DNA of 64,000 nucleotides from Haliclystus octoradiatus (taxonomy: Eukaryota > Cnidaria > Staurozoa > Stauromedusae > Haliclystidae): contig OU744446.1 of NCBI GenBank assembly GCA_916610825.1, positions 3,853,001 to 3,917,000 of the forward strand. The letters are read 5' to 3'. The position numbers were made by a program, and so were the translations under genes. How positions within the stretch are numbered: position 1 is the first letter of the stretch; every line of letters begins with the position of its first letter. Positions 1 through 64,000 of the stretch are shown piece by piece. The notes under the pieces were generated by a model that was given only the letters and a program-made list of their open reading frames with translations, was not told the origin of the DNA and did no database searches.

Positions 1-300
1 TGTTATGCAAATTAGAATTGTGGGACTCATTGTCATATAGACAGCTGCTCTATTGTAGTTGCGATGATTTCACGACAAAGCAAGATTTACTGAGCGTGAC
101 TTATTTGCATGTTTGAATGAACTCTCAAATCGTCTACAATTTTGACTTGTATATACACATAGATAATAGATATATTATGATACGTGGGATTCTACCTCAT
201 ATAGATGTGAGCACAATTGGGACAAATGGGATAACACATAAGCATGTTTACCACAACAGGGAATGTCATTCGGATCAGTAAGGAAAAGCATTTGCCCCAG

Positions 301-630
301 ACCCTGGGGGGTAACTTTCATTGCGCTTCGATGGGGTCGTTCAAATGGAACTTTGGCGAAATGACCATGAAAATTTTCTACATGATGAAAAAGATACCCC
401 AAATATATTTTTATGAATGACAGATTTAACCAAAACAAAGAGAAAAAAGAAAAATTCATAGGCAGAATTTGTTTTGAAGAATGAAAAAATTGCAAAAGCG
501 TCAAAAGGATACCTCAAAAAAGTTTCATGACTAAGCATACCCTAAAAAAGTTTTCTGGATTTTGAAAAAGGTACCCTTTAATATTTGAACGTCCCCGATA
601 CTAAAAGTATGGAAGTTACCCCCCCGGGTA
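301..630. mobile_element. MITE of the poly-G/C-ended family (copy 1)
   Basis: Begins ACCCTGGGGGGTAAC and ends GTTACCCCCCCGGGT, so the ends are inverted repeats. The interior is AT-rich and non-coding, with recurrent 'atacccc' and 'aaaaag' blocks, and the full length is alignable by eye to 2531-2843. A degenerate 8-bp duplication (CCCAGACC / ACCAGACT) may flank it. The open frames over this stretch are by-products. Confidence 0.65.
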
Positions 631-883
631 CCAGACTCTATCCCTGCAGTACTCCACTTATGATAGGTAAACATAGCCTTTTGTGATTTGATATAGGACT
701 TTCGCTTCTTTTACTATCGATAACGAAAAGCCAATGTGCAGAATTTATGCTACTGTGCGTGTTGCAGACACAATCTGATAAATTCTTGTGGCGAGGAGCG
801 GAAAAAGATAGGAGAAGACTAGACAACTCCGTATAACCAATAAATTTAAAATTACAATGTTAACGTGTATCAATTGATTCTCT

Positions 884-3800
884 TCATCTCATGAAATCTT
901 TTTTATATATTGTATAAGATACAAACAAATTAAAATAATAGAAATAAATAAGCCCAACAAACAAATATACAGGATGCAACAGTATGTTATTATAATCATA
1001 AATGTTGACAAAATGATAAGTTATAAAAATAGCTGGTAAAAATCTAGTTATAGATGCAGGAAATGAGAGCAATTTTACTATTTTGAAAATTATTGTATCT
1101 TTGTAATTAGATAAATTCAGTAAAAATCTAAGATCTTGAATCATGGTTGACAGTTCAGTGACATACAGAACCATTGCTATACCACAGCTTCGCTGCAAAA
1201 GTACACTGGCAGCAAAGTATGGACCAGCCTACAAAGAAGAATGCCTTACACAAATTAAACCAATGAATGACAATTAAAACTCCCTTAGTGAATTTCTAGT
1301 TCTTTCTTAGTAAAAGTAAAAGTCGAACTTAGTTCAAAAACGTTTCCTCAACTCATGCAGAACTCAAACCGAATTAATTGTTTGTAAACTTTTTATATCC
1401 TATCAATTAAATAAAATGAAATTGTTAGTTATATATTATCAATTAGCTCATTCTATATAATGATTCTATGTGACTTGATTTAAATATGCAATGTATAATT
1501 AGCAGACACACTTTTACACTTTGAGTATAAGATATATTCTTGATATTGTTATTTGAAGTAGTCTAGATTTATTCATCCATATTCTGAGCCAATTAGAGAC
1601 AACACATAGTTAAAAATGTGCACCGAAACTAATTACACATTGCTCTGCTCGTTAAAACTCAGATAAAAATGAAAAGAGTAAATCATGAGCTAAGTTATGA
1701 AGAACGTTTAATCAATTTAAATCTAGACAGTTTAGAGAAAAGATTTGCATTGCATGCGGATTTAATCCTTTACTTTAAAATCGTAAATAATGGATACATC
1801 ATTATTCAAAATTTCAAGTCACGGTCTTTTAATTATGCCTCTTACTAAATCAAATGTGTACTGTCATTCATTTGGTTAACCTGCATATAAATATTCAAAA
1901 CTCAGGATCTTTAATTACTCGCATCAGCGAAAAATGTACATATGTTTAAAACTAGACTTAAATGTGAGACCTTAATATCTAAAATATCTTAATATAATTA
2001 ATTTGTAAATAATCACACTTTCTGTAAGTAATTCACAGTCATTGTTGTTTTACAGAATTAAAAAAAAATAAATGAAAAATAAAGAGTACATCAATATAGC
2101 GTACAAAATGGAAAATAGTGCAGTGTAAGCCAGCATGGTAGTGAAATCATTTTAAGAAGACCCATTTCATTTGAATGAAAAGAGCCTGGCACTAGTTCCG
2201 GTGTCACATTTTTAACGTTTTTTTTCCGGATTGACTTATATGATCATACCAAAGAATTCTGCATCATTTTCATACCAAAATATTCAAGATAAAAAATTTC
2301 AAAATGGCTACAAAAGATTTGACTACCATACTGTGTAAGCCTATATGATGCCACTAATTGACTTCTAGATACCAGCTATAGATACTCACCCATAAATGAT
2401 GTATGATGTAAAATCTTTCTTTTGCACTACCATACATAACCATGTCAAACGCATCATATGCGAAGTACCCTGAAATTCACAAATAAATAATATTAATTAC
2501 TAAATCTAAAACTGCAACTAGAAGGTATACACCCGGGAGTAACTTCCATTGCGCTACGACGGGGTTGTTTGAATGAAATTTTGGTAGAATGACTGTAAAT
2601 ATTGTTCACATAATGCAAAAGATACTCCAAATATGTTTTATGAATAAAAGATTCAACCAAAATTAATTAAAAAAAATTCGTAGTCAGAATTTGAATTGCA
2701 AAATGAAAAATTTGAAAAGGCGTCAAAAGCGTACTGACTAATCATACCCTAAAAGTTTCTTCTGGAATTCCCTAAAAAGGTACCCTATCTTTAATACTTG
2801 AAAATCCCCGTATACCAAAGTATCGAAGTTAAACCCCCGGAGGGTTATGCATCATTTTAGAATTTGATATCCAAGAATGTCTTTAACTTGGAAAAGTATG
2901 CTCTTAACTTGACACTTCCTGTATATTTTTGTAATTTAGCATCCCCTGTGACAGATCACAATTGTATCATTTCCTGAAGCCGTTTTAAAAGGTACAATAC
3001 ACATGCTCCTTTCAGTTATCATCATCATCATCATCATTTATTCAGAACCTTTAAGCTATACAAACTTTTTTTCAAAGGATTGATTCACATTCACAAACGG
3101 CACCTTAATAATATTGATTTAAAACCTTATTGTATCCTGAATAGATAATTATTATTGAATATTGGTTGTATATAAAAATATATATTACTATCGTAAACGG
3201 ATGTACATAAGTGGGAGTTTTGAACCTTCCCTGTATTTGCCAGCCAATTGTTTTTAATTGACAAAAATACATACATACATACATTTTCCGATGCACATGA
3301 TTCCAAAAACTGCAAATGTTATATCTTCAATATTCTCAATCATTAAATACAGTAATATAAAATGAAAAAAACAAAACCCCTCCATGATTTCCCTATTTTC
3401 TTACCTGATGAAAATACCATCAACCATTTTGAATTTTCGTCACAGGTATTTGCAGGGTCAGACAAGATTGCAGGATTATTTGAAAAACTTCAATGAAATA
3501 AAAAATAGAACATTTTATTCCGGGGTATAGTACATAGTTTGTTTTCAAATATTTTGAAATCCTCGGGTAGATTGTACTCAACGGTTGTTAAGTAGTGAAA
3601 ATATACTAAAATTAACATGATGCAACTAATTTTGTAAAAATATTTGGATGGCTGATGTAGTGAATGAGGCAGAAAGCATAATATTTATTTCTCACTTTTT
3701 GCGATATAGAATTCAAAATTAAACACAGCTCTGTTTAATGTATCCAAATTTGAGAGCAAATTTACCGAAAATATAAACAGGAGAGGCACTAATTCAATAA

Positions 3801-4708
3801 TGCCATAATTCAGAGAATGCACTGTCTGTAGATTAAATGGTACAATAATACCATAATTCAGAGAATGCACTGTCTGTAGATAAATAGTATCTGATAATCT
3901 GCAGCATACTGCGGCTTTAGGAATAACGATGCAGTGGTACGTTTTCTTTAATGATGAGAAGTCATTGCAGATATCTTTTAGGGGGAGGGGGTTATTCCTG
4001 GATTTACAATTCAGGAATGTGCCTATTTGTTTTTCAGTGGGAGAGTATACATTTTTGATCGCATTGAAAATGATACTCCCAAATTTCAATAATTTTTGAA
4101 AAGGATATCCCAAAATTTGAAAAATCCCGCTTACAAATTATACCTCAGCATTTAATTAGTCAAATATTTTTTATAAATACAATCGAAAAGTTTCTCCAAT
4201 TTTAATTTGATTACTCAATAAGCTTTTCAACCACCCAGCAATTATTTGACTTTACAGAAATATTTATTTCCTTATTATTTACTGCATAAGTTATACAAAA
4301 ATTTTGTCTATATCGCTAAGTGACAGTCAAATGTCCTTGGCTTAACTCATTAAGCTACTTATTCCGTTCAAACGCTTCCACGCATGCGCATTCAAGTGCC
4401 TGGAAATTTTAATGGTCACAAATACATCCAGTGTTCAAGGCTTACTACCAAATAGTGTCAGCCTATTTAAGCTGTGCTTTTTCAAATCGACACACTTACC
4501 AATAAAGGAATCCAAAAAAAGATAGCGAACTATGAAATAATGCCATCATATAACCTTTCCAACTCCAATCGAGATATGCATGTGCTTTGGATTTTTGTGG
4601 AACTGTGAATATTAATTCATAATCAATGATTTTGTAAATAACCACAAATGCCATGGTACTGGCGATTAAAGTGAAAATGCTGAGGCCGTCCACAACTTCT
4701 GCAGACAT
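884..4708 (-). CDS. TLC-domain membrane protein (TMEM56/TLCD4-like), 4 coding exons
   Basis: Coding exons on the minus strand are 4708-4500, 3487-3405, 2469-2390 and 1228-884. Every junction has GT donor and AG acceptor, phases agree (2, 1, 0), and the total is 717 nt, giving 238 aa. Seen: a hydrophobic segment after the start, then a segment with ALFHSSLSFFGFLYW, then GYFAYDAFDMVMYG followed by FYIIHHLW, then TELSTMIQDLRFLL and two more hydrophobic stretches. The histidine pair after GYF..YD and the (A/T)ELST block match the order found in TMEM56/TLCD4-type TLC proteins, multi-pass proteins linked to lipid handling. The exact substrate is not inferable. The start chosen is ATG at 4708 (MSAEVVDG), which gives the usual family N-terminus. 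An upstream exon 5235-5118 could add 53 residues in phase (listed separately). Introns are about 1 kb; the intron at 2470-3404 holds a MITE. Confidence 0.8.
2531..2843. mobile_element. MITE of the poly-G/C-ended family (copy 2), in an intron of the TLC gene
   Basis: Same layout and interior as 301-630: opens ACCCGGGAGTAACTTCC and closes GAAGTTAAACCCCCGG. It lies within the intron at 2470-3404 of the minus-strand TLC-domain gene and contains no coding frame. Confidence 0.65.
3025..3075 (+). repeat. ATC trinucleotide run followed by a conserved repeat tail
   Basis: A run of CAT/ATC repeats leads into TTTATTCAGAACCTTTAAGC. A diverged relative in the same orientation begins near 34671 (TCATCATTTATTGAGATAAACC). 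Such trinucleotide-plus-tail structures are typical of retroelement ends, but no coding part is present in either copy. Confidence 0.35.
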
Positions 4709-5117
4709 ATTGATGATGGAAAACTGATCTAGATATGTGTTCCTAAATCCTGCATTCAGACAACTGTAAAAATGCGGCATTAATCAATAAACTGTTGTGT
4801 TCGTGATGATGTTTTATATGCATTGTTGACTCTTAAAGAAATCGAGAGAAATTCATTGTTTAGATTTGCTCTACTGTGATAGCAGTTCCATTATCATAGT
4901 TTCATAACAAAGCAAAATTTACTAAGCGCGACTTTTGCATGATCTATCATCAAAGTTAAAAATGGGCTTTGGAATGTTTAATAATAAGCAAAAGTTTGTA
5001 TTTCGATGGGGTTGTTGCTTCTCCATATAGCCTTCAATAGTGTGTTCACTTTGACGCGTGACCGCGTGTACAGTACAGATTTCTTTAGATCCCTACCCTT
5101 TTCATACAAAGTTTTAC

Positions 5118-5235
5118 CCACTGCGTTTGACCTACACTGATGTCTAAATTTTATTTCAATTGCTGATCCCTGCCCTAGTGCTCCAAAATGTACTACTTTA
5201 CTTTTCTTTTTCCGCCGGCCATTATCTTCTTCCAT
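5118..5235 (-). CDS. Possible alternative 5' coding exon of the TLC-domain gene
   Basis: Minus-strand ATG at 5235 opens a lysine-rich frame (MEEDNGRRKKKSKVV...). A GT donor follows position 5118 in phase 1. An AG acceptor at 4751-4750 begins the next exon with GA, so splicing 5235-5118 to 4749-4500 keeps the frame open into the TLC protein (residues ...NAV-G-FRNTYLDQ...), giving 291 aa in total. The donor is only moderate (GTAAAA). Without splicing the frame runs on to 4978. It may be a 5' exon, an unrelated small exon, or a chance frame. Confidence 0.35.
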
Positions 5236-5425
5236 TCTAGATATTCTTTCAAGCGGCTCTATCGTTATATAAAACTATTTTGAGAACATATGTAGGGATA
5301 GAGAAATTTATGCTGTTCATATTTGAGGAACTGTGAACAAGATTATAAATGCTTATATGGTTGGATGAGATTATATAGAGTTCAAAGAATTTGCAATGCC
5401 AACATTTCACCGGGCATTCCACGTA

Positions 5426-6037
5426 GGAAATGTAAATCCAACGGTACTTTAATTAGTATTTGTAGTTTTTGTAGTAGCCCTGCTGAATAGCTACGCGGGT
5501 GGATTTTTTTTTTGTATTTATCATTTATCCACAAACCTGTAAGCTTGCAGTTTTTTTCACCGGGGTGGTTGGTTAATTGGTTAGTATTTTGAAGCGTGTG
5601 TGCGTTTAATAGCTGGGTGCCCTTCCTGATGCCAACCTATAGTGCTCCGGCCAGGGATTGAACCTGAGACGCTGGGGACCGTGGTCCAATGCCATAGACA
5701 CTACACCGAAGGCTGTACTGTGTGTAAAAGTACCCTTGGTTTCTTCGGTGCTTTGTTATTCTTTGATTTAGTACATCACTTGTCTAACATGATTTCTTTC
5801 TGTATCTTCATGTGGCCATCAACATCATCAATAATCAATTATCTATTTACTGCGAAGGATGTCTAACAATTTGTTCCTTGATGTTGGTGACAACACTTTA
5901 AAAATTACTAAAAGTGAACATTTCAAACAAAAAAATTATCAAATTTCTCTTCCCTACACGCACAAGCTTAGCTATCAACAGTGCTAGTACTACAACAACG
6001 AAAAACTAATTACACATTCCGTTGGATTTACATTTCC
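5426..6037. repeat. 19-bp inverted repeats flanking a SINE-containing segment
   Basis: GGAAATGTAAATCCAACGG at 5426-5444 recurs as its exact reverse complement at 6019-6037. The 612-bp segment between holds a tRNA-derived SINE and ends immediately before the AAAT microsatellite. The pair could be the termini of a small element that later received the SINE. Confidence 0.4.
5545..5715 (-). mobile_element. tRNA-derived SINE (second family), minus strand
   Basis: Read on the minus strand, 5712-5642 resembles a tRNA with a B-box GGTTCAATCCC and an A-box-like stretch upstream. It is followed by a body containing a 'ggcatcaggaagggcaccca' segment and ending in a T/A-rich tail near 5545. The B-box and tRNA-like head support a pol III retroposon. 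Boundaries are approximate and no target duplication was recognised. Confidence 0.55.
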
Positions 6038-6043
6038 TGAGTG

Positions 6044-7764
<1,721 letters not shown>

Positions 7765-10475
7765 ATGTTTGGACATATTATCCAATTGGCTGTACTTGGA
7801 TTAGGTGCTTTATTTACTGGATATAAAATTGTGAAAGCAACCAAAAGACATAATAGATATGATAGTACCTCAAAGAATTATATGAACAAGATGACGAAGA
7901 TAGTAGATCTATTGATTAAAGGTAACACTGGCATTCTACCTTAATAAGTTAATTTAAGAGGTTTTTGAGTTTTGGAAAATAGCCATCATTGCTATAGTAT
8001 TTCTGCGGTATTATATCTCAAATATTCTTGTTCAAGACAGTATTGTTCATGATGCTATATGGTAGTGTGAAATTATATGAATATACAACTTCTATATGTC
8101 TGTGGAAAAAATGCGGGAAGTAATCCCTTTGAAAGTTGAATATCTCTATACAGTGTCTATCTGTATGATATATGTACCTTTCAAATTTAATGTGTTTTTA
8201 AAGTTTTCTCCATTTTCTTTGTAACAAAAACCATAACAGTATCGAACAATGGGTCTCAGTAAAATCCATTCTACAGTCTTCTGGTGAAATGCTACTGTTT
8301 CTTTATTTTTGCAACACACACAGAAACACAACTGCAACATTTTAGAAACTACTGCGGCTGTATACAAATATCATAAAATGTGATTTTATAGAAAGCAAGT
8401 TTATTCATGCTTATTAGAAATTAATATATCATTGTTATACTATCAAGACTATATATTCCGTTGTTTAGATCGAATCAATCGACAGCCTAAAGATCTGCAA
8501 GGTATATATATATACTTATGTGAATCGATAATTTTCTCAGTACAGTACGTGGAACCTGTTATTCCAGTCTCATCTCCTGGCTCTCATCTATACAGCAGCG
8601 CCTAGTTATAATGGTCACACTTATAGTATTTATATAATTGTAGATATATCCCAATTGCCATGCGTAACCAAAGTCACCTGCATAAGAGGTAGATTTATGT
8701 ACATATCAAAACTGGCTCTTGTATTACCTAATTTATTGTTCTACCTTTTTCTCCTTCGTATGAGCAAATAATTATATAAAATTTCGAATAAGGTGTTAAA
8801 ACCAGCAGTATCATGCACAAAATGCCAGACAAAATGTCGAGGTCTTAATGAAGACTCCATACTCTATCGCATTAAATTGCATTAATAATAGTGAGTTTTA
8901 TATTCGGAGAGAACTGAAAGCGGGATCAAAATTCACACTCAAAAGTTGTTATAATACGCCTCCATACTGCGGATCTGTCTAGGGAATCCCTCAACAAAAC
9001 TTCGGACTGACAGCTTCGTTCACAAAGAAGCTTTTCAAAATATTTGTACTGGTCAAAACGAACGAAGTTTATTTTCCTGCATTCTACAAAACTCGGTTTT
9101 GGCAGTTTCAGGTTTCATAGTAACTTCCGACAGAAGAGAGGCTTTCATACCCATTGCAGCACAGCCGATAAAAGTATTTGAAACCAAAAAGTACTAACAT
9201 CTGTCAATAAACATTTGTAGGGTCATTAATTGTGAGTTCTCATTTCTATACACAAGGCGACAATTAGAGCTACTTTCCGAGTTGTAGCAAGGGAATCAAT
9301 CCTAAAAGGAGATCATAGAAGACCATCTAGTGAGGAAACATGCTATCTACCATGCTTACGCTATAATCCTAAATGGCTTTTTATTGAATGCTGGTTGGTC
9401 ACCGGACGGAATGCTGGTTGTGGATGTAAATTCCTCATAGACGATATCGAAAGGGACTTCCTTCTGAATCCAGACATCCCTAATATCTCATTGCATTATG
9501 AAAGCTTCGTTTCTTTCACGACAATAGCAAATTCAATACGAAAGTTGCTGGTCATCAAAAACTATCTATACACTTCCGTAAGTTCTTAAGCAAAATAATA
9601 ATGCTTTATAAATCATTTAATTAGTAATTGCCACTCTAAAATTTAGATTGGATACTCCCATCTGATCAGCACAAATGCATTTATCCTGAAACATCAACTG
9701 AGGAGGCATTACGTATATGGCACACACCAATGAGTAAGTTGACTGCGTTATTTAGTATGTAGATATTCTATTTCGTTTCATCGGTTTATTCAAATATCTA
9801 TACATGCCCTTCATAAACTAATGTGCAAATTTTCCAGCGTTCTTACGTGAAACTCTAAGTAACGGAATATTTGATTTAACTTTCTTCAAATTTCCAAATA
9901 TTGGTGGTTATTAATTATTGTTTGAAACTCTTCAATCGATAAATGATACATGCCATATATTACACAATCCCATTGTTATTATTATACTTGTTATCATATT
10001 TATTTTACAAGATACTTTAATATGTGTATGATGCGATTGAATTATGATGCCTGATGCATTTTTGATTTCAGTTGGTTTATTCGAGATGTCATCACTCTTC
10101 TTTGGTCCATTGCATTATAAGAATGTTCACTTAACTGGCTCAATGGATGGTTTTAATCCAAACCAGTTATTCAACATAATTATTAAAAGAGATGAAAAAC
10201 ATATGGCTATTTCAATTACGATCAATAAAACATTCATCATTGAAGATGATTTTCCTCATCTGACTGATATTATAGAGGCACGCATTGCTTGTATATCTAA
10301 TACAGTCAATCGATGGATTACATCATTGGGTTCCAATGTAATTGCAAGTACACCTGTTACTAGAGTGATTAATGGACATACATTTCTTGATTTAGAGGTT
10401 TCACTACAACTACCAGCACATCACAGCTGTTCCTTAAGTGATTTGCAAACAGCAGGAGTTATTCAATTTATTTAG
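7765..10475 (+). CDS. Four-exon gene of unknown function, N-terminal membrane anchor
   Basis: Exons 7765-7921, 8469-8501 (33-nt microexon), 9647-9733 and 10072-10475 join with GT-AG borders, all in phase 1, to give 681 nt and 226 aa. The start MFGHIIQLAVLGLGALFTGYK is a hydrophobic segment of about 20 residues followed by a basic patch (KATKRHNRY), which suggests a signal anchor. The last exon encodes most of the protein (GLFEMSSLFFGPLHY... to ...QTAGVIQFI) and looks globular, with alternating beta-type hydrophobics. The family is not recognised, so no function is claimed. Exons 1 and 4 are the most certain; the microexon is supported only by splice signals and phase. An open frame in intron 2 (9226-9589) does not fit the phases and is left out of the model. 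Confidence 0.65.
9226..9589 (+). other. Unexplained 120-codon open frame within an intron
   Basis: Frame from about 9226 (VLISIHKATIRATFRVVARE...) to the stop after 9589, in sequence of clearly higher GC than its surroundings, with a GTAAGT donor-like site at 9584. It has five cysteines and a protein-like composition. Its phases do not match the flanking exons of the four-exon gene. It could be a cassette exon with shifted phase, a relic of a transposon (the GC-richer block starts near 8880), or chance. Confidence 0.25.
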
Positions 10476-11379
10476 TTATTATTTAAAACCTACTATTATA
10501 GTACATTCTGATATTAAATTATATCAATTCCACGCTCCCTGTTGTTTTTGTTTGTTTGTTTTGTTTGTCACAATGGAAATTATCATCCAATCGGAAAAAC
10601 AACCTCGACAGCAGATGATAAAATGATTTAGAAAAGATGATCATGTATTTCTAAAAAACTTCTTCTGCTGCTGGGTGGTTTTAGCATCCAAAACTTAGTA
10701 TCAATCAATCTCATCTACTAAATCATCCAATATAGAGAACAAAATTGAATGCAACTCTGAGTACTACACTGGCTCCTTTCTCTATTTAAGATGTGGAAAA
10801 GTCCATTTTGAGGTCCATCTCAACTAAGAATATGTTCAGTTCATCCCAATAGACTTTTCTGGTTACTCAACACCGCTATACTTAGATTCTATTAATCATC
10901 TTTTTCGCAACTGCCATGTTGGTGTTTCATATAATAGCAATATTTCCTTGATTGAGGGTCTTACAATAAAATACAATACCAGGATGGGTTATAAATCTTT
11001 GCTTTGAACGAGGGATTCATTGTAAGCCTGTAAAAAAGACCTTTTCTTATCTACTGCCAAATTATATACCAATCCTGCCATCAGCTCGATTTAGCTTGAT
11101 TAATTATCAAAGCAGCCTGATAGTAGGATTACAGCATAATTCCGTCCAAGCGTCAATCACAAACTACGAAGCATTTTTCGTATGCTATACCATATACGAG
11201 CTATTCATAAGAATCTTCTTGGTGATGATTTTAGTACAAAATAACACTACTGTAACATTAATAATACTATGAGCTATACTATACTATATAACAAGTATCT
11301 TCTCAACAATACCACTGTCACATAGATATCACACATAGTATACCAAACATCTTCATTATACAGCATTTTAAATTTGAGA
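10476..11379. other. Intergenic, 3' flank of the four-exon gene
   Basis: AT-rich non-coding sequence. An AATAAA motif lies at about 10965 and could serve as a polyadenylation signal, but it is far from the stop codon. No other structure seen. Confidence 0.4.
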
Positions 11380-11388
11380 GTCATCATC
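11380..11388. repeat. Left 9-bp target site duplication of the large transposon
   Basis: GTCATCATC here is repeated exactly at 16009-16017, just outside the two inverted repeats. Because the motif is itself repetitive, a 7-bp duplication with an element two bases longer is also possible. Confidence 0.75.
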
Positions 11389-11813
11389 AGCAAGGGGGAC
11401 AAACCGTGATTGGTTAAAAAAGTAAACTTGCGTCCTGTAAATACAGCTTCGAAGTAGCTTTGATTTGACATTCTAGCCAATAGAGTGTCAGAAAGAAGTC
11501 AACAGTTTACTTTTTCGCGCCATTTTGACGATATTTTGTTAAAATTTACTAGCCTACAAACCTTGATCGCCTATAAATGGTTTCCAAACGGATTGTAAAA
11601 ATTTCTTCACTTTTGAGTTGCTTTATACTTGTTCTTGGTCTGTTTATAACATTAGCATGATCGGACGATAGCATGTTGAGATATTTTAAGTTTTCTCAAA
11701 ACTTACATTCACGACGCTTCGAAGGAATTTTTTGAAATTCTTTCCAACTTCAATCTGCAAATAATCTGGCGATCGCTGATGAAACAAGCTTGAATATTGA
11801 TTAAAATATAGCA
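11389..11813 (+). repeat. Left terminal inverted repeat of the 4.6 kb transposon
   Basis: Reverse complement of 15585-16008 with three differences noticed. Contains no gene, but short open frames (11274-11480) cross it and are not real. Confidence 0.95.
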
Positions 11814-12042
11814 ATATATGTATTAGAAAACTGCATGTATATATAAATCAAACATCATTCTCATTCTTAGTTCATATTTTGTTCGTTTGATTATCTTAAT
11901 CTTGCTGTTACCCTGTTGTACGCCACGCTGGAATCCGCGCGAATTTCAAACGATGGTTATGAAACATTTTAAATAAACAACTTGAAAGTCAGCAAAATCA
12001 GCTGTTTTTAAATCCCAAAATTTACTACCAAAATGAGTAAAT

Positions 12043-15000
12043 GTGTTAGGGGTTAAGAGAAAATCCTGTTCAAACAAACACCATGAAGCATGGAATTCCA
12101 CATCACAATACTTGATTGACCTTGGCACAAGACTTAGTCGCTCAAATATTTTTTCTAAGGCATTTTTTTATAAAAACTTTGGTAAACACGTTTTTTTATG
12201 TTCACATTGTATTTTTAATTATTTAAGTAAAAGGGAATACACAGCAAGGCTGCCTTCTAATTTTGAACAACATTATTCATTCTCCAAGGTAAGAATTAAA
12301 GAAACGATACATATACATTGAACATTTCTTACTCCTGAAATTTGTGATAAATGACAGCTGATTTGACAGTTCAATGAGATAATTATCGCTGTCATTTATC
12401 TCAAATGTTTTAGAAACAAGAATTACATAATTGAAAATAAATAAAAAGATAGTTATACAACTGCGGTATATCCTGTATATAATAGCATTAAAAAATATTA
12501 GTCAACAAAGCACCACATTACCTAATAATTTAATATGTATGTGTATATATTTATGACTTTTACAAATTATTCCAAGATACAATTTGTCCACAACATCCTT
12601 GAAGCAGCAAATTCAAGCTTTGTAATTTTTGTTTTTATTGCAATTTTCCTTAAATAATAATACTATTATTACAAATAACTATTCTTTCTTCGTTTTAGTT
12701 CCAAGCAATCCGTTCCGAATTGGACGTAGGCGACAGTTCGCAATCTGAGTATTCTCAAGAAATAGTGCAGACGTGCAGTACCAGCAATGATTCAAATGAC
12801 ATAGATAATGATAACAATGATATAGTAGAGTCATCAGTAATACTGGACACTAAAACGACAAAACATTTAGTTATTGAATCTGAGTTATATGTTCAAATCA
12901 AGAAGTTAAGAATCAATATTAGAAAGCATTATGGAGATTCAGTACCACCATGTGGTACAGATGACTTCAAGCATTTATGTACTCAGGCTGGCTCAGCAAC
13001 ATTATTTTCCACTCTTCTTGAATCTATGACTACCACACTCGATGGACCCATAAAAGTAAAATCTAATGAAAAGAAAGTTATATCTATTATTTTTACCCTA
13101 ATGTTTGGCCAGTCTCGAAAAGACAACTGGTTTCAAGCAACGGTCGGACAATTAATTGGGGCGAAAGGAGTAGGGGAATCCGGAATGTCACTTTTAAATG
13201 GATGTGGTGTCTCTGTTTCATCCAAAACAAATACTAGAAACAATAAAAAACTTGCACAGACTCATTTTGAGAAAGTAAAGCTATTTATTGATAATGCAAC
13301 CAGAAAAGAAGAACTACTTGTGTTGATGATCGATGATTACAGTAATATACACACAAACAGACGCCCAAGGGATCAAAAAACATCAGAAGCACGCAGTATG
13401 GCGACTATTTTGTTAAAACGATTCCCAACAGTCAATGCAATTCGAGCTGGCACAACAAATATTGCGCAATCCCCAAATAAAGTAGACCCAAATTTAATAA
13501 TTGAGTATTTACACTTACATGAGGCCAACATGTTCAAATCTTTTTCAAGTTCAATGCCCCAGTGGCTTACATCTATATTTTTTGATCCTGAAAAAGAAAG
13601 GTCAAGGCTACAAAGTCACAACTACCAGGCTTACAATCAAGTCAGAGAAATGAGGTCTATGGAGCATTGCTGCCTGATTGATGAAATTGAGCTCAAGTTA
13701 AAATCCTACGAAAATTTTTCTACAGCTGTAAGTCATGCTATTATCAATGGAATGGATAAATATTTACAAACTTTTATATGTCCATTACCTGGCGATTGGC
13801 CGGCACAATTTTATATAAGACAGCTACAATATTCAGCATCTCCTGAAAGTTCAGATTCAAAATATTTCAAAAACATTATCCCCTTTATTGGTCCCCTACA
13901 TGTGCAGCTCAATGCCAGAGAATGTGTGTGTCTCTTGAACATTGAATTGTTCAAACTGCATACACAGCAATTTTTGGTAAATTCAAGCTTTTTGCGAAGA
14001 AACAAAAACCATGGAGGATTTCCTTTTGGAAGAAGTTTTATATGGAGGTTGGACGATCATTAGAAATCAGATCTTGATGCAGTTTGAGGGGTGCAAAAAC
14101 ATTGAATTTTTATATTTTGTCAATTTATTCGATAACTATCTTCCTCTGGTTTTGTCAATTTATTCTGTTACATTTAAACAAGACAATGCAGTGGAATATA
14201 ATTACTCAATGCTAAGAATGTGGGTAATGTTCTTTTGTTTTAAAAGACATCACTACCAACAACAAAGCACCACTGATATGGCTCTCAAACATTTTTTATT
14301 GGAAAAAAATTGAGCATCCACTTTTTTACCTTTTTATAAATAATTTGAATACCCTAGATGAATATCCTGTTGAAAATTTTCATTCAACTTTGAGATCGAT
14401 TTCAGCCCCACAAGATGACGCTGACAAAATAGCAATAAAAGCAAGATCATGGGAGTCCTCAAAGGTAAACCGCTCTGATCTAAAAGACAACTTTGTCACA
14501 TCCAAGAGTCATACATTTGGTAGGTCAGAGTTGGAATTCTTGAAACTTGAGGCAGCCAAATTTTTGATGTCTGTTCTTAGTCAAATTAGTAAAAACAAAA
14601 ACTCTGCTCAACAAGTCCAGCGTCCCCCACGGAAAAAGAAAACATCACCAAATACCAATTGCTTATTGCCACATGAATTTTCTGGAGGAAATGTGCCGTT
14701 TTAAACGATAATTAAAATGGAAAAACATATTACCAACATTTCCCAGGAAAATCAATCAACAATCTATGCAACACACATTCTCAAGCATATTTTTATTTTT
14801 ATCTTACAGTCGTTGTGACTTACAGCAATGTGAAAAAGAAGAGGTGGATTTTGAAATTCTGCATGGTTGTGGCCATTCATATCATTTATCATGCCAAAAT
14901 GAAAGCAGATCATGCCCAATTTGTATGCCTAAAATTGAAGAAAATATAAGAACATTGTCAAACATTGCGGCAGAATCCATAACCAATATTACCAACAAAA

Positions 15001-15162
15001 AAAATTGATCACTGTGAAGATAATGAAGATGAAAATAGTACAGATGATCACGATGATGATCCATTAAACATAGGCCTAATTAATGTATCAAGTAATCTAG
15101 ACAGAGAGCTCCTTGATCTCCAGAGGGAGCTATTTTCATGGGGATTTATCGAAGGATTGTGA
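12043..15162 (+). CDS. Transposase-like protein with C-terminal RING-like motif; frame broken at homopolymers
   Basis: Exon 1 (about 12043-12288, donor GTAAGA) contains a CSHC pair within HVFLCSHCIFNY. It joins in phase 0 to an exon starting 12699 (acceptor TTTTAG). The main body includes LMIDDYSNIHTNRRPRDQ, and DEYPVENFHSTLR lies further on; its acidic residues are candidates for a DDE-type catalytic set. The reading frame shifts at about 13971 (T run), 14031 (T run), 14302 (A7) and 14997 (A8). A probable exon from 14810 encodes C-x4-C ... CGHSYH-x2-C ... CPIC, a RING-H2-like zinc site, then an Asp/Glu-rich tail ending at 15162. The protein lies between the TIRs, so it is the obvious transposase candidate. 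I recall related uncharacterised proteins in marine invertebrates, which is memory and not a search. True start uncertain. Confidence 0.7.
12340..12406. repeat. Small hairpin inside the transposon intron
   Basis: Arms ATTTGTGATAAATGACAGC (12340-12358) and GCTGTCATTTATCTCAAAT (12388-12406) pair with one mismatch over a 29-nt loop. It lies in the intron 12289-12698 of the transposase gene. It may be a nested MITE or an intron structure. Confidence 0.5.
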
Positions 15163-15584
15163 TGTTGCTAAATAAATATTCTTTATCTCAGTGTATAGCT
15201 ATAGCCTGCTTCGATTATAACCTATAGTGGTGTAATAGAAGCATATTTGATGATAGCTTGATAGCCTAGTTTATAGAGATATATGTATAACGCTATAGGC
15301 CTAGACATTTAACATTATAAGTAATATTGTAAAATCAAGTTATTAATCAAGTATTTTATTTCTCGAAAATACATTCGTAGATACAGAAAACAGCATATCA
15401 AATATGCAGATGATACTAGACGAGATAGTTTTGCGATTGGAATTGCCCACCATGCACGTTATAGAAAGATATCGTCATGCTCTTAATGGAGTTAATGAGG
15501 CATCATCAAATGTAGGATAAAAACAAAATTAATTGAATTTCTAAACACAAAATATTGATACAGTCTAAAATAATTTACTTACAT

Positions 15585-16008
15585 GCTATATTTTAACCAA
15601 TATTCAAGCTTGTTTCATCAGCGATCGCCAGATTATTTGCAGATTGAAGTTGGAAAGAATTTCAAAAAATTCCTTCGAAGCGTCGTGAATGTAAGTTTTG
15701 AGAAAACTTAAAATATCTCAACATGCTATCGTCCGATCATGCTAATGTTATAAACAGACCAAGAACAAGTATAAAGCAACTCAAAAGTGAAGAAATTTTT
15801 ACAATCCGTTTGGAAACCATTTATAGGCGATCAAGGTTTGTAGGCTAGTAAATTTTAACAAAATATCGTCAAAATGGCGCGAAAAAGTAAACTGTTGACT
15901 TCTTTCTGACACTCTATTGGCTAGAATGTCAAATCGAAGCTACTTCGAAGCTGTATTTACAGGACGCAAGTTTACTTTTTTAACCAATCATGGTTTGTCC
16001 CCCTTGCT
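15585..16008 (-). repeat. Right terminal inverted repeat of the 4.6 kb transposon
   Basis: Inverse of 11389-11813. It ends in CCCCCTTGCT, followed by the second GTCATCATC copy (16009-16017). Confidence 0.95.
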
Positions 16009-16017
16009 GTCATCATC

Positions 16018-17911
16018 AACTAGTTCAATAAAGAATTGTTGCGAATTATCATCATTTTCATTTTCCCACATAAATTTAAATTAATTGTTTTACAGAGGGA
16101 CTAATGAACAGTAGCTACAGGTATAATTGAATATTATATAGTTTAATAGAAAGTGCAGTAATAGTGTAAAGTTTTCAGATGGATCATGGTTTTGCGAATT
16201 TACTAAGATAAACACCATCTACAATTCGCAAGATGCAGTCACGCGACAAATATCAACACACAGCTGGAAGTCTTGGTGAAGCACCAGACACTACTAGTAC
16301 AAACCTTTGCTAAATATAGCACATTCTAATCTCATTTAAGACTTCGCTGAAAGTCCAATTCATATTTTGAGAATGGAATCGTGATATATAAAAATTCAGA
16401 CATCATAAAGCAATTCTGTAATCTTTTTCCCGTCTCTATGACCATTTTATATGCCTTTGAGTTAAGAAGGGTTTGACCGTAAAATTACTGCCCTCGTAAA
16501 AGCTGTCCTGCTGTGATTCCATTGTTTGATCGGTTCAACACCTCTACTGCACCTTGCGAATTCAACTAATCAGCAATCAATATTCCAACGATCCTCAGAG
16601 CTAAGTACAACTCAATAATTAATTTCCATAAATTTTGTTTAACTTAATTTTAGTTTACATAAATTTTTCAGATCATTTTTAATTTTATACAGGACTCATA
16701 TTGATAACAGTGTTTCACACGGAAAAAACTTTTGTGTTATTATTATTATTTATTATACAACATTCGAGTGGAATATCAATCATAACTATTTAGTTTGTAA
16801 TTATTGTTTATTGCTGTAAAATTTCATTTTTATAATCAAGATTTTCAATTGTTATGCCTTTAGTGTGTTTTAAATATAACCGATTATTTTTCCCAACTAT
16901 ATATATCTATTCACGTTCATAATAATATGTACTAGTTTGGAAAATTCTGTTGGTAGTTTAACTTTCACAGTACTATCAAAAAGAGATAATTACGTGTATA
17001 TTATTAAGTTAGTTAATTGAAATCAATAATATTGAAATAATAACATATATTTGTGGTCCATATTAATGTCATCATTTTAGACTTTAGGTTATACTTTGAA
17101 AGCTATATATATATATATATGCATATAAAACACTGTTTTCTTAATAAGCTATACGATAATGGTATGTAATTTGGCGACATTATACATGTAATAGTTGCTA
17201 TATGGCATGTTCAAGCAGTTATTCAATCATAATAGATCATTCAATCAATCAGAAAAATCATGAATATGCGCTTAAACTAGTTCAATGACGAATTGTTGTG
17301 TGGATTACGTCTCTTTCATCGCTTGTCTCTCCAGCTAAATGTGTATATGAACCATTACAATATATAACAATTTTTTTTCACTTCTACCAAAACAGCGTAT
17401 GTTTTTGTGTTTGTGTTTAAAAGCCTCATTTTCATATAATTACTATATGATTATTTCAAAAAGTCTTTCATACTAGTTTGAACAGCAAGTATTCTTTGTT
17501 AAACCACAGCAAATAATTGAGGTCTGTGACATAAATAAATGAAATCCATTTACATTTTAAAAATTAATTATAAACGGTTTGGATTTATTTTCTTAGAAAA
17601 TCAATAGAATATCATTTTAGCAACGTTTTAAGTCTATTATGTTGCCACCGAGAACAACAACTTGTCAAATACAGACAGTTTTAGTTACATAATTTCTATT
17701 TTTCCACCCGTTCTGTTGAAGTTAAGGCGACGAAAAATACTTGCTTGATCGATAATGATTTTTTCATTTCAACTATTTAACTTGAAAACACAAAACACTA
17801 TTCTTTCATTCTTTGAAAAAATTGTTATAATCAATTATTTATATTCGTACAAAATTATTGTGGCGAATGTCGAGTTGCAAATAGTTGAGTTTTTATGTAA
17901 TTTTCAACACG
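16018..17911. other. Intergenic region upstream of the Kv gene
   Basis: 1.9 kb, strongly AT-rich, with a short (TA)n stretch near 17105-17120. No coding exon or repeat family was recognised. It presumably includes regulatory sequence of the channel gene, but no specific site can be supported. Confidence 0.5.
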
Positions 17912-19174
17912 ATGTTATATGAAAAACATATGTGTATGTGCTCCGTATCATCAAGTATGAACACACAGCTATATACTAATACAAGTAATCACTTATTGCA
18001 TGTCGAAAGAAATTTTGAAAAATGTGAAGATGCGGATCGAATTATACTTAATATTCGTGGTACAAGATTCGAAACATTTGTTGATACCTTAAAGAAATTT
18101 CCAGGCACGAACCTAGGAAATATTGAATGGTTAAATTTATTTTATGATCATAATTATAATGAATATTATTTTGAAAGAAATGAGCATATATTCCCAGCAA
18201 TATTATTCTTTTATCAATCGAATGGTATTTTAGCCAAACCAAGTGATGTATTAGCATCGGAATTCAAAGAAGAATTACAATTTTATGGTTTAAGATCATT
18301 AGAAGATATTATAAATGAAAATAACTCAAATCAATCAAATGACACATGCCTTTACCAATTATTTGAAAAACCTGAAGCAACAAAATTAGGTTTATTATTT
18401 TCATATTTCTGTTTATTTATGATTACTGCCTCATTAGTGTCGTTATCTTTAGAAACACTACCTGTTTATCGTCAATCTTCAAAACTTTGTAACTCAAAAA
18501 CATTTGATAAAGAAACAAGTATATGGATTGTATTAGAAGGAATATATACAGTTTGGTTTACAGTAGAATACATAGGACGTATTATAAGCAGACAAAATAA
18601 GCAACAATTTATATTTTCATTTCTTGGTTTTGTGGATTTATTTGCAATAATACCATTTTATGTTGCAGTAGTTCTACCATGTGAAAAAGCAACAAAGGCC
18701 TTATCAACAGTTCGTGTTTTAAGAGTGTTATCAGTTGTACGGGTATTAAAGCTCTATAGATACAGCTCTAGTTTACAAATAATTTTCAAATCACTTGTTT
18801 GTTGTAAGCAGCAGCTAACATCACTTTTGGCATTTTTCGTTGTCAATTGTTTAGTATCTTCAAGTGTTATATTCATGGTAGAGAAAGACGATGGAAAAAA
18901 TGGATTTTCAAGTGTATTTGACACCATGTGGTTCTGTATTATCTCAATGACAACAGTTGGATATGGTGATGTACACCCATCGACAGCACTAGGGAAAGTT
19001 TTAACAGCAATATGCATTTTACTTGGTATTATATCATTATTTTTATTATTTATACCTATTTATTTATCATATTTTACAAAACTATACAGAAATAAAGAAG
19101 GATTGGATCTTTATGAAGATGATGAAGATTTTCGAAGTAGTAATAATTCATTCACGACTAATGTTACGCAATAG
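17912..19174 (+). CDS. Voltage-gated potassium channel alpha subunit, Shaker-related, intronless
   Basis: 420 aa from ATG 17912 (other ATGs at 17930, 17936 and 17957 are possible). The T1/BTB tetramerisation domain begins at about residue 42 (DRIILNIRGTRFETF) and includes FYQSNGILAKPSDV. Six membrane segments follow. S4 reads TVRVLRVLSVVRVLKLYR. The pore filter TTVGYGD starts at residue 347. The protein should form a K+-selective voltage-gated tetramer in the plasma membrane. Two oddities: aligned to Shaker S4, the third gating arginine (R3) is a serine, and S6 has FIPIYLSYF where Kv1-4 have a PVP hinge. The C-terminus is short, with an acidic patch (DLYEDDEDF) and no obvious ETDV-type PDZ ligand. 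The full family length is present and the frame is intact. An AATAAA lies about 30 nt after the stop. Confidence 0.93.
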   Translation: MLYEKHMCMCSVSSSMNTQLYTNTSNHLLHVERNFEKCEDADRIILNIRGTRFETFVDTLKKFPGTNLGNIEWLNLFYDHNYNEYYFERNEHIFPAILFFYQSNGILAKPSDVLASEFKEELQFYGLRSLEDIINENNSNQSNDTCLYQLFEKPEATKLGLLFSYFCLFMITASLVSLSLETLPVYRQSSKLCNSKTFDKETSIWIVLEGIYTVWFTVEYIGRIISRQNKQQFIFSFLGFVDLFAIIPFYVAVVLPCEKATKALSTVRVLRVLSVVRVLKLYRYSSSLQIIFKSLVCCKQQLTSLLAFFVVNCLVSSSVIFMVEKDDGKNGFSSVFDTMWFCIISMTTVGYGDVHPSTALGKVLTAICILLGIISLFLLFIPIYLSYFTKLYRNKEGLDLYEDDEDFRSSNNSFTTNVTQ

Positions 19175-19204
19175 TAAAATTATCTAAAGTTCAATAATAC
19201 GCTT

Positions 19205-19215
19205 AAAAATAAACA
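19205..19215 (+). promoter_or_regulatory. Candidate polyadenylation signal of the Kv gene
   Basis: AATAAA within 'aaaaataaacatcg' about 33 nt downstream of the Kv stop codon; more AATAAA-like motifs follow within 60 nt. Consistent with transcript end formation, but not proven. Confidence 0.35.
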
Positions 19216-22200
19216 TCGAAATAAAATTAGCACCATATACATAACATATCAATTAATAAAACTCAAAGGTTATTGAATATCGACAGCAGTTTGTAATATA
19301 GCTGAGAACGTGTATTTATATTAAGAAGATGATGTTATGTCCACAAAATAATATGCATGAAATTAGTCGTAATTTGTAGTGTTAAGGAATTTACAGTAGA
19401 AATTACAACACGCTTTTGTCTGAAAACGGTTTTTTATACCAGCTTGAGATTGAAACGTATTATAACATATTGGATAATTTGAGAGAAACATATACCAGAG
19501 TTAACTGTGCTACGACGAGGCCGTTCTAATACAGTGTTGGAAGAAATGACTATAAAACTGATTGACATTGTGAAAAATCTGTTGCAAATATAATTTACAA
19601 AGGACTTATATTAAACCTGACAAAGATTAGGAGCAAAATTCGAGTACTGTAAAACCATTTTTAGAAAAACTGTAAATTTTTACACATTTTTTGACTTGAT
19701 TGGAGTTTGACCATATTTGACCAATCGAATTTCTCTATTTCATTTCATTTCAATATTGACCTGTTGGTCGATAAATGTATCAAGATATTTGATGAACTAG
19801 GAACTGTTTTATGACAACAGGATCGACAATTAAATAGTAATACTATACTGTCAATTTTGAAAAATTATAGTTAAGCAATTTAATGTAATATGTAGGTTTT
19901 ATCAATTTTCTAGAATTAATTGCATTTCATTAGTTCTATCATCAAGCACGGGTATACTTAATAGGTGTATAGGTGATTAATTGAAAATCCTTGCACAAGA
20001 TTTAATCGTGGCCGTCTTGTGCCCTGCGTGTATACTGAGTTTGAAAAGGAATACGAAGAAACATTTGCATGAGCAATTTTCTTAAAAAACATGCCTATTC
20101 AATGTGATGCTGGAAAATATAATTTAATTTGTCTGCCATTTCAGCTATTTTGATTTTTGTTAGGATTATTCATAAACGATGATTGAACTTTGGCAGTTGG
20201 ATCATCCATACTCCTTGCAGTCCAAAATTAGCAAAGCAGATTACTATCAATCATTCGATCGTTTGGAGTAGAAAGAGTTAGGTCCTCATAGCAGCCCGTC
20301 ATGTACGTTTCTTGTACATTCCGCATGTTACCGATCAACTTGTAAAGAAACTTTTCATTGTTTTAGAGTTGTATCGCTCTAGCATAGACGACTTCATGTT
20401 TAATTTGTGAAGAAATGTCCCATATATACCCCTATGTGCATGTTTACCGACTGGAATATGTCACAGATTGCAATGAAGGGCTCTTATGTCTGCATTCATA
20501 TTAGTAATACTAGGAGAGGAAAGTTGAGTGGCAAGAGTTGTAGTGTTGAAAGTTTGAAACTTGAAAGCACTCTCTTTGACGTTCGTGCTTTCAACATGTT
20601 CTGATTTGTCCTGACTTCATTGAGTGTATAGTAAATATGAATGCATCCACAGAAAATGTGCGAAGACGATTAAAGAAAAACAGATCTCATTTATCAACAC
20701 TGTTTATTGATAAAGGGTAACGGAGCCAGTAGTCCGAATCCTAAAACAATCCTTATAGAAGTCCATAGAAGTGTTTAACTCTGAGTCCGCCTCCGAAAAT
20801 CTATGGAAGCTATAGTCTCCGGTTCTTAAATATTTAATTCCTTGTATAAGTCCGATAATGGATAAATTCATTAACCAAAAAACTATGAAAAATTGGAATG
20901 TACAAACTAAATCTACATAGTATGAAATAAGTAACTAATCCAACATTTATCTAATTATCATTTATCATTAACTTATGTTGGAATATTATGGAAATTTTCA
21001 ACTCTACAGTGCTTATTAATTAATAACCTAGAAGGATTTCGTTCTGGAATAAGTCTCCGACTCCGTCTACTGTCTATCAGAAAATTCACTCAAGTGTGGC
21101 TCCTGTTGAAATATGGATACTTCTTCTGTAGTCAGAGCTTGAATCAATTGTTAAAATTGATACATTAATACATACTTAACTTTTCATATTGATCAGCTGA
21201 GTGAGAAAATACCTTCTATAAACGTAATGATTCACGTTTAAAAGTTTGCTCTATCAGTGACTGGGATTGACATTTCGAAGAGGAAGCAATATTTTGTCAT
21301 GCAATATTTCCATTTTATTCAAACATGTAACAAAATTTCACTTTAGAACTTTCGATTTCATCCATATTGAAGTCTCTAAATTAATAGAATATTTTATTGG
21401 GTCAAGGTCTCTACAAAATTTACAACAGACCTCTGAAAAGCTTTTTTTAATTATATGGACTGATTAACGTCCTTGTAGTTACAAATGATAACAAGAAGCA
21501 ATTGTAAAACTATCAGTCCTATTTCAAATATATATAATTAAATTAAATTAAAAATGATATGGAAAAACCCAGAGTTTAGTAAAAGCAAACTTTTACCCTA
21601 GAGTTGGAGGAGCTGACTGTTCTACACAGTTTACATTTTTTCACACCGAGTCTGCGAGCAGGCTATCAGACAGGTGAATAAGCCAATAAGATTGCGGGAT
21701 TCATTGACATACAATACCGACAAGACTTGAATCGTTCAAGCTCATGTTTCAGTGATTAGAAAACTATGTTTTTATTTTTGCTGTAAAGCTATCGACGGCT
21801 TTGAAAGCATTTGAAAGGATAAATCCTCAACAGATTATCTCAACATGGTAGTCACCAGCTTGTCAAAATTTTAAAACATCTTCACAATTATTTATGAATA
21901 AAATACCTCGCGATTTGATTTTTAATCAAAAACCTGAAAAATGTAGATAATGATCGAGTTTTAAGCTCACATGTACTGTGCCTTCAAAATAAACAGTTCT
22001 TAACTATCATAATGGCGGGACTTTGAAATTTTAATAATTTGTGATAGTTGACTATACCAAACTTAGATGTTGTAAGCTTCAGCTCTGGATAACAATAGAG
22101 CTTAACATTTATAAGTTTTCAATTATTTTGATTATTTTATTCGATTCTTTATTTCTCTACATAATGTTTTGTGCTTGTCACGGTATTACTTTTAACATAT

Positions 22201-22334
22201 TTTGAGTGTTTTCCATTAAAAGAAGCCATATCATTTGACATTATGACCAATTGAGGAGATCCAGAGTTGAAGAATTTGGTTTTCAACACAGCAGGACCAG
22301 AGATTATATCAATGGAGTATACGTTGTTATTATT
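19216..22334. other. Intergenic, no gene recognised
   Basis: 3.1 kb of AT-rich sequence. A degraded relative of the poly-G/C-ended MITE interior appears at about 19500-19620 ('taactgtgctacgacgaggccgttc'). Several short open frames (20407-20604, 21267-21467) lack splice context or similarity and are not called. Confidence 0.45.
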
Positions 22335-24621
22335 ATGAAGAACAGCTTTTCTGTAAACATAATATATATAGTGACGATTATTTGTTTTAACATTTGTCAC
22401 GTCGAACTAGATAAAACTACTGTATCTGCAAATATGTGGAAAAATGTAATAAATTTGAGGAAATGTTTTCTCAAAACAAATATTCTATTAGTGTTTATAT
22501 TAAGTTACATTCCTTCAAAAGTTAAAACAAGGATTACAAACAACTCGAGAAATATCAACTCAACTGAAAATGAACAATTGAGACACGTCAACTCGACAAA
22601 TAGTTTGTATAGAATCTTATCAACTGCAACAACACCATTGGGTATTAATAAAATGAACAATTTTTCAACATCAAAACCGGGTTTGAATGATTCAAAGTCA
22701 CCAAAGAAAACTAGGATAGAGATTACAAGAGCACAGATGATTGTAAGTATATGACATATGCACGCGACCTGTTGCAAATCATAATGTGCAATTAATATTC
22801 AATTGATATACCGACTAGCTTCTGAAAAATCGACATAAAACATACTATTGATGATATTGGGGGCTGAAATAATACTGAAAGAACCAGCAGAAACATCAAC
22901 CTAGATTGTTTTTGCTTCGTTGAAAATTTACTGAAAGTCATATACAGAACTCTATAATCAGTATGGTTTTCAATTTTAAATTTTCAAAATGCGTATATTG
23001 TTATATAGTTCCTTTATCCTTTCACTACAAATCATACAAATATGCTTATGTTGATTCGATGACAGTTTTTTTATTTCAATTTACCGCAGAATATCATTTG
23101 TGACCGATATAGTATGTATGCTCATGTTATACCCATATATCGAATAATGTCCAGATACTAAAGCTAGGGCCAAACCGTGGAACATTTGCAGAACATTAGG
23201 TTTCACAGAACATTTCAAGCTTTCTTTGCGTCACTGGGTATAGTCAAGCCATTCACTGTGAATATTTGCTTACTGTTTTATTGCAAGCTGATGGTCATAG
23301 CGGAAAATCGAGGATATCTAAATGTTGTCACAATACCTTTCTGACTTCGTCGCTATATATACACACGTATTTAATAGAAAGTTTAGAATCCATCAGTATT
23401 GAAACTTTCTTAATCATTAATTATTATTTAAATGCGAAATAGGCATGGAAATTCAATTGTTATTAATTTATACCAAGTAACTGCTATATTGAAGCATCTT
23501 CAAAATTTGATCGAGATTGCTCTATAATGTGAAATAAAGGCAAGGCTTAGCAATAAGAGTACAGTTGGGTATTACCTTCTTATAATGCAATTTCTTGTAA
23601 AAAAGTTGTGAATTTGTCAACAAAGTAGTATTGTGATGCTCTTTTTACCGTCCATATATCAGACGTCTGCAGTAACAGAAGCAAATCACATAAGAATATA
23701 ATATCCATGCGATTTCTATATTGTGACGCTATGATGTTTCGATGGATATGCTGGAAAAAGTATTTAAATCAAATGTTGATCAACATAGGCTTCATAGTTC
23801 ACACTATTTTTAAACTTGGGGTGTCCTTTTGTCAAACAAAAGAAAAATTGAGTTGATCATTTCAGGATGGTCAATCTTTGGACTTCTTGACCCTCCGATA
23901 GACAAAATTAAACACACCTGTCCTGTGCACGCCCAAGCCAAAACATTGTCCAGTAGCTACCCCCCCCCCCCCAGGCCAGACTATAAATATCTCCTCGATC
24001 TAACTCTCATTCAAAGAAACAATGCTAATTAGATTATTCTCATAGTTATCGAGAATAATCTACAGTTATGGACTGGTTAGTGTAAAAAATAAACGCAAAG
24101 GTGCACCGGAACTAGTCTTCCAGGATGTTTTTATTCCTGTCTTCCAGAATAAGTTAAGAAAACTAGGAGATAGAGCATGGAGCAATAGGCTCAGTGCACG
24201 TTTTTCAAATATTTGTTAACTCTAATCAGTTTAGAATATCATATTGAATAACTGTAAACAATTTCAATAATAACGTGCACTATAACAGTTTCCATGTGAT
24301 AAACTTCTTTCCATTGGACTATACATATACTCCCGGATATAATTGCAAATCAGATAATAAAATTTGTTATTTACTTTATCTTTTACTTCAACTTCACAGA
24401 TAGGAGCAATCGTCGTTTGTTCAGCTGTTTTTATTGGCTCAGTTATTTTACTAGTAACACACATTCTTGGGAGGAGGGAAGTAAAAAAGAGACCATGGCT
24501 TTATAAGGAGAATGTGGTAGCTGATCGAAAGTTCAGCTGGCGAAGAAAGACCAAATCAAATAATAATGAAGACGAACAAGACATTTCATTGAAGGCACCG
24601 TATGAAACTGAGATTCATTAA
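22335..24621 (+). CDS. Small single-pass type I membrane protein, two exons, function unknown
   Basis: Exon 1 is 22335-22742 (donor GTAAGT) and exon 2 is 24400-24621 (acceptor TTCACAG), phase 0, total 209 aa. The N-terminus MKNSFSVNIIYIVTIICFNICHVE looks like a cleavable signal peptide. The lumenal part is rich in Asn, Ser and Thr, with several N-glycosylation sequons (NNS, NST, NST, NFS, NDS). Exon 2 starts with the hydrophobic helix IGAIVVCSAVFIGSVILLV, then a basic cytoplasmic tail (GRREVKKRPWLYK, FSWRRKTK) and an acidic patch. This is the layout of a small glycosylated surface protein. No family is recognised. A second hydrophobic stretch (ILLVFILSYIP) within exon 1 is unusual. An upstream in-frame start at 22251 is not ATG, so 22335 was chosen. 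Confidence 0.65.
23958..23974. repeat. Poly-C tract in the intron of the membrane protein gene
   Basis: A run of about 14 C. Such runs occur at the ends of the poly-G/C-ended MITEs in this window, but no matching second end was identified here. Confidence 0.5.
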
Positions 24622-25345
24622 AACAATTAGTATGAACGAGGTTTTAAAGCAATTAATTATGATGTATCTAATGTGTGTAGCGTAAATGCATTATATACAA
24701 TAGTAAATGTACTTCCTGTATAATCACTATGGATGTATAAAATGCCTTATTCGTTATTAATTAAACACCATCGAGTAGGACTGATTCTTATGCAGGCTAT
24801 ACTACGTACTATAAGTACTATATACTAAGTAGAGGAGAGATGTAATATACACAGTATAATTCTGAATCATCATGATAGCAATAATTTCAACGATGATGTT
24901 TCTATCAAAGTAATTTACTACTTTACTCTTGTTTGAGTATTTTAACAATTATTGTGACGTTGAATGCATGCACACGTCTCATTTTTTGCAGCACAAATAT
25001 TCTATTTGCAGGTTAATCGTAAATTGCTAAGTCAAAGGTGTATGGCAACCACAATTCAAACTATTTTTTCAGAATTTAGCAGAATTAACATTTTAGTCTA
25101 GAACACTTGCTCTTTGGTCATCAAAATCTATTTTTACTCGAATAACTATGATCATGCTATAATTAAACATAATTATTAATAACTTGATATTCTATATAAA
25201 ATCTTGAATCATGCCTAAATCTTGAAATTTTGTGTTAATCCAGGGCAATGCAATGCCTATTAATGACTAGATAGTAATTGATATTATGTTAATTTATAGT
25301 GAACAACCTCTCTCCGGTGATTGTCTCTTAATCCTGTAAATATTC
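24622..25345. other. Intergenic, no gene recognised
   Basis: AT-rich spacer between the membrane protein gene and the first SINE copy. Nothing else supported. Confidence 0.4.
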
Positions 25346-25356
25346 ATGTACAATTA

Positions 25357-25736
25357 ATATTAAAGTAATGTAGACGGTGTCGCCCTACCGAAGGCACCCG
25401 TACCACTCCTCTATTTCTAGATGAGTGGCTTTTTTCGCTGAGAGCAATGATTTTAAACGCTCTTTGTTGATCTCAGCCACTTCACTGCAGATCAATTTCA
25501 ACAGATTTCATGGCAGATAGGTCTTGATTGTCAATGCGCAACGATGCGCCGCAGCTACTCACAATGCAATTCCCTCTGGACCATTCCATCCACCATCCTC
25601 ATATGGTACTCATTTGATGTTTCAGATATAGTCAAGGCTGAGTTGACCTTAGGGGGATTTGAACCACAGTCGATCAGATATGATCCGATCTGAAGTTTGG
25701 TTGCTCTGCTATCTGAGCTAATCCTTCTTAGAGTAA
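25357..25736 (-). mobile_element. tRNA-derived SINE, copy 1
   Basis: Read on the minus strand, a tRNA-like head (GATTAGCTCAGATAGCAGAGC as A-box region, GTTCAAATCC as B-box) is followed by a body alignable throughout to 30363-30750. It is flanked by the exact 11-bp duplication ATGTACAATTA at 25346-25356 and 25737-25747. The pol III promoter boxes, lack of coding capacity and target duplication make this a SINE presumably mobilised by a partner LINE. Confidence 0.9.
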
Positions 25737-26119
25737 ATGTACAATTAGAGTTTCATAATCATAAAATCAGTCACAGATCACCATTGAATCACACTAGTCG
25801 TTTTCTGAGTTTGAACTTTATCTTAAAAATATTCAATATATTCAATATACAATTATGCCTAACGATATTATCATCCCTAAAAATTAGTCATCACTCATTA
25901 CTTAATTTTAAAAGGAATTTATTGAAGAAGATTTTATAAAGCTACAAACCTGAAGAAAAAGAAAATTACAAAAATGCTCATTCAAAAGTCAAGGGAAAAT
26001 TAATTTTATACTTCTTTAATAGCTCCCAAGGATTAAAAATATTTATTACATGTTTATTGACAATTTCTGCTTTTCAATTACATTTTGTTAAGTGATAATT
26101 ATCGTAATTCGATTATATA

Positions 26120-27115
26120 TCACCAATTTAAACTCAACGATTCAACTCTTCCAGTCTTTGTAATTGTTCGAAACATCCCTCTTCTTATTTCGGGTAATTG
26201 GAAGCAGCAAATGAATGCATTGCCAGTCGAATTTAAAAATATTAAAATAAGAAATGCTATTTGATAATTTATCAATTCAAAACTTGGTGTGATTAATTCA
26301 TAAATTAATAATGTATAGAGTATAAAATAAGGTAGATACGTCAAACTGATCCAAATAAATAAAGTGAACATTGCACATGAGTACCGTTTACGACGTTGTG
26401 TTGTTATCGCAACACGCCGAATCTCTTTGATTGGCTGATCAATATTTACAACAGTGTTTATTGGCTTTAGAATAATAAAATGCATCACAACTCCCCATAA
26501 TATTGCAGAGAACATTAATGAAGTACTAACACGAGCGAATAATAAATTGTTATGAACATAGTGACTCGAGATACTGACGATAAAAGAACATAACGATATT
26601 ACTATTGCGACGTACATGATATTACGTACTGTAATAAATTTCTTATAAAATACAGGTGTGAATTTTGAAAATAGCCTCTCGAATGTAAATAGATAAATTA
26701 AACATATGGCTATCAACTGACTAGCAAACGTAGCGACCTCAGCCATAATCAAATAAACACATGATAATTCCAGGTACCTATTCAATGTATATGCAACGAT
26801 TGATGGCATTAATATTAAACCAACAATTGTATCTTTTAATACCATAAAACCAATTGTAAAGTATTGTGGTTTATGTAAATTCTTTGATTTGATAATTGCT
26901 AGTAGAATGATTAAATTCAAAAAGCCAGTTGGTAGTGCAAACATCACGGAGGCAACGCCAAAAGCAAGTCTTTTTAATGGGATGTCGCCTGATTTCGTGA
27001 TTTGTAATGCGAGAATATAGCGAACTGCATATGATTTACAACCAGCAGTCGAATAATTTCCTGGAATAAAATCTGGTGGGATTCCATTCGTTGAATTTCT
27101 ATTCCAGAAGCTCAT
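26120..27115 (-). CDS. Lineage B rhodopsin-class GPCR without DRY or NPxxY
   Basis: 331 aa, intronless, with seven hydrophobic segments. The N-terminus has NST and NYS glycosylation sequons. TM1 contains LPTGFLNLIILL, and ICL1/TM2 contains KSKNLHKPQYFTIGFMVLKD, the same position as KKPCYVFIGYLNLSD in lineage A. The end of TM3 reads FERLFSKF instead of DRY, and TM7 reads NSTGNAFICCFQ instead of NPxxY. TM6 has a proline (YLPYF). The frame is intact and the gene is full length, so it is probably functional, but G-protein coupling cannot be assumed. The only relative nearby is the broken gene at 37580-38505. Ligand unknown. ATG at 27115 was chosen as the only one giving TM1 at a normal distance. 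Confidence 0.88.
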   Translation of the reverse strand: MSFWNRNSTNGIPPDFIPGNYSTAGCKSYAVRYILALQITKSGDIPLKRLAFGVASVMFALPTGFLNLIILLAIIKSKNLHKPQYFTIGFMVLKDTIVGLILMPSIVAYTLNRYLELSCVYLIMAEVATFASQLIAICLIYLFTFERLFSKFTPVFYKKFITVRNIMYVAIVISLCSFIVSISSHYVHNNLLFARVSTSLMFSAILWGVVMHFIILKPINTVVNIDQPIKEIRRVAITTQRRKRYSCAMFTLFIWISLTYLPYFILYTLLIYELITPSFELINYQIAFLILIFLNSTGNAFICCFQLPEIRRGMFRTITKTGRVESLSLNW

Positions 27116-27344
27116 ATCTTTGTATCTATATAAATTTCCTCCGTCAACTCATAGAAAAATCAATAGTATTGCGAAGACAACCGTGTTTGTGCTACAGAAA
27201 ACATGTTTATTTCATATATTAAAAGTTCAAGGTATAATATATTTTTTTTAAACGGCGTTGTCTTTTAGTGAATGCAAAACATTCAAGCTAATATTGCATT
27301 TAGAATAGAAAGATATTGAATGATCTTGAAATTAAACAAAGAAA

Positions 27345-27640
27345 TGTATAATTGGGGGGACCAAATTAGATTTCGCGAGCATATGGCAGAAATTAAACCC
27401 CTGCAATTGAATCCATACACGCCTGGCTGTAACTAGAAGCTCCTTACTTCTTAAGTCTTTGTCATTTTTGCCGGACAAAACTGTCATTTTCACCGAAAAT
27501 CAAGCATTGGCATTTGCATATTTTGGGAGGTTCAGTACTTTAATATCTTCAAAATTGCACTAATTTGCATTTTTTTGTCTCAAATTTGCACGAAATATGA
27601 GTCAAACATTTGAATTGGCCGCCCCCGGTAGTTACGGCCG
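27345..27640. repeat. Probable old repeat with G-rich and C-rich ends
   Basis: Starts 'attgggggga' and ends 'ggccgcccccggtagttac'. The interior has repeated 'aatttgca' and 'tttgcat' blocks. It resembles the poly-G/C-ended MITEs in style, but the ends do not align cleanly. Confidence 0.3.
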
Positions 27641-28630
27641 TGACTTCATATGTTTAGTATACTGAATGGTGTGCTAATTAATAATGGTGGGTGCATCTCC
27701 ATGGTCTCTGAAGACTCTTTGAGTATATATATATATTTAAGAAGTTTCAATATCTTTAAGGATATCTGTTTCAAAATGAGGAAAATATTACGATTTAAAC
27801 GCACAATGCTGTATATATACATCTATTCATTCATTTGAGGATACATTTTTTCGTACAATCGGTTTTATTTGATATATCTAATTAGATAAAACCTACTGTT
27901 TATTAATTAAACGCTGATTGACGTGAACTAACGTAATGTCATGTAATATGCTAGCCGTAATTTCAATATAGCTTTTCTATTCCATTCCATATAATATACT
28001 AAAACAAATATATAAAATCCTATCATCCTTAAATAAAATAAAACTAACTGTAAATGTCTACACATATTTTGAAATCCAAAAATAATAATTAAAGCTAATA
28101 AAATAAATTAATAATCTAGGCATAATTTTGATGCCTTCTCATTGCAAATTATTTTCTCGTTCCATTGTAAAATGATGCTTCTCCATTGTATGGTGTTGTG
28201 TACACAAAGCCAGGATTTGAACGCTTATGCCATGCTGGTATATATAGGGTATACTTGCAAAGATAGTTAAAATAGGAACACTCTTTATAAACTCAAGACA
28301 CTAAGACGTGTATCCAAGCACTGTTAATGTATAATATTATGTCGTTAGCATTTTGAGCGATTTGTTTCCGATTACAATTTACCAGTTTTGAAATAGATAT
28401 ATTTATGTCTATGCAATGCTTATCCTGTCGTTGTAATATTGCCATGCATATAGTATAGACGGTCGGATATTACAACCCACTCCTCTTAAATCATAATATC
28501 AAAATCACCTTTATAGTACAAATTTCAAGATATACAAGCTATTTTCTTGGCATAAACATTGTGGCCCGGGATTGTGGCACTTTAGTAAATTCCCTATACA
28601 TTATGACAAAATGTTGGATCATTATTTTAG

Positions 28631-28710
28631 TATGAAAGATAGCGACAAAATATCACGATTAAATTTTTTCCGACGAGTTTAATAGTGATTTTTTGTCGCT
28701 ATCTTTCATA
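28631..28710. repeat. Foldback hairpin, 33-bp arms
   Basis: TATGAAAGATAGCGACAAAA opens the left arm (28631-28663). The right arm (28678-28710) is its inverse with two mismatches. The loop is 14 nt. Likely a MITE remnant. Confidence 0.75.
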
Positions 28711-28796
28711 ATAAAATGTTTTTCGAAGAACCTTTTAAGTACTTGATCATTATTCGAGCCTGTATTGGAATGCTTAGCTATGAAGAACTGTAGATT

Positions 28797-28859
28797 CATT
28801 CCATAACGGCCCTCAACTCCACGCAGACGCTGCGTGGAGTTGAGGGCCATTATGGAATG
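28797..28859. repeat. Near-perfect palindrome, 30-bp arms with 3-nt loop
   Basis: Left arm 28797-28826 and right arm 28830-28859 pair with a single mismatch; the centre is GCAG-ACG-CTGC. GAAGAACTGT occurs on both sides (28782-28791 and 28866-28875), a possible 10-bp duplication. The arms are GC-richer than the surroundings. Either a tiny foldback element or a hairpin-forming site. Confidence 0.8.
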
Positions 28860-29479
28860 AGACTAGAAGAACTGTGAAAGCCATTTTGTATCTAGGATAT
28901 AATTATAGCTAATATAGGTATATTATTTCCATTGCTGTATAGGGGTAGCCTGATATGAGGGAAATCAAGATAAGTAAATTATTATAAAAACTATAACAAT
29001 AAAATAAAAAATTAATTATAATGAGTGTAAGCTTGTAAATTCACATATTTTTATAGAAATGCTCAAATTTTGAGTAAAACAATGCGTGAATCTGAGTAAC
29101 GGAAAAAGGCTTTTGCCTCATCGTTGTCTCTTATTCATAAAAACTATATAGACATTTTGTTTACCATAATAATTTTGATATTAATTCAACTAAGATTATG
29201 TATATAGAACGAATACTTCAATAAACAAAAGTTTCTCTTTGGTCGTAACATATTTTAATCGTCATATTATTGTCATTGTCCTTTTTTTTACATAAACACA
29301 ATGTAATTAAAATTCGTTGACTAGTATACAGATGCTATAGTCATATAACTAAATATGTGGAGTACATTAAACATATCGATCTACGAAAGGTTGCTTTGAA
29401 AAAGGATGTCAAAATTCAAGTATCAATTGTATGATTTATGTGTTATTATAAACAAAAGGCTCAAATCAAAGTGGAAGTA

Positions 29480-29640
29480 CGGTCATAGTTGGTATAATGG
29501 CCACCTGTCTAGAGTGGTCACTCTAGTAATGTTCAAAATAGCATTTTCCATTGGATTAACGCTGTAAATAAAATGTCACTTGCATATAGTGGTCAATTTG
29601 TCTACCACTCATGGTTGGCTGTTAATTACAGGTGTAACTG
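29480..29640. mobile_element. Pogo/Tigger-type MITE, degraded copy
   Basis: Interior 'taatggccacctgtctagagtggtcactc' aligns with the better preserved copy at 55644-55820. Ends have decayed, so borders are approximate. Confidence 0.5.
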
Positions 29641-29739
29641 CCCGTGTAACTGTAATACAGAGACAATGCCATCATTTAATAGATATAGATAGATGTATTT
29701 TATTGACTAATAAAATAGCATGGTTTGTTCGCGTACACT

Positions 29740-31106
29740 TCACATACTTGCATTATTTACAGGAGCAACCATTTGAATTGGATGTATTCGTTGATTGGTA
29801 GTCAATACTTTCCATTTCCTTAAAATCTTTTTGATTTCAATTCTCATTGTTTGTAAATACCAGCAATAGACAATAGGATTAATAATTGAATTCATCAATA
29901 GAAACACTGAACCAATTAGAAACATTTTACGTAATATTGGTTTCGATTTATGATAATCTACCATCAAACCAGAAATTATTGCATAGGGATAATGTGAAAA
30001 TACCATACATACAAATATAATAAGCAGTGTTCTTGTTAACACTCTTTGTTTCAATTCTTTGCTGTCAGAATGATTTACATTAATGTTTTTCCGTAAACGG
30101 CGTTTTAAATAGAATATTCTACAATGGACATACAGATTCAAAGGTAAAACAATAAATAACAAAGTAGAAAACAGATATTGAAATAATAACTTCTTGTGTA
30201 CAAATAATGTAGTAACTCCGATACATAGACTAAAACAAAATGCTGCTATTGTAAGAATACATGTAAAGCGTAATGTAAACACTCTTGTGTATTTGTACGG
30301 ATAAAATATAGCAATATGACGATCTGTTGCAATTAATATCATGCCAGTTGTGGTCATCAAAGTAAGTAAAGTAGGTAATGTGGACGGTGTCGCCCTACCG
30401 AAGGCACCCGTACCACTCCTCTATTTCTAGAGGAGTGGCTCTTTTCGCTAAGAGCAATGATGTTAAACGCTCCTTAGATCTCAGCCGCGACACTGCAGAT
30501 CAATTTCAACAGATTTCATGGCAGATAGGCCTTGATTGTCAATGCGCAACGATGCGCCGCAGCTACTCACAATGCAATTCCTTCTGAACCATTCCATCCG
30601 CCATCCTTAGATGGTACTCATTTGATGTTTCAGATAAAGCCAAGGCTGAGTTGACCTGAGGGGGATTTGAACCACGGTCGATCAGATATGATACGATCTG
30701 AAGTTCGGTTGCTCTGCCAACTGAGCTAATCACCCCTAAAATCACCCCTAGTCATCAAAGCAATAGTAAATACACACATAAGCCAAGGTACTAAGAAATC
30801 ACAGCTTAATTTGGTTGAATCAGTCCATGTGACATAAGTTAAAAATGGCATTAAAACCAAACCAGTCAATCCGTCACTAACACTTAAATATCCAATAAAT
30901 ATGTAACAGGGCTTTTGTAATTTTCGAGATGTAAAAACTACAAATGCTGCAAGGAAATTTAGCATTATTGTTGGTAACATTAAAATAATACAAGCAACTC
31001 CAGTTAGAAACCCATCTATTGTTAAGCCATTAGGATTAATGTTGAATTTGAATTGTGTATCTTTACAGTTCAATCTTAATGCACTCGTGCAGTAAGTGTC
31101 ATTCAT
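29740..31106 (-). pseudogene. Lineage A GPCR split by a SINE insertion
   Basis: Coding parts are 31106-30751 (N-terminus to TM3, ending ...CVFTIALMT) and 30362-29740 (rest of TM3 to C-terminus, beginning with MTTTGMILIATDRHIAIF context). Between them sits a 388-bp SINE (30363-30750) with the 10-bp duplication GTCATCAAAG. Conceptually the sequence on either side of the SINE is one uninterrupted frame with no other defect, so the SINE is the only lesion. Features: INPNGLT motif before TM1, DRH instead of DRY, NPIVY in TM7, ECL2 very short. The disruption lies in the middle of TM3, so the locus should not make a full receptor unless the SINE is spliced out or is absent from the other haplotype. 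Confidence 0.92.
30363..30750 (-). mobile_element. tRNA-derived SINE, copy 2, inside a GPCR coding sequence
   Basis: Same family and orientation as 25357-25736: tRNA-like head TAGCTCAGTTGGCAGAGC and B-box GGTTCAAATCC on the minus strand. Flanked by exact GTCATCAAAG copies at 30353-30362 and 30751-30760. It splits the receptor gene in TM3. Confidence 0.95.
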
Positions 31107-31249
31107 TTCTGCTTGGATTAAAATCTAATTTCAAATACCGAGTTTGTTGGAAGCGAATTTTTCCAGGTTTTACTTATAGCTTGTTGTTTTGTGTATATAT
31201 TGTGTTACCATATATTTTATATTCAAAGAATGCTCATTGAGATCTCAAT

Positions 31250-32602
31250 ATACTACATGTAATGTAACGTACTTGTTGTATATGTTAAGGGGGAATAGTA
31301 TATGATATAACACTCAGTTCGGGCACAAATATCGTGATTATGTATTTTACAACTTTCTTTGAAGATTTATATAGTTGCGAGCTAATTATTATATTTGGTT
31401 ATTTCTAATTTTGCGTAGAAAGTGAAACAAATATTAGATACTGGAGGTCTTTCAATGTATATATTTATGCATGTGTAATTAATGATTAACAACACGATCA
31501 TTGACGTTGTTATCTAAATGAAAGAGAATATTATACGGATGAAAACTATGCGAATCATGAGTTACGAAATTTTTCAATTCAAATATATAAGACTCTTTGT
31601 ATGATAAAAAAACATAATTAATTTTTTTACTCAAACGGATGTTTTTCTGTTCTAGTATGATTGGCATAAACTGGACTTTGAATGGAAAGAATATTACTGT
31701 ACAAACATCCGTCTCGTTTATGATAATGTAATGTTTATGAAATCTGATTGATAGCGTCAGCTAAATTTAATCGGCTTAAGGGTTATTCTCAATTAATGCA
31801 TGATGATGATGATGTTGATCTATTCAAATATATATATATTTAATCACATTTTATTTATTTTTTCAAAGATGAAATGGAATACTTGGAATGACTTTCTTGT
31901 GTCTTCTAATTTTTTGATAAATTAATAAGTTATTTAAACTATAACAAAATAATTATGTAAAATACAAAACTAAACGATTTTATAACTCATTCAAATCCAA
32001 ATCCTATCTGTCTCGATAATTATATCACCCTCATCAGTTATTTATTTTATGACTATAATACTATATATATATATACCTTGCAGAATTTTGTAAATCTTTA
32101 CTGCAGTTCCACTGTATGCTATGTTTACTATAATAATACTTCTTGTAAATGAGATTAATTTATCAAGGCACAGTTATGTCTTTCTTCGCAGATTTTCCCA
32201 TTAGGAATCGAACAGCTCCAGATCAACACAACCTGTATATATGAATAAATTATGGAATATTCTCTCCCATCGAATTCATGCATTGAATCACATATCAAAA
32301 AAAGTTTTTCATCAGGTTATAGGAATTTTTTGCTTGTTTCATAATATAAGCCATTAGCGTAATTATAGATTGGTAACGTGTGTCTTGCTGAGAACTCGAG
32401 ATTCAGCACGAAAAATCAACAAAAGGTAGGATACAAAATTTATAAAACCTGGTATAAAACATCATTAAATCTGGGATCCAAGAAGACAAATTTTAAGGTT
32501 TTATTTTTGTATATGCTTTGGCTGCGTCTTTCTGTTACATTGGAATGAAAAACAATTACCCACTTCATTGTACTTTGAAATTTACGCCATATTCTTTGTA
32601 AA
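31250..32602. other. Intergenic, no gene recognised
   Basis: AT-rich, with a CATGATGATGATGATG run near 31799-31815 and a (TA)n run near 31830. The short open frames here show no similarity to known proteins. Confidence 0.45.
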
Positions 32603-33574
32603 TTATATAATTCCACTCCCGATTCCACTCTTGCTTACAGTAGTCGATTCTGGGTATATCCGTTTTGTTGTAGTCAAAGACTTACATTTTCGTAATATCC
32701 TTTTTATTTCTCTTCTTATAACTTGTAAATACAAACAATAAATGATAGAGTTGATGACTGCATTTGTTAAAAGCAGAACTGCACTAATCAAAAAGATAAT
32801 ACGTAAAATCTGTTCTGCCCTCTGATAATCTTTCAGAAAACTAGAGATAATTGCATACGGTAAATGAGAGAAAACAGTCAAAAGGAATATGATAGCAAGC
32901 GTTCTTGACAAATTTCGTTGGTGAATTAAAGTAGAATCAGAGTGAGTTTTGTCATTGCTAACAAGACGACGTTTCAAATACCAAATTCTAAGATGTACGT
33001 ATAGATTCCATGGAGAAACAACAAGAAACAATCCAGCAAAAATGCTCTCGAATAACAACGTTTTCCTTAGAAAAAATGCACAAATCCCAACTCCCATGCT
33101 AATGAAGGTTGCAATAAACATAAGTTTGCATGTAAAACGTAACGTGAAAATATTAGTATATTTATAAGGATGGAATATTGCTATGTAGCGATCCGTTGAG
33201 ATGAAAATTAAACCAGCCGATGTCATAACTGTAAGAGTAAATGCACATATTTCAAGAGGGGCCCAGAAATGATTACAACTGAGAAGACGTGAATCAGTCC
33301 AAGAGCTATATGTAAAACAAGGAACTAAAATTGAGCCAGTTAATCCATCACATAAAGTTAGATAACCAATAAAATAATAGCATGGTTTTCTAAGGTTTCG
33401 AGATGTAAATATAGTAAATGCAGCAAAGAAATTCAATGACACTGTTGGTAAAATGAGAATAGCAAAAGCAATTCCAGTTATAAGTCCTTCCGATGTTAAA
33501 CCGTTTGGATTAATGTAAAATTTTCGTTTTCCTACACAGCTCAAGGTTGTATTCCCAATGTGATATCCTTTCAT
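32603..33574 (-). CDS. Lineage A rhodopsin-class GPCR
   Basis: 323 aa, intronless, with seven membrane segments. It has the lineage signature INPNGLT just before TM1 and KPCYYFIGYLTLCD at ICL1/TM2, intact DRYIAIF after TM3, SHLPYAI in TM6, and NSIIYCLY in TM7 where others have NPIVY (proline replaced by serine). ECL2 is very short and has no cysteine to pair with TM3, unlike most class A receptors but as in the melanocortin/adenosine/lysophospholipid group. C-terminus basic (RREIKRILRKCKS). The closest relative is the SINE-split gene 1.5 kb away, in the same orientation. Ligand unknown. Confidence 0.9.
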   Translation of the reverse strand: MKGYHIGNTTLSCVGKRKFYINPNGLTSEGLITGIAFAILILPTVSLNFFAAFTIFTSRNLRKPCYYFIGYLTLCDGLTGSILVPCFTYSSWTDSRLLSCNHFWAPLEICAFTLTVMTSAGLIFISTDRYIAIFHPYKYTNIFTLRFTCKLMFIATFISMGVGICAFFLRKTLLFESIFAGLFLVVSPWNLYVHLRIWYLKRRLVSNDKTHSDSTLIHQRNLSRTLAIIFLLTVFSHLPYAIISSFLKDYQRAEQILRIIFLISAVLLLTNAVINSIIYCLYLQVIRREIKRILRKCKSLTTTKRIYPESTTVSKSGIGSGII

Positions 33575-36500
33575 ATTTACAATACTGTTTCAGATAATCA
33601 AAAATTATGAATTGAGTATCATTTAAATTATACTACTTAATTCGTTCAATTTCAAAGTCTGTTTAACAATGGTGGTATAAGCTTAGATCAATTAATAATT
33701 TCGCATTAATAATACAAGGCGTCGCGTGCTTGGAAATGTTTCGTAATATTTTATCGATGCAATAGCCAAACTTGATATTACAATATCCTTAATATATACG
33801 TCTATTATATATTGCCTTGAATATTGCTGATAAAGTGATAATATAGTAAAACCGACAACTGCATTGCAGGGCAAGTATCAACTATAGCTACTTTTAGGTC
33901 GGTAAGGCTAAGCACGCAGCCTTTGTGTGCCTGAACAAGAATAGACAAATATATTTAACTTTAAGTAAATTTCTTTACATCGAAATTACTTTGATTGTGA
34001 TAAACTATACAAACTAAATAAACTATACCAATATGACATCCTTCGTTGCCATGGTAGGCGAAATGGAAGATGGATAACTTAGATTAGATATTACAGAACA
34101 ACCGATTCTGAGAAATGACAATGGTACAAAGATAAACCCAATGTTTCCTTTTCTATAATTGCGTTAGATTTCACAAGTAACGTTTTTTATTATTAATCTA
34201 TACAAAACAAAAAATTGGTAAAAAAAATCAAAATTATGATTGTCCGGAAGTTTTGCTAGTGAGCGTGCTATCGCGTGTTGGCTACACGACGATTGATCGT
34301 TGTTTCTGCTATTTTCATATAAGTTCTTCGCCATGTGTGGTCAACTCTACATAAATACAGGGACGTCTTGTCACTTTGAATTGTCCACTATTTACAAAAA
34401 TACCACATTTTGAGAATTCTCTGAAGAGAAATCATATTTTCAAACATTGTTATAAGTAGAGGAGATTGCTTTCGTAGTTGTCGGATAAAAGAACAAGGTG
34501 GATACAAAAATGAGTAACATGCTTGAATTTAATTTTCTAAGTACGAAAGCTCAAAGCTGACTAAATGTCACTGTATCTCTGACACCAAACCAACCAGGTA
34601 TTGCCAAAGACAATCAATAATGCCAAAATACTCACATTGGTTATGCACTATAGTCTATCATCATTACAATCGTCGTCATCATTTATTGAGATAAACCTTT
34701 AAACCTACACAGGCTTTAAAAAATACAAAGATTAAATAATTAGTTAATTTACAAGAACATTAGTTTGCACATTCTGTTATAAGTCGAGCTGTCAGCTATA
34801 ATTGACATGCTGATCATTACTCGAGTACCCGTAATCTCAATTACCAAGTTATTATCTTAAAAGCGACGAGAAGTAATTAGGAGGGTAACATCAGTTCTAA
34901 ATATTTGATAAATGTATTTTTCAACTATTGTGGCAGCAGAAAATCGCTCGACAATGCCATATTTCATTACAATGACTTTCGAAATCAAATTCAACTATTT
35001 AGTCCAAAAGGCCGATGAATTTAACCCAGAAACAAAGTAATTTAATGGCTTTTTGACAAGCAGGAGGTCTCTTCCGATACCTTGAAAATAAATAGATTTT
35101 TAAGCTTGCAAAATAATTGCTAATAATACCGGCTATTTCGCGGGGACCCTGTATGGCCGCGTGTTTATTGACTATTGCATTATTTACCAAGCGGGAAGCA
35201 TGTACCCTTATGAATCAAATTTACTGCATCTTGTTTATTACTGTCCATGTCTTGTAGCGGTAATAATTTATGGAAACAAACAGTAATTATACAAATCTAA
35301 ATGGTGCTCAGTTTTAGGTCATGTGTTACACATGTACTTTAGGTGCGTATAATGAGACACGAAAAAGGCTTAAAAATCACGAGTCACCATGCGAATGATG
35401 TTGGCCTTTTGAGTGTCTCATAGCACCTCAATGTTCGTATCAGAGTACTTTGCACGGATAACCGTCTTTTATTTGTTTTAAGAAATAAATGTGCCATAAT
35501 ATAATGATGTCATATATAAATGCTACTAAAATGACGAGATACTAGAACGAGCACGGATTTTTAACAGAAACACGCTGAAACAAGCTTATAAAAAGCTATC
35601 ACAATTTGTAAAAATAGACGAATACGCATCGAAAATTAACGTGGAGAGCATTAGTTGAGTCTGGCTACATTGTTTATATAGAAGATTTGAGAGGAAAGAT
35701 ACAGAATTATTTAAAAACAATATGGCATTTTAAAGGCGTAGAATACAAATATAAGAAGAAAACATCAATTTCTGTCGGTTTGAAACGTGAATTCCATTTC
35801 CCGTCATTATATAATCAAAAATTTACAATATGACAGCATAAACGATCGAAATACACGTCGAAATGTAAACTTTGAATATGATTAAAGCAGATTGTTTAAA
35901 TTTTTAGTATTTTATTCACGTGATACCAATTGCGTTGTGATTGGGCACACAGAGTTTTGATTTATGGACAGTTTTTAAACTCCAGTTTTATGCCTCGCTG
36001 GAATGCCGCGCGGAAATGAGTGTTGACATGGAATGAGGCTTTTTCGTCATGTGAATGCCATTATGTTTCTGTTGCTATTTTGTTCTTTTCTGGTGCTCCA
36101 ATCCAAACCTCGTAATTTCATGATTTTATGCTGCATGGCACAAATATCAACAATAAAAAATCAGCGATTAGTATCACATTCGACGATATTATCTTGTTTG
36201 ATCTTTTGAAATTTAATTCTTTTTAAAGAAGTATTCCATGCTATTTTAATGGCATAGATAGAAATAGATGAAATATATTTCAATCATTGAAACAAAGCAA
36301 ATTAATTAAAATACAATTTTTTTACAAAGACATATATATTAGATGTGGCGTAATGTATATACCAATATTGATAAATGGAGTACGGAAGTGGGGCGTTCTT
36401 AGTTTCTTATAGGAATGAGGTCGCTTTAACTTGAAGCACGTTTTCAATCTCATTACTAACAATACAATATATTAATTATGCCGTTACAATTTACGATTAT

Positions 36501-37153
36501 ATGTAACAAGCAAACAAGCAATTAGTTCATGTTGAAATTCTGGAAGTAAAACTCCATGTTCGAGGAATCGGAAAACTTTTTAGCATAATACTGAATCAAA
36601 ATAAAGTAACCATATCTCTGATAAATATACTGAATTAATCCGAGGGATCTTCCATTTCAGCTAAGTGGCGTTCAAATAAGAATATATGCGATTATCTAGG
36701 TTACTCTAACTAAATAATGTATAAAACATCTGAAAATGCTACTTCAAGTTTTAATGTTGATACCATGGAAAATTAGGTCACTAAACCAGTTCAAAGCAAT
36801 GCGAGAAGAAAATCTCAGTAAATGATCAATAAATGATCAAATAAAAACATTAATTTAATGTTATATATACCTTAAATTTATATATACCACGCCCAGAAAT
36901 TTATCTCTGTATATCAAGAATGCTACATGATATAAGCTCCTATCAATTTGGAATAATGCACAAAGCTAAAATTATAGTTCTGGTATAGAATTGAGCGGGG
37001 AAAGCATACTGATAAAATCTCCAAGAATAGTTTGTTGTTTGTTAAAACTCATCAATGAATTTAATATCAACTATAATCATTCACTGTCCTTTTGTATCAA
37101 TGCTTTTTTGTTTGATTTTATTTTACTTTAGTTGGATTTATTCATCATATGAA
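33575..37153. other. Intergenic, no gene recognised
   Basis: 3.6 kb of AT-rich sequence. A retroelement-like tail (TCATCATTTATTGAGATAAACC) begins at about 34671. A 64-codon minus-strand frame at 34999-35190 sits in locally GC-richer sequence but is unrecognised. Confidence 0.45.
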
Positions 37154-37161
37154 ATACAACT

Positions 37162-37501
37162 CCCGGGGGGGGGGGTACTTGAGTACATTTCAGACGGGGG
37201 TGTGCCATTTTGGTTTTTCGGTAAGCACCCTAAAATTGCAGCTTCCCTAGAAAGCTATACCCCAAAATTGCAGAAAGCAGGAAAATTTCCACAACAAGCC
37301 TGGGCGAACTTTTGACAAAAATTTTGAATTTTTTACCAAAAATTTTGAATTTTACCAAATCTTGGACCCCAAAATTGCACTTCCTTAGAATAAATACCCC
37401 CAAAATTGCAGCCAAATTGTTAAAATGATACCCAAAAAAAATGGCGCACCCCCGTATAGCGACTATATGGACTATATGGAAGTACCCCCCCCCCCCCCGG
37501 G
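37162..37501. mobile_element. MITE of the CCCGGGGG-ended family with 8-bp target duplication
   Basis: Opens CCCGGGGGGGGGGTACTTG and closes with a long C run and GGG. The exact duplication ATACAACT lies at 37154-37161 and 37502-37509. The interior is non-coding, with repeated 'ccaaaattgca' blocks. The 8-bp duplication and short TIR point to a hAT-type non-autonomous element (inference from family habits). It sits 78 bp upstream of the lineage B pseudogene start. Confidence 0.88.
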
Positions 37502-37579
37502 ATACAACTGGCAAATCAAGAGTACAAGTTCTACAAAGGTCTTGAAAGAAGTTGAATATCAAGTATACTATTAGAAAAT

Positions 37580-38505
37580 ATGAATAATTCGTTCAATTCC
37601 ATCATATATGATGATCTTTGTCAGACATTTGCAACGCGCTATATGAATTATTTAAAAATAAATAATAATGGAGAAATCCCCATTGAACGTATTGGTTTTG
37701 GAATAACATTCGCTATATTAATGCTACCAACAATATCAATTAATTTATTACTTCTAATAGCATTTATCAAAACAAAAGTATTTTACAATGATCCACGTTA
37801 TACTTTACTTGGATTTATGAGATTCAAAGATGGAATTGTGGGTATATATTTAATGCCTTCTTTCGTTGTATTTTCATTCTCAAAATATAATAATTTATCA
37901 TGCAGTTATTTAATTTTTGCTGAGATAGTGTGCTGTTCATGTATTTTGCTAAACATAATGGGGATTTTTTTAATTTCGACGGAACTTTATATTTCTATAT
38001 ATCGAAAACAATTTTATGAACGATGGTTTACAATTCGAAATATTTTAATTGTGATCGTTGTTATAATAATTTTGAGTGTTATTATTAGTATTTCAAGTCG
38101 TTATAGTTATTTTAATTCTGGTATTTGGCTACGTAAGCTCCATTTTGCTATGTATTGCTACCGTATGGACTTTTTATCTTAATATTTAAGCCAAGAAATA
38201 GCGTTGATATCGAACAGGCAGCAAGTAATTTTAATAAGTAATACAAATGGGTATGAGAATCAAAATCTGCTATCACGTACGTTCTTTAGCATTTTTATAT
38301 GGACAATTATTACACATTTACCATATTTCCTGCTCATATTTGTATAACTTATCATATAATCATCATGAACATTTCGTTAATTAATTTTCAATTAATTTTT
38401 ATCATATTACTATTTTCTAATTCGACTGCTACACCAATAATTTGTTGCTGGAAATTTTCTGAGTTTCGTTCTGCAATTGTTAGAATTCTAACAAAAACAG
38501 AATAA
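37580..38505 (+). pseudogene. Broken lineage B GPCR
   Basis: Frame 37580-38182 encodes the N-terminus through TM5 (NNSFNSIIYDD..., LPTISINLLLLIAF, GFMRFKDGIVG, STELYISIY in the DRY position). It then shifts frame near 38150 (VLLPYGLFILIFKPRNSV continues in another frame), reaches a stop, shifts again, and TM6/TM7 are recognisable (THLPYFLL and SNSTATPIICCWKF, the latter at 38419-38458) before the stop at 38505. At least two frame breaks and one stop separate the pieces. It resembles 26120-27115 throughout, including the absence of DRY and NPxxY, so the gene decayed after the two diverged. Opposite orientation to its intact relative. Confidence 0.85.
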
Positions 38506-38970
38506 TTTGCATATACATGTATTTTCAATTTCGATTCTGAGTATATGGTCGATCAATGTAATACGTATAATTGTTTGTAATGTAATGAAATTTCGTAAAT
38601 ATAATTTACACATCTCACAACAAATTACCGCTCGGATGACTCCATATATGTCGCAATTCGTTGCATCTGGTTGGTCTTAACCTTTTTGAGGAATGAAAAA
38701 TGATTTTTGTAAGACGTTTGTGTAATCTGTGTTAACTCACTTCAAGCAGAATGGGCTAGAGTCTCTTTCCTATGCATCCCTGTCTTTATTATCTTACTTT
38801 ACTGATGTTTTTTTTTGTATGTTTTCCATAGCAAGTTTTCCTTGTCACATGTGGCGATCGCATACCCTAATAACAAAAAGCATAATTCTTTGAGCATTGT
38901 AGTTGGTATAAATAATAACGTTATTGTCCTTAATTTGTATAAATAAGATGGCATTTAGATTTGTGATTTG

Positions 38971-39285
38971 TTGGCATGCCATTTGAGAAGAATACCCAGT
39001 GATACACACGCACTAAAGGCCTTGTTCGAGACAGAAAAATTCTGTCCTCAGCCACGAGGAGAACCCAAGCTCACATGGCTGAAAACCATTGAAAATGATT
39101 TACGAGCTTTAAACATTGAGATATCTAAAAGAAATGCGAATAATGGTACAGTAATAAGACATAAATTATACTCATTTGAGATTAAAGAACTAAAACATTA
39201 CCGAAAAACATGGCGGATGATCATTGATCGCGCAGTGTCCTGGTGACGAGAAAGCGTGATACATAAATACATACATTGGCATGCC
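38971..39285 (+). mobile_element. 5'-truncated LINE 3' end with target duplication
   Basis: TTGGCATGCC at 38971-38980 is repeated at 39276-39285. The 295-bp insert encodes the tail of a LINE reverse-transcriptase protein (LRRIPSDTHALKALFE..., PRGEPKLTWLKTIENDLRAL..., KTWRMIIDRAVSW, stop 39244). This has the order typical of RTE/Jockey-like C-termini, and is followed by an ACATAAATACATACAT tail. A classic severely truncated retroinsertion. Confidence 0.85.
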
Positions 39286-39439
39286 CAACGAAGGAATTTG
39301 ACGCTTTAGTGTTCTGATCATGCTCATTGGACTATCTGTACTCTACTTCTGCAACTATACGGACCCTGTTCGCGAGATCTACTAATCTCTGCTAAGTTTA
39401 CACTGCACATGAAGTTTGCCGTTGTAAACAAAAAAAAAT

Positions 39440-41060
39440 GTTCAATAAATTTGCTTTTTATTAAGTGCTAGTTAATGCCATGTTTAAATAATTATCAGTT
39501 GTTTAGTATTTCATAAATTTCTTGAACTTGACAGGGTCAGGCTCGGTTATGGGAAAATGGCGTTAATAAATCAAATTGCAAGAATAAATCGTAGCAAATC
39601 ATTGTTATGATCTAATAGTAGTTATTTGCCACAAATTTAAATATCTCAGTTGTTTAAAACGTTATAAATAATACAACGAATTTTTAATTGCAATACATCT
39701 TAATTATTTAAACAGTAAATATTTATACGACTGATTGTCTTTATCTTCTTCTTTGTTTCCCCTTTTGTGTAGCATATCAGGGTCATGTACCGAGGTAGAA
39801 TTGTTTTAGCTTTCATATCGGTCAAATCTGACCGAGCTGGTTGAAGATACGATATCGGGTACGATTTCGGTTCTGATCGGATGGGCATCTTTATACTGTG
39901 CCTGTTCTGTAATTCGAATAGATATGTTATATTACCATAGCGTACTTGTTGCACTTCGAACAGTGGAAGAACAATGTTTTGTTTTCCTTCTGCATTCCCA
40001 ACCACATAAAATATTTGTTATTTCACTTCTTAATGCATGTAAATTCCAACTGTACACAATCGGATTAATTGTTGAATTGAACAATAATAAAAGAAAACTT
40101 GTCAGATACATTGCTTGAATAGTTGGATCCGTATTGCTGAAGTCTCTTACAAATCCTGACATGATTGCATATGGTATATGACAACAAACCATACAAAGAA
40201 ATATAGCTAACAGTGTTCTTGAGAGACGGCGTTGACGATCCGTTTTATTATCCGATTGCATACTTGAATCTCGTTTTATCATACTACGTGTTAAAGTCAA
40301 AATTTTGAGATGAACAATTAAATTCAATGGTAATGCCAAAATAAGTAATGCAGTGAATGTATATGTAAATAATACCTTTTCAGGCACAAATGAAGAACTG
40401 GTACCAATAGCTATGCTTAAAACGGATGACGTAAATGTTAATATCCGCGTAAAACGTAACGTGAATACTTTGCCATATGTAAAAGGATGGAAAATTGCAA
40501 TGTAGCGATCTACTGCTATTAAAATCATTCCACTAACAGTCATACATAATACTGAAAAAGCCACCATAGTAGCTGGTGCCATATATGAGCATGTTACCTT
40601 TCTAGAATCTTCTAAACTCATGTACGCGAAAAATGGCATTAGAATTAAACCAGTTAAACCATCACTAAGATTCAAATAACCAATAAATACGTAACATGGC
40701 TTTTTCAGTTTGCGAGATGTAAATATAACAAACATTGCTAGAAAATTTAAAAATACTGTTGGTAAACTTAGCAAACTGCATATCGTTCCAGTGATCACTC
40801 CTTCTAATGTTAATCCATGTGGGTTAATATCAAATATTCGTAATGAGTCTTCACAATTTATATCGAATATACTTCTTTGATAATTTGTAACTGTGTCATT
40901 CAACGTTGTTGTATTCATAGTGATTGGCAAAACCATATTTCATAAGTTATATTTCAAAATTAATTATGCATTTATTTCGCTCGAATCAAAACAATGAAGT
41001 GCCACCACTTTTAGCGCCAACCACTTGATAATAACGCAACCAAACTAACATTAAGGCCTG
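39440..41060. repeat. Segmental duplication, copy 1 (with 49015-50640)
   Basis: Both flanks and the GPCR gene align almost continuously with 49015-50640. The downstream flank shares 'aagtgctagttaatgccatg' and the upstream flank 'cttttagcgccaac'. Identity is highest within the gene. Confidence 0.9.
39932..40918 (-). CDS. Lineage A rhodopsin-class GPCR, duplicate 1
   Basis: 328 aa from ATG 40918 (MNTTTLNDTV). An upstream in-frame ATG at 40936 is absent in the duplicate, so the conserved one is preferred. N-terminus has NTT and NDT sequons and a conserved NCEDSLRIFDINPHGLTLEG block. KKPCYVFIGYLNLSD lies at ICL1/TM2, AVDRYIAIF at the end of TM3, CCHIPYAIM in TM6, NPIVYSWNLHALRSE in TM7/helix 8. 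ECL2 (FVPEKVLFTY) is short and cysteine-free. The C-terminus has cysteines after helix 8 (ILCGWEC), possible palmitoylation sites. Intronless and intact. Paralogue of 49524-50510 with about 15 substitutions. Confidence 0.93.
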   Translation of the reverse strand: MNTTTLNDTVTNYQRSIFDINCEDSLRIFDINPHGLTLEGVITGTICSLLSLPTVFLNFLAMFVIFTSRKLKKPCYVFIGYLNLSDGLTGLILMPFFAYMSLEDSRKVTCSYMAPATMVAFSVLCMTVSGMILIAVDRYIAIFHPFTYGKVFTLRFTRILTFTSSVLSIAIGTSSSFVPEKVLFTYTFTALLILALPLNLIVHLKILTLTRSMIKRDSSMQSDNKTDRQRRLSRTLLAIFLCMVCCHIPYAIMSGFVRDFSNTDPTIQAMYLTSFLLLLFNSTINPIVYSWNLHALRSEITNILCGWECRRKTKHCSSTVRSATSTLW

Positions 41061-41164
41061 GGCAAACGATACGATTTTGTTGTGCAGCATTGAACAAAAG
41101 ATTTCGAAATCTTTTGTGATTTTCTTTTATGACCATTTTATGAGATGACTAAATGAAGTTTGAA

Positions 41165-41580
41165 AGTCTGTCAAGATGGCCCACCCACCCTTTCAGATTG
41201 TAACGAAAATGGTATCAAAATTTAGTTGACATTTAGCTCACAATTGCTGAGCTACTTCTGAAAATTTGCTCATATGAAATAACCAGGTAATTCGCAACTT
41301 AAAGTGGGTGGGCCAGCTTGACGCTAGCACACCCATCCTAAAATATTGCCACTTTTCTGGTATCAAAATTTAGATCACAATTAGAGAAAATTTGCTCAGC
41401 TGCTTAAAAATTTGCTCACGCAGTAGTTTTTTAGAAAATAGCATTTTACTGGTTCCGGCTAGCCCACCCACCTTTGAAATTTCCAATTTTTTATACCAAA
41501 ATTTAGCTCACAATTAGCTCACAACTGCTCACTATCTTTCAAATTCACTCAACAAATACTTTTTGAGATAACGTAGATTT
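41165..41580 (+). repeat. Inverted-repeat partner 1 with internal GCTCACAATT motifs
   Basis: The reverse complement of this stretch is found at 48100-48415. Internally it repeats 'caaaatttagctcacaatt' and 'gaaaatttgctca' blocks and the phrase 'cccaccc'. Not coding. The two copies face each other across 6.5 kb that includes the foldback element. Confidence 0.85.
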
Positions 41581-41751
41581 TAATGTTGAATAATGACGTA
41601 ATCCTATGCTATTGTTCATAATGCTCATTTAACGAGCTTGTCATTTTTTGACAAAATCAAAAGCTAACAATAAATAAATCATTCTATTGTCTCGGATACA
41701 ATAAAGCAGCTAATGATCACGTTTGATTAATCACCTGAATAAAATGAAAGA

Positions 41752-41846
41752 TTAGCCTGCGCGCAGACCTTACTTTAAAACCTTTCTTCCTCTGTTTCTT
41801 ACTAGGAGAAAGAAAGGTTTTCAAGTAAGGTCTGCGCGCAGGCTAA
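41752..41846. mobile_element. Hairpin MITE, TAGCCTGCGCGC ends
   Basis: Arms beginning TAGCCTGCGCGCAGACC pair over about 37 bp, with a loop of about 20 nt. Flanks TGAAAGAT / CGAAAGAT form a near-exact 8-bp duplication. Very similar GCGC-ended hairpins are, from memory, common in cnidarian and other invertebrate genomes. Confidence 0.8.
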
Positions 41847-41859
41847 CGAAAGATCAGCT

Positions 41860-43667
41860 TTTTGATTTAATAATTTGAAAAAGCAGTGCATCAGCTTCAC
41901 AATGATCTAGATTACATGTCAGGCATAATATATGTGAAATTTATAATGTAACTCAAACAATATTGGAGTTATATTTTATTTTTAAAGTATAGAAGTTAGA
42001 AATATCACAAATAGATAGATGTATTAGTGAATAAATAGCAGATCAAATGAGTTTCGCGTAAATACTCTCTTCAGACGGTCTATTGACTGAAAAAACATTG
42101 TGATGTGCTCAAGTATATATGAACTGAATCAATATATAGTTTTAACCTAATTTATATTATAGCCTCGTATAAGTTAAGTGTATAAAATAGACTGACACAA
42201 AGGATAATTAACCAGTCTCTACTTACAGTGAATATTGGTAATCGTTAATAAAGAATACATTAAGGCTATCTATGTCTTAATCATTGACTCTACCAAGGGG
42301 GACTCTACTACATTATTTATCATGCCTAATAATTATAAATCACCGAAGAAACCAACGGTAAATCAAACACTTTAGGCTATGGATAAAATGGCGTATTTTG
42401 CGCGAAAATATTGCAGGCGTATTATGTAACAACCACAGAAAAGGCGAATGATTTCCTTCCACGAATTGGTTTGCAACTTTGACTAAAACTTACTTACGAT
42501 ATCACATTGCCTTGTGACAAAATTAAATATCTTGTCTCATGCCGTGAAGAACAATAGTTTGTTTGTGTAAAACGCACTAATCGGAACATTTGATTTATTT
42601 TCCCCTGTTTAGCGCGCTCCAAGTTTTCAAACATCTCGAAAGCGTATTTCGAGGCATAAATATTGCATGCATTAAATACGCATGCACTATTTTCGCTCAA
42701 AATACGCCGTTTTAGCCATCGCCTTACACATACATGACTTAGTGAAGCGTTTCTATTGTTTATATATATTATACATATCCATTAAATTTTCATTGAGCAC
42801 TAATAAAATTGATGTTATGCCCATACAATTACTTTGTATTAGTGAATAAATATATACTATAGCATAATGCATTATAGCATTATAGTGGATACAAGTTAAT
42901 ATAACCAGTTATCTACCACGAAGCCTCTATTATGTAGCCTCTTTTTCATATATGTGTAGAGAATTATTACATTTAGAGATTTAACTCATTATTGTCTATC
43001 GAATATTCTTGTATCATATTTTGGGAGATATAATTTATCATCGTCATCGTCAGCATTTAGTCACATATAACTATATCGCTTTTGCATTAACTCATTAACT
43101 CAACTATTTCATTGTAGCGTCCATATTGTGTGATATTCAGCTACCTTCGTAGTCATGTCACATCTAACCTCTTATTCATGTAGTATATATATATATATTC
43201 TGTTCTACTCAATGTATTCATTCTGTTGATAACTCCATTGCGTGTTTATCTTGAGTCATCGTCCTAACGATTATCGTACATGGCGCTGCGAGTTCGTGTT
43301 TAACGCAAAATTCTTTCAATTTCAATTTTTTATATTATTACTTATATGCAAGTTATATTAAAACCTCTAAGGATGTCTGTAGCATCGTTTTTGCATATCC
43401 AAATCAGACATTCAAGTAGCTACATTGTACAAAGTATGGTCTATCTCATAGTTATTCCAAATTTACAGCGACAAAAAATGTTGTAACCAAGAATATATTA
43501 ACAAGTATATATTCAAGTTAAATATATCAGCATTTGTAAGAAAATAGTAAATACAAAATTAAACAATGTACCTTGGAGTTTGTCTTGTTTAGTATTTCCG
43601 GAGTTTGGATAAGGATGCCTCGTGAATCATGATACCAAGATAAGTTTCCACCAAATTTGAGATGACC
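41860..43667. other. Intergenic, no gene recognised
   Basis: AT-rich. A GC-richer minus-strand open frame (42494-42700) is short and without similarity. Nothing else supported. Confidence 0.4.
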
Positions 43668-43677
43668 TTATGAGTTT

Positions 43678-44888
43678 ATGAGCGGTGGGTGTAAAATACG
43701 GACTCGCCGACTCGCCCACCACACAGACCAGATTGATTTAATCTAGAATTTCCGGGTTGACATGACGAATACTTCACGTCGTTGTACAGAATATCTTGTA
43801 AGAACTTTCTGCTGACTGAAGATTTATAAATTTTCTTCAAAAGGTATTTGTTCTCCGTCAAATTAATTCTTCCAATTTATTCAGCTCAACAATTCAACTG
43901 GGAGAGAATCGACACAATTGTGGCATGCACATTAATCCACGTTGTTTTTGTTTCGTAGTAATACGTATTTACGAGATGTGGATTGTTATTATTCCTGTTA
44001 TTGTTATATGGAACCTTGACTGTAAATTTCATGTAAATTTAAACAATTATTCAAGTTTTAAAACATGTGCTTTACTTAATTTTCTGTATTCTTTCCTTCA
44101 CTTTAGTACCAACGTTATAATATTATACCGTAAATGCTCAAGTATCGCCCTTGTTCACCTTTGCATCGGGGCTAGCGTGAGACAAACTAGACCTGGACGG
44201 TCTGGACCACAATATTCAAAGCTCAAGTATAGGCTACAGAAAATTAAGTAAAGCACTAAGCACATGTTTTAAAACTTGAATGATTGTTTAAATATACATG
44301 CGAATTTACAATCAAGGTTCCACATAACAATAACAGGAATAATAACAATCCACATCTCGTAAATATGTATTACTACGAAACAAAAACAACGTGGATTGAT
44401 GTGCGTGCCATAATCGTGTCGATGCTTTCCCAGTTGAAATGTTGAGCTGAACAAATTGGAAGAACTAATTCGACTGAGAACTTAGCTATTAAAGAAAATT
44501 TATAAATCTTCAGGACTTCGGCATACATCGTAGGCTATTTATTTGCAAGATAATAAATAATGAAGCAAAAGTTGCACTTGAACGGGCCGTCGGACGAATG
44601 TGTACATTCCCCTCTAAATCATATACATTATGGCTTGGAAGTTTCAATTCTAGCCTATTCATGCTTTGAGGGTCACTAAATATGAAACTTATCACATTTA
44701 TCGGTCATATTTATTGGAGAAATAATAAATATCGTATATATGAATCAAAACTCCATACAAAATATTCTGTACAACGCCGTGAAGTATTCGTCATGTCAAC
44801 CCGGAAATTCTAGATTAAATCAATCTGGTCTGTGTGGTGGGTGAGTCGGCGGGTCGGTATTTTACACCCACCGTTTGCGGTTTATGAT
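43678..44888. mobile_element. 1.2 kb foldback transposon with about 400-bp arms
   Basis: The left arm (43678 to about 44100) is inverted in the right arm (about 44247-44888): 'gcggtgggtgtaaaatac' outermost, then 'ttccgggttgacatgacg', then 'aacgtggatt' near the centre. The right arm carries about 235 extra bases (about 44518-44755). The 150-bp centre is unique. TTATGAGTTT at 43668-43677 and 44889-44898 is a probable 10-bp target duplication. No transposase frame, so it is non-autonomous. Confidence 0.85.
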
Positions 44889-44898
44889 TTATGAGTTT

Positions 44899-47190
44899 GC
44901 TCTCTGACCTGACGATGCAAACTGCAACTCTGAAAATTCACAAACTTCTACCAGCATCGTTCAAATAAAATGACACCTTGAACTCATGTGAAATAATCTC
45001 ATTGGAGTATATGTTTCCAAACTGCTTCAGTTTTATCTTGAGAAAGATCGCCATTTAAAATTTTAACTTCCAACAATGATTATGAATTCGCAGTGACTAT
45101 TTGGTAGGCAGTTGCAGCCATTATGATTTGTTTGCGCGTGCGCAGGATGGCAATCTCACCTTTGCGCTAAATTCAAATCAAATCAGAGTTGTCTTGGTCG
45201 ACGGTTTGAAACTATGAATCGTGGCTGATATCAAACTTATCAGACAGTCAGTCACCTTGGATGCCTTTTCGTTCAAGTTTATTTCAACCTAATGGTTTGT
45301 AATTATGTCATCTGTGTTGCCCTAAAACTTGTCAATTTGGTTGGTTATTGTGATTCGTGCGAATGGGCTCAAGAAAGTCGAAGGCGTAGGGCCTACCTCT
45401 AACTCTTAGAGGAACTTCTGATGTGCCTCGTTGGTTCAGGCTGTTTCTGGTTCCTATAAGATATCAATTGATCTTACACACTATCATTGTAGCAGTAAGT
45501 ATTTAACCCACTACTGTAACTGAAATCTTAATCCTGTATGCTCTAGACGAAGTCGATCGTTTGGTTTTTACATTGAACGTCTCCTAACATTTCAAGATAA
45601 ATGTTTTTAGACGATTTTGCTAAAAATGCACCTTTTCCTTTCATGATATCTTTTACATCTCATTTTTATAGGTATCCAGTAAAATCATACTCAGGTAAAT
45701 GCATGTTTGCCGTGTTTTAATTGCTCTCAGTCTCAAACTTATCTAGCAAAAATTTTACTATGAGACTTGAAGATTAGTACTGAAAGATTAACCGTTAGTA
45801 CGTTACCTTATAACGAATTCACTAGCTAGCCTACTCTACAAGGATTGACCAATCTCTCAACATTTACTTTCACTAGCCTATACAATTCTTCACAAAATTT
45901 ACAATCACTTACCACCTAGTGAAATTACCATAGGCAGCTAGGCTGTCAAATTGAATGTGTATAAGAGTTGAAAGAAAGTTGCCTTTGTTAATGTATGCGG
46001 TACTATTTCTGAGGGCTGACATATGATAAAACCACTCAACCAGTTTTACTTCACATGAACATACATACATGCATGCTAAGTTGATCAAAATTGTTTTCTT
46101 TTTGCAGTTAGGTTTGTGATTTATTGCAATTCTTTGGAACATTGCTTATTGCTTATACAATCCTCTGCAAACATGTTGAATTTGAATTGCAAGAAGTACA
46201 GAAGATATACGAAATGATTTCACAAAATAAAGTATCATCAAATGTTCAATGTAGTAATGATCAATGTGACTAATAACAAGAAAGATTGTTAAGTTTGTTA
46301 ATGGTTCAACCGTTCAAATCCAGTAGTCAGTCATGAAATAAAGTAAAAGGACTGCCAACATCATCTATGTTAAAATGAAGAACGAAGAAATTAGCTAACA
46401 AGTGCTAGTCGAATAGAGTTCACCAGGATGACCTGCAGTCACGACCAATCGATGAGACGACGATTATGTGATGTAAAACACTCTTACGCATGGCTACTTG
46501 CTTGACTGAAAATAAGAAAATCTCTTGCCTAACAAAATGACTTGGTGTCGTTCTATGTAATCACAGAATCTAAATCTACCATATGTCAAAACTTTTGAAC
46601 TTTCATAAGGAGGCCCAATCAATATCATACATTATCGATCGACAGTCACACATATTCTCCCTCTCTAAGCCTATCAACCTTATATATTTGAAGTAATTAT
46701 ACATCACCAACATTTGAAACTGTTGTTGTGGCTATTGTTTAACCTGTCAATTGTTTTTTTTTAGTGAATTTCCGACGTCTCACATAATTGTATGTTTTTA
46801 TTGAAAGACAGATTCTACTTGAACAAGTCGGAGCATTGGATGACATCTATTAGTGTCATCCGATTGATGATAGATATAATTATGTTATTTATAAATGTAG
46901 AATTGTGGAACTTCTACAAGATACGCCTGTAATCTTTGAAATAATTGTGATTGCCTGCAAACACGATGTACATACAATCGTAATCATGCAGCTTGATTTA
47001 TATCAATTCATTTTTTATTTACACTTGTCAACTACTTTCTTTGTTCATATCTATATTGTATAACATTTTGCGATACCCTGTTGTGAATGGCCACCTGTTG
47101 ACGATGCACAGCTCCGATCATCAGATGTAGCTGCATTTCATAGTACATTTAAATTTCTAATCAAATACTTGTCGTCAAATGATCCTACAA
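44899..47190. other. Intergenic, no gene recognised
   Basis: 2.3 kb, with a somewhat GC-richer part at about 45120-45440. No exon structure that could be supported. Short open frames only. Confidence 0.4.
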
Positions 47191-47198
47191 AAGTGTGT

Positions 47199-47712
47199 GA
47201 TGCCTGTCAAATAGTCCTATATTATAAATGAGAGACAATCTACCTAATCTTCTGACATGGCCACAGATCAGGATTAAAACAAATCGAAACAAAATTGAAA
47301 CAAATGTATGGCTGCCTGTCATGCAATTTAATAATACCGCTATGATTATAAACAACATGCAAGTCAATACTGCAAATGATGTCTGTCAAACAGCCCCGTT
47401 GGTTAAATGGCAGGCAATCTAAGAGTAATAATTCCTTTGCCAAAATTTTTGCAGAGCAAAAATATTTTACCAACTATCCAATAGTCTAATAGACTGTCCT
47501 TCGAATTGTCCATCAGCTTCCTGGATGGGCAACCGATCTAGTAATTTTTCAATCAAAATATACATTTTATTACTTCGAGCCAAGACTGCCTGTCAAATAG
47601 TTCCGCTTCCTAAATGGTAGGCAGTGTAATAATTATTCTTTCGAAACTGCCTGTCAAATAGCCGCAGCGCTAAATGGTAGGCTGCCTGTCAAATAGTCTC
47701 AGCCTTATGAAT
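47199..47712. repeat. Cluster of a short palindrome-ended motif (TGCCTGTCAAATAG)
   Basis: TGCCTGTCAAATAG or close variants occur at about 47201, 47390 (GTCTGTCAAACAG), 47587, 47648 and 47684, with a shorter TGCCTGTCATGC at about 47313. Several are followed after about 10 nt by TAAATGGTAGGCA or TAAATGGCAGGCA, so each unit starts TGCC and ends GGCA and can fold. Spacing is irregular, unlike a satellite or CRISPR array. Confidence 0.7.
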
Positions 47713-48099
47713 TTAATCCTTCGCTAAGTGCCATTTGTGATTAAGTTAACAAAAGGAGGCTAGATGACGATGACTGATTCAAGGGTTTAAAAATAACAAA
47801 AAGAGAAAAGAAAGTACAAGCAGGACAGTAAGCAAGACAAGCTTTGTTATTCACGGGTGCCGAGGGGGGCGAACTATGTCAGGAATGTGAATTAGAGCCT
47901 TATCATTGGTTCATAGTTAAATTCTTTGAAGGCTACGTCATCTGAGGGGAGCGAAATCAAAGCAATCTATTGGATGCTCTACTTCAGCGGTAGCGAAATC
48001 AGTGTCGTTGATTGGTCAAATTAAGTTGACTTCTTTCTAGTCTAGTGTCCAATCATACGATTATTATAACAATCGTACAGCTACTTATTAGATTAACGT

Positions 48100-48415
48100 A
48101 TTTGTTGAGTGAATTTGAAAGATAGTGAGCAATTGTGAGCTAATTTCAAAGGTGGATGGGCTAGCCGAAACCAGTAAATGGCTATTTATGGGAAAACTAC
48201 TGCGTGAGCAATTTTCTAACCCGCTGAGCAAATTTTCTCTAACTGTGATCTAACTGTTGATACCAAAAAAGTGGCAATAATTTAGGCTGGTAGGCTAGCG
48301 TCAAGCTGGCCCAACCACTTTAAGTTGCGAATTACCTGGTTATTTCGTGTGAGCAAATTTTCAAAGTAGCTGAGCAATTGTGAGCTAGATGTGATCTAAA
48401 TAATGATACCATTGA
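48100..48415 (-). repeat. Inverted-repeat partner 2 (of 41165-41580)
   Basis: Inverse of 41165-41580 with moderate divergence and some deletion. It directly abuts the left direct repeat beside the duplicated GPCR. Confidence 0.85.
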
Positions 48416-48419
48416 CGTA

Positions 48420-48935
48420 AAATAATGATAGGTCTTGAAATTAACTTAATTAGTTAATTCTCAAACAATCAATACGGTAATAATGTTAGAGTAATATCTG
48501 AAACAGATTTCTGGCTTGTCATTGTTTAGTAGTATAATAGAGCGAGGTTAACTTTATCATTTGAATTTTTCAATGGTATATTTAAAATTATTATCAAAAA
48601 GGAGAATTTAATATTGCATTCGTACTTTATGGGCTACAGTTTTTGACTTCTCGGGTTAGGAAAGAACCAATTTTGAGCACAAACTGGGCTACCACTGCTA
48701 GTTTTTTAAAGCAACCCTGACACAGGAACAAGCAAATGCGTTCAGAGTCAAGAGTGTCATCAATATTGTTAAACTGCTGAGTTTAGCTGATGTTATGTTT
48801 TGGACACGGAACTATGATCAAAATAGCATAAGTTGGTATAGATTGAATGTGGAATAAGTACCAACTTTGCCATACCCAATAAATGCTATCTTTGAATTAC
48901 AAATTTCAATTACAAGATATTGGCACCTTTCTCCC
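48420..48935 (+). repeat. Direct repeat flanking GPCR duplicate 2, left copy
   Basis: 'gataggtcttgaaattaac', 'caaactgggctaccactgct' and 'caattacaagatattggcac' recur in order at 50734-51487. The right copy is longer because a broken inverted GPCR start lies within it. Confidence 0.85.
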
Positions 48936-49014
48936 TCAAGCCATTTGATTTATTTTGAACAACTGAGGAACTATAAAAGACAGTTACTCAACGAAATTGT
49001 ATATGGCTATACAA

Positions 49015-50640
49015 ATATTCAATAAATTTGCCTTTTACTAAGTGCTAGTTAATGCCATGTTTAAATAATTATCGGTTGTTTCGTATTTTCATAAATTTCT
49101 TGTACTTGATGGCGGTCAAGCTCGGTTATGGGAAAGTGGCGTTATTGGCTTTAACCAATCAAATTGTAAGAATAAATCGTAGCAAATCCTTGTTATGATG
49201 TAATCATAGCATTTTCCTCAAATTTAAATATCTCAATTATTTTAAAACTTTATAAATAATACAACGAATTTTTAATTGCAAAATATCTTAATTATTTAGA
49301 AAGTTAATACTTATACGATTGATTGTCTTTATCTTCTTCTTTGTTTCCCCTTTTGTGTAGCATGTCAGGGTCATGTACCGAGGTAGAATTGTTTTAGCTT
49401 TCATATCGATCAAATCTGACCAAGCTGGTTGAAGATACGATATCGGGTACGATTTCGGTTCTGATCGGATGGGCATCTTTATACTGTGCCTGTTCTGTAA
49501 TTCGAATAGGATATGTTATATTATCATAGCGTACTTGTTGCACTTTGAACGGTGGAAGAACGATCCTTTGTTTTCCTTCTGCATTCCCAACCGCATAAAA
49601 TATTTGTCATTTCACTTCTCAGTGCATGTAAATTCCAACTGTAGACAATCGGATTAATTGTTGAATTGAACAATAATAGAAGAAAACTTGTTAGATACAT
49701 TGCTTGAATAGTTGGATCCGTATTGCTGAAGTCTCTTACAAATCCTGACATGATTGCATATGGTATATGACAACAAACCATACAAAGACATATAGCTAAC
49801 AGTGTTCTTGAGAGACGTCGTTGACGATCCGTTTTATTATCCGATTGCATAGTTGAATCTCTTTTTATCATACTACGTGTTAAAATCAAAATTTTGAGAT
49901 GAACAATTAAATTCAATGGTAATGCCAAAATAAGTAATGCAGTGAATGTATATGTAAATAATGCCTTTTCAGGCACAAATAAAGAACCGGTACCAATAGC
50001 TATGCTTAAAACGGATGACGTAAATGTTAATATCCGCGTAAAACGTAACGTGAATACTTTGCCATATGTAAAAGGATGGAAAATTGCAATGTAGCGATCT
50101 ACTGCTATTAAAATCATTCCACTAATAGTCATACATAATACTGAAAAAGCCACCATAGTAGCTGGTACCATATATGAGCATGTCACCTTTCTAGAATCTT
50201 CTAAACTCATGTACGCGAAAAATGGCATTAGAATTAAACCAGTTAAACCATCGCTGAGATTCAAATAACCAATAAATACATAACATGGCTTTTTGAGTTT
50301 GCAAGATGTAAATATAACAAACATTGCTAGAAAATTTAAAAATGCTGTTGGTAAACTTAGCAAACTGCATATCGTTCCAGTGATCACTCCTTCTAATGTT
50401 AATCCATGTGGGTTAATATCAAATATTCGTAATGAATCCTCACAATTTATATCGAATATACTTCTTTGATAATTGATTGTAACTGTGTCATTCAACGTTG
50501 TTGTATTCATAGTGATTGGTAAAACCTAAATTGTATTTCTAGATTAACTATGTATTTATTTCGCTCTAATCAAAACAATGTAGTGCCTACGACTTTTAGC
50601 GCCAACAATAATAATGCAATCAAGTTAATAACATTAATAT
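49015..50640. repeat. Segmental duplication, copy 2 (with 39440-41060)
   Basis: Same content and orientation as copy 1, including the 3' flank. About 10 kb separates the copies. The high identity indicates recent duplication or gene conversion. Confidence 0.9.
49524..50510 (-). CDS. Lineage A rhodopsin-class GPCR, duplicate 2
   Basis: 328 aa from ATG 50510. Nearly identical to 39932-40918. Differences include an extra Ile in TVTINYQ, TSCKLKK for TSRKLKK at ICL1, SYMVPAT for SYMAPAT, and a C-terminus ending QSATSTL. DRYIAIF, CCHIPYAIM and NPIVYSW are intact, and so is the frame. Its start region is copied head-to-head at 50885-51063, and direct repeats lie on both sides, so the locus has been through local rearrangement. 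Confidence 0.93.
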   Translation of the reverse strand: MNTTTLNDTVTINYQRSIFDINCEDSLRIFDINPHGLTLEGVITGTICSLLSLPTAFLNFLAMFVIFTSCKLKKPCYVFIGYLNLSDGLTGLILMPFFAYMSLEDSRKVTCSYMVPATMVAFSVLCMTISGMILIAVDRYIAIFHPFTYGKVFTLRFTRILTFTSSVLSIAIGTGSLFVPEKALFTYTFTALLILALPLNLIVHLKILILTRSMIKRDSTMQSDNKTDRQRRLSRTLLAICLCMVCCHIPYAIMSGFVRDFSNTDPTIQAMYLTSFLLLLFNSTINPIVYSWNLHALRSEMTNILCGWECRRKTKDRSSTVQSATSTL

Positions 50641-50733
50641 TTCTTTGTAATATATATTGGCCTTAGGAGTCATGTCTGACGTTCATGAAGTTTATAGATC
50701 TTGCGAAGTTCTTTGTTGTAAACCTGATAAAAT

Positions 50734-51487
50734 ATTGATAGGTCTTAAAATACATTATTGAAATTAACTTTCTATAGGTATTTTATTCTATAGCCATTAT
50801 TGTTAATTCTCAAACAATCAATACCGTAATGTTAGAGTGATATCTAAAACAGATTTCTGTAGTTCTGAGTTAGGCTATGGTTAGGCACTACATTGTTTTG
50901 ATTCGTTCGAAATAAATACATAGTTAATCTAGAAATACAACTTTAGGTTTTACCAATCACTATGAATACAACAACGTTGGATGACACAGTTACAATTAAT
51001 TATCAAAGAAGTATATTCCCGGAGTATATTCGATATAAATTGTGAAGATTCATTACGAATATCTGAACGAGGTTCCCTTTATCATGTTCATTTTTCAATG
51101 GTATGGTTAAAATTATTAACAAAAAAGGGAATTTATTGTTACATTCGTACTTTATGGGCTATCACTTTTGTCTTCTCGGATGAGGAAAGAACCAATCTTT
51201 AGCACAAACTGGGCTACCACTGCTAGTTTTTTTAATGCAACCCTAACACGGGAACAAGCAAATGTGTTAAGAGTCAAGAGTGTTATCAATATTGTTAAAC
51301 TGCTGAGTTTAGCTGAGGTTATGTTTTGGACACGGAAATATGATTAAAATACTAGACTACCTCAATTCAGTTTTTTGCAATTTTCACAGCTTGGTATAGA
51401 TTGAATGTGGAATAAGTACCAGCTATGCCATACCCAATAAATGCTATCTTTGAATTACAAATTTCAATTACAAGATATTGGCACCTT
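50734..51487 (+). repeat. Direct repeat flanking GPCR duplicate 2, right copy
   Basis: Aligned in two blocks (50734-50870 and 51063-51487) to 48420-48935. The interruption is the inverted GPCR fragment. Confidence 0.8.
50885..51063 (+). pseudogene. Inverted fragment of a lineage A GPCR 5' end
   Basis: Plus-strand copy of the upstream region and first codons of the neighbouring minus-strand gene: ATG 50962, MNTTTLDDTVTINYQRSIF, then a 13-nt tandem duplication around AGTATATTC that breaks the frame, then matching sequence up to CGAATAT at 51063, where homology stops. The head-to-head arrangement with the intact gene leaves a spacer of about 300 bp. Confidence 0.9.
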
Positions 51488-53340
51488 AGCTACAGTAGGT
51501 CGTTACACCCACGAAAAAAATAATACAGATCAGCGATGTCAATATTAGAGAGTTTAACTAAAATGACCAGATAGACAATTTTTTTTGAGAGGAATTTTAT
51601 GTCTATATGTATTTCTATTCGTTCGACCAATTGGCAATGAAAAGATTGGCTGGCAAATTCAGGGAATGTTCAAAGGGAAATTGGGTTACGCTCCAGGGGG
51701 TAGCTCACAATCCCGAATAGCATGGGCCATGGATACATATACGGGGAAAAGCCATTTTTGGAGGTCATAATACATCTGAGGAAACTACTTTTTGGATAGT
51801 AACTTCAGATTTTGGAATTTTTGGTGTCGGCATATGTAGTATGCTGATGACTTTCTAGAGAAGTTTGAAATTAGACAATTTTTTAAAATTATTGGAAATT
51901 TTTGGGTACTTCACATTTTATCAATGTGTTACCACCCCCATCCATGCAGAGATGCAGTAACCCTCCCCCGCCGAGGCTACTTTTCAGCAGAGATTGTGGA
52001 TTAATAAACTTTCAACACTTTACTCCTGTCTTGTCTTTTGCCACAGTATTCAGCTTGAAGTGTGTGATATAACCCTCCAATATAAATAGATTACTGAGAG
52101 TTACACTTGAAGAATATGAATAAGATACACATAATCATGTATTTATATTACAAACTAACAAAATTGGATAGTTTGCATTGATTTCTAGCAATTATACTAA
52201 AGGATTCATTCTTTCCCTCTTGTCAGCTGACCCTTCCGTCCCTTGGTCCGGCACCCCTATCACAATGGTTTAACGCTCGTGTTATAGTACATGTGAATAA
52301 ATGTTGAAAGATGTAACAAATCATATGAACAAATTGAACTTTACAGTATACCGTACATGTCAAAAAGATACGCAAACTGCATTCAATGCATGCATTATTC
52401 TCAGTCAAATACATCGAGTACGGTTGCAGAATTTTGATTTTGAAGTATTTAGATCTGTAGCTAGGTGAAGGCCTGTAGATACCCCAGAAATGTATCACAT
52501 GTTTGGAAAGTGCGCCGCTGAGAAGGAGTTTGAGTCTCAAGAAACAATCGTGGTTTGGTCACCGACACGCGGCTTACGTATTATTATAATAAATAACATT
52601 CAATTAAATAGATATGGCTTTGTCCATGGCTTTGATTATTATATTAATTATATAAAGATAACTGAAAAAATATACATACTATGTTATTGTATTTAATTAT
52701 GATGTATTATAATTGTTTATATCTTTAAGTCGTTCAAAGTAGGTTGTTTAATCCTGTGAATCATCATGATGAGGGTGTTGTGTGTCATTGGCCTTAAATA
52801 GTAATAAGGTTGACCATCTAATCACTGTGTGCAAAACATTAGCATACGTATTCTTCTCTAATCAAAATTACATCGATAATGATATAGCATATACATTTGT
52901 AGTCGTAGAATCTTTTACACAAAACGTGACGTTTATCAACTGTTGTATTAATTAAGGGTCTGGAAATAGTATCAATATAATTCAGCGGTATATCATCTTG
53001 AAACAGAGCTGTGTTTCAAGATGAATTACTAAATTTGAAAAACGGCCTGCTATTAGTTATTATTGTCGTGTTTCGTAATTCTTGGCAAGGATTGGCTATT
53101 AATTATCCTTTCGAATTGATTGCAGACCATTTTCAGACACCATCTAATATATTAGTTGAAATAGATCACCTTTTGGGTATAAAGATATTTACATATACAT
53201 TATATGCGTAGCGTATAGATGAAACCATCCCATAATAGTACCATATATAGGGTAACTTCATATAGAATATATATTCTTATAATTTATTATCTTTTTGTGT
53301 GATTGAATACTAAAATGATTAGTTAATCAACCATGGAAGT
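51488..53340. other. Intergenic with repeat remnants
   Basis: Contains a stretch (51650-51690) related to the minus strand at about 3215-3250 ('ggctggcaaatncaggga'), a C-rich motif pair near 51930-51970, and a hairpin at 52993-53024. No gene supported. Confidence 0.4.
52993..53024. repeat. Perfect 13-bp hairpin
   Basis: TCATCTTGAAACA and TGTTTCAAGATGA separated by 6 nt. Isolated from any gene, function unknown. Confidence 0.6.
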
Positions 53341-54324
53341 CTATAGTGTACTTGTTGCACTTTGAACAGTGGAAGAACGATCCTTTGTTTTCCTTCTGCA
53401 TTCCCAACCACATAAAATATTTGTCATTTCACTTCTTAATGCATGTAAATTCCAACTGTAGACAATCGGATTAATTATTGAATTAACCATTAATAAAAAC
53501 AGACTTACTAAATAAATAATACGAATAGTAGGGTCTGTATCACTAAAATCTCTTATAAATGCTGAAATTATTGCATATGGTATATGACAACAAACCATAC
53601 AGATAAATATTGCCAGAAGTGTTCTAGATAGACGTCGTTGACGAATTACCATGTTATCCGATTTAATATTGGAATCTCTTTTCAGCATCTGACGCGTCAA
53701 AAATAGAATTTTGAAATGAACAATTAGATTTAATGGCAACGCGGTAATAAGTAATGCAGTGAATGTATATGTAAATAATACCTTTTCAGGTACAAATAAA
53801 GAACCGGCGCCAATAGCTATGCTAAAAACGGATGACGTAAATGTTAATATCCGCGTAAAACGTAACGTGAATACTTTGCCATATGTAAAAGGATGGAAAA
53901 TTGCAATGTAGCGATCTACTGCTATTAAAATCATTCCACTAACAGTCATACATAATACTGAAAAGGCCACCATGGTAGCTGGTACCATATACGTACAAGT
54001 AATTTTTCTAGAATCTTCTAAACTCATATATGCAAGAAAAGGTAGTACAATTAAACCAGTTAAACCATCGCTTAGATTCAAATAACCAATAAATACGTAA
54101 CATGGCTTTTTGAGTTTGGACGATGTAAAAATAACAAACATTGCCAGAAAATTTAAAAACGCTGTTGGTAAACTCAGCAAACTGCATATCGTTCCAGTGA
54201 TTATTCCTTCAATTGTCAATCCATGTGGGTTAATATCAAATATTCGTAATGAATCTTCACAATTTATATCGAAAACACTTCTTTGATGATTTGTAACTGT
54301 GTCATTTAAGGATGTTGAATTCAT
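53341..54324 (-). CDS. Lineage A rhodopsin-class GPCR, third member of the close group
   Basis: 327 aa from ATG 54324 (MNSTSLNDTV). The frame extends further upstream but without an ATG. Same blocks as the 39.9 and 49.5 kb genes (NCEDSLRIFDINPHGLT, KKPCYVFIGYLNLSD, AVDRYIAIF, CCHIPYAII, NPIVYSW) and an almost identical C-terminus (ILCGWECRRKTKDRSSTVQ), but more divergent in TM2, TM5-ICL3 and TM7. The 3' part of the coding sequence is closer to the 49.5 kb gene than the rest, which may reflect gene conversion. Intact, intronless. Confidence 0.93.
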   Translation of the reverse strand: MNSTSLNDTVTNHQRSVFDINCEDSLRIFDINPHGLTIEGIITGTICSLLSLPTAFLNFLAMFVIFTSSKLKKPCYVFIGYLNLSDGLTGLIVLPFLAYMSLEDSRKITCTYMVPATMVAFSVLCMTVSGMILIAVDRYIAIFHPFTYGKVFTLRFTRILTFTSSVFSIAIGAGSLFVPEKVLFTYTFTALLITALPLNLIVHFKILFLTRQMLKRDSNIKSDNMVIRQRRLSRTLLAIFICMVCCHIPYAIISAFIRDFSDTDPTIRIIYLVSLFLLMVNSIINPIVYSWNLHALRSEMTNILCGWECRRKTKDRSSTVQSATSTL

Positions 54325-54559
54325 AATTTTTTGTTTAAGATACGATTGACTGTATTCCAAATTGATCGTTTGTAGTGAAATATTATAATTGGATGAAGTG
54401 CAACGATGAACTCGTGTGGCATATGGCTAATATATGAATCTAGCGCAATATACAGGCAGGGCATATCACAAAAGCAAATGTATTGGTCCGGTCGTGGCTT
54501 CTTCGTGACCTCAAGGCAGTTGAGATAGGAAGTGTCTTTGTTATAAGACATTGAATTAA

Positions 54560-55114
54560 TTTCTATTAATATATTTCTTTAGCCTGCTTTTAAATATTTT
54601 TTTATTTCAACTCTCATCATCATTTCAAGGCTCAAAGAAGTTTTTTATACTGCACATATATATATATGTATTCAACTACAATATTTAAATACAATACATT
54701 TTTCTGGTTGGCGAAGTTGTTGATATATATATGGAATATAGAATATAAACTATATAGATTATACTGGGTCTTAAATTGCTGGCGTTTACATAACTTTGTT
54801 CAATTTTTCCCATTTTTTTCAATATTTCATTATTTTCGGCTCAATAGTTTTCTCCATTTATATGCAGTCAAGAATGTCTGATTTTTTCGTTTATTTATTA
54901 TTAAACAGCTCTGAGTTTATGGTATCGAATACTATTGAAACACCTAAGACAACATAAGTATCTTGATATTACCATGCAGTCAAATATGTGGTCTGTAAAC
55001 AGTTTGCTGAGTTTGTTTTTCATGAAACAGAAAGATTGTATATGGTCATGATGTGCAAGTTCTATTTGAATAACTATCAATTTGACAGTTGGGCCAGCGG
55101 GGAAACCACAATAC
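54560..55114. other. Intergenic, AT-rich
   Basis: Includes a (TA)n run near 54656-54670. No gene supported. Confidence 0.4.
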
Positions 55115-55405
55115 TTTTGGTATACGGGGACGTTCAAATATTAAAGGGTACTTTTTCAAAATCGAGAAAAAAAAATTAGGTTTCTCTTTTTTTCATGAAA
55201 ATGTCTTGAGGTATCCTTTGACACTTTTCATTTTTGTCATTTTATAAAACAATTTTTTTGTTTTTTTTTTCATTATTATTGGTTGAATCCGTCATTCATG
55301 AATATGTCTGGGGTATCTTTTTCATTATGTTAAACAATTTTATGGTCATTCTGCCAAAGTTTCATTTGAATAACCCTGTCGAAGCCCAATGGGATTTTCC
55401 CACGG
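55115..55405. mobile_element. MITE of the poly-G/C-ended family, inverted and truncated copy
   Basis: Reverse complement aligns with 301-630 and 2531-2843 ('tatacggggacgttcaaatattaaagggtac' opens it, 'ggtcattctgccaaagtttcatttgaa' near the end). The G/C-run termini are mostly missing. Confidence 0.6.
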
Positions 55406-55643
55406 GCATTTAGGACTCGAGAGTAAATCGATCAGTTTATTATTTTGCAAAAATATTGCGTTCGGTTTTCCATCCGCAACATTTTCAGCAGCATTGTTTC
55501 ATCGTTCAAGCTTCCCGATAGTATTATATGGATAAAATGAACAAAATTTCACCCAGGACCAACAGTATACTAAATGCACCATGACATAAATCAAGGTCTA
55601 ACAACAGCATAATTGAAAACGGCTTGCAAAATCAATTACAGTA

Positions 55644-55820
55644 CAGTCAAACCTGTTATAATGGTCACCTCTATACAGCGGCCACCTGTCTATAGTGGTC
55701 ACTCTTTTAATGTCCAAAATAATATTTTCTATTGAATCAAACCTGTATATAAAGGCCACCTGTCTATAGTGGTCAATTTATCTACCTCTCTTAGCTGGCC
55801 GTTATATACAGGTTTCAATG
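55644..55820. mobile_element. Pogo/Tigger-type MITE with TA target duplication
   Basis: CAGTCAAACCTG at the left and CAGGTTTCAATG at the right are inverted ends, each flanked by TA. The interior has two 'ggccacctgtctatagtggtca' units. CAGT-AACCT-type ends and TA targets are known for pogo/Tigger elements. Confidence 0.8.
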
Positions 55821-55829
55821 TACTAGACA

Positions 55830-58600
55830 TTGTTTGCCGCGTATTTGTTACTTTGATATTGAAATTCTAAAAAAACTGATTATATATCATCAACTTCTTT
55901 GACTAATTTATTCTACCATTAATTTATCAAACTTATCTTTTTCCTCAATGAGACATCACAAAGCCGCAACATTTCTATACTTTTGTGTAATATTTCATGT
56001 GCATTAGAATCTCCTATATATTTGGACAGTAATAATGTAAGTCACTTTATGTGTCTCAAATACATCGGTTTAGGTATTTTGTCTATATCCACGTGTAACC
56101 GAGGTTGTACCCATGGATATAATTATTATAATAATAAATTACTATAAATGAGGCAAACTTATATGTATGACACTATACTCAAATGTCTGTAAGCCATGTA
56201 TAATATAGAGTTGAAGCAAAGATGAGGCAAGCGAGCCATTCCCGTAAATCGGAGTTTCAACTGTGTATTTTGTTATCAGACCGTAGAAAATCTACTTATC
56301 TACTTATATTAATAATACTGTCTGTTTATATATCACAATATTTCTATATTTCTATATTTCGATATTTCTGTGTCTGTCCGCGACTTATGTACGTCTTACT
56401 GGCGATATAATACGGATAATCCGTAGTCGGGAAATTATGCAAACATTTGTGTCGAGATAACCGTGTACAGTAACAAATTTGTTGTTTGAAAAGTATGGGT
56501 CTATGACGTTGTTTTAAAATAATATACTTCATCTGATAATTTATTTGATATCATTGCATTAAAAAATTCAGAGATTTTGAAAAATTTCATAGGTCGATAA
56601 TCTAGCGGGCAGCCAAATCGAATTCAAATTGAAATCCCCAGAACAAAAATATTTTGCTTTGAATTTAAAAGCTGCGTGTAAATTGTTTGAACAAGTGAAA
56701 CTTGAAAATGAATCAGTTTTATTATAATTAAAACAATACGAAATACTGAATTACATTGAATTACCAGTATAACTAGGTCAAACAAAATATTTTTTTGAAA
56801 TCAAAGAAACGTAGACCTATTTCATGTAGTGTTGATATCATCAATACATATAGCGCGGCACAAACGCTATGAAAATTAAAGAGACTTTAGGTCTTAATTT
56901 AATTTATTAATGAAACAAAATGCCGTTCATTACTTTTATCAAAATCGAGATATAAAACATTTCACTTTTAAAAAGGCTATTTTGATATATAATTTGTGAG
57001 AACACTGAGCAAACAATCTGTTTTGAAATGAACAATCTATCGCGGGGCATAAAAACAAATTAACTTGCAAGAATTTTCAAAATGACGTTGGCGTTCGACT
57101 AATTCGAAAAATATTCAAAGTTCGAATAGATTATCTGTCTACAGTCTAAAATTACAGAGTTTAGAATCAATCAAGGCATTGCACAAAAGTATTTCTTTAA
57201 TTTATTATTTAATATAAAAACATGAATCATTTGGTTTTGAGCAGGCAGGCTTTTATTTTCAGATTTTGCTTCCATAATTAACGAAGGAGTTATAGGCATC
57301 GATTAAAATTAAAATTTCATTTTGTTGACTTGCTATACGAATAAGACACAGTATGTTACTACAGTTTTCAGAATAAAAATAGCGGTGTCTTGTTATTATC
57401 GTTGATCAACATTTAATAAAGTTAATTTCAGGTATATCAAATTTAACAAAGTTAAATTGAATTGAGCGTATGATTTGTGATAAACAATAATAATTATAAT
57501 ATTTTCAGCGTTCAAAAATTTTGCTTTGAATTTAAAAGCACAAAAACATAATTTAAAAACACTTTTAAATAGTTAATACAGTTTGGATGAGTGTAACAAA
57601 CCTTGTGTTACAAAAATAAAAAGCGAAAAGGTTGCATGAAATAATCGATCATAGCAAACAATATTTATTAAAATACAACTTACCATTTTCCAAATGAGAT
57701 CCAAATAAAAACTATACGAGCGGCATAATCTCCGAACAACATTTAAATACATAATAGCGGGTTCTCTGAGTTAATACACCAATCAATAATAAGTTAACAA
57801 CCATATTTTATCGAAGGAGAATGTAAGCCCGATAAGAATAAAATAAAGATTGACGTCTTTTATTCGAAATAATTCTGACAAAAATGATCATTTCATATCG
57901 CGATCAAATGCAAGGTAAAGTAGATTCATTTTCTACATAGTAAATTATCCTTTTCATCAGACATCATAACATGAGCATTTAAATATTACCATCGGCTGAG
58001 GTATTTTATATCTTTGAAGCTGCACTAAACATTTCCACTCTATAAACCATCGCGTCCGTTTCAATAAATTCTGAATAAATATGCATATCACGAATCTGGC
58101 AAAATGAGTTGTTTTCGTTTTTCTATCAAAATAATTAATTTATTCATAATCGTCTTTTCTTTCATTCGACATCTGTAATGTATTATAAATAGCGCGTAGA
58201 AATATTGACAACAAGATGTAACATGATATCAATATCAAATTAGTATAGCGATTTATTATAGAACTTTATTTCCTTTTAAAAGAATGTTGATGCTATTATT
58301 CTGGAAAATTTGATAACAAGAAGCACTATGAGGTTAATTTTTCACATCTTTTTTTTACTTACAAAATCTTATTCTCAACGAACTCTTAGTATTTTGATAG
58401 ACTGCCATGAAAATCACAGTCCTACTTGCTGAGATTGCAAAGATTAAAAATATATAGGCTCATATACTATCATATCATAATATTTTCAGATTATATATAT
58501 AATTTGATTTTCAATTACACGCGCGTGTGTCGGCCTTGTTCAATAATACGTTGTCGAAGCAGTAGGTTTGTTGATGACGTCAGTCAAAGCGTCTATAATA
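55830..58600. other. Intergenic, no gene recognised
   Basis: 2.8 kb, very AT-rich. A 20-bp phrase (TTTGCTTTGAATTTAAAAGC) occurs near 56650 and again near 57520. No coding exons seen. Confidence 0.4.
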
Positions 58601-58607
58601 ATAAGTA

Positions 58608-58680
58608 AGGCAGTGGCTCATTGGTTAATGCTCTGGCATCACAATATGAGGGTCGTCAGTTCAAATCCGCCATTCGGAAA
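58608..58680 (+). mobile_element. tRNA-like sequence, probable SINE head
   Basis: AGTGGCTCATTGG (A-box-like) and AGTTCAAATCC (B-box-like) are spaced 36 nt apart, as in a tRNA with a shortened middle. Flanking sequence cannot form a clean acceptor stem, so a tRNA-derived retroposon head or a decayed tRNA is more likely than an active tRNA gene. Confidence 0.4.
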
Positions 58681-58699
58681 ATTTTTATCAACGATTTTT

Positions 58700-59760
58700 C
58701 TTATTTTTTTTAATATGAAGCAGTAAATCATTGTTAATTAACAAAAGATATCGTTTGATCATGTTAATAACAGAAATTAGTGGACCATGTGTCTTGTCGA
58801 AGCTAAATTAATTTAATATTGAATATATTACATGCGATGCCACGAGTTTGACCCGCCTCACCTTGACGGCGTTATTTTGTGAACACCACATTAGTGTTGT
58901 TTGTATTGCAATGAAGATTTATCAATCCGAACCGAACGCGATTTGATCGTATCGGATCAGATTCGGGTTAATAATTTAGGTCTTCGGATCGGATCGGATT
59001 TGAAGTGATTTTTTATGGATAGTTTCATATTTCGAAATTTGACTGAATATTTGTAATTCATAATAATTAATGTGTTCTGGTTTCCTTTCAGCACATAAAA
59101 TAAAGTTTTTCTATGTAGAGATAGCTACGTTAAATTATACATTTCAATCGACTCAATTGATGTGAAATAAATTAAATTTTTATTAAAGAATGATTAAGAT
59201 GTATTGATTAATGCTACATCGTTTCAATGCGTATTGTGTCTCATGTTCTCCTCCAGAGTTCATACTCCGTATTATACAGCGATAGAAAGCTTAGTCAATT
59301 GTTTAATTATAAGTGATCTGAAAGTTTTTCATAGAAGGTCCATAATGGACCACAACACTCATTGCTAGTATAAAAAACATAAACCGCTTGATGATCATAA
59401 AATAAACGTGTATAGCTCTTAGCTACGGATAATTTAGTAAAGGCTCTTGCCTCATATTTTGGTTTGGTTCTGGTAATAAATTAAAATTATTTAAGCGTAA
59501 ATATGGGGTACAGACAAGCTCAATCTTAAATGAAACAGGAGTATATAGTATAGTGTACAACAATAGGAAATTTAAAATTTAGATTTTCTTCTATAAAGAT
59601 AACTACACAAAAACAGACAAATTGGCAAAAATTACTATATTTAATTAAACAACCAAAATTCCATTTTTATCTGCGTCAGAAACATATAGATAAATAGATA
59701 TTATTAAAGATTATCTAACAGCAAAAAATAGTGCTCGATGTCATTTGACAGCGCTAAATA
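58700..59760. other. Intergenic with a short GGATC-rich patch
   Basis: At 58925-59005 'gatcgtatcggatcagattcgg' and related CGGATC units repeat. Otherwise AT-rich with no gene. Confidence 0.4.
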
Positions 59761-59939
59761 TAATAAAGGAGTCAAAGACTACACATTCATAATTGTTACT
59801 AATAGTTTCATGCTTACGCAACCATCAGACAAATAATCTAAAATCTCAAAGGTTTTAATTTATTTGTCTGATGATTGCGTATAAGCATGAAACTATTAGT
59901 AACAATTATGAATGTGTAGTCTTGTGACTCCTTTTATTA
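59761..59939. mobile_element. Foldback MITE with about 78-bp arms
   Basis: Left arm 59761-59836 (TAATAAAGGAGTCAAAGACT...) and right arm 59859-59939 are inverse with few mismatches over a loop of about 22 nt. No coding sequence. Confidence 0.85.
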
Positions 59940-59949
59940 AAGAGATATT

Positions 59950-60700
59950 ATATACCCCTGGGGGTTAACTCGGCGAGTGAGCCCGCAAAAATCAAATGTC
60001 TCCAATGTTAGTTCGTCACTGCTATCCTCGTTCTCGTTCTTATTAATTGACTAATCCTGTGTGTTGGTTTAATAGGCGGGCGGTTGTTAGGTGGTAGCGC
60101 AGGGATCGTTTGGTGGGTCGGCAGATGGGTAGCACAGAAGAGACAGAGGGGGTTGCAGGACTAGACGGTGGTTGGCGGGCGTACGGTTTCTTTAAATCTT
60201 TAATTCACATTCTTCACATTCAACAATCGTTGTATTAATTAACGTGTTGATGTCGCCACTGTGATCGGTTAGTTGTTGTAGATTCTGCGGGAATTCTACT
60301 TGGATGGTCCTCGTTGGCGGTGTTGCCAGCACAGAAATCGTGTGCTTGCGCGTTTTACGTGCGTGAGGAAATGCATATTTTTAAGGGGCGCCGTGAGCCG
60401 TGAAAACCTTGATCTGCGAGGCCGAAAAAACAGGGTGAAAGACGGCTAATTACGCTTCGTCGAAGAAGGCCCGGTGGAAGAACTGCACTGAACTGTATAG
60501 GCTGTTAGATCTACCCTGAAAATTATGCAATACTCATGCATAGTAATGTATTCTGCGAACGAAGACACAGTAAAATTTAGACGAAAGACAAGAATTGTAC
60601 ATTGAATTACATTACACGCGCGAGGGTCGGCAACAAATTGGAACGCACCTGTGGTGTGGGCTGTGGAGCCTGTGGGTGTGTTGCAGGTAAAGCAATTTAA
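59950..60700. other. GC-richer non-coding island
   Basis: Composition changes abruptly: many 'gcgg', 'ggtggg', 'cgtgcg' motifs and CpGs in an otherwise AT-rich window, without a long open frame on either strand. It could be a CpG-type promoter region, a non-coding RNA gene or a foreign/repeat segment. Confidence 0.45.
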
Positions 60701-61103
60701 GCCAAAATGTAGTATATTAAAAAGTATGGATTAAACGTTTGACTCATATTAATTCTTTATAACAGGTGTTTTGAAGTTCGATCAAGTACTTGTTTCAATT
60801 TATTCAGTAGTCTCAATATATAGCAAAGATAGAGTACGATTGATTTTGTTTATTATCATAACTTTATCATGATTTCACGGTTGCATTCTCATTTAATCTT
60901 ATATTTTACTGTTTTAACTAATTAATTGAAACTGATAATGCCTGGCGTATTTCAAATTTCCCGCCACGATTGCCCATGCCTACTTGTCATTTAGATGTGT
61001 ATCGAAATTAATTTGGTTTACGCTGTGTAAATATTTATTCACATATTTTGTATCTAAATCAATTTTTAATCTAAATTAATTTTTATTGTTGTTTTACAGA
61101 AAT

Positions 61104-61384
61104 AGACGGGGAGGTGCTACTTTGGAAAAAGGTGAAGTACCAAAAGAGTTCCAAAATTCGGTTGATGATACCCAAAAAGGTCTAGCAGGTTGATTGATTT
61201 TAGGTAAATACACAAAAATGATGCAAAGTTTTTCAAAAATTCTTGAAAAAGTCAAAAATAGGATACCCAAAAGCTCAAAAATTTGAAATCTCATACCCAA
61301 AAAGTTTTTTCTCAGCTGTAATGTGGACCCCAAAAAAATGGCACGTCCCCATATAGCCATCCTAGTGGAGTTACCCCCGGGTAT
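61104..61384. mobile_element. MITE of the CCCGGGGG-ended family, 5'-truncated
   Basis: The interior 'acccaaaaag' units and the right end 'tagtggagttacccccgggta' match the family. The left end begins at 'agacggggaggtgctactttgg', about 30 bp into the element compared with 37162-37501, so the left terminus is lost. It lies about 330 bp upstream of a GPCR start. Confidence 0.65.
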
Positions 61385-61711
61385 ATACCCAATATGTTAG
61401 TATACTCGATCATAGTAAAACATATTCTATCGAGAATGCTTTGATCAGTAAATGCATTTCAAAATCTATATTTGACCATAAGTTATAATACAAAGAACTT
61501 CCTATTGAATTTCAATGGTCCCAAAGAACTATATAATAATATGACTATTTTTTTGAGCTGCTTGAGATCGATTAATATCGAACTACTGTATATCGTGTCC
61601 CCATCGTGTTGCGTTCATATTTTGAAAACAACAATTCATCGAAGCTTAAATTATCTTTTATATGTACTGCTCAATTTATATCATAACATATGTTTTAATG
61701 AAGTAATAATC

Positions 61712-62695
61712 ATGAATAAGACATTGAGCGATATACTTAAACAAGAACATTTTAAAAGTGTTTTAGACTTGAACTGTGAAGATTCGCTAAAGAAATTTGA
61801 AATAAATCCTCATGGATTAACTTTGGAAGGAATAATTACTGGTTCAATTTGCAGTGCATTGATTCTACCGACAACATTTCTGAATTTTTTGGCTGCATTT
61901 GTGATATTTACATCACAAAGATTGAGAAAACCATGTTATGTATTTATTGGTTATTTGAATATAAGCGATGGTTTAACTGGTTTAATGGTAATGCCATTTA
62001 TTGCATACCTGAGTTTTGCTGATTCAAGAAATGTAACATGCGCTTTTATGGTATCATCTACAATGGTATCATTTTCGGTATTGCTTATGACCGTCAGTGG
62101 AATGATTTTAATAGCAATTGATCGCTACGTTGCTATTTTTCATCCTTATACATATGGTCAAGTATTCACCTTACGTTTTACGCGAATAGTTACAGTTACG
62201 TCATTCGTACTGAGTGTAGCAATTGGTGTGGGTTCATTATTTATTCCTGATAAAATTTTATTTATGTATTCGTTTACGTTTATGCTTGTTATCGCTTTAC
62301 CATGGAATTTATTCGTTCATATAAAGATTTGGTTTCTGACAGGTCGTATGTTAAGAAGAGATTCCAATATGCAAAAGGATAATAAAACAGCTCGTCAGCA
62401 ACGTCTTTCACGAACACTCTTCGCGATATTTTTCTGTATGGTTTGCTCTCATATACCTTATACAATAGTGGCTTCTGTTGCCAGAAACCTAGGCGATATG
62501 GATCCTTCAATTCGAGTGATCTTTTTAACATGCATGGTATTATTATTATCTAATTCAACGATTAATCCGATTATTTATAGTTGGAATTTGAATGCATTAA
62601 GAAGCGAAATGTCAAATGCTCTCTGTGGTTGGGAAATTAAAAAGAAGCCTAGTGACCAATCTTCAACGGCCAAAAATACATCCAGTACAATATAA
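61712..62695 (+). CDS. Lineage A rhodopsin-class GPCR, plus strand
   Basis: 327 aa from ATG 61712 (MNKTLSDILKQEHF). The frame is open upstream to 61472, but the relatives start here. Conserved LNCEDSLKKFEINPHGLTLEG before TM1, RKPCYVFIGYLNISD at ICL1/TM2, AIDRYVAIFHPYTYG after TM3, CSHIPYTIV in TM6, NPIIYSWNLNALRSE in TM7/helix 8, CGWE after helix 8. ECL2 is short and without cysteine. Only A member in plus orientation, and the most divergent of the intact INPHGLT group. Intronless and intact, so likely functional; ligand unknown. Confidence 0.93.
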   Translation: MNKTLSDILKQEHFKSVLDLNCEDSLKKFEINPHGLTLEGIITGSICSALILPTTFLNFLAAFVIFTSQRLRKPCYVFIGYLNISDGLTGLMVMPFIAYLSFADSRNVTCAFMVSSTMVSFSVLLMTVSGMILIAIDRYVAIFHPYTYGQVFTLRFTRIVTVTSFVLSVAIGVGSLFIPDKILFMYSFTFMLVIALPWNLFVHIKIWFLTGRMLRRDSNMQKDNKTARQQRLSRTLFAIFFCMVCSHIPYTIVASVARNLGDMDPSIRVIFLTCMVLLLSNSTINPIIYSWNLNALRSEMSNALCGWEIKKKPSDQSSTAKNTSSTI

Positions 62696-62699
62696 TGCT

Positions 62700-63050
62700 A
62701 TGTAGTAAAAGGTGGGGAAACAATAGAACCTATACAGCTAATATCAGGGCTATTATATATACTTATTACTGCAAGTATATATTCTATAACATTATAATCA
62801 ACCTACTAACTAACATTATAAAATACTAAATCATTTAATATTTATAATTACTAAAAACAACAAATACTTTTGAATACTTAATATGAATTGAATATGTTTA
62901 TAGAGCAGATGTTAATACAATATGTAGATATTTAATTGAGCAACTATATGTGGATGTACTACTGTAGAATATTTTTATATTAATATCTATATAAGTCTTA
63001 ATTAATTAATACTGATATTAAGCAGTATTAGATTGAACAAAATAATATGC
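62700..63050. other. 3' flank of the last GPCR, AT-rich
   Basis: No gene. Several TTAATTAA-type palindromic stretches only. Confidence 0.4.
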
Positions 63051-63222
63051 GAGTCAAAGCCTTTTCCGTAGCTCAGAGTTTCACTACGCCTTATATAGCG
63101 ATCATATATATATTAAGCGATCATCAGACGGTAACTAGTAAAAGCGCTTGCACGGTAACTCGACAGCTAAGCGATTATCAGTTAAAGCGTGAAACTTTGA
63201 GCCACGGAGAAGGATTGGCCTC
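63051..63222. mobile_element. MITE with about 35-bp inverted ends
   Basis: GAGTCAAAGCCTTTTCCGTA at the left and its diverged inverse (ending GGATTGGCCTC) at the right, both followed inward by GTTTCAC. The interior has repeated AGCGATCAT / AGCGATTAT units. No clear target duplication. Confidence 0.65.
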
Positions 63223-64000
63223 ATTCTTGTGTTCAATCTATTATATTCTCTGTTTAATTAATACCTGAACACTTTTACGTACATATGTGTGTTTACAATT
63301 GAATACTATTTCTATTAAGAAGCATTATAAATGATATTCAATAATGTCTGAACTGTATATGTGTATAGAAAGACTAATCGGAAGATATCATGGTGATTTA
63401 CGAAAACAAATATTAACCAAGTTTTATACTTACAACTTGACTTAATTAACTTTACAAAGGAACGGTGCAAATAGTGAAGCAATGATTATCATAACGATTA
63501 ATTATCATACGCTCATTTTCTAGATGTAAATCAATTAATCCATGTTATATTATCTGTAACGTATTACACATTAAATGCTTTATATCTGTAAGTATAATAT
63601 AGGAAACTATAACTGTGTGTTTTGCATTCATGTTTGAGGGGCTCCCTACATATATATACCATGGCAATATTAACACACGAACGCAAGAATGAAGTTAATG
63701 AAGTTTTCAGGCATATAATATAGGCCACCGATAGCGTGTTCCGTATACAAATATGGGGGTCCCGTTCAATACCGTAGTAAACAGAAAAACATCAATATAG
63801 CCATGAGAACTACAGACAACGATTTCGTTATCTGTAATACGTTATATCAGTAGTTGAGACTGCTCCACGATTCATCTATACCTACTAAAATACAATGTTC
63901 TGAAATTATCACGTAGCGATATATGACAATCCTTAGCCACAAGAAAGTTAATTGAAGAGCTGTACATTAACGATTGACTGAGAGTAAAATCGAACATCAG
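63223..64000. other. Intergenic to window end, nothing recognised
   Basis: AT-rich without supported exons or repeats. Confidence 0.4.

Follow-up and report, generated by a model that had tools for sequence, protein, structure and literature searches.

A probable recently active DNA transposon family with a RING-tailed transposase-like protein in Haliclystus octoradiatus

We found in the genome of Haliclystus octoradiatus a family of class II cut-and-paste elements that was very probably active until recently, and whose full copies encode an 884-residue, three-exon protein, most likely the transposase. The inverted repeats, the target-site duplications and the multiplicity of copies can be read directly in the DNA, and so can the intact genes, the conservation of a second family and the lesions common to a group of broken copies. 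By its sequence, the protein had no match to any catalogued family with which we compared it, in Pfam and among solved structures.

Structure and decay of the window copy

In the window, that is the whole stretch of 64,000 nucleotides that was analysed, the element spans positions 11389-16008 and is bounded by terminal inverted repeats (TIRs) of 425 bp with 3 mismatches (99.3% identity). Complementarity is 99% over arms of 426 nt (11388-11813 and 15584-16009), the outermost base pair of which is coincidental, and the true TIR length is 425 bp. Rfam and tRNA scans of the window gave no match. The features of this copy are the following.

11380-11388 (no strand): left 9-bp target-site duplication GTCATCATC, same as 16009-16017
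11389-11813 (forward strand): left TIR of 425 bp, starting AGCAAGGGGGACAAACC, which pairs with 15584-16008
12033-12288 (forward strand): exon 1, with an N-terminal C-x4-H...C-x2-C putative zinc site and a 1-nt insertion, aligned to the intact copy L019
12289-12698 (forward strand): intron 1, GT...AG, its border also found in the second family
12699-14645 (forward strand): remnant of exon 2, the putative transposase core, with broken frames (open over 683 codons in L019)
13332-13337 (forward strand): aspartates of the IDDY block, D212/D213 of L019 exon 2, candidate first catalytic acid, invariant in both families
13794-13796 (forward strand): aspartate of the GDWPAQF block (exon-2 residue D366), invariant in both families and a candidate for the second catalytic acid
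14372-14374 (forward strand): glutamate of the DEYPVENFHS block (exon-2 residue E558), invariant in both families and a candidate for the third catalytic acid
14810-15162 (forward strand): exon 3, with a RING-H2-like site, an acidic stretch and the LDLQRxxFSWG end, the tail being off-frame in the window copy
15584-16008 (reverse strand): right TIR of 425 bp, which pairs with 11389-11813
16009-16017 (no strand): right 9-bp target-site duplication GTCATCATC, same as 11380-11388

The preliminary description had placed the IDDY block, the DEYPVENFHS block and the RING-like exon in the product of one spliced gene. All of them are present in the window copy with intron-like borders; the frames of this copy are broken, so that the claim holds for the parts and not for the product. 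Compared to intact copies, a 1-nt insertion in exon 1 leads to a stop after MSKCVRG, and the interval from IDDY to ENFHS has two 1-nt deletions and one 4-nt insertion. In addition, the end of exon 2 is lost with its splice donor in a deletion of 474 bp, and the acidic tail and the RING are in different frames owing to another 1-nt insertion. The window copy is dead and yields no functional protein.

The frame-breaking indels of the window copy are common to five other copies (L009-L013), which lie at other sites and have other duplications. Since the same lesions occur at different sites, intact copies most likely moved these six in trans; gene conversion is a less likely way for the lesions to be shared. 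A search for the empty site of the window copy, the sole copy for which it was done, recovered only its own flanks. For this species, PMC9975415 lists RNA-seq data (ERR9434978) and an alternate haplotype (GCA_916610655.1).

Copies across the genome and a second family

A DNA transposon with near-identical 425-bp TIRs had been proposed from the window alone, and the genome bears this out and speaks against a coincidence. First, the 425-bp end gave 41 matches in the genome, with 40 of 77 candidates scored, and a 29-bp end pattern gave 58 matches at up to 2 mismatches vs none for a reversed control pattern. Second, when the duplication around the window copy was followed up in other copies, as had been suggested, exact 9-bp duplications were found in 16 of the 19 two-ended copies, the window copy among them; the others have a 10-bp duplication, an 8-bp duplication and, for L016, none. 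Third, the 19 copies are 97.9-99.98% identical. Complete copies measure about 5.09 kb. Seven full-length copies are free of indels, and five of these have an intact reading frame of 884 residues in three exons with GT-AG borders. Nonsynonymous/synonymous ratios within the family ranged, pair by pair, from 0.24 to 1.0.

We also identified a derivative of 155 bp, flanked by a 9-bp duplication of its own, GCCATTGTT, in which no more than 40 bp of the right end are left. Mobility may need only about 40 bp of one end. Alternatively, the derivative was shortened once inserted, and it is no proof that 40 bp are sufficient.

The same genome carries a second family, whose exon 2 core is about 47% identical to that of the first and whose exons keep the same splice phases; its protein has 960 residues. 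Its TIRs are about 413 bp long and start with AGCA, TGATTGGTT being common to both families, and a 9-bp duplication was found in three of four readable copies, the fourth having none. Between the two families, nonsynonymous change amounts to 0.39 per site and synonymous change to 0.73, and the acids of the IDDY, GDWPAQF and DEYPVENFHS blocks are invariant. In exon 1, where few sites could be compared, the ratio is 0.87, with little sign of purifying selection.

A transposase-like protein with a RING-H2-like C-terminus

The view that the protein fits no named superfamily by sequence was upheld for the libraries searched. At E ≤ 10, Pfam had no match to the exon-2 core in the first family or in the second. 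The hAT, piggyBac, Tc1/mariner, Harbinger, P, KDZ and other superfamilies have Pfam models, none of which matched the exon-2 core at that threshold; likewise, a Pfam scan of the exons in the window left the core without a match. Sequence searches of the core against the PDB gave at best four chance-level matches (best E 0.22), none of them a transposase by name, and no match in the other searches. No relative turned up when viral contigs were scanned with the protein and with three alignments, or when prokaryote genomes were scanned twice; all of these scans were seeded on short patterns and can miss relatives. An exon-1 frame of the second family gave only weak ferredoxin-type Pfam matches (best E 0.04), whose beginning lies upstream of the ATG in non-coding sequence. 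For the RNase H-like core that the preliminary description suggested looking for, with the IDDY aspartate and the ENFHS glutamate in its active site, a structure prediction from a seven-row alignment (A3) reached a mean pLDDT of 33.2 and a pTM of 0.23, too low for a fold search.

As the preliminary description had it, the transposase-like gene ends in a RING-H2-like tail: the 884-residue intact copies carry in exon 3 the ligands C-x4-C, C-x-H-x2-H-x2-C and C-x2-C, in C3H2C3 order, and 8 of 8 are identical in both families. The best Pfam E-values for the RING were 0.0043 in the first family and 0.0035 in the second, both short of the curated cut-offs. A profile search of solved structures with this region gave 13 matches at E ≤ 1, each weak (E 0.028-0.84); judged by names and known domain content, all 13 belong to RING-type E3 ligases or to IAP/EL5 chains. 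The ligand order is that of RING-H2 E3 ligases of the BRE1, IAP and RNF types, to which the profile matches are weak. The first ligand pair differs, being C-x4-C in the element and usually C-x2-C in RING-H2.

Two known systems invite comparison. RAG1 combines a RING finger with a DDE core; however, neither RAG1 nor Transib gave a sequence match to the element protein, and Transib duplications are of 5 bp. In the P element and THAP9, the last catalytic acid is followed by a hydrophobic-S-x-L/I-R motif, the duplications are of 8 bp and the repeats are short. Pfam includes P-element models, and the core of our element has no Pfam match.

Based on these features, we propose how the family would move. 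The ends of the repeats would be bound by the N-terminal zinc site. In the middle of the protein, a catalytic region that is most likely of DDE type, with D212/D213, D366 and E558 of exon 2 as candidate acids, would excise the element and then integrate it into target DNA with a stagger of 9 nt. The RING-H2-like site would either contact partner proteins or serve as a ubiquitin ligase. Copies such as that of the window would be mobilised in trans by the intact ones.

Affiliation and significance of the family

We tentatively propose, at clearly less than even confidence, that the element founds a superfamily of animal DNA transposons not described before, with at least one family very recently active in Haliclystus octoradiatus. 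Such a superfamily would be characterized by 9-bp duplications, repeats of 410-425 bp ending AGCA...TGCT and a single three-exon transposase. The latter would start with a CHCC zinc site, continue with a core that resembles no catalogued transposase and end with a RING-H2 site and an acidic tail.

The element may already bear a name in Repbase or Dfam, a prospect that we put not far below even. Similar proteins presumably occur in other marine invertebrates. However, a search of the openly licensed literature for such an element found none.

It is unlikely, in our view, that the family is a very diverged branch of Mutator (MULE) that inherited its TIRs and 9-bp duplications while its transposase drifted past detection. 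PMC6446971 describes TIRs of hundreds of bp as common in MULEs, with duplications of 8-11 bp, and the duplications of 9 bp and repeats of 413-425 bp found here agree with the Mutator criterion given there. In the same paper, Rehavkus, the outgroup row of Table 1, has a PHD finger, 9-bp duplications and repeats of 26-400 bp, and one Ghost MULE element is reported to have a RING ORF. The preliminary description had called long TIRs with a zinc/ubiquitin-type C-terminus an unusual combination, which has to be softened: according to PMC6446971, long TIRs with 8-11-bp duplications are typical of Mutator, and Mutator/MULE elements including Rehavkus and Ghost show long TIRs, 9-bp duplications and zinc modules on the transposase or on a second ORF. 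A difference persists, as our element has its RING in the transposase-like protein itself, as the final exon, whereas that of Ghost, as described there, is a separate ORF. Against a MULE origin, the exon-2 cores of both families had no match at E ≤ 10 to any Pfam model, that of MULE included. With 112 of 112 candidates scored, the MULE profile matched this genome 95 times, and never at an element locus when the list was compared by eye. MULE membership by profile was rejected, the core being unmatched and the 95 genome matches all lying elsewhere.

We consider it distinctly improbable that the element belongs to a larger unnamed group including Pfam DUF6589 (PF20231), which is multi-copy in this genome. 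By eye, three of four DUF6589 C-terminal sequences show R-x-WKF... followed by N[IV]PxDLxLEH, like LRMWVMFF followed by DEYPVENFHS in the element. DUF6589 has a GDQLT motif, and seven of its places in the genome score identically, as transposons would. However, the hhalign probability of DUF6589 against the core was 0.2% with all four sequences and at most 0.5% with trimmed parts of three of the four, and none of the 34 genome matches of the DUF6589 profile falls at an element locus. Kinship with DUF6589, considered for its motif order, found no support in the profile comparison, and a search of the openly licensed literature for DUF6589 gave no paper.

Finally, a repeat that is no transposon, either a host gene duplicated between inverted repeats or an assembly artefact, has a negligible chance of being the explanation: its sole point is the left flank common to L014 and L015, as in a local duplication, and it is contradicted by differing exact duplications at 16 of 19 sites and by the short derivative, which shares the ends of the element and is flanked by a duplication of its own.

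About two dozen superfamilies of eukaryotic DNA transposons are counted in Repbase, according to PMC4455052 and PMC12730594. A recently active family whose transposase lies outside the catalogued domains would add a candidate to them, and the intact copies make that candidate directly testable. If short ends suffice for mobility, as the 155-bp derivative hints they may, this would be useful for a compact assay. The conservation of all eight ligands of a RING-like module at the end of the putative transposase itself, between families about 47% identical, suggests, from the sequences compared, that ubiquitin-type contacts matter for transposition or its control, contacts that to our knowledge have otherwise been studied mainly in RAG1.

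Ends and copies of the element

The window copy is bounded by inverted repeats of 425 bp that are 99.3% identical, with GTCATCATC on both flanks, and the coordinates and ends given in the preliminary description were right. The repeat finder counted a 426th pair, which comes from a chance match with the duplication.

Features of the element and of a miniature derivative (window positions unless a contig is named)
11389-16008: element, window copy, 4620 bp
11380-11388 and 16009-16017: flanking duplication GTCATCATC, on both sides of the window element
G000:C1:1538058-1538257: second miniature derivative, 200 bp, identified by its end pattern

Elsewhere in the window, a perfect (TAAA)n array of ~331 copies (6044-7366, 1.3 kb) opens long meaningless minus-strand frames. 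By eye, the frame at 17885-19174, which lacks introns and contains TVGYGD, resembles a voltage-gated potassium channel, and several intronless frames within 26120-62695 resemble rhodopsin-type receptors, those at 39932-40939, 49524-50525 and 53341-54426 being close duplicates as judged by eye.

We searched the genome as 33 contigs (261.9 Mb); the jrHalOcto1.1 genome note for Haliclystus octoradiatus gives 33 scaffolds, with nine chromosomes in its Table 2 (PMC9975415). The 425-bp repeat had at least 41 matches (40 of 77 candidates scored), and a 29-bp end pattern allowing up to 2 mismatches found 58 ends, 29 per strand, compared with 0 for the reversed control pattern. By comparing 22 fetched stretches (L-numbers) with the window copy, 23 copies in all, we found both ends in 19; L014, L015, L024 and L029, with one end only within the fetched stretch, were omitted from the counts. 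Mapping the other copies and their duplications, proposed earlier as a check, gave an exact 9-bp duplication at 16 of the 19 (the window copy included), among which there is no strict consensus. Among the other two-ended copies, the duplication is 10 bp in L017, 8 bp with the terminal base altered in L030, and absent in L016. Directly before L016, itself a complete copy, lies a 97-bp piece of another element end (L016 306-402; C8:4701432-4701528); perhaps L016 inserted adjoining or inside another end. The one-ended L014 (C6:21113806) and L015 (C6:21084747) lie 29 kb apart, and the 20 bases to their left are the same, as would result if one insertion had been duplicated locally.

The end pattern also revealed two facing pairs, at 155 bp and 200 bp spacing. 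The 155-bp derivative has its own 9-bp duplication, GCCATTGTT, and takes at most 40 bp from the right end and the remainder from the left, which suggests that short ends may suffice for mobility; alternatively, it could have shrunk after insertion.

Intact and broken genes

The 19 two-ended copies are 97.9-99.98% identical and fall into two subfamilies. Group B copies usually measure ~5090 bp, the exceptions being L017 (381 additional bases) and L022 (201 fewer). Seven of them have no indels relative to the reference L019 (L016, L018, L019, L020, L021, L023 and L027) and, spliced at GT-AG borders, yield one frame of 884 residues, intact in L016, L018, L019, L020 and L023 (5/7) and interrupted by internal stops in L021 and L027. 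This count covers the seven spliced copies; others whose exon 2 is open, for example that at C5:18808805, lie outside it.

Group A comprises L009-L013 and the window copy (99.3-99.98% identity). All of them carry one extra nucleotide in exon 1, two 1-nt deletions plus an insertion of 4 nt in exon 2, and 1 or 2 inserted nt in exon 3; with these frame-breaking indels, group A should not make the protein. The window copy has an additional 474-bp deletion, which takes in the exon-2 splice donor, and its RING and acidic tail are in different frames. The single product carrying all blocks that was first proposed is confirmed as a frame in the intact group B copies and is not confirmed for the window copy.

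The group A copies occupy different sites, each with a different duplication; these common lesions, like the ends, duplications and intact genes, are seen in the sequence itself. Gene conversion might have spread the lesions, which is possible but less likely, the different sites and duplications being most simply read as group A having moved after its gene broke, using protein made elsewhere.

A second family and the conserved protein

An exon-2 protein search of the genome (E<=0.01) gave at least 72 matches (65 of 114 candidates scored), among them a second family ~47% identical to the first in exon 2. One of its copies, L053, has exon 2 open throughout, and its spliced protein has 960 residues; splice positions and phases are the same in both families. 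The second-family repeats, ~413 bp, usually start with AGCATAGTC, and AGCA and TGATTGGTT are common to the repeats of both families. We inspected the ends of five second-family copies: three of the four readable at both ends have 9-bp duplications (AGTTATCAA, GAAGGGCCC and CAGCTTGCC), one has none, and the fifth copy lacks an ordinary left end. A third lineage is indicated by further broken copies, most of which share 60-68% identity with the second family.

Comparison of the two intact proteins gives 0.39 nonsynonymous and 0.73 synonymous changes per site; the ratio between families is 0.205, with synonymous sites near saturation, and 0.87 for exon 1 alone, with few sites. Within the first family, the pooled ratio is 0.49 when five group A copies are compared with four of group B, and 0.62 within a set of eight group B copies. 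Values for individual pairs lie between 0.24 and 1.0; the top value belongs to a pair of broken group A copies, as would be expected once function is lost.

Both families keep C-x4-H and C-x2-C in exon 1, plausibly a zinc site. The best kept exon-2 blocks are MIDDYxNIHT, PGDWPAQFY, IGPLHVQLNARECVCL, DNYLPxVLSIYS, FFCFKRHHYNKAPL and DEYPVEN; aspartates 212/213 and 366 with glutamate 558 are natural candidates for a catalytic triad. In exon 3, all eight RING-H2 ligands are kept in both families, in the order C-x4-C, C-x-H-x2-H-x2-C, C-x2-C, together with an acidic stretch and a terminal LDLQRxxFSWG. A two-family tail profile gave 13 matches among solved structures at E<=1, each weak (best 0.028), and all 13 are E3 ligases or IAP/EL5 proteins, which carry RINGs; Pfam RING models scored the tail below their cut-offs. 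A single structure model (mean pLDDT 33.2, pTM 0.23) scored too low for use.

Likeness to known systems and proposed mechanism

Long repeats and 8-11-bp duplications are Mutator traits (PMC6446971), and the Haliclystus element resembles Mutator to that extent. Sequence does not place it there: no Pfam model matched the exon-2 core of either family at E<=10, and none of the 95 matches of the Mutator (MULE) profile in the same genome lay at element loci (compared by eye). For the libraries searched, this agrees with the earlier failure to place the element in a named superfamily. No significant relative was found among PDB sequences (best E 0.22), and none in scans of viral contigs or prokaryote genomes. 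DUF6589 (PF20231) is multi-copy in this genome (34 matches), and seven of the matches (G000:C5:3555725 and six others) score the same, suggesting that it is itself transposon-borne here. Its motif order resembles that of the core in three of four sequences by eye; profile comparison gives no support for it as a relative. Searches of openly licensed papers showed no element with the same feature set.

Most likely, intact group B copies would express the three-exon protein, which would bind the repeat ends, excise the element and insert it with a 9-nt stagger, the 9-bp duplications arising as host repair fills the gaps. Group B-encoded protein would also mobilise group A copies and the short derivatives, and the RING may serve to recruit host proteins or to modify them. 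We infer the DNA binding, the catalysis, the mobilisation in trans and the role of the RING. As a cut-and-paste transposon the element is of a known kind; its putative transposase lies outside the families searched.
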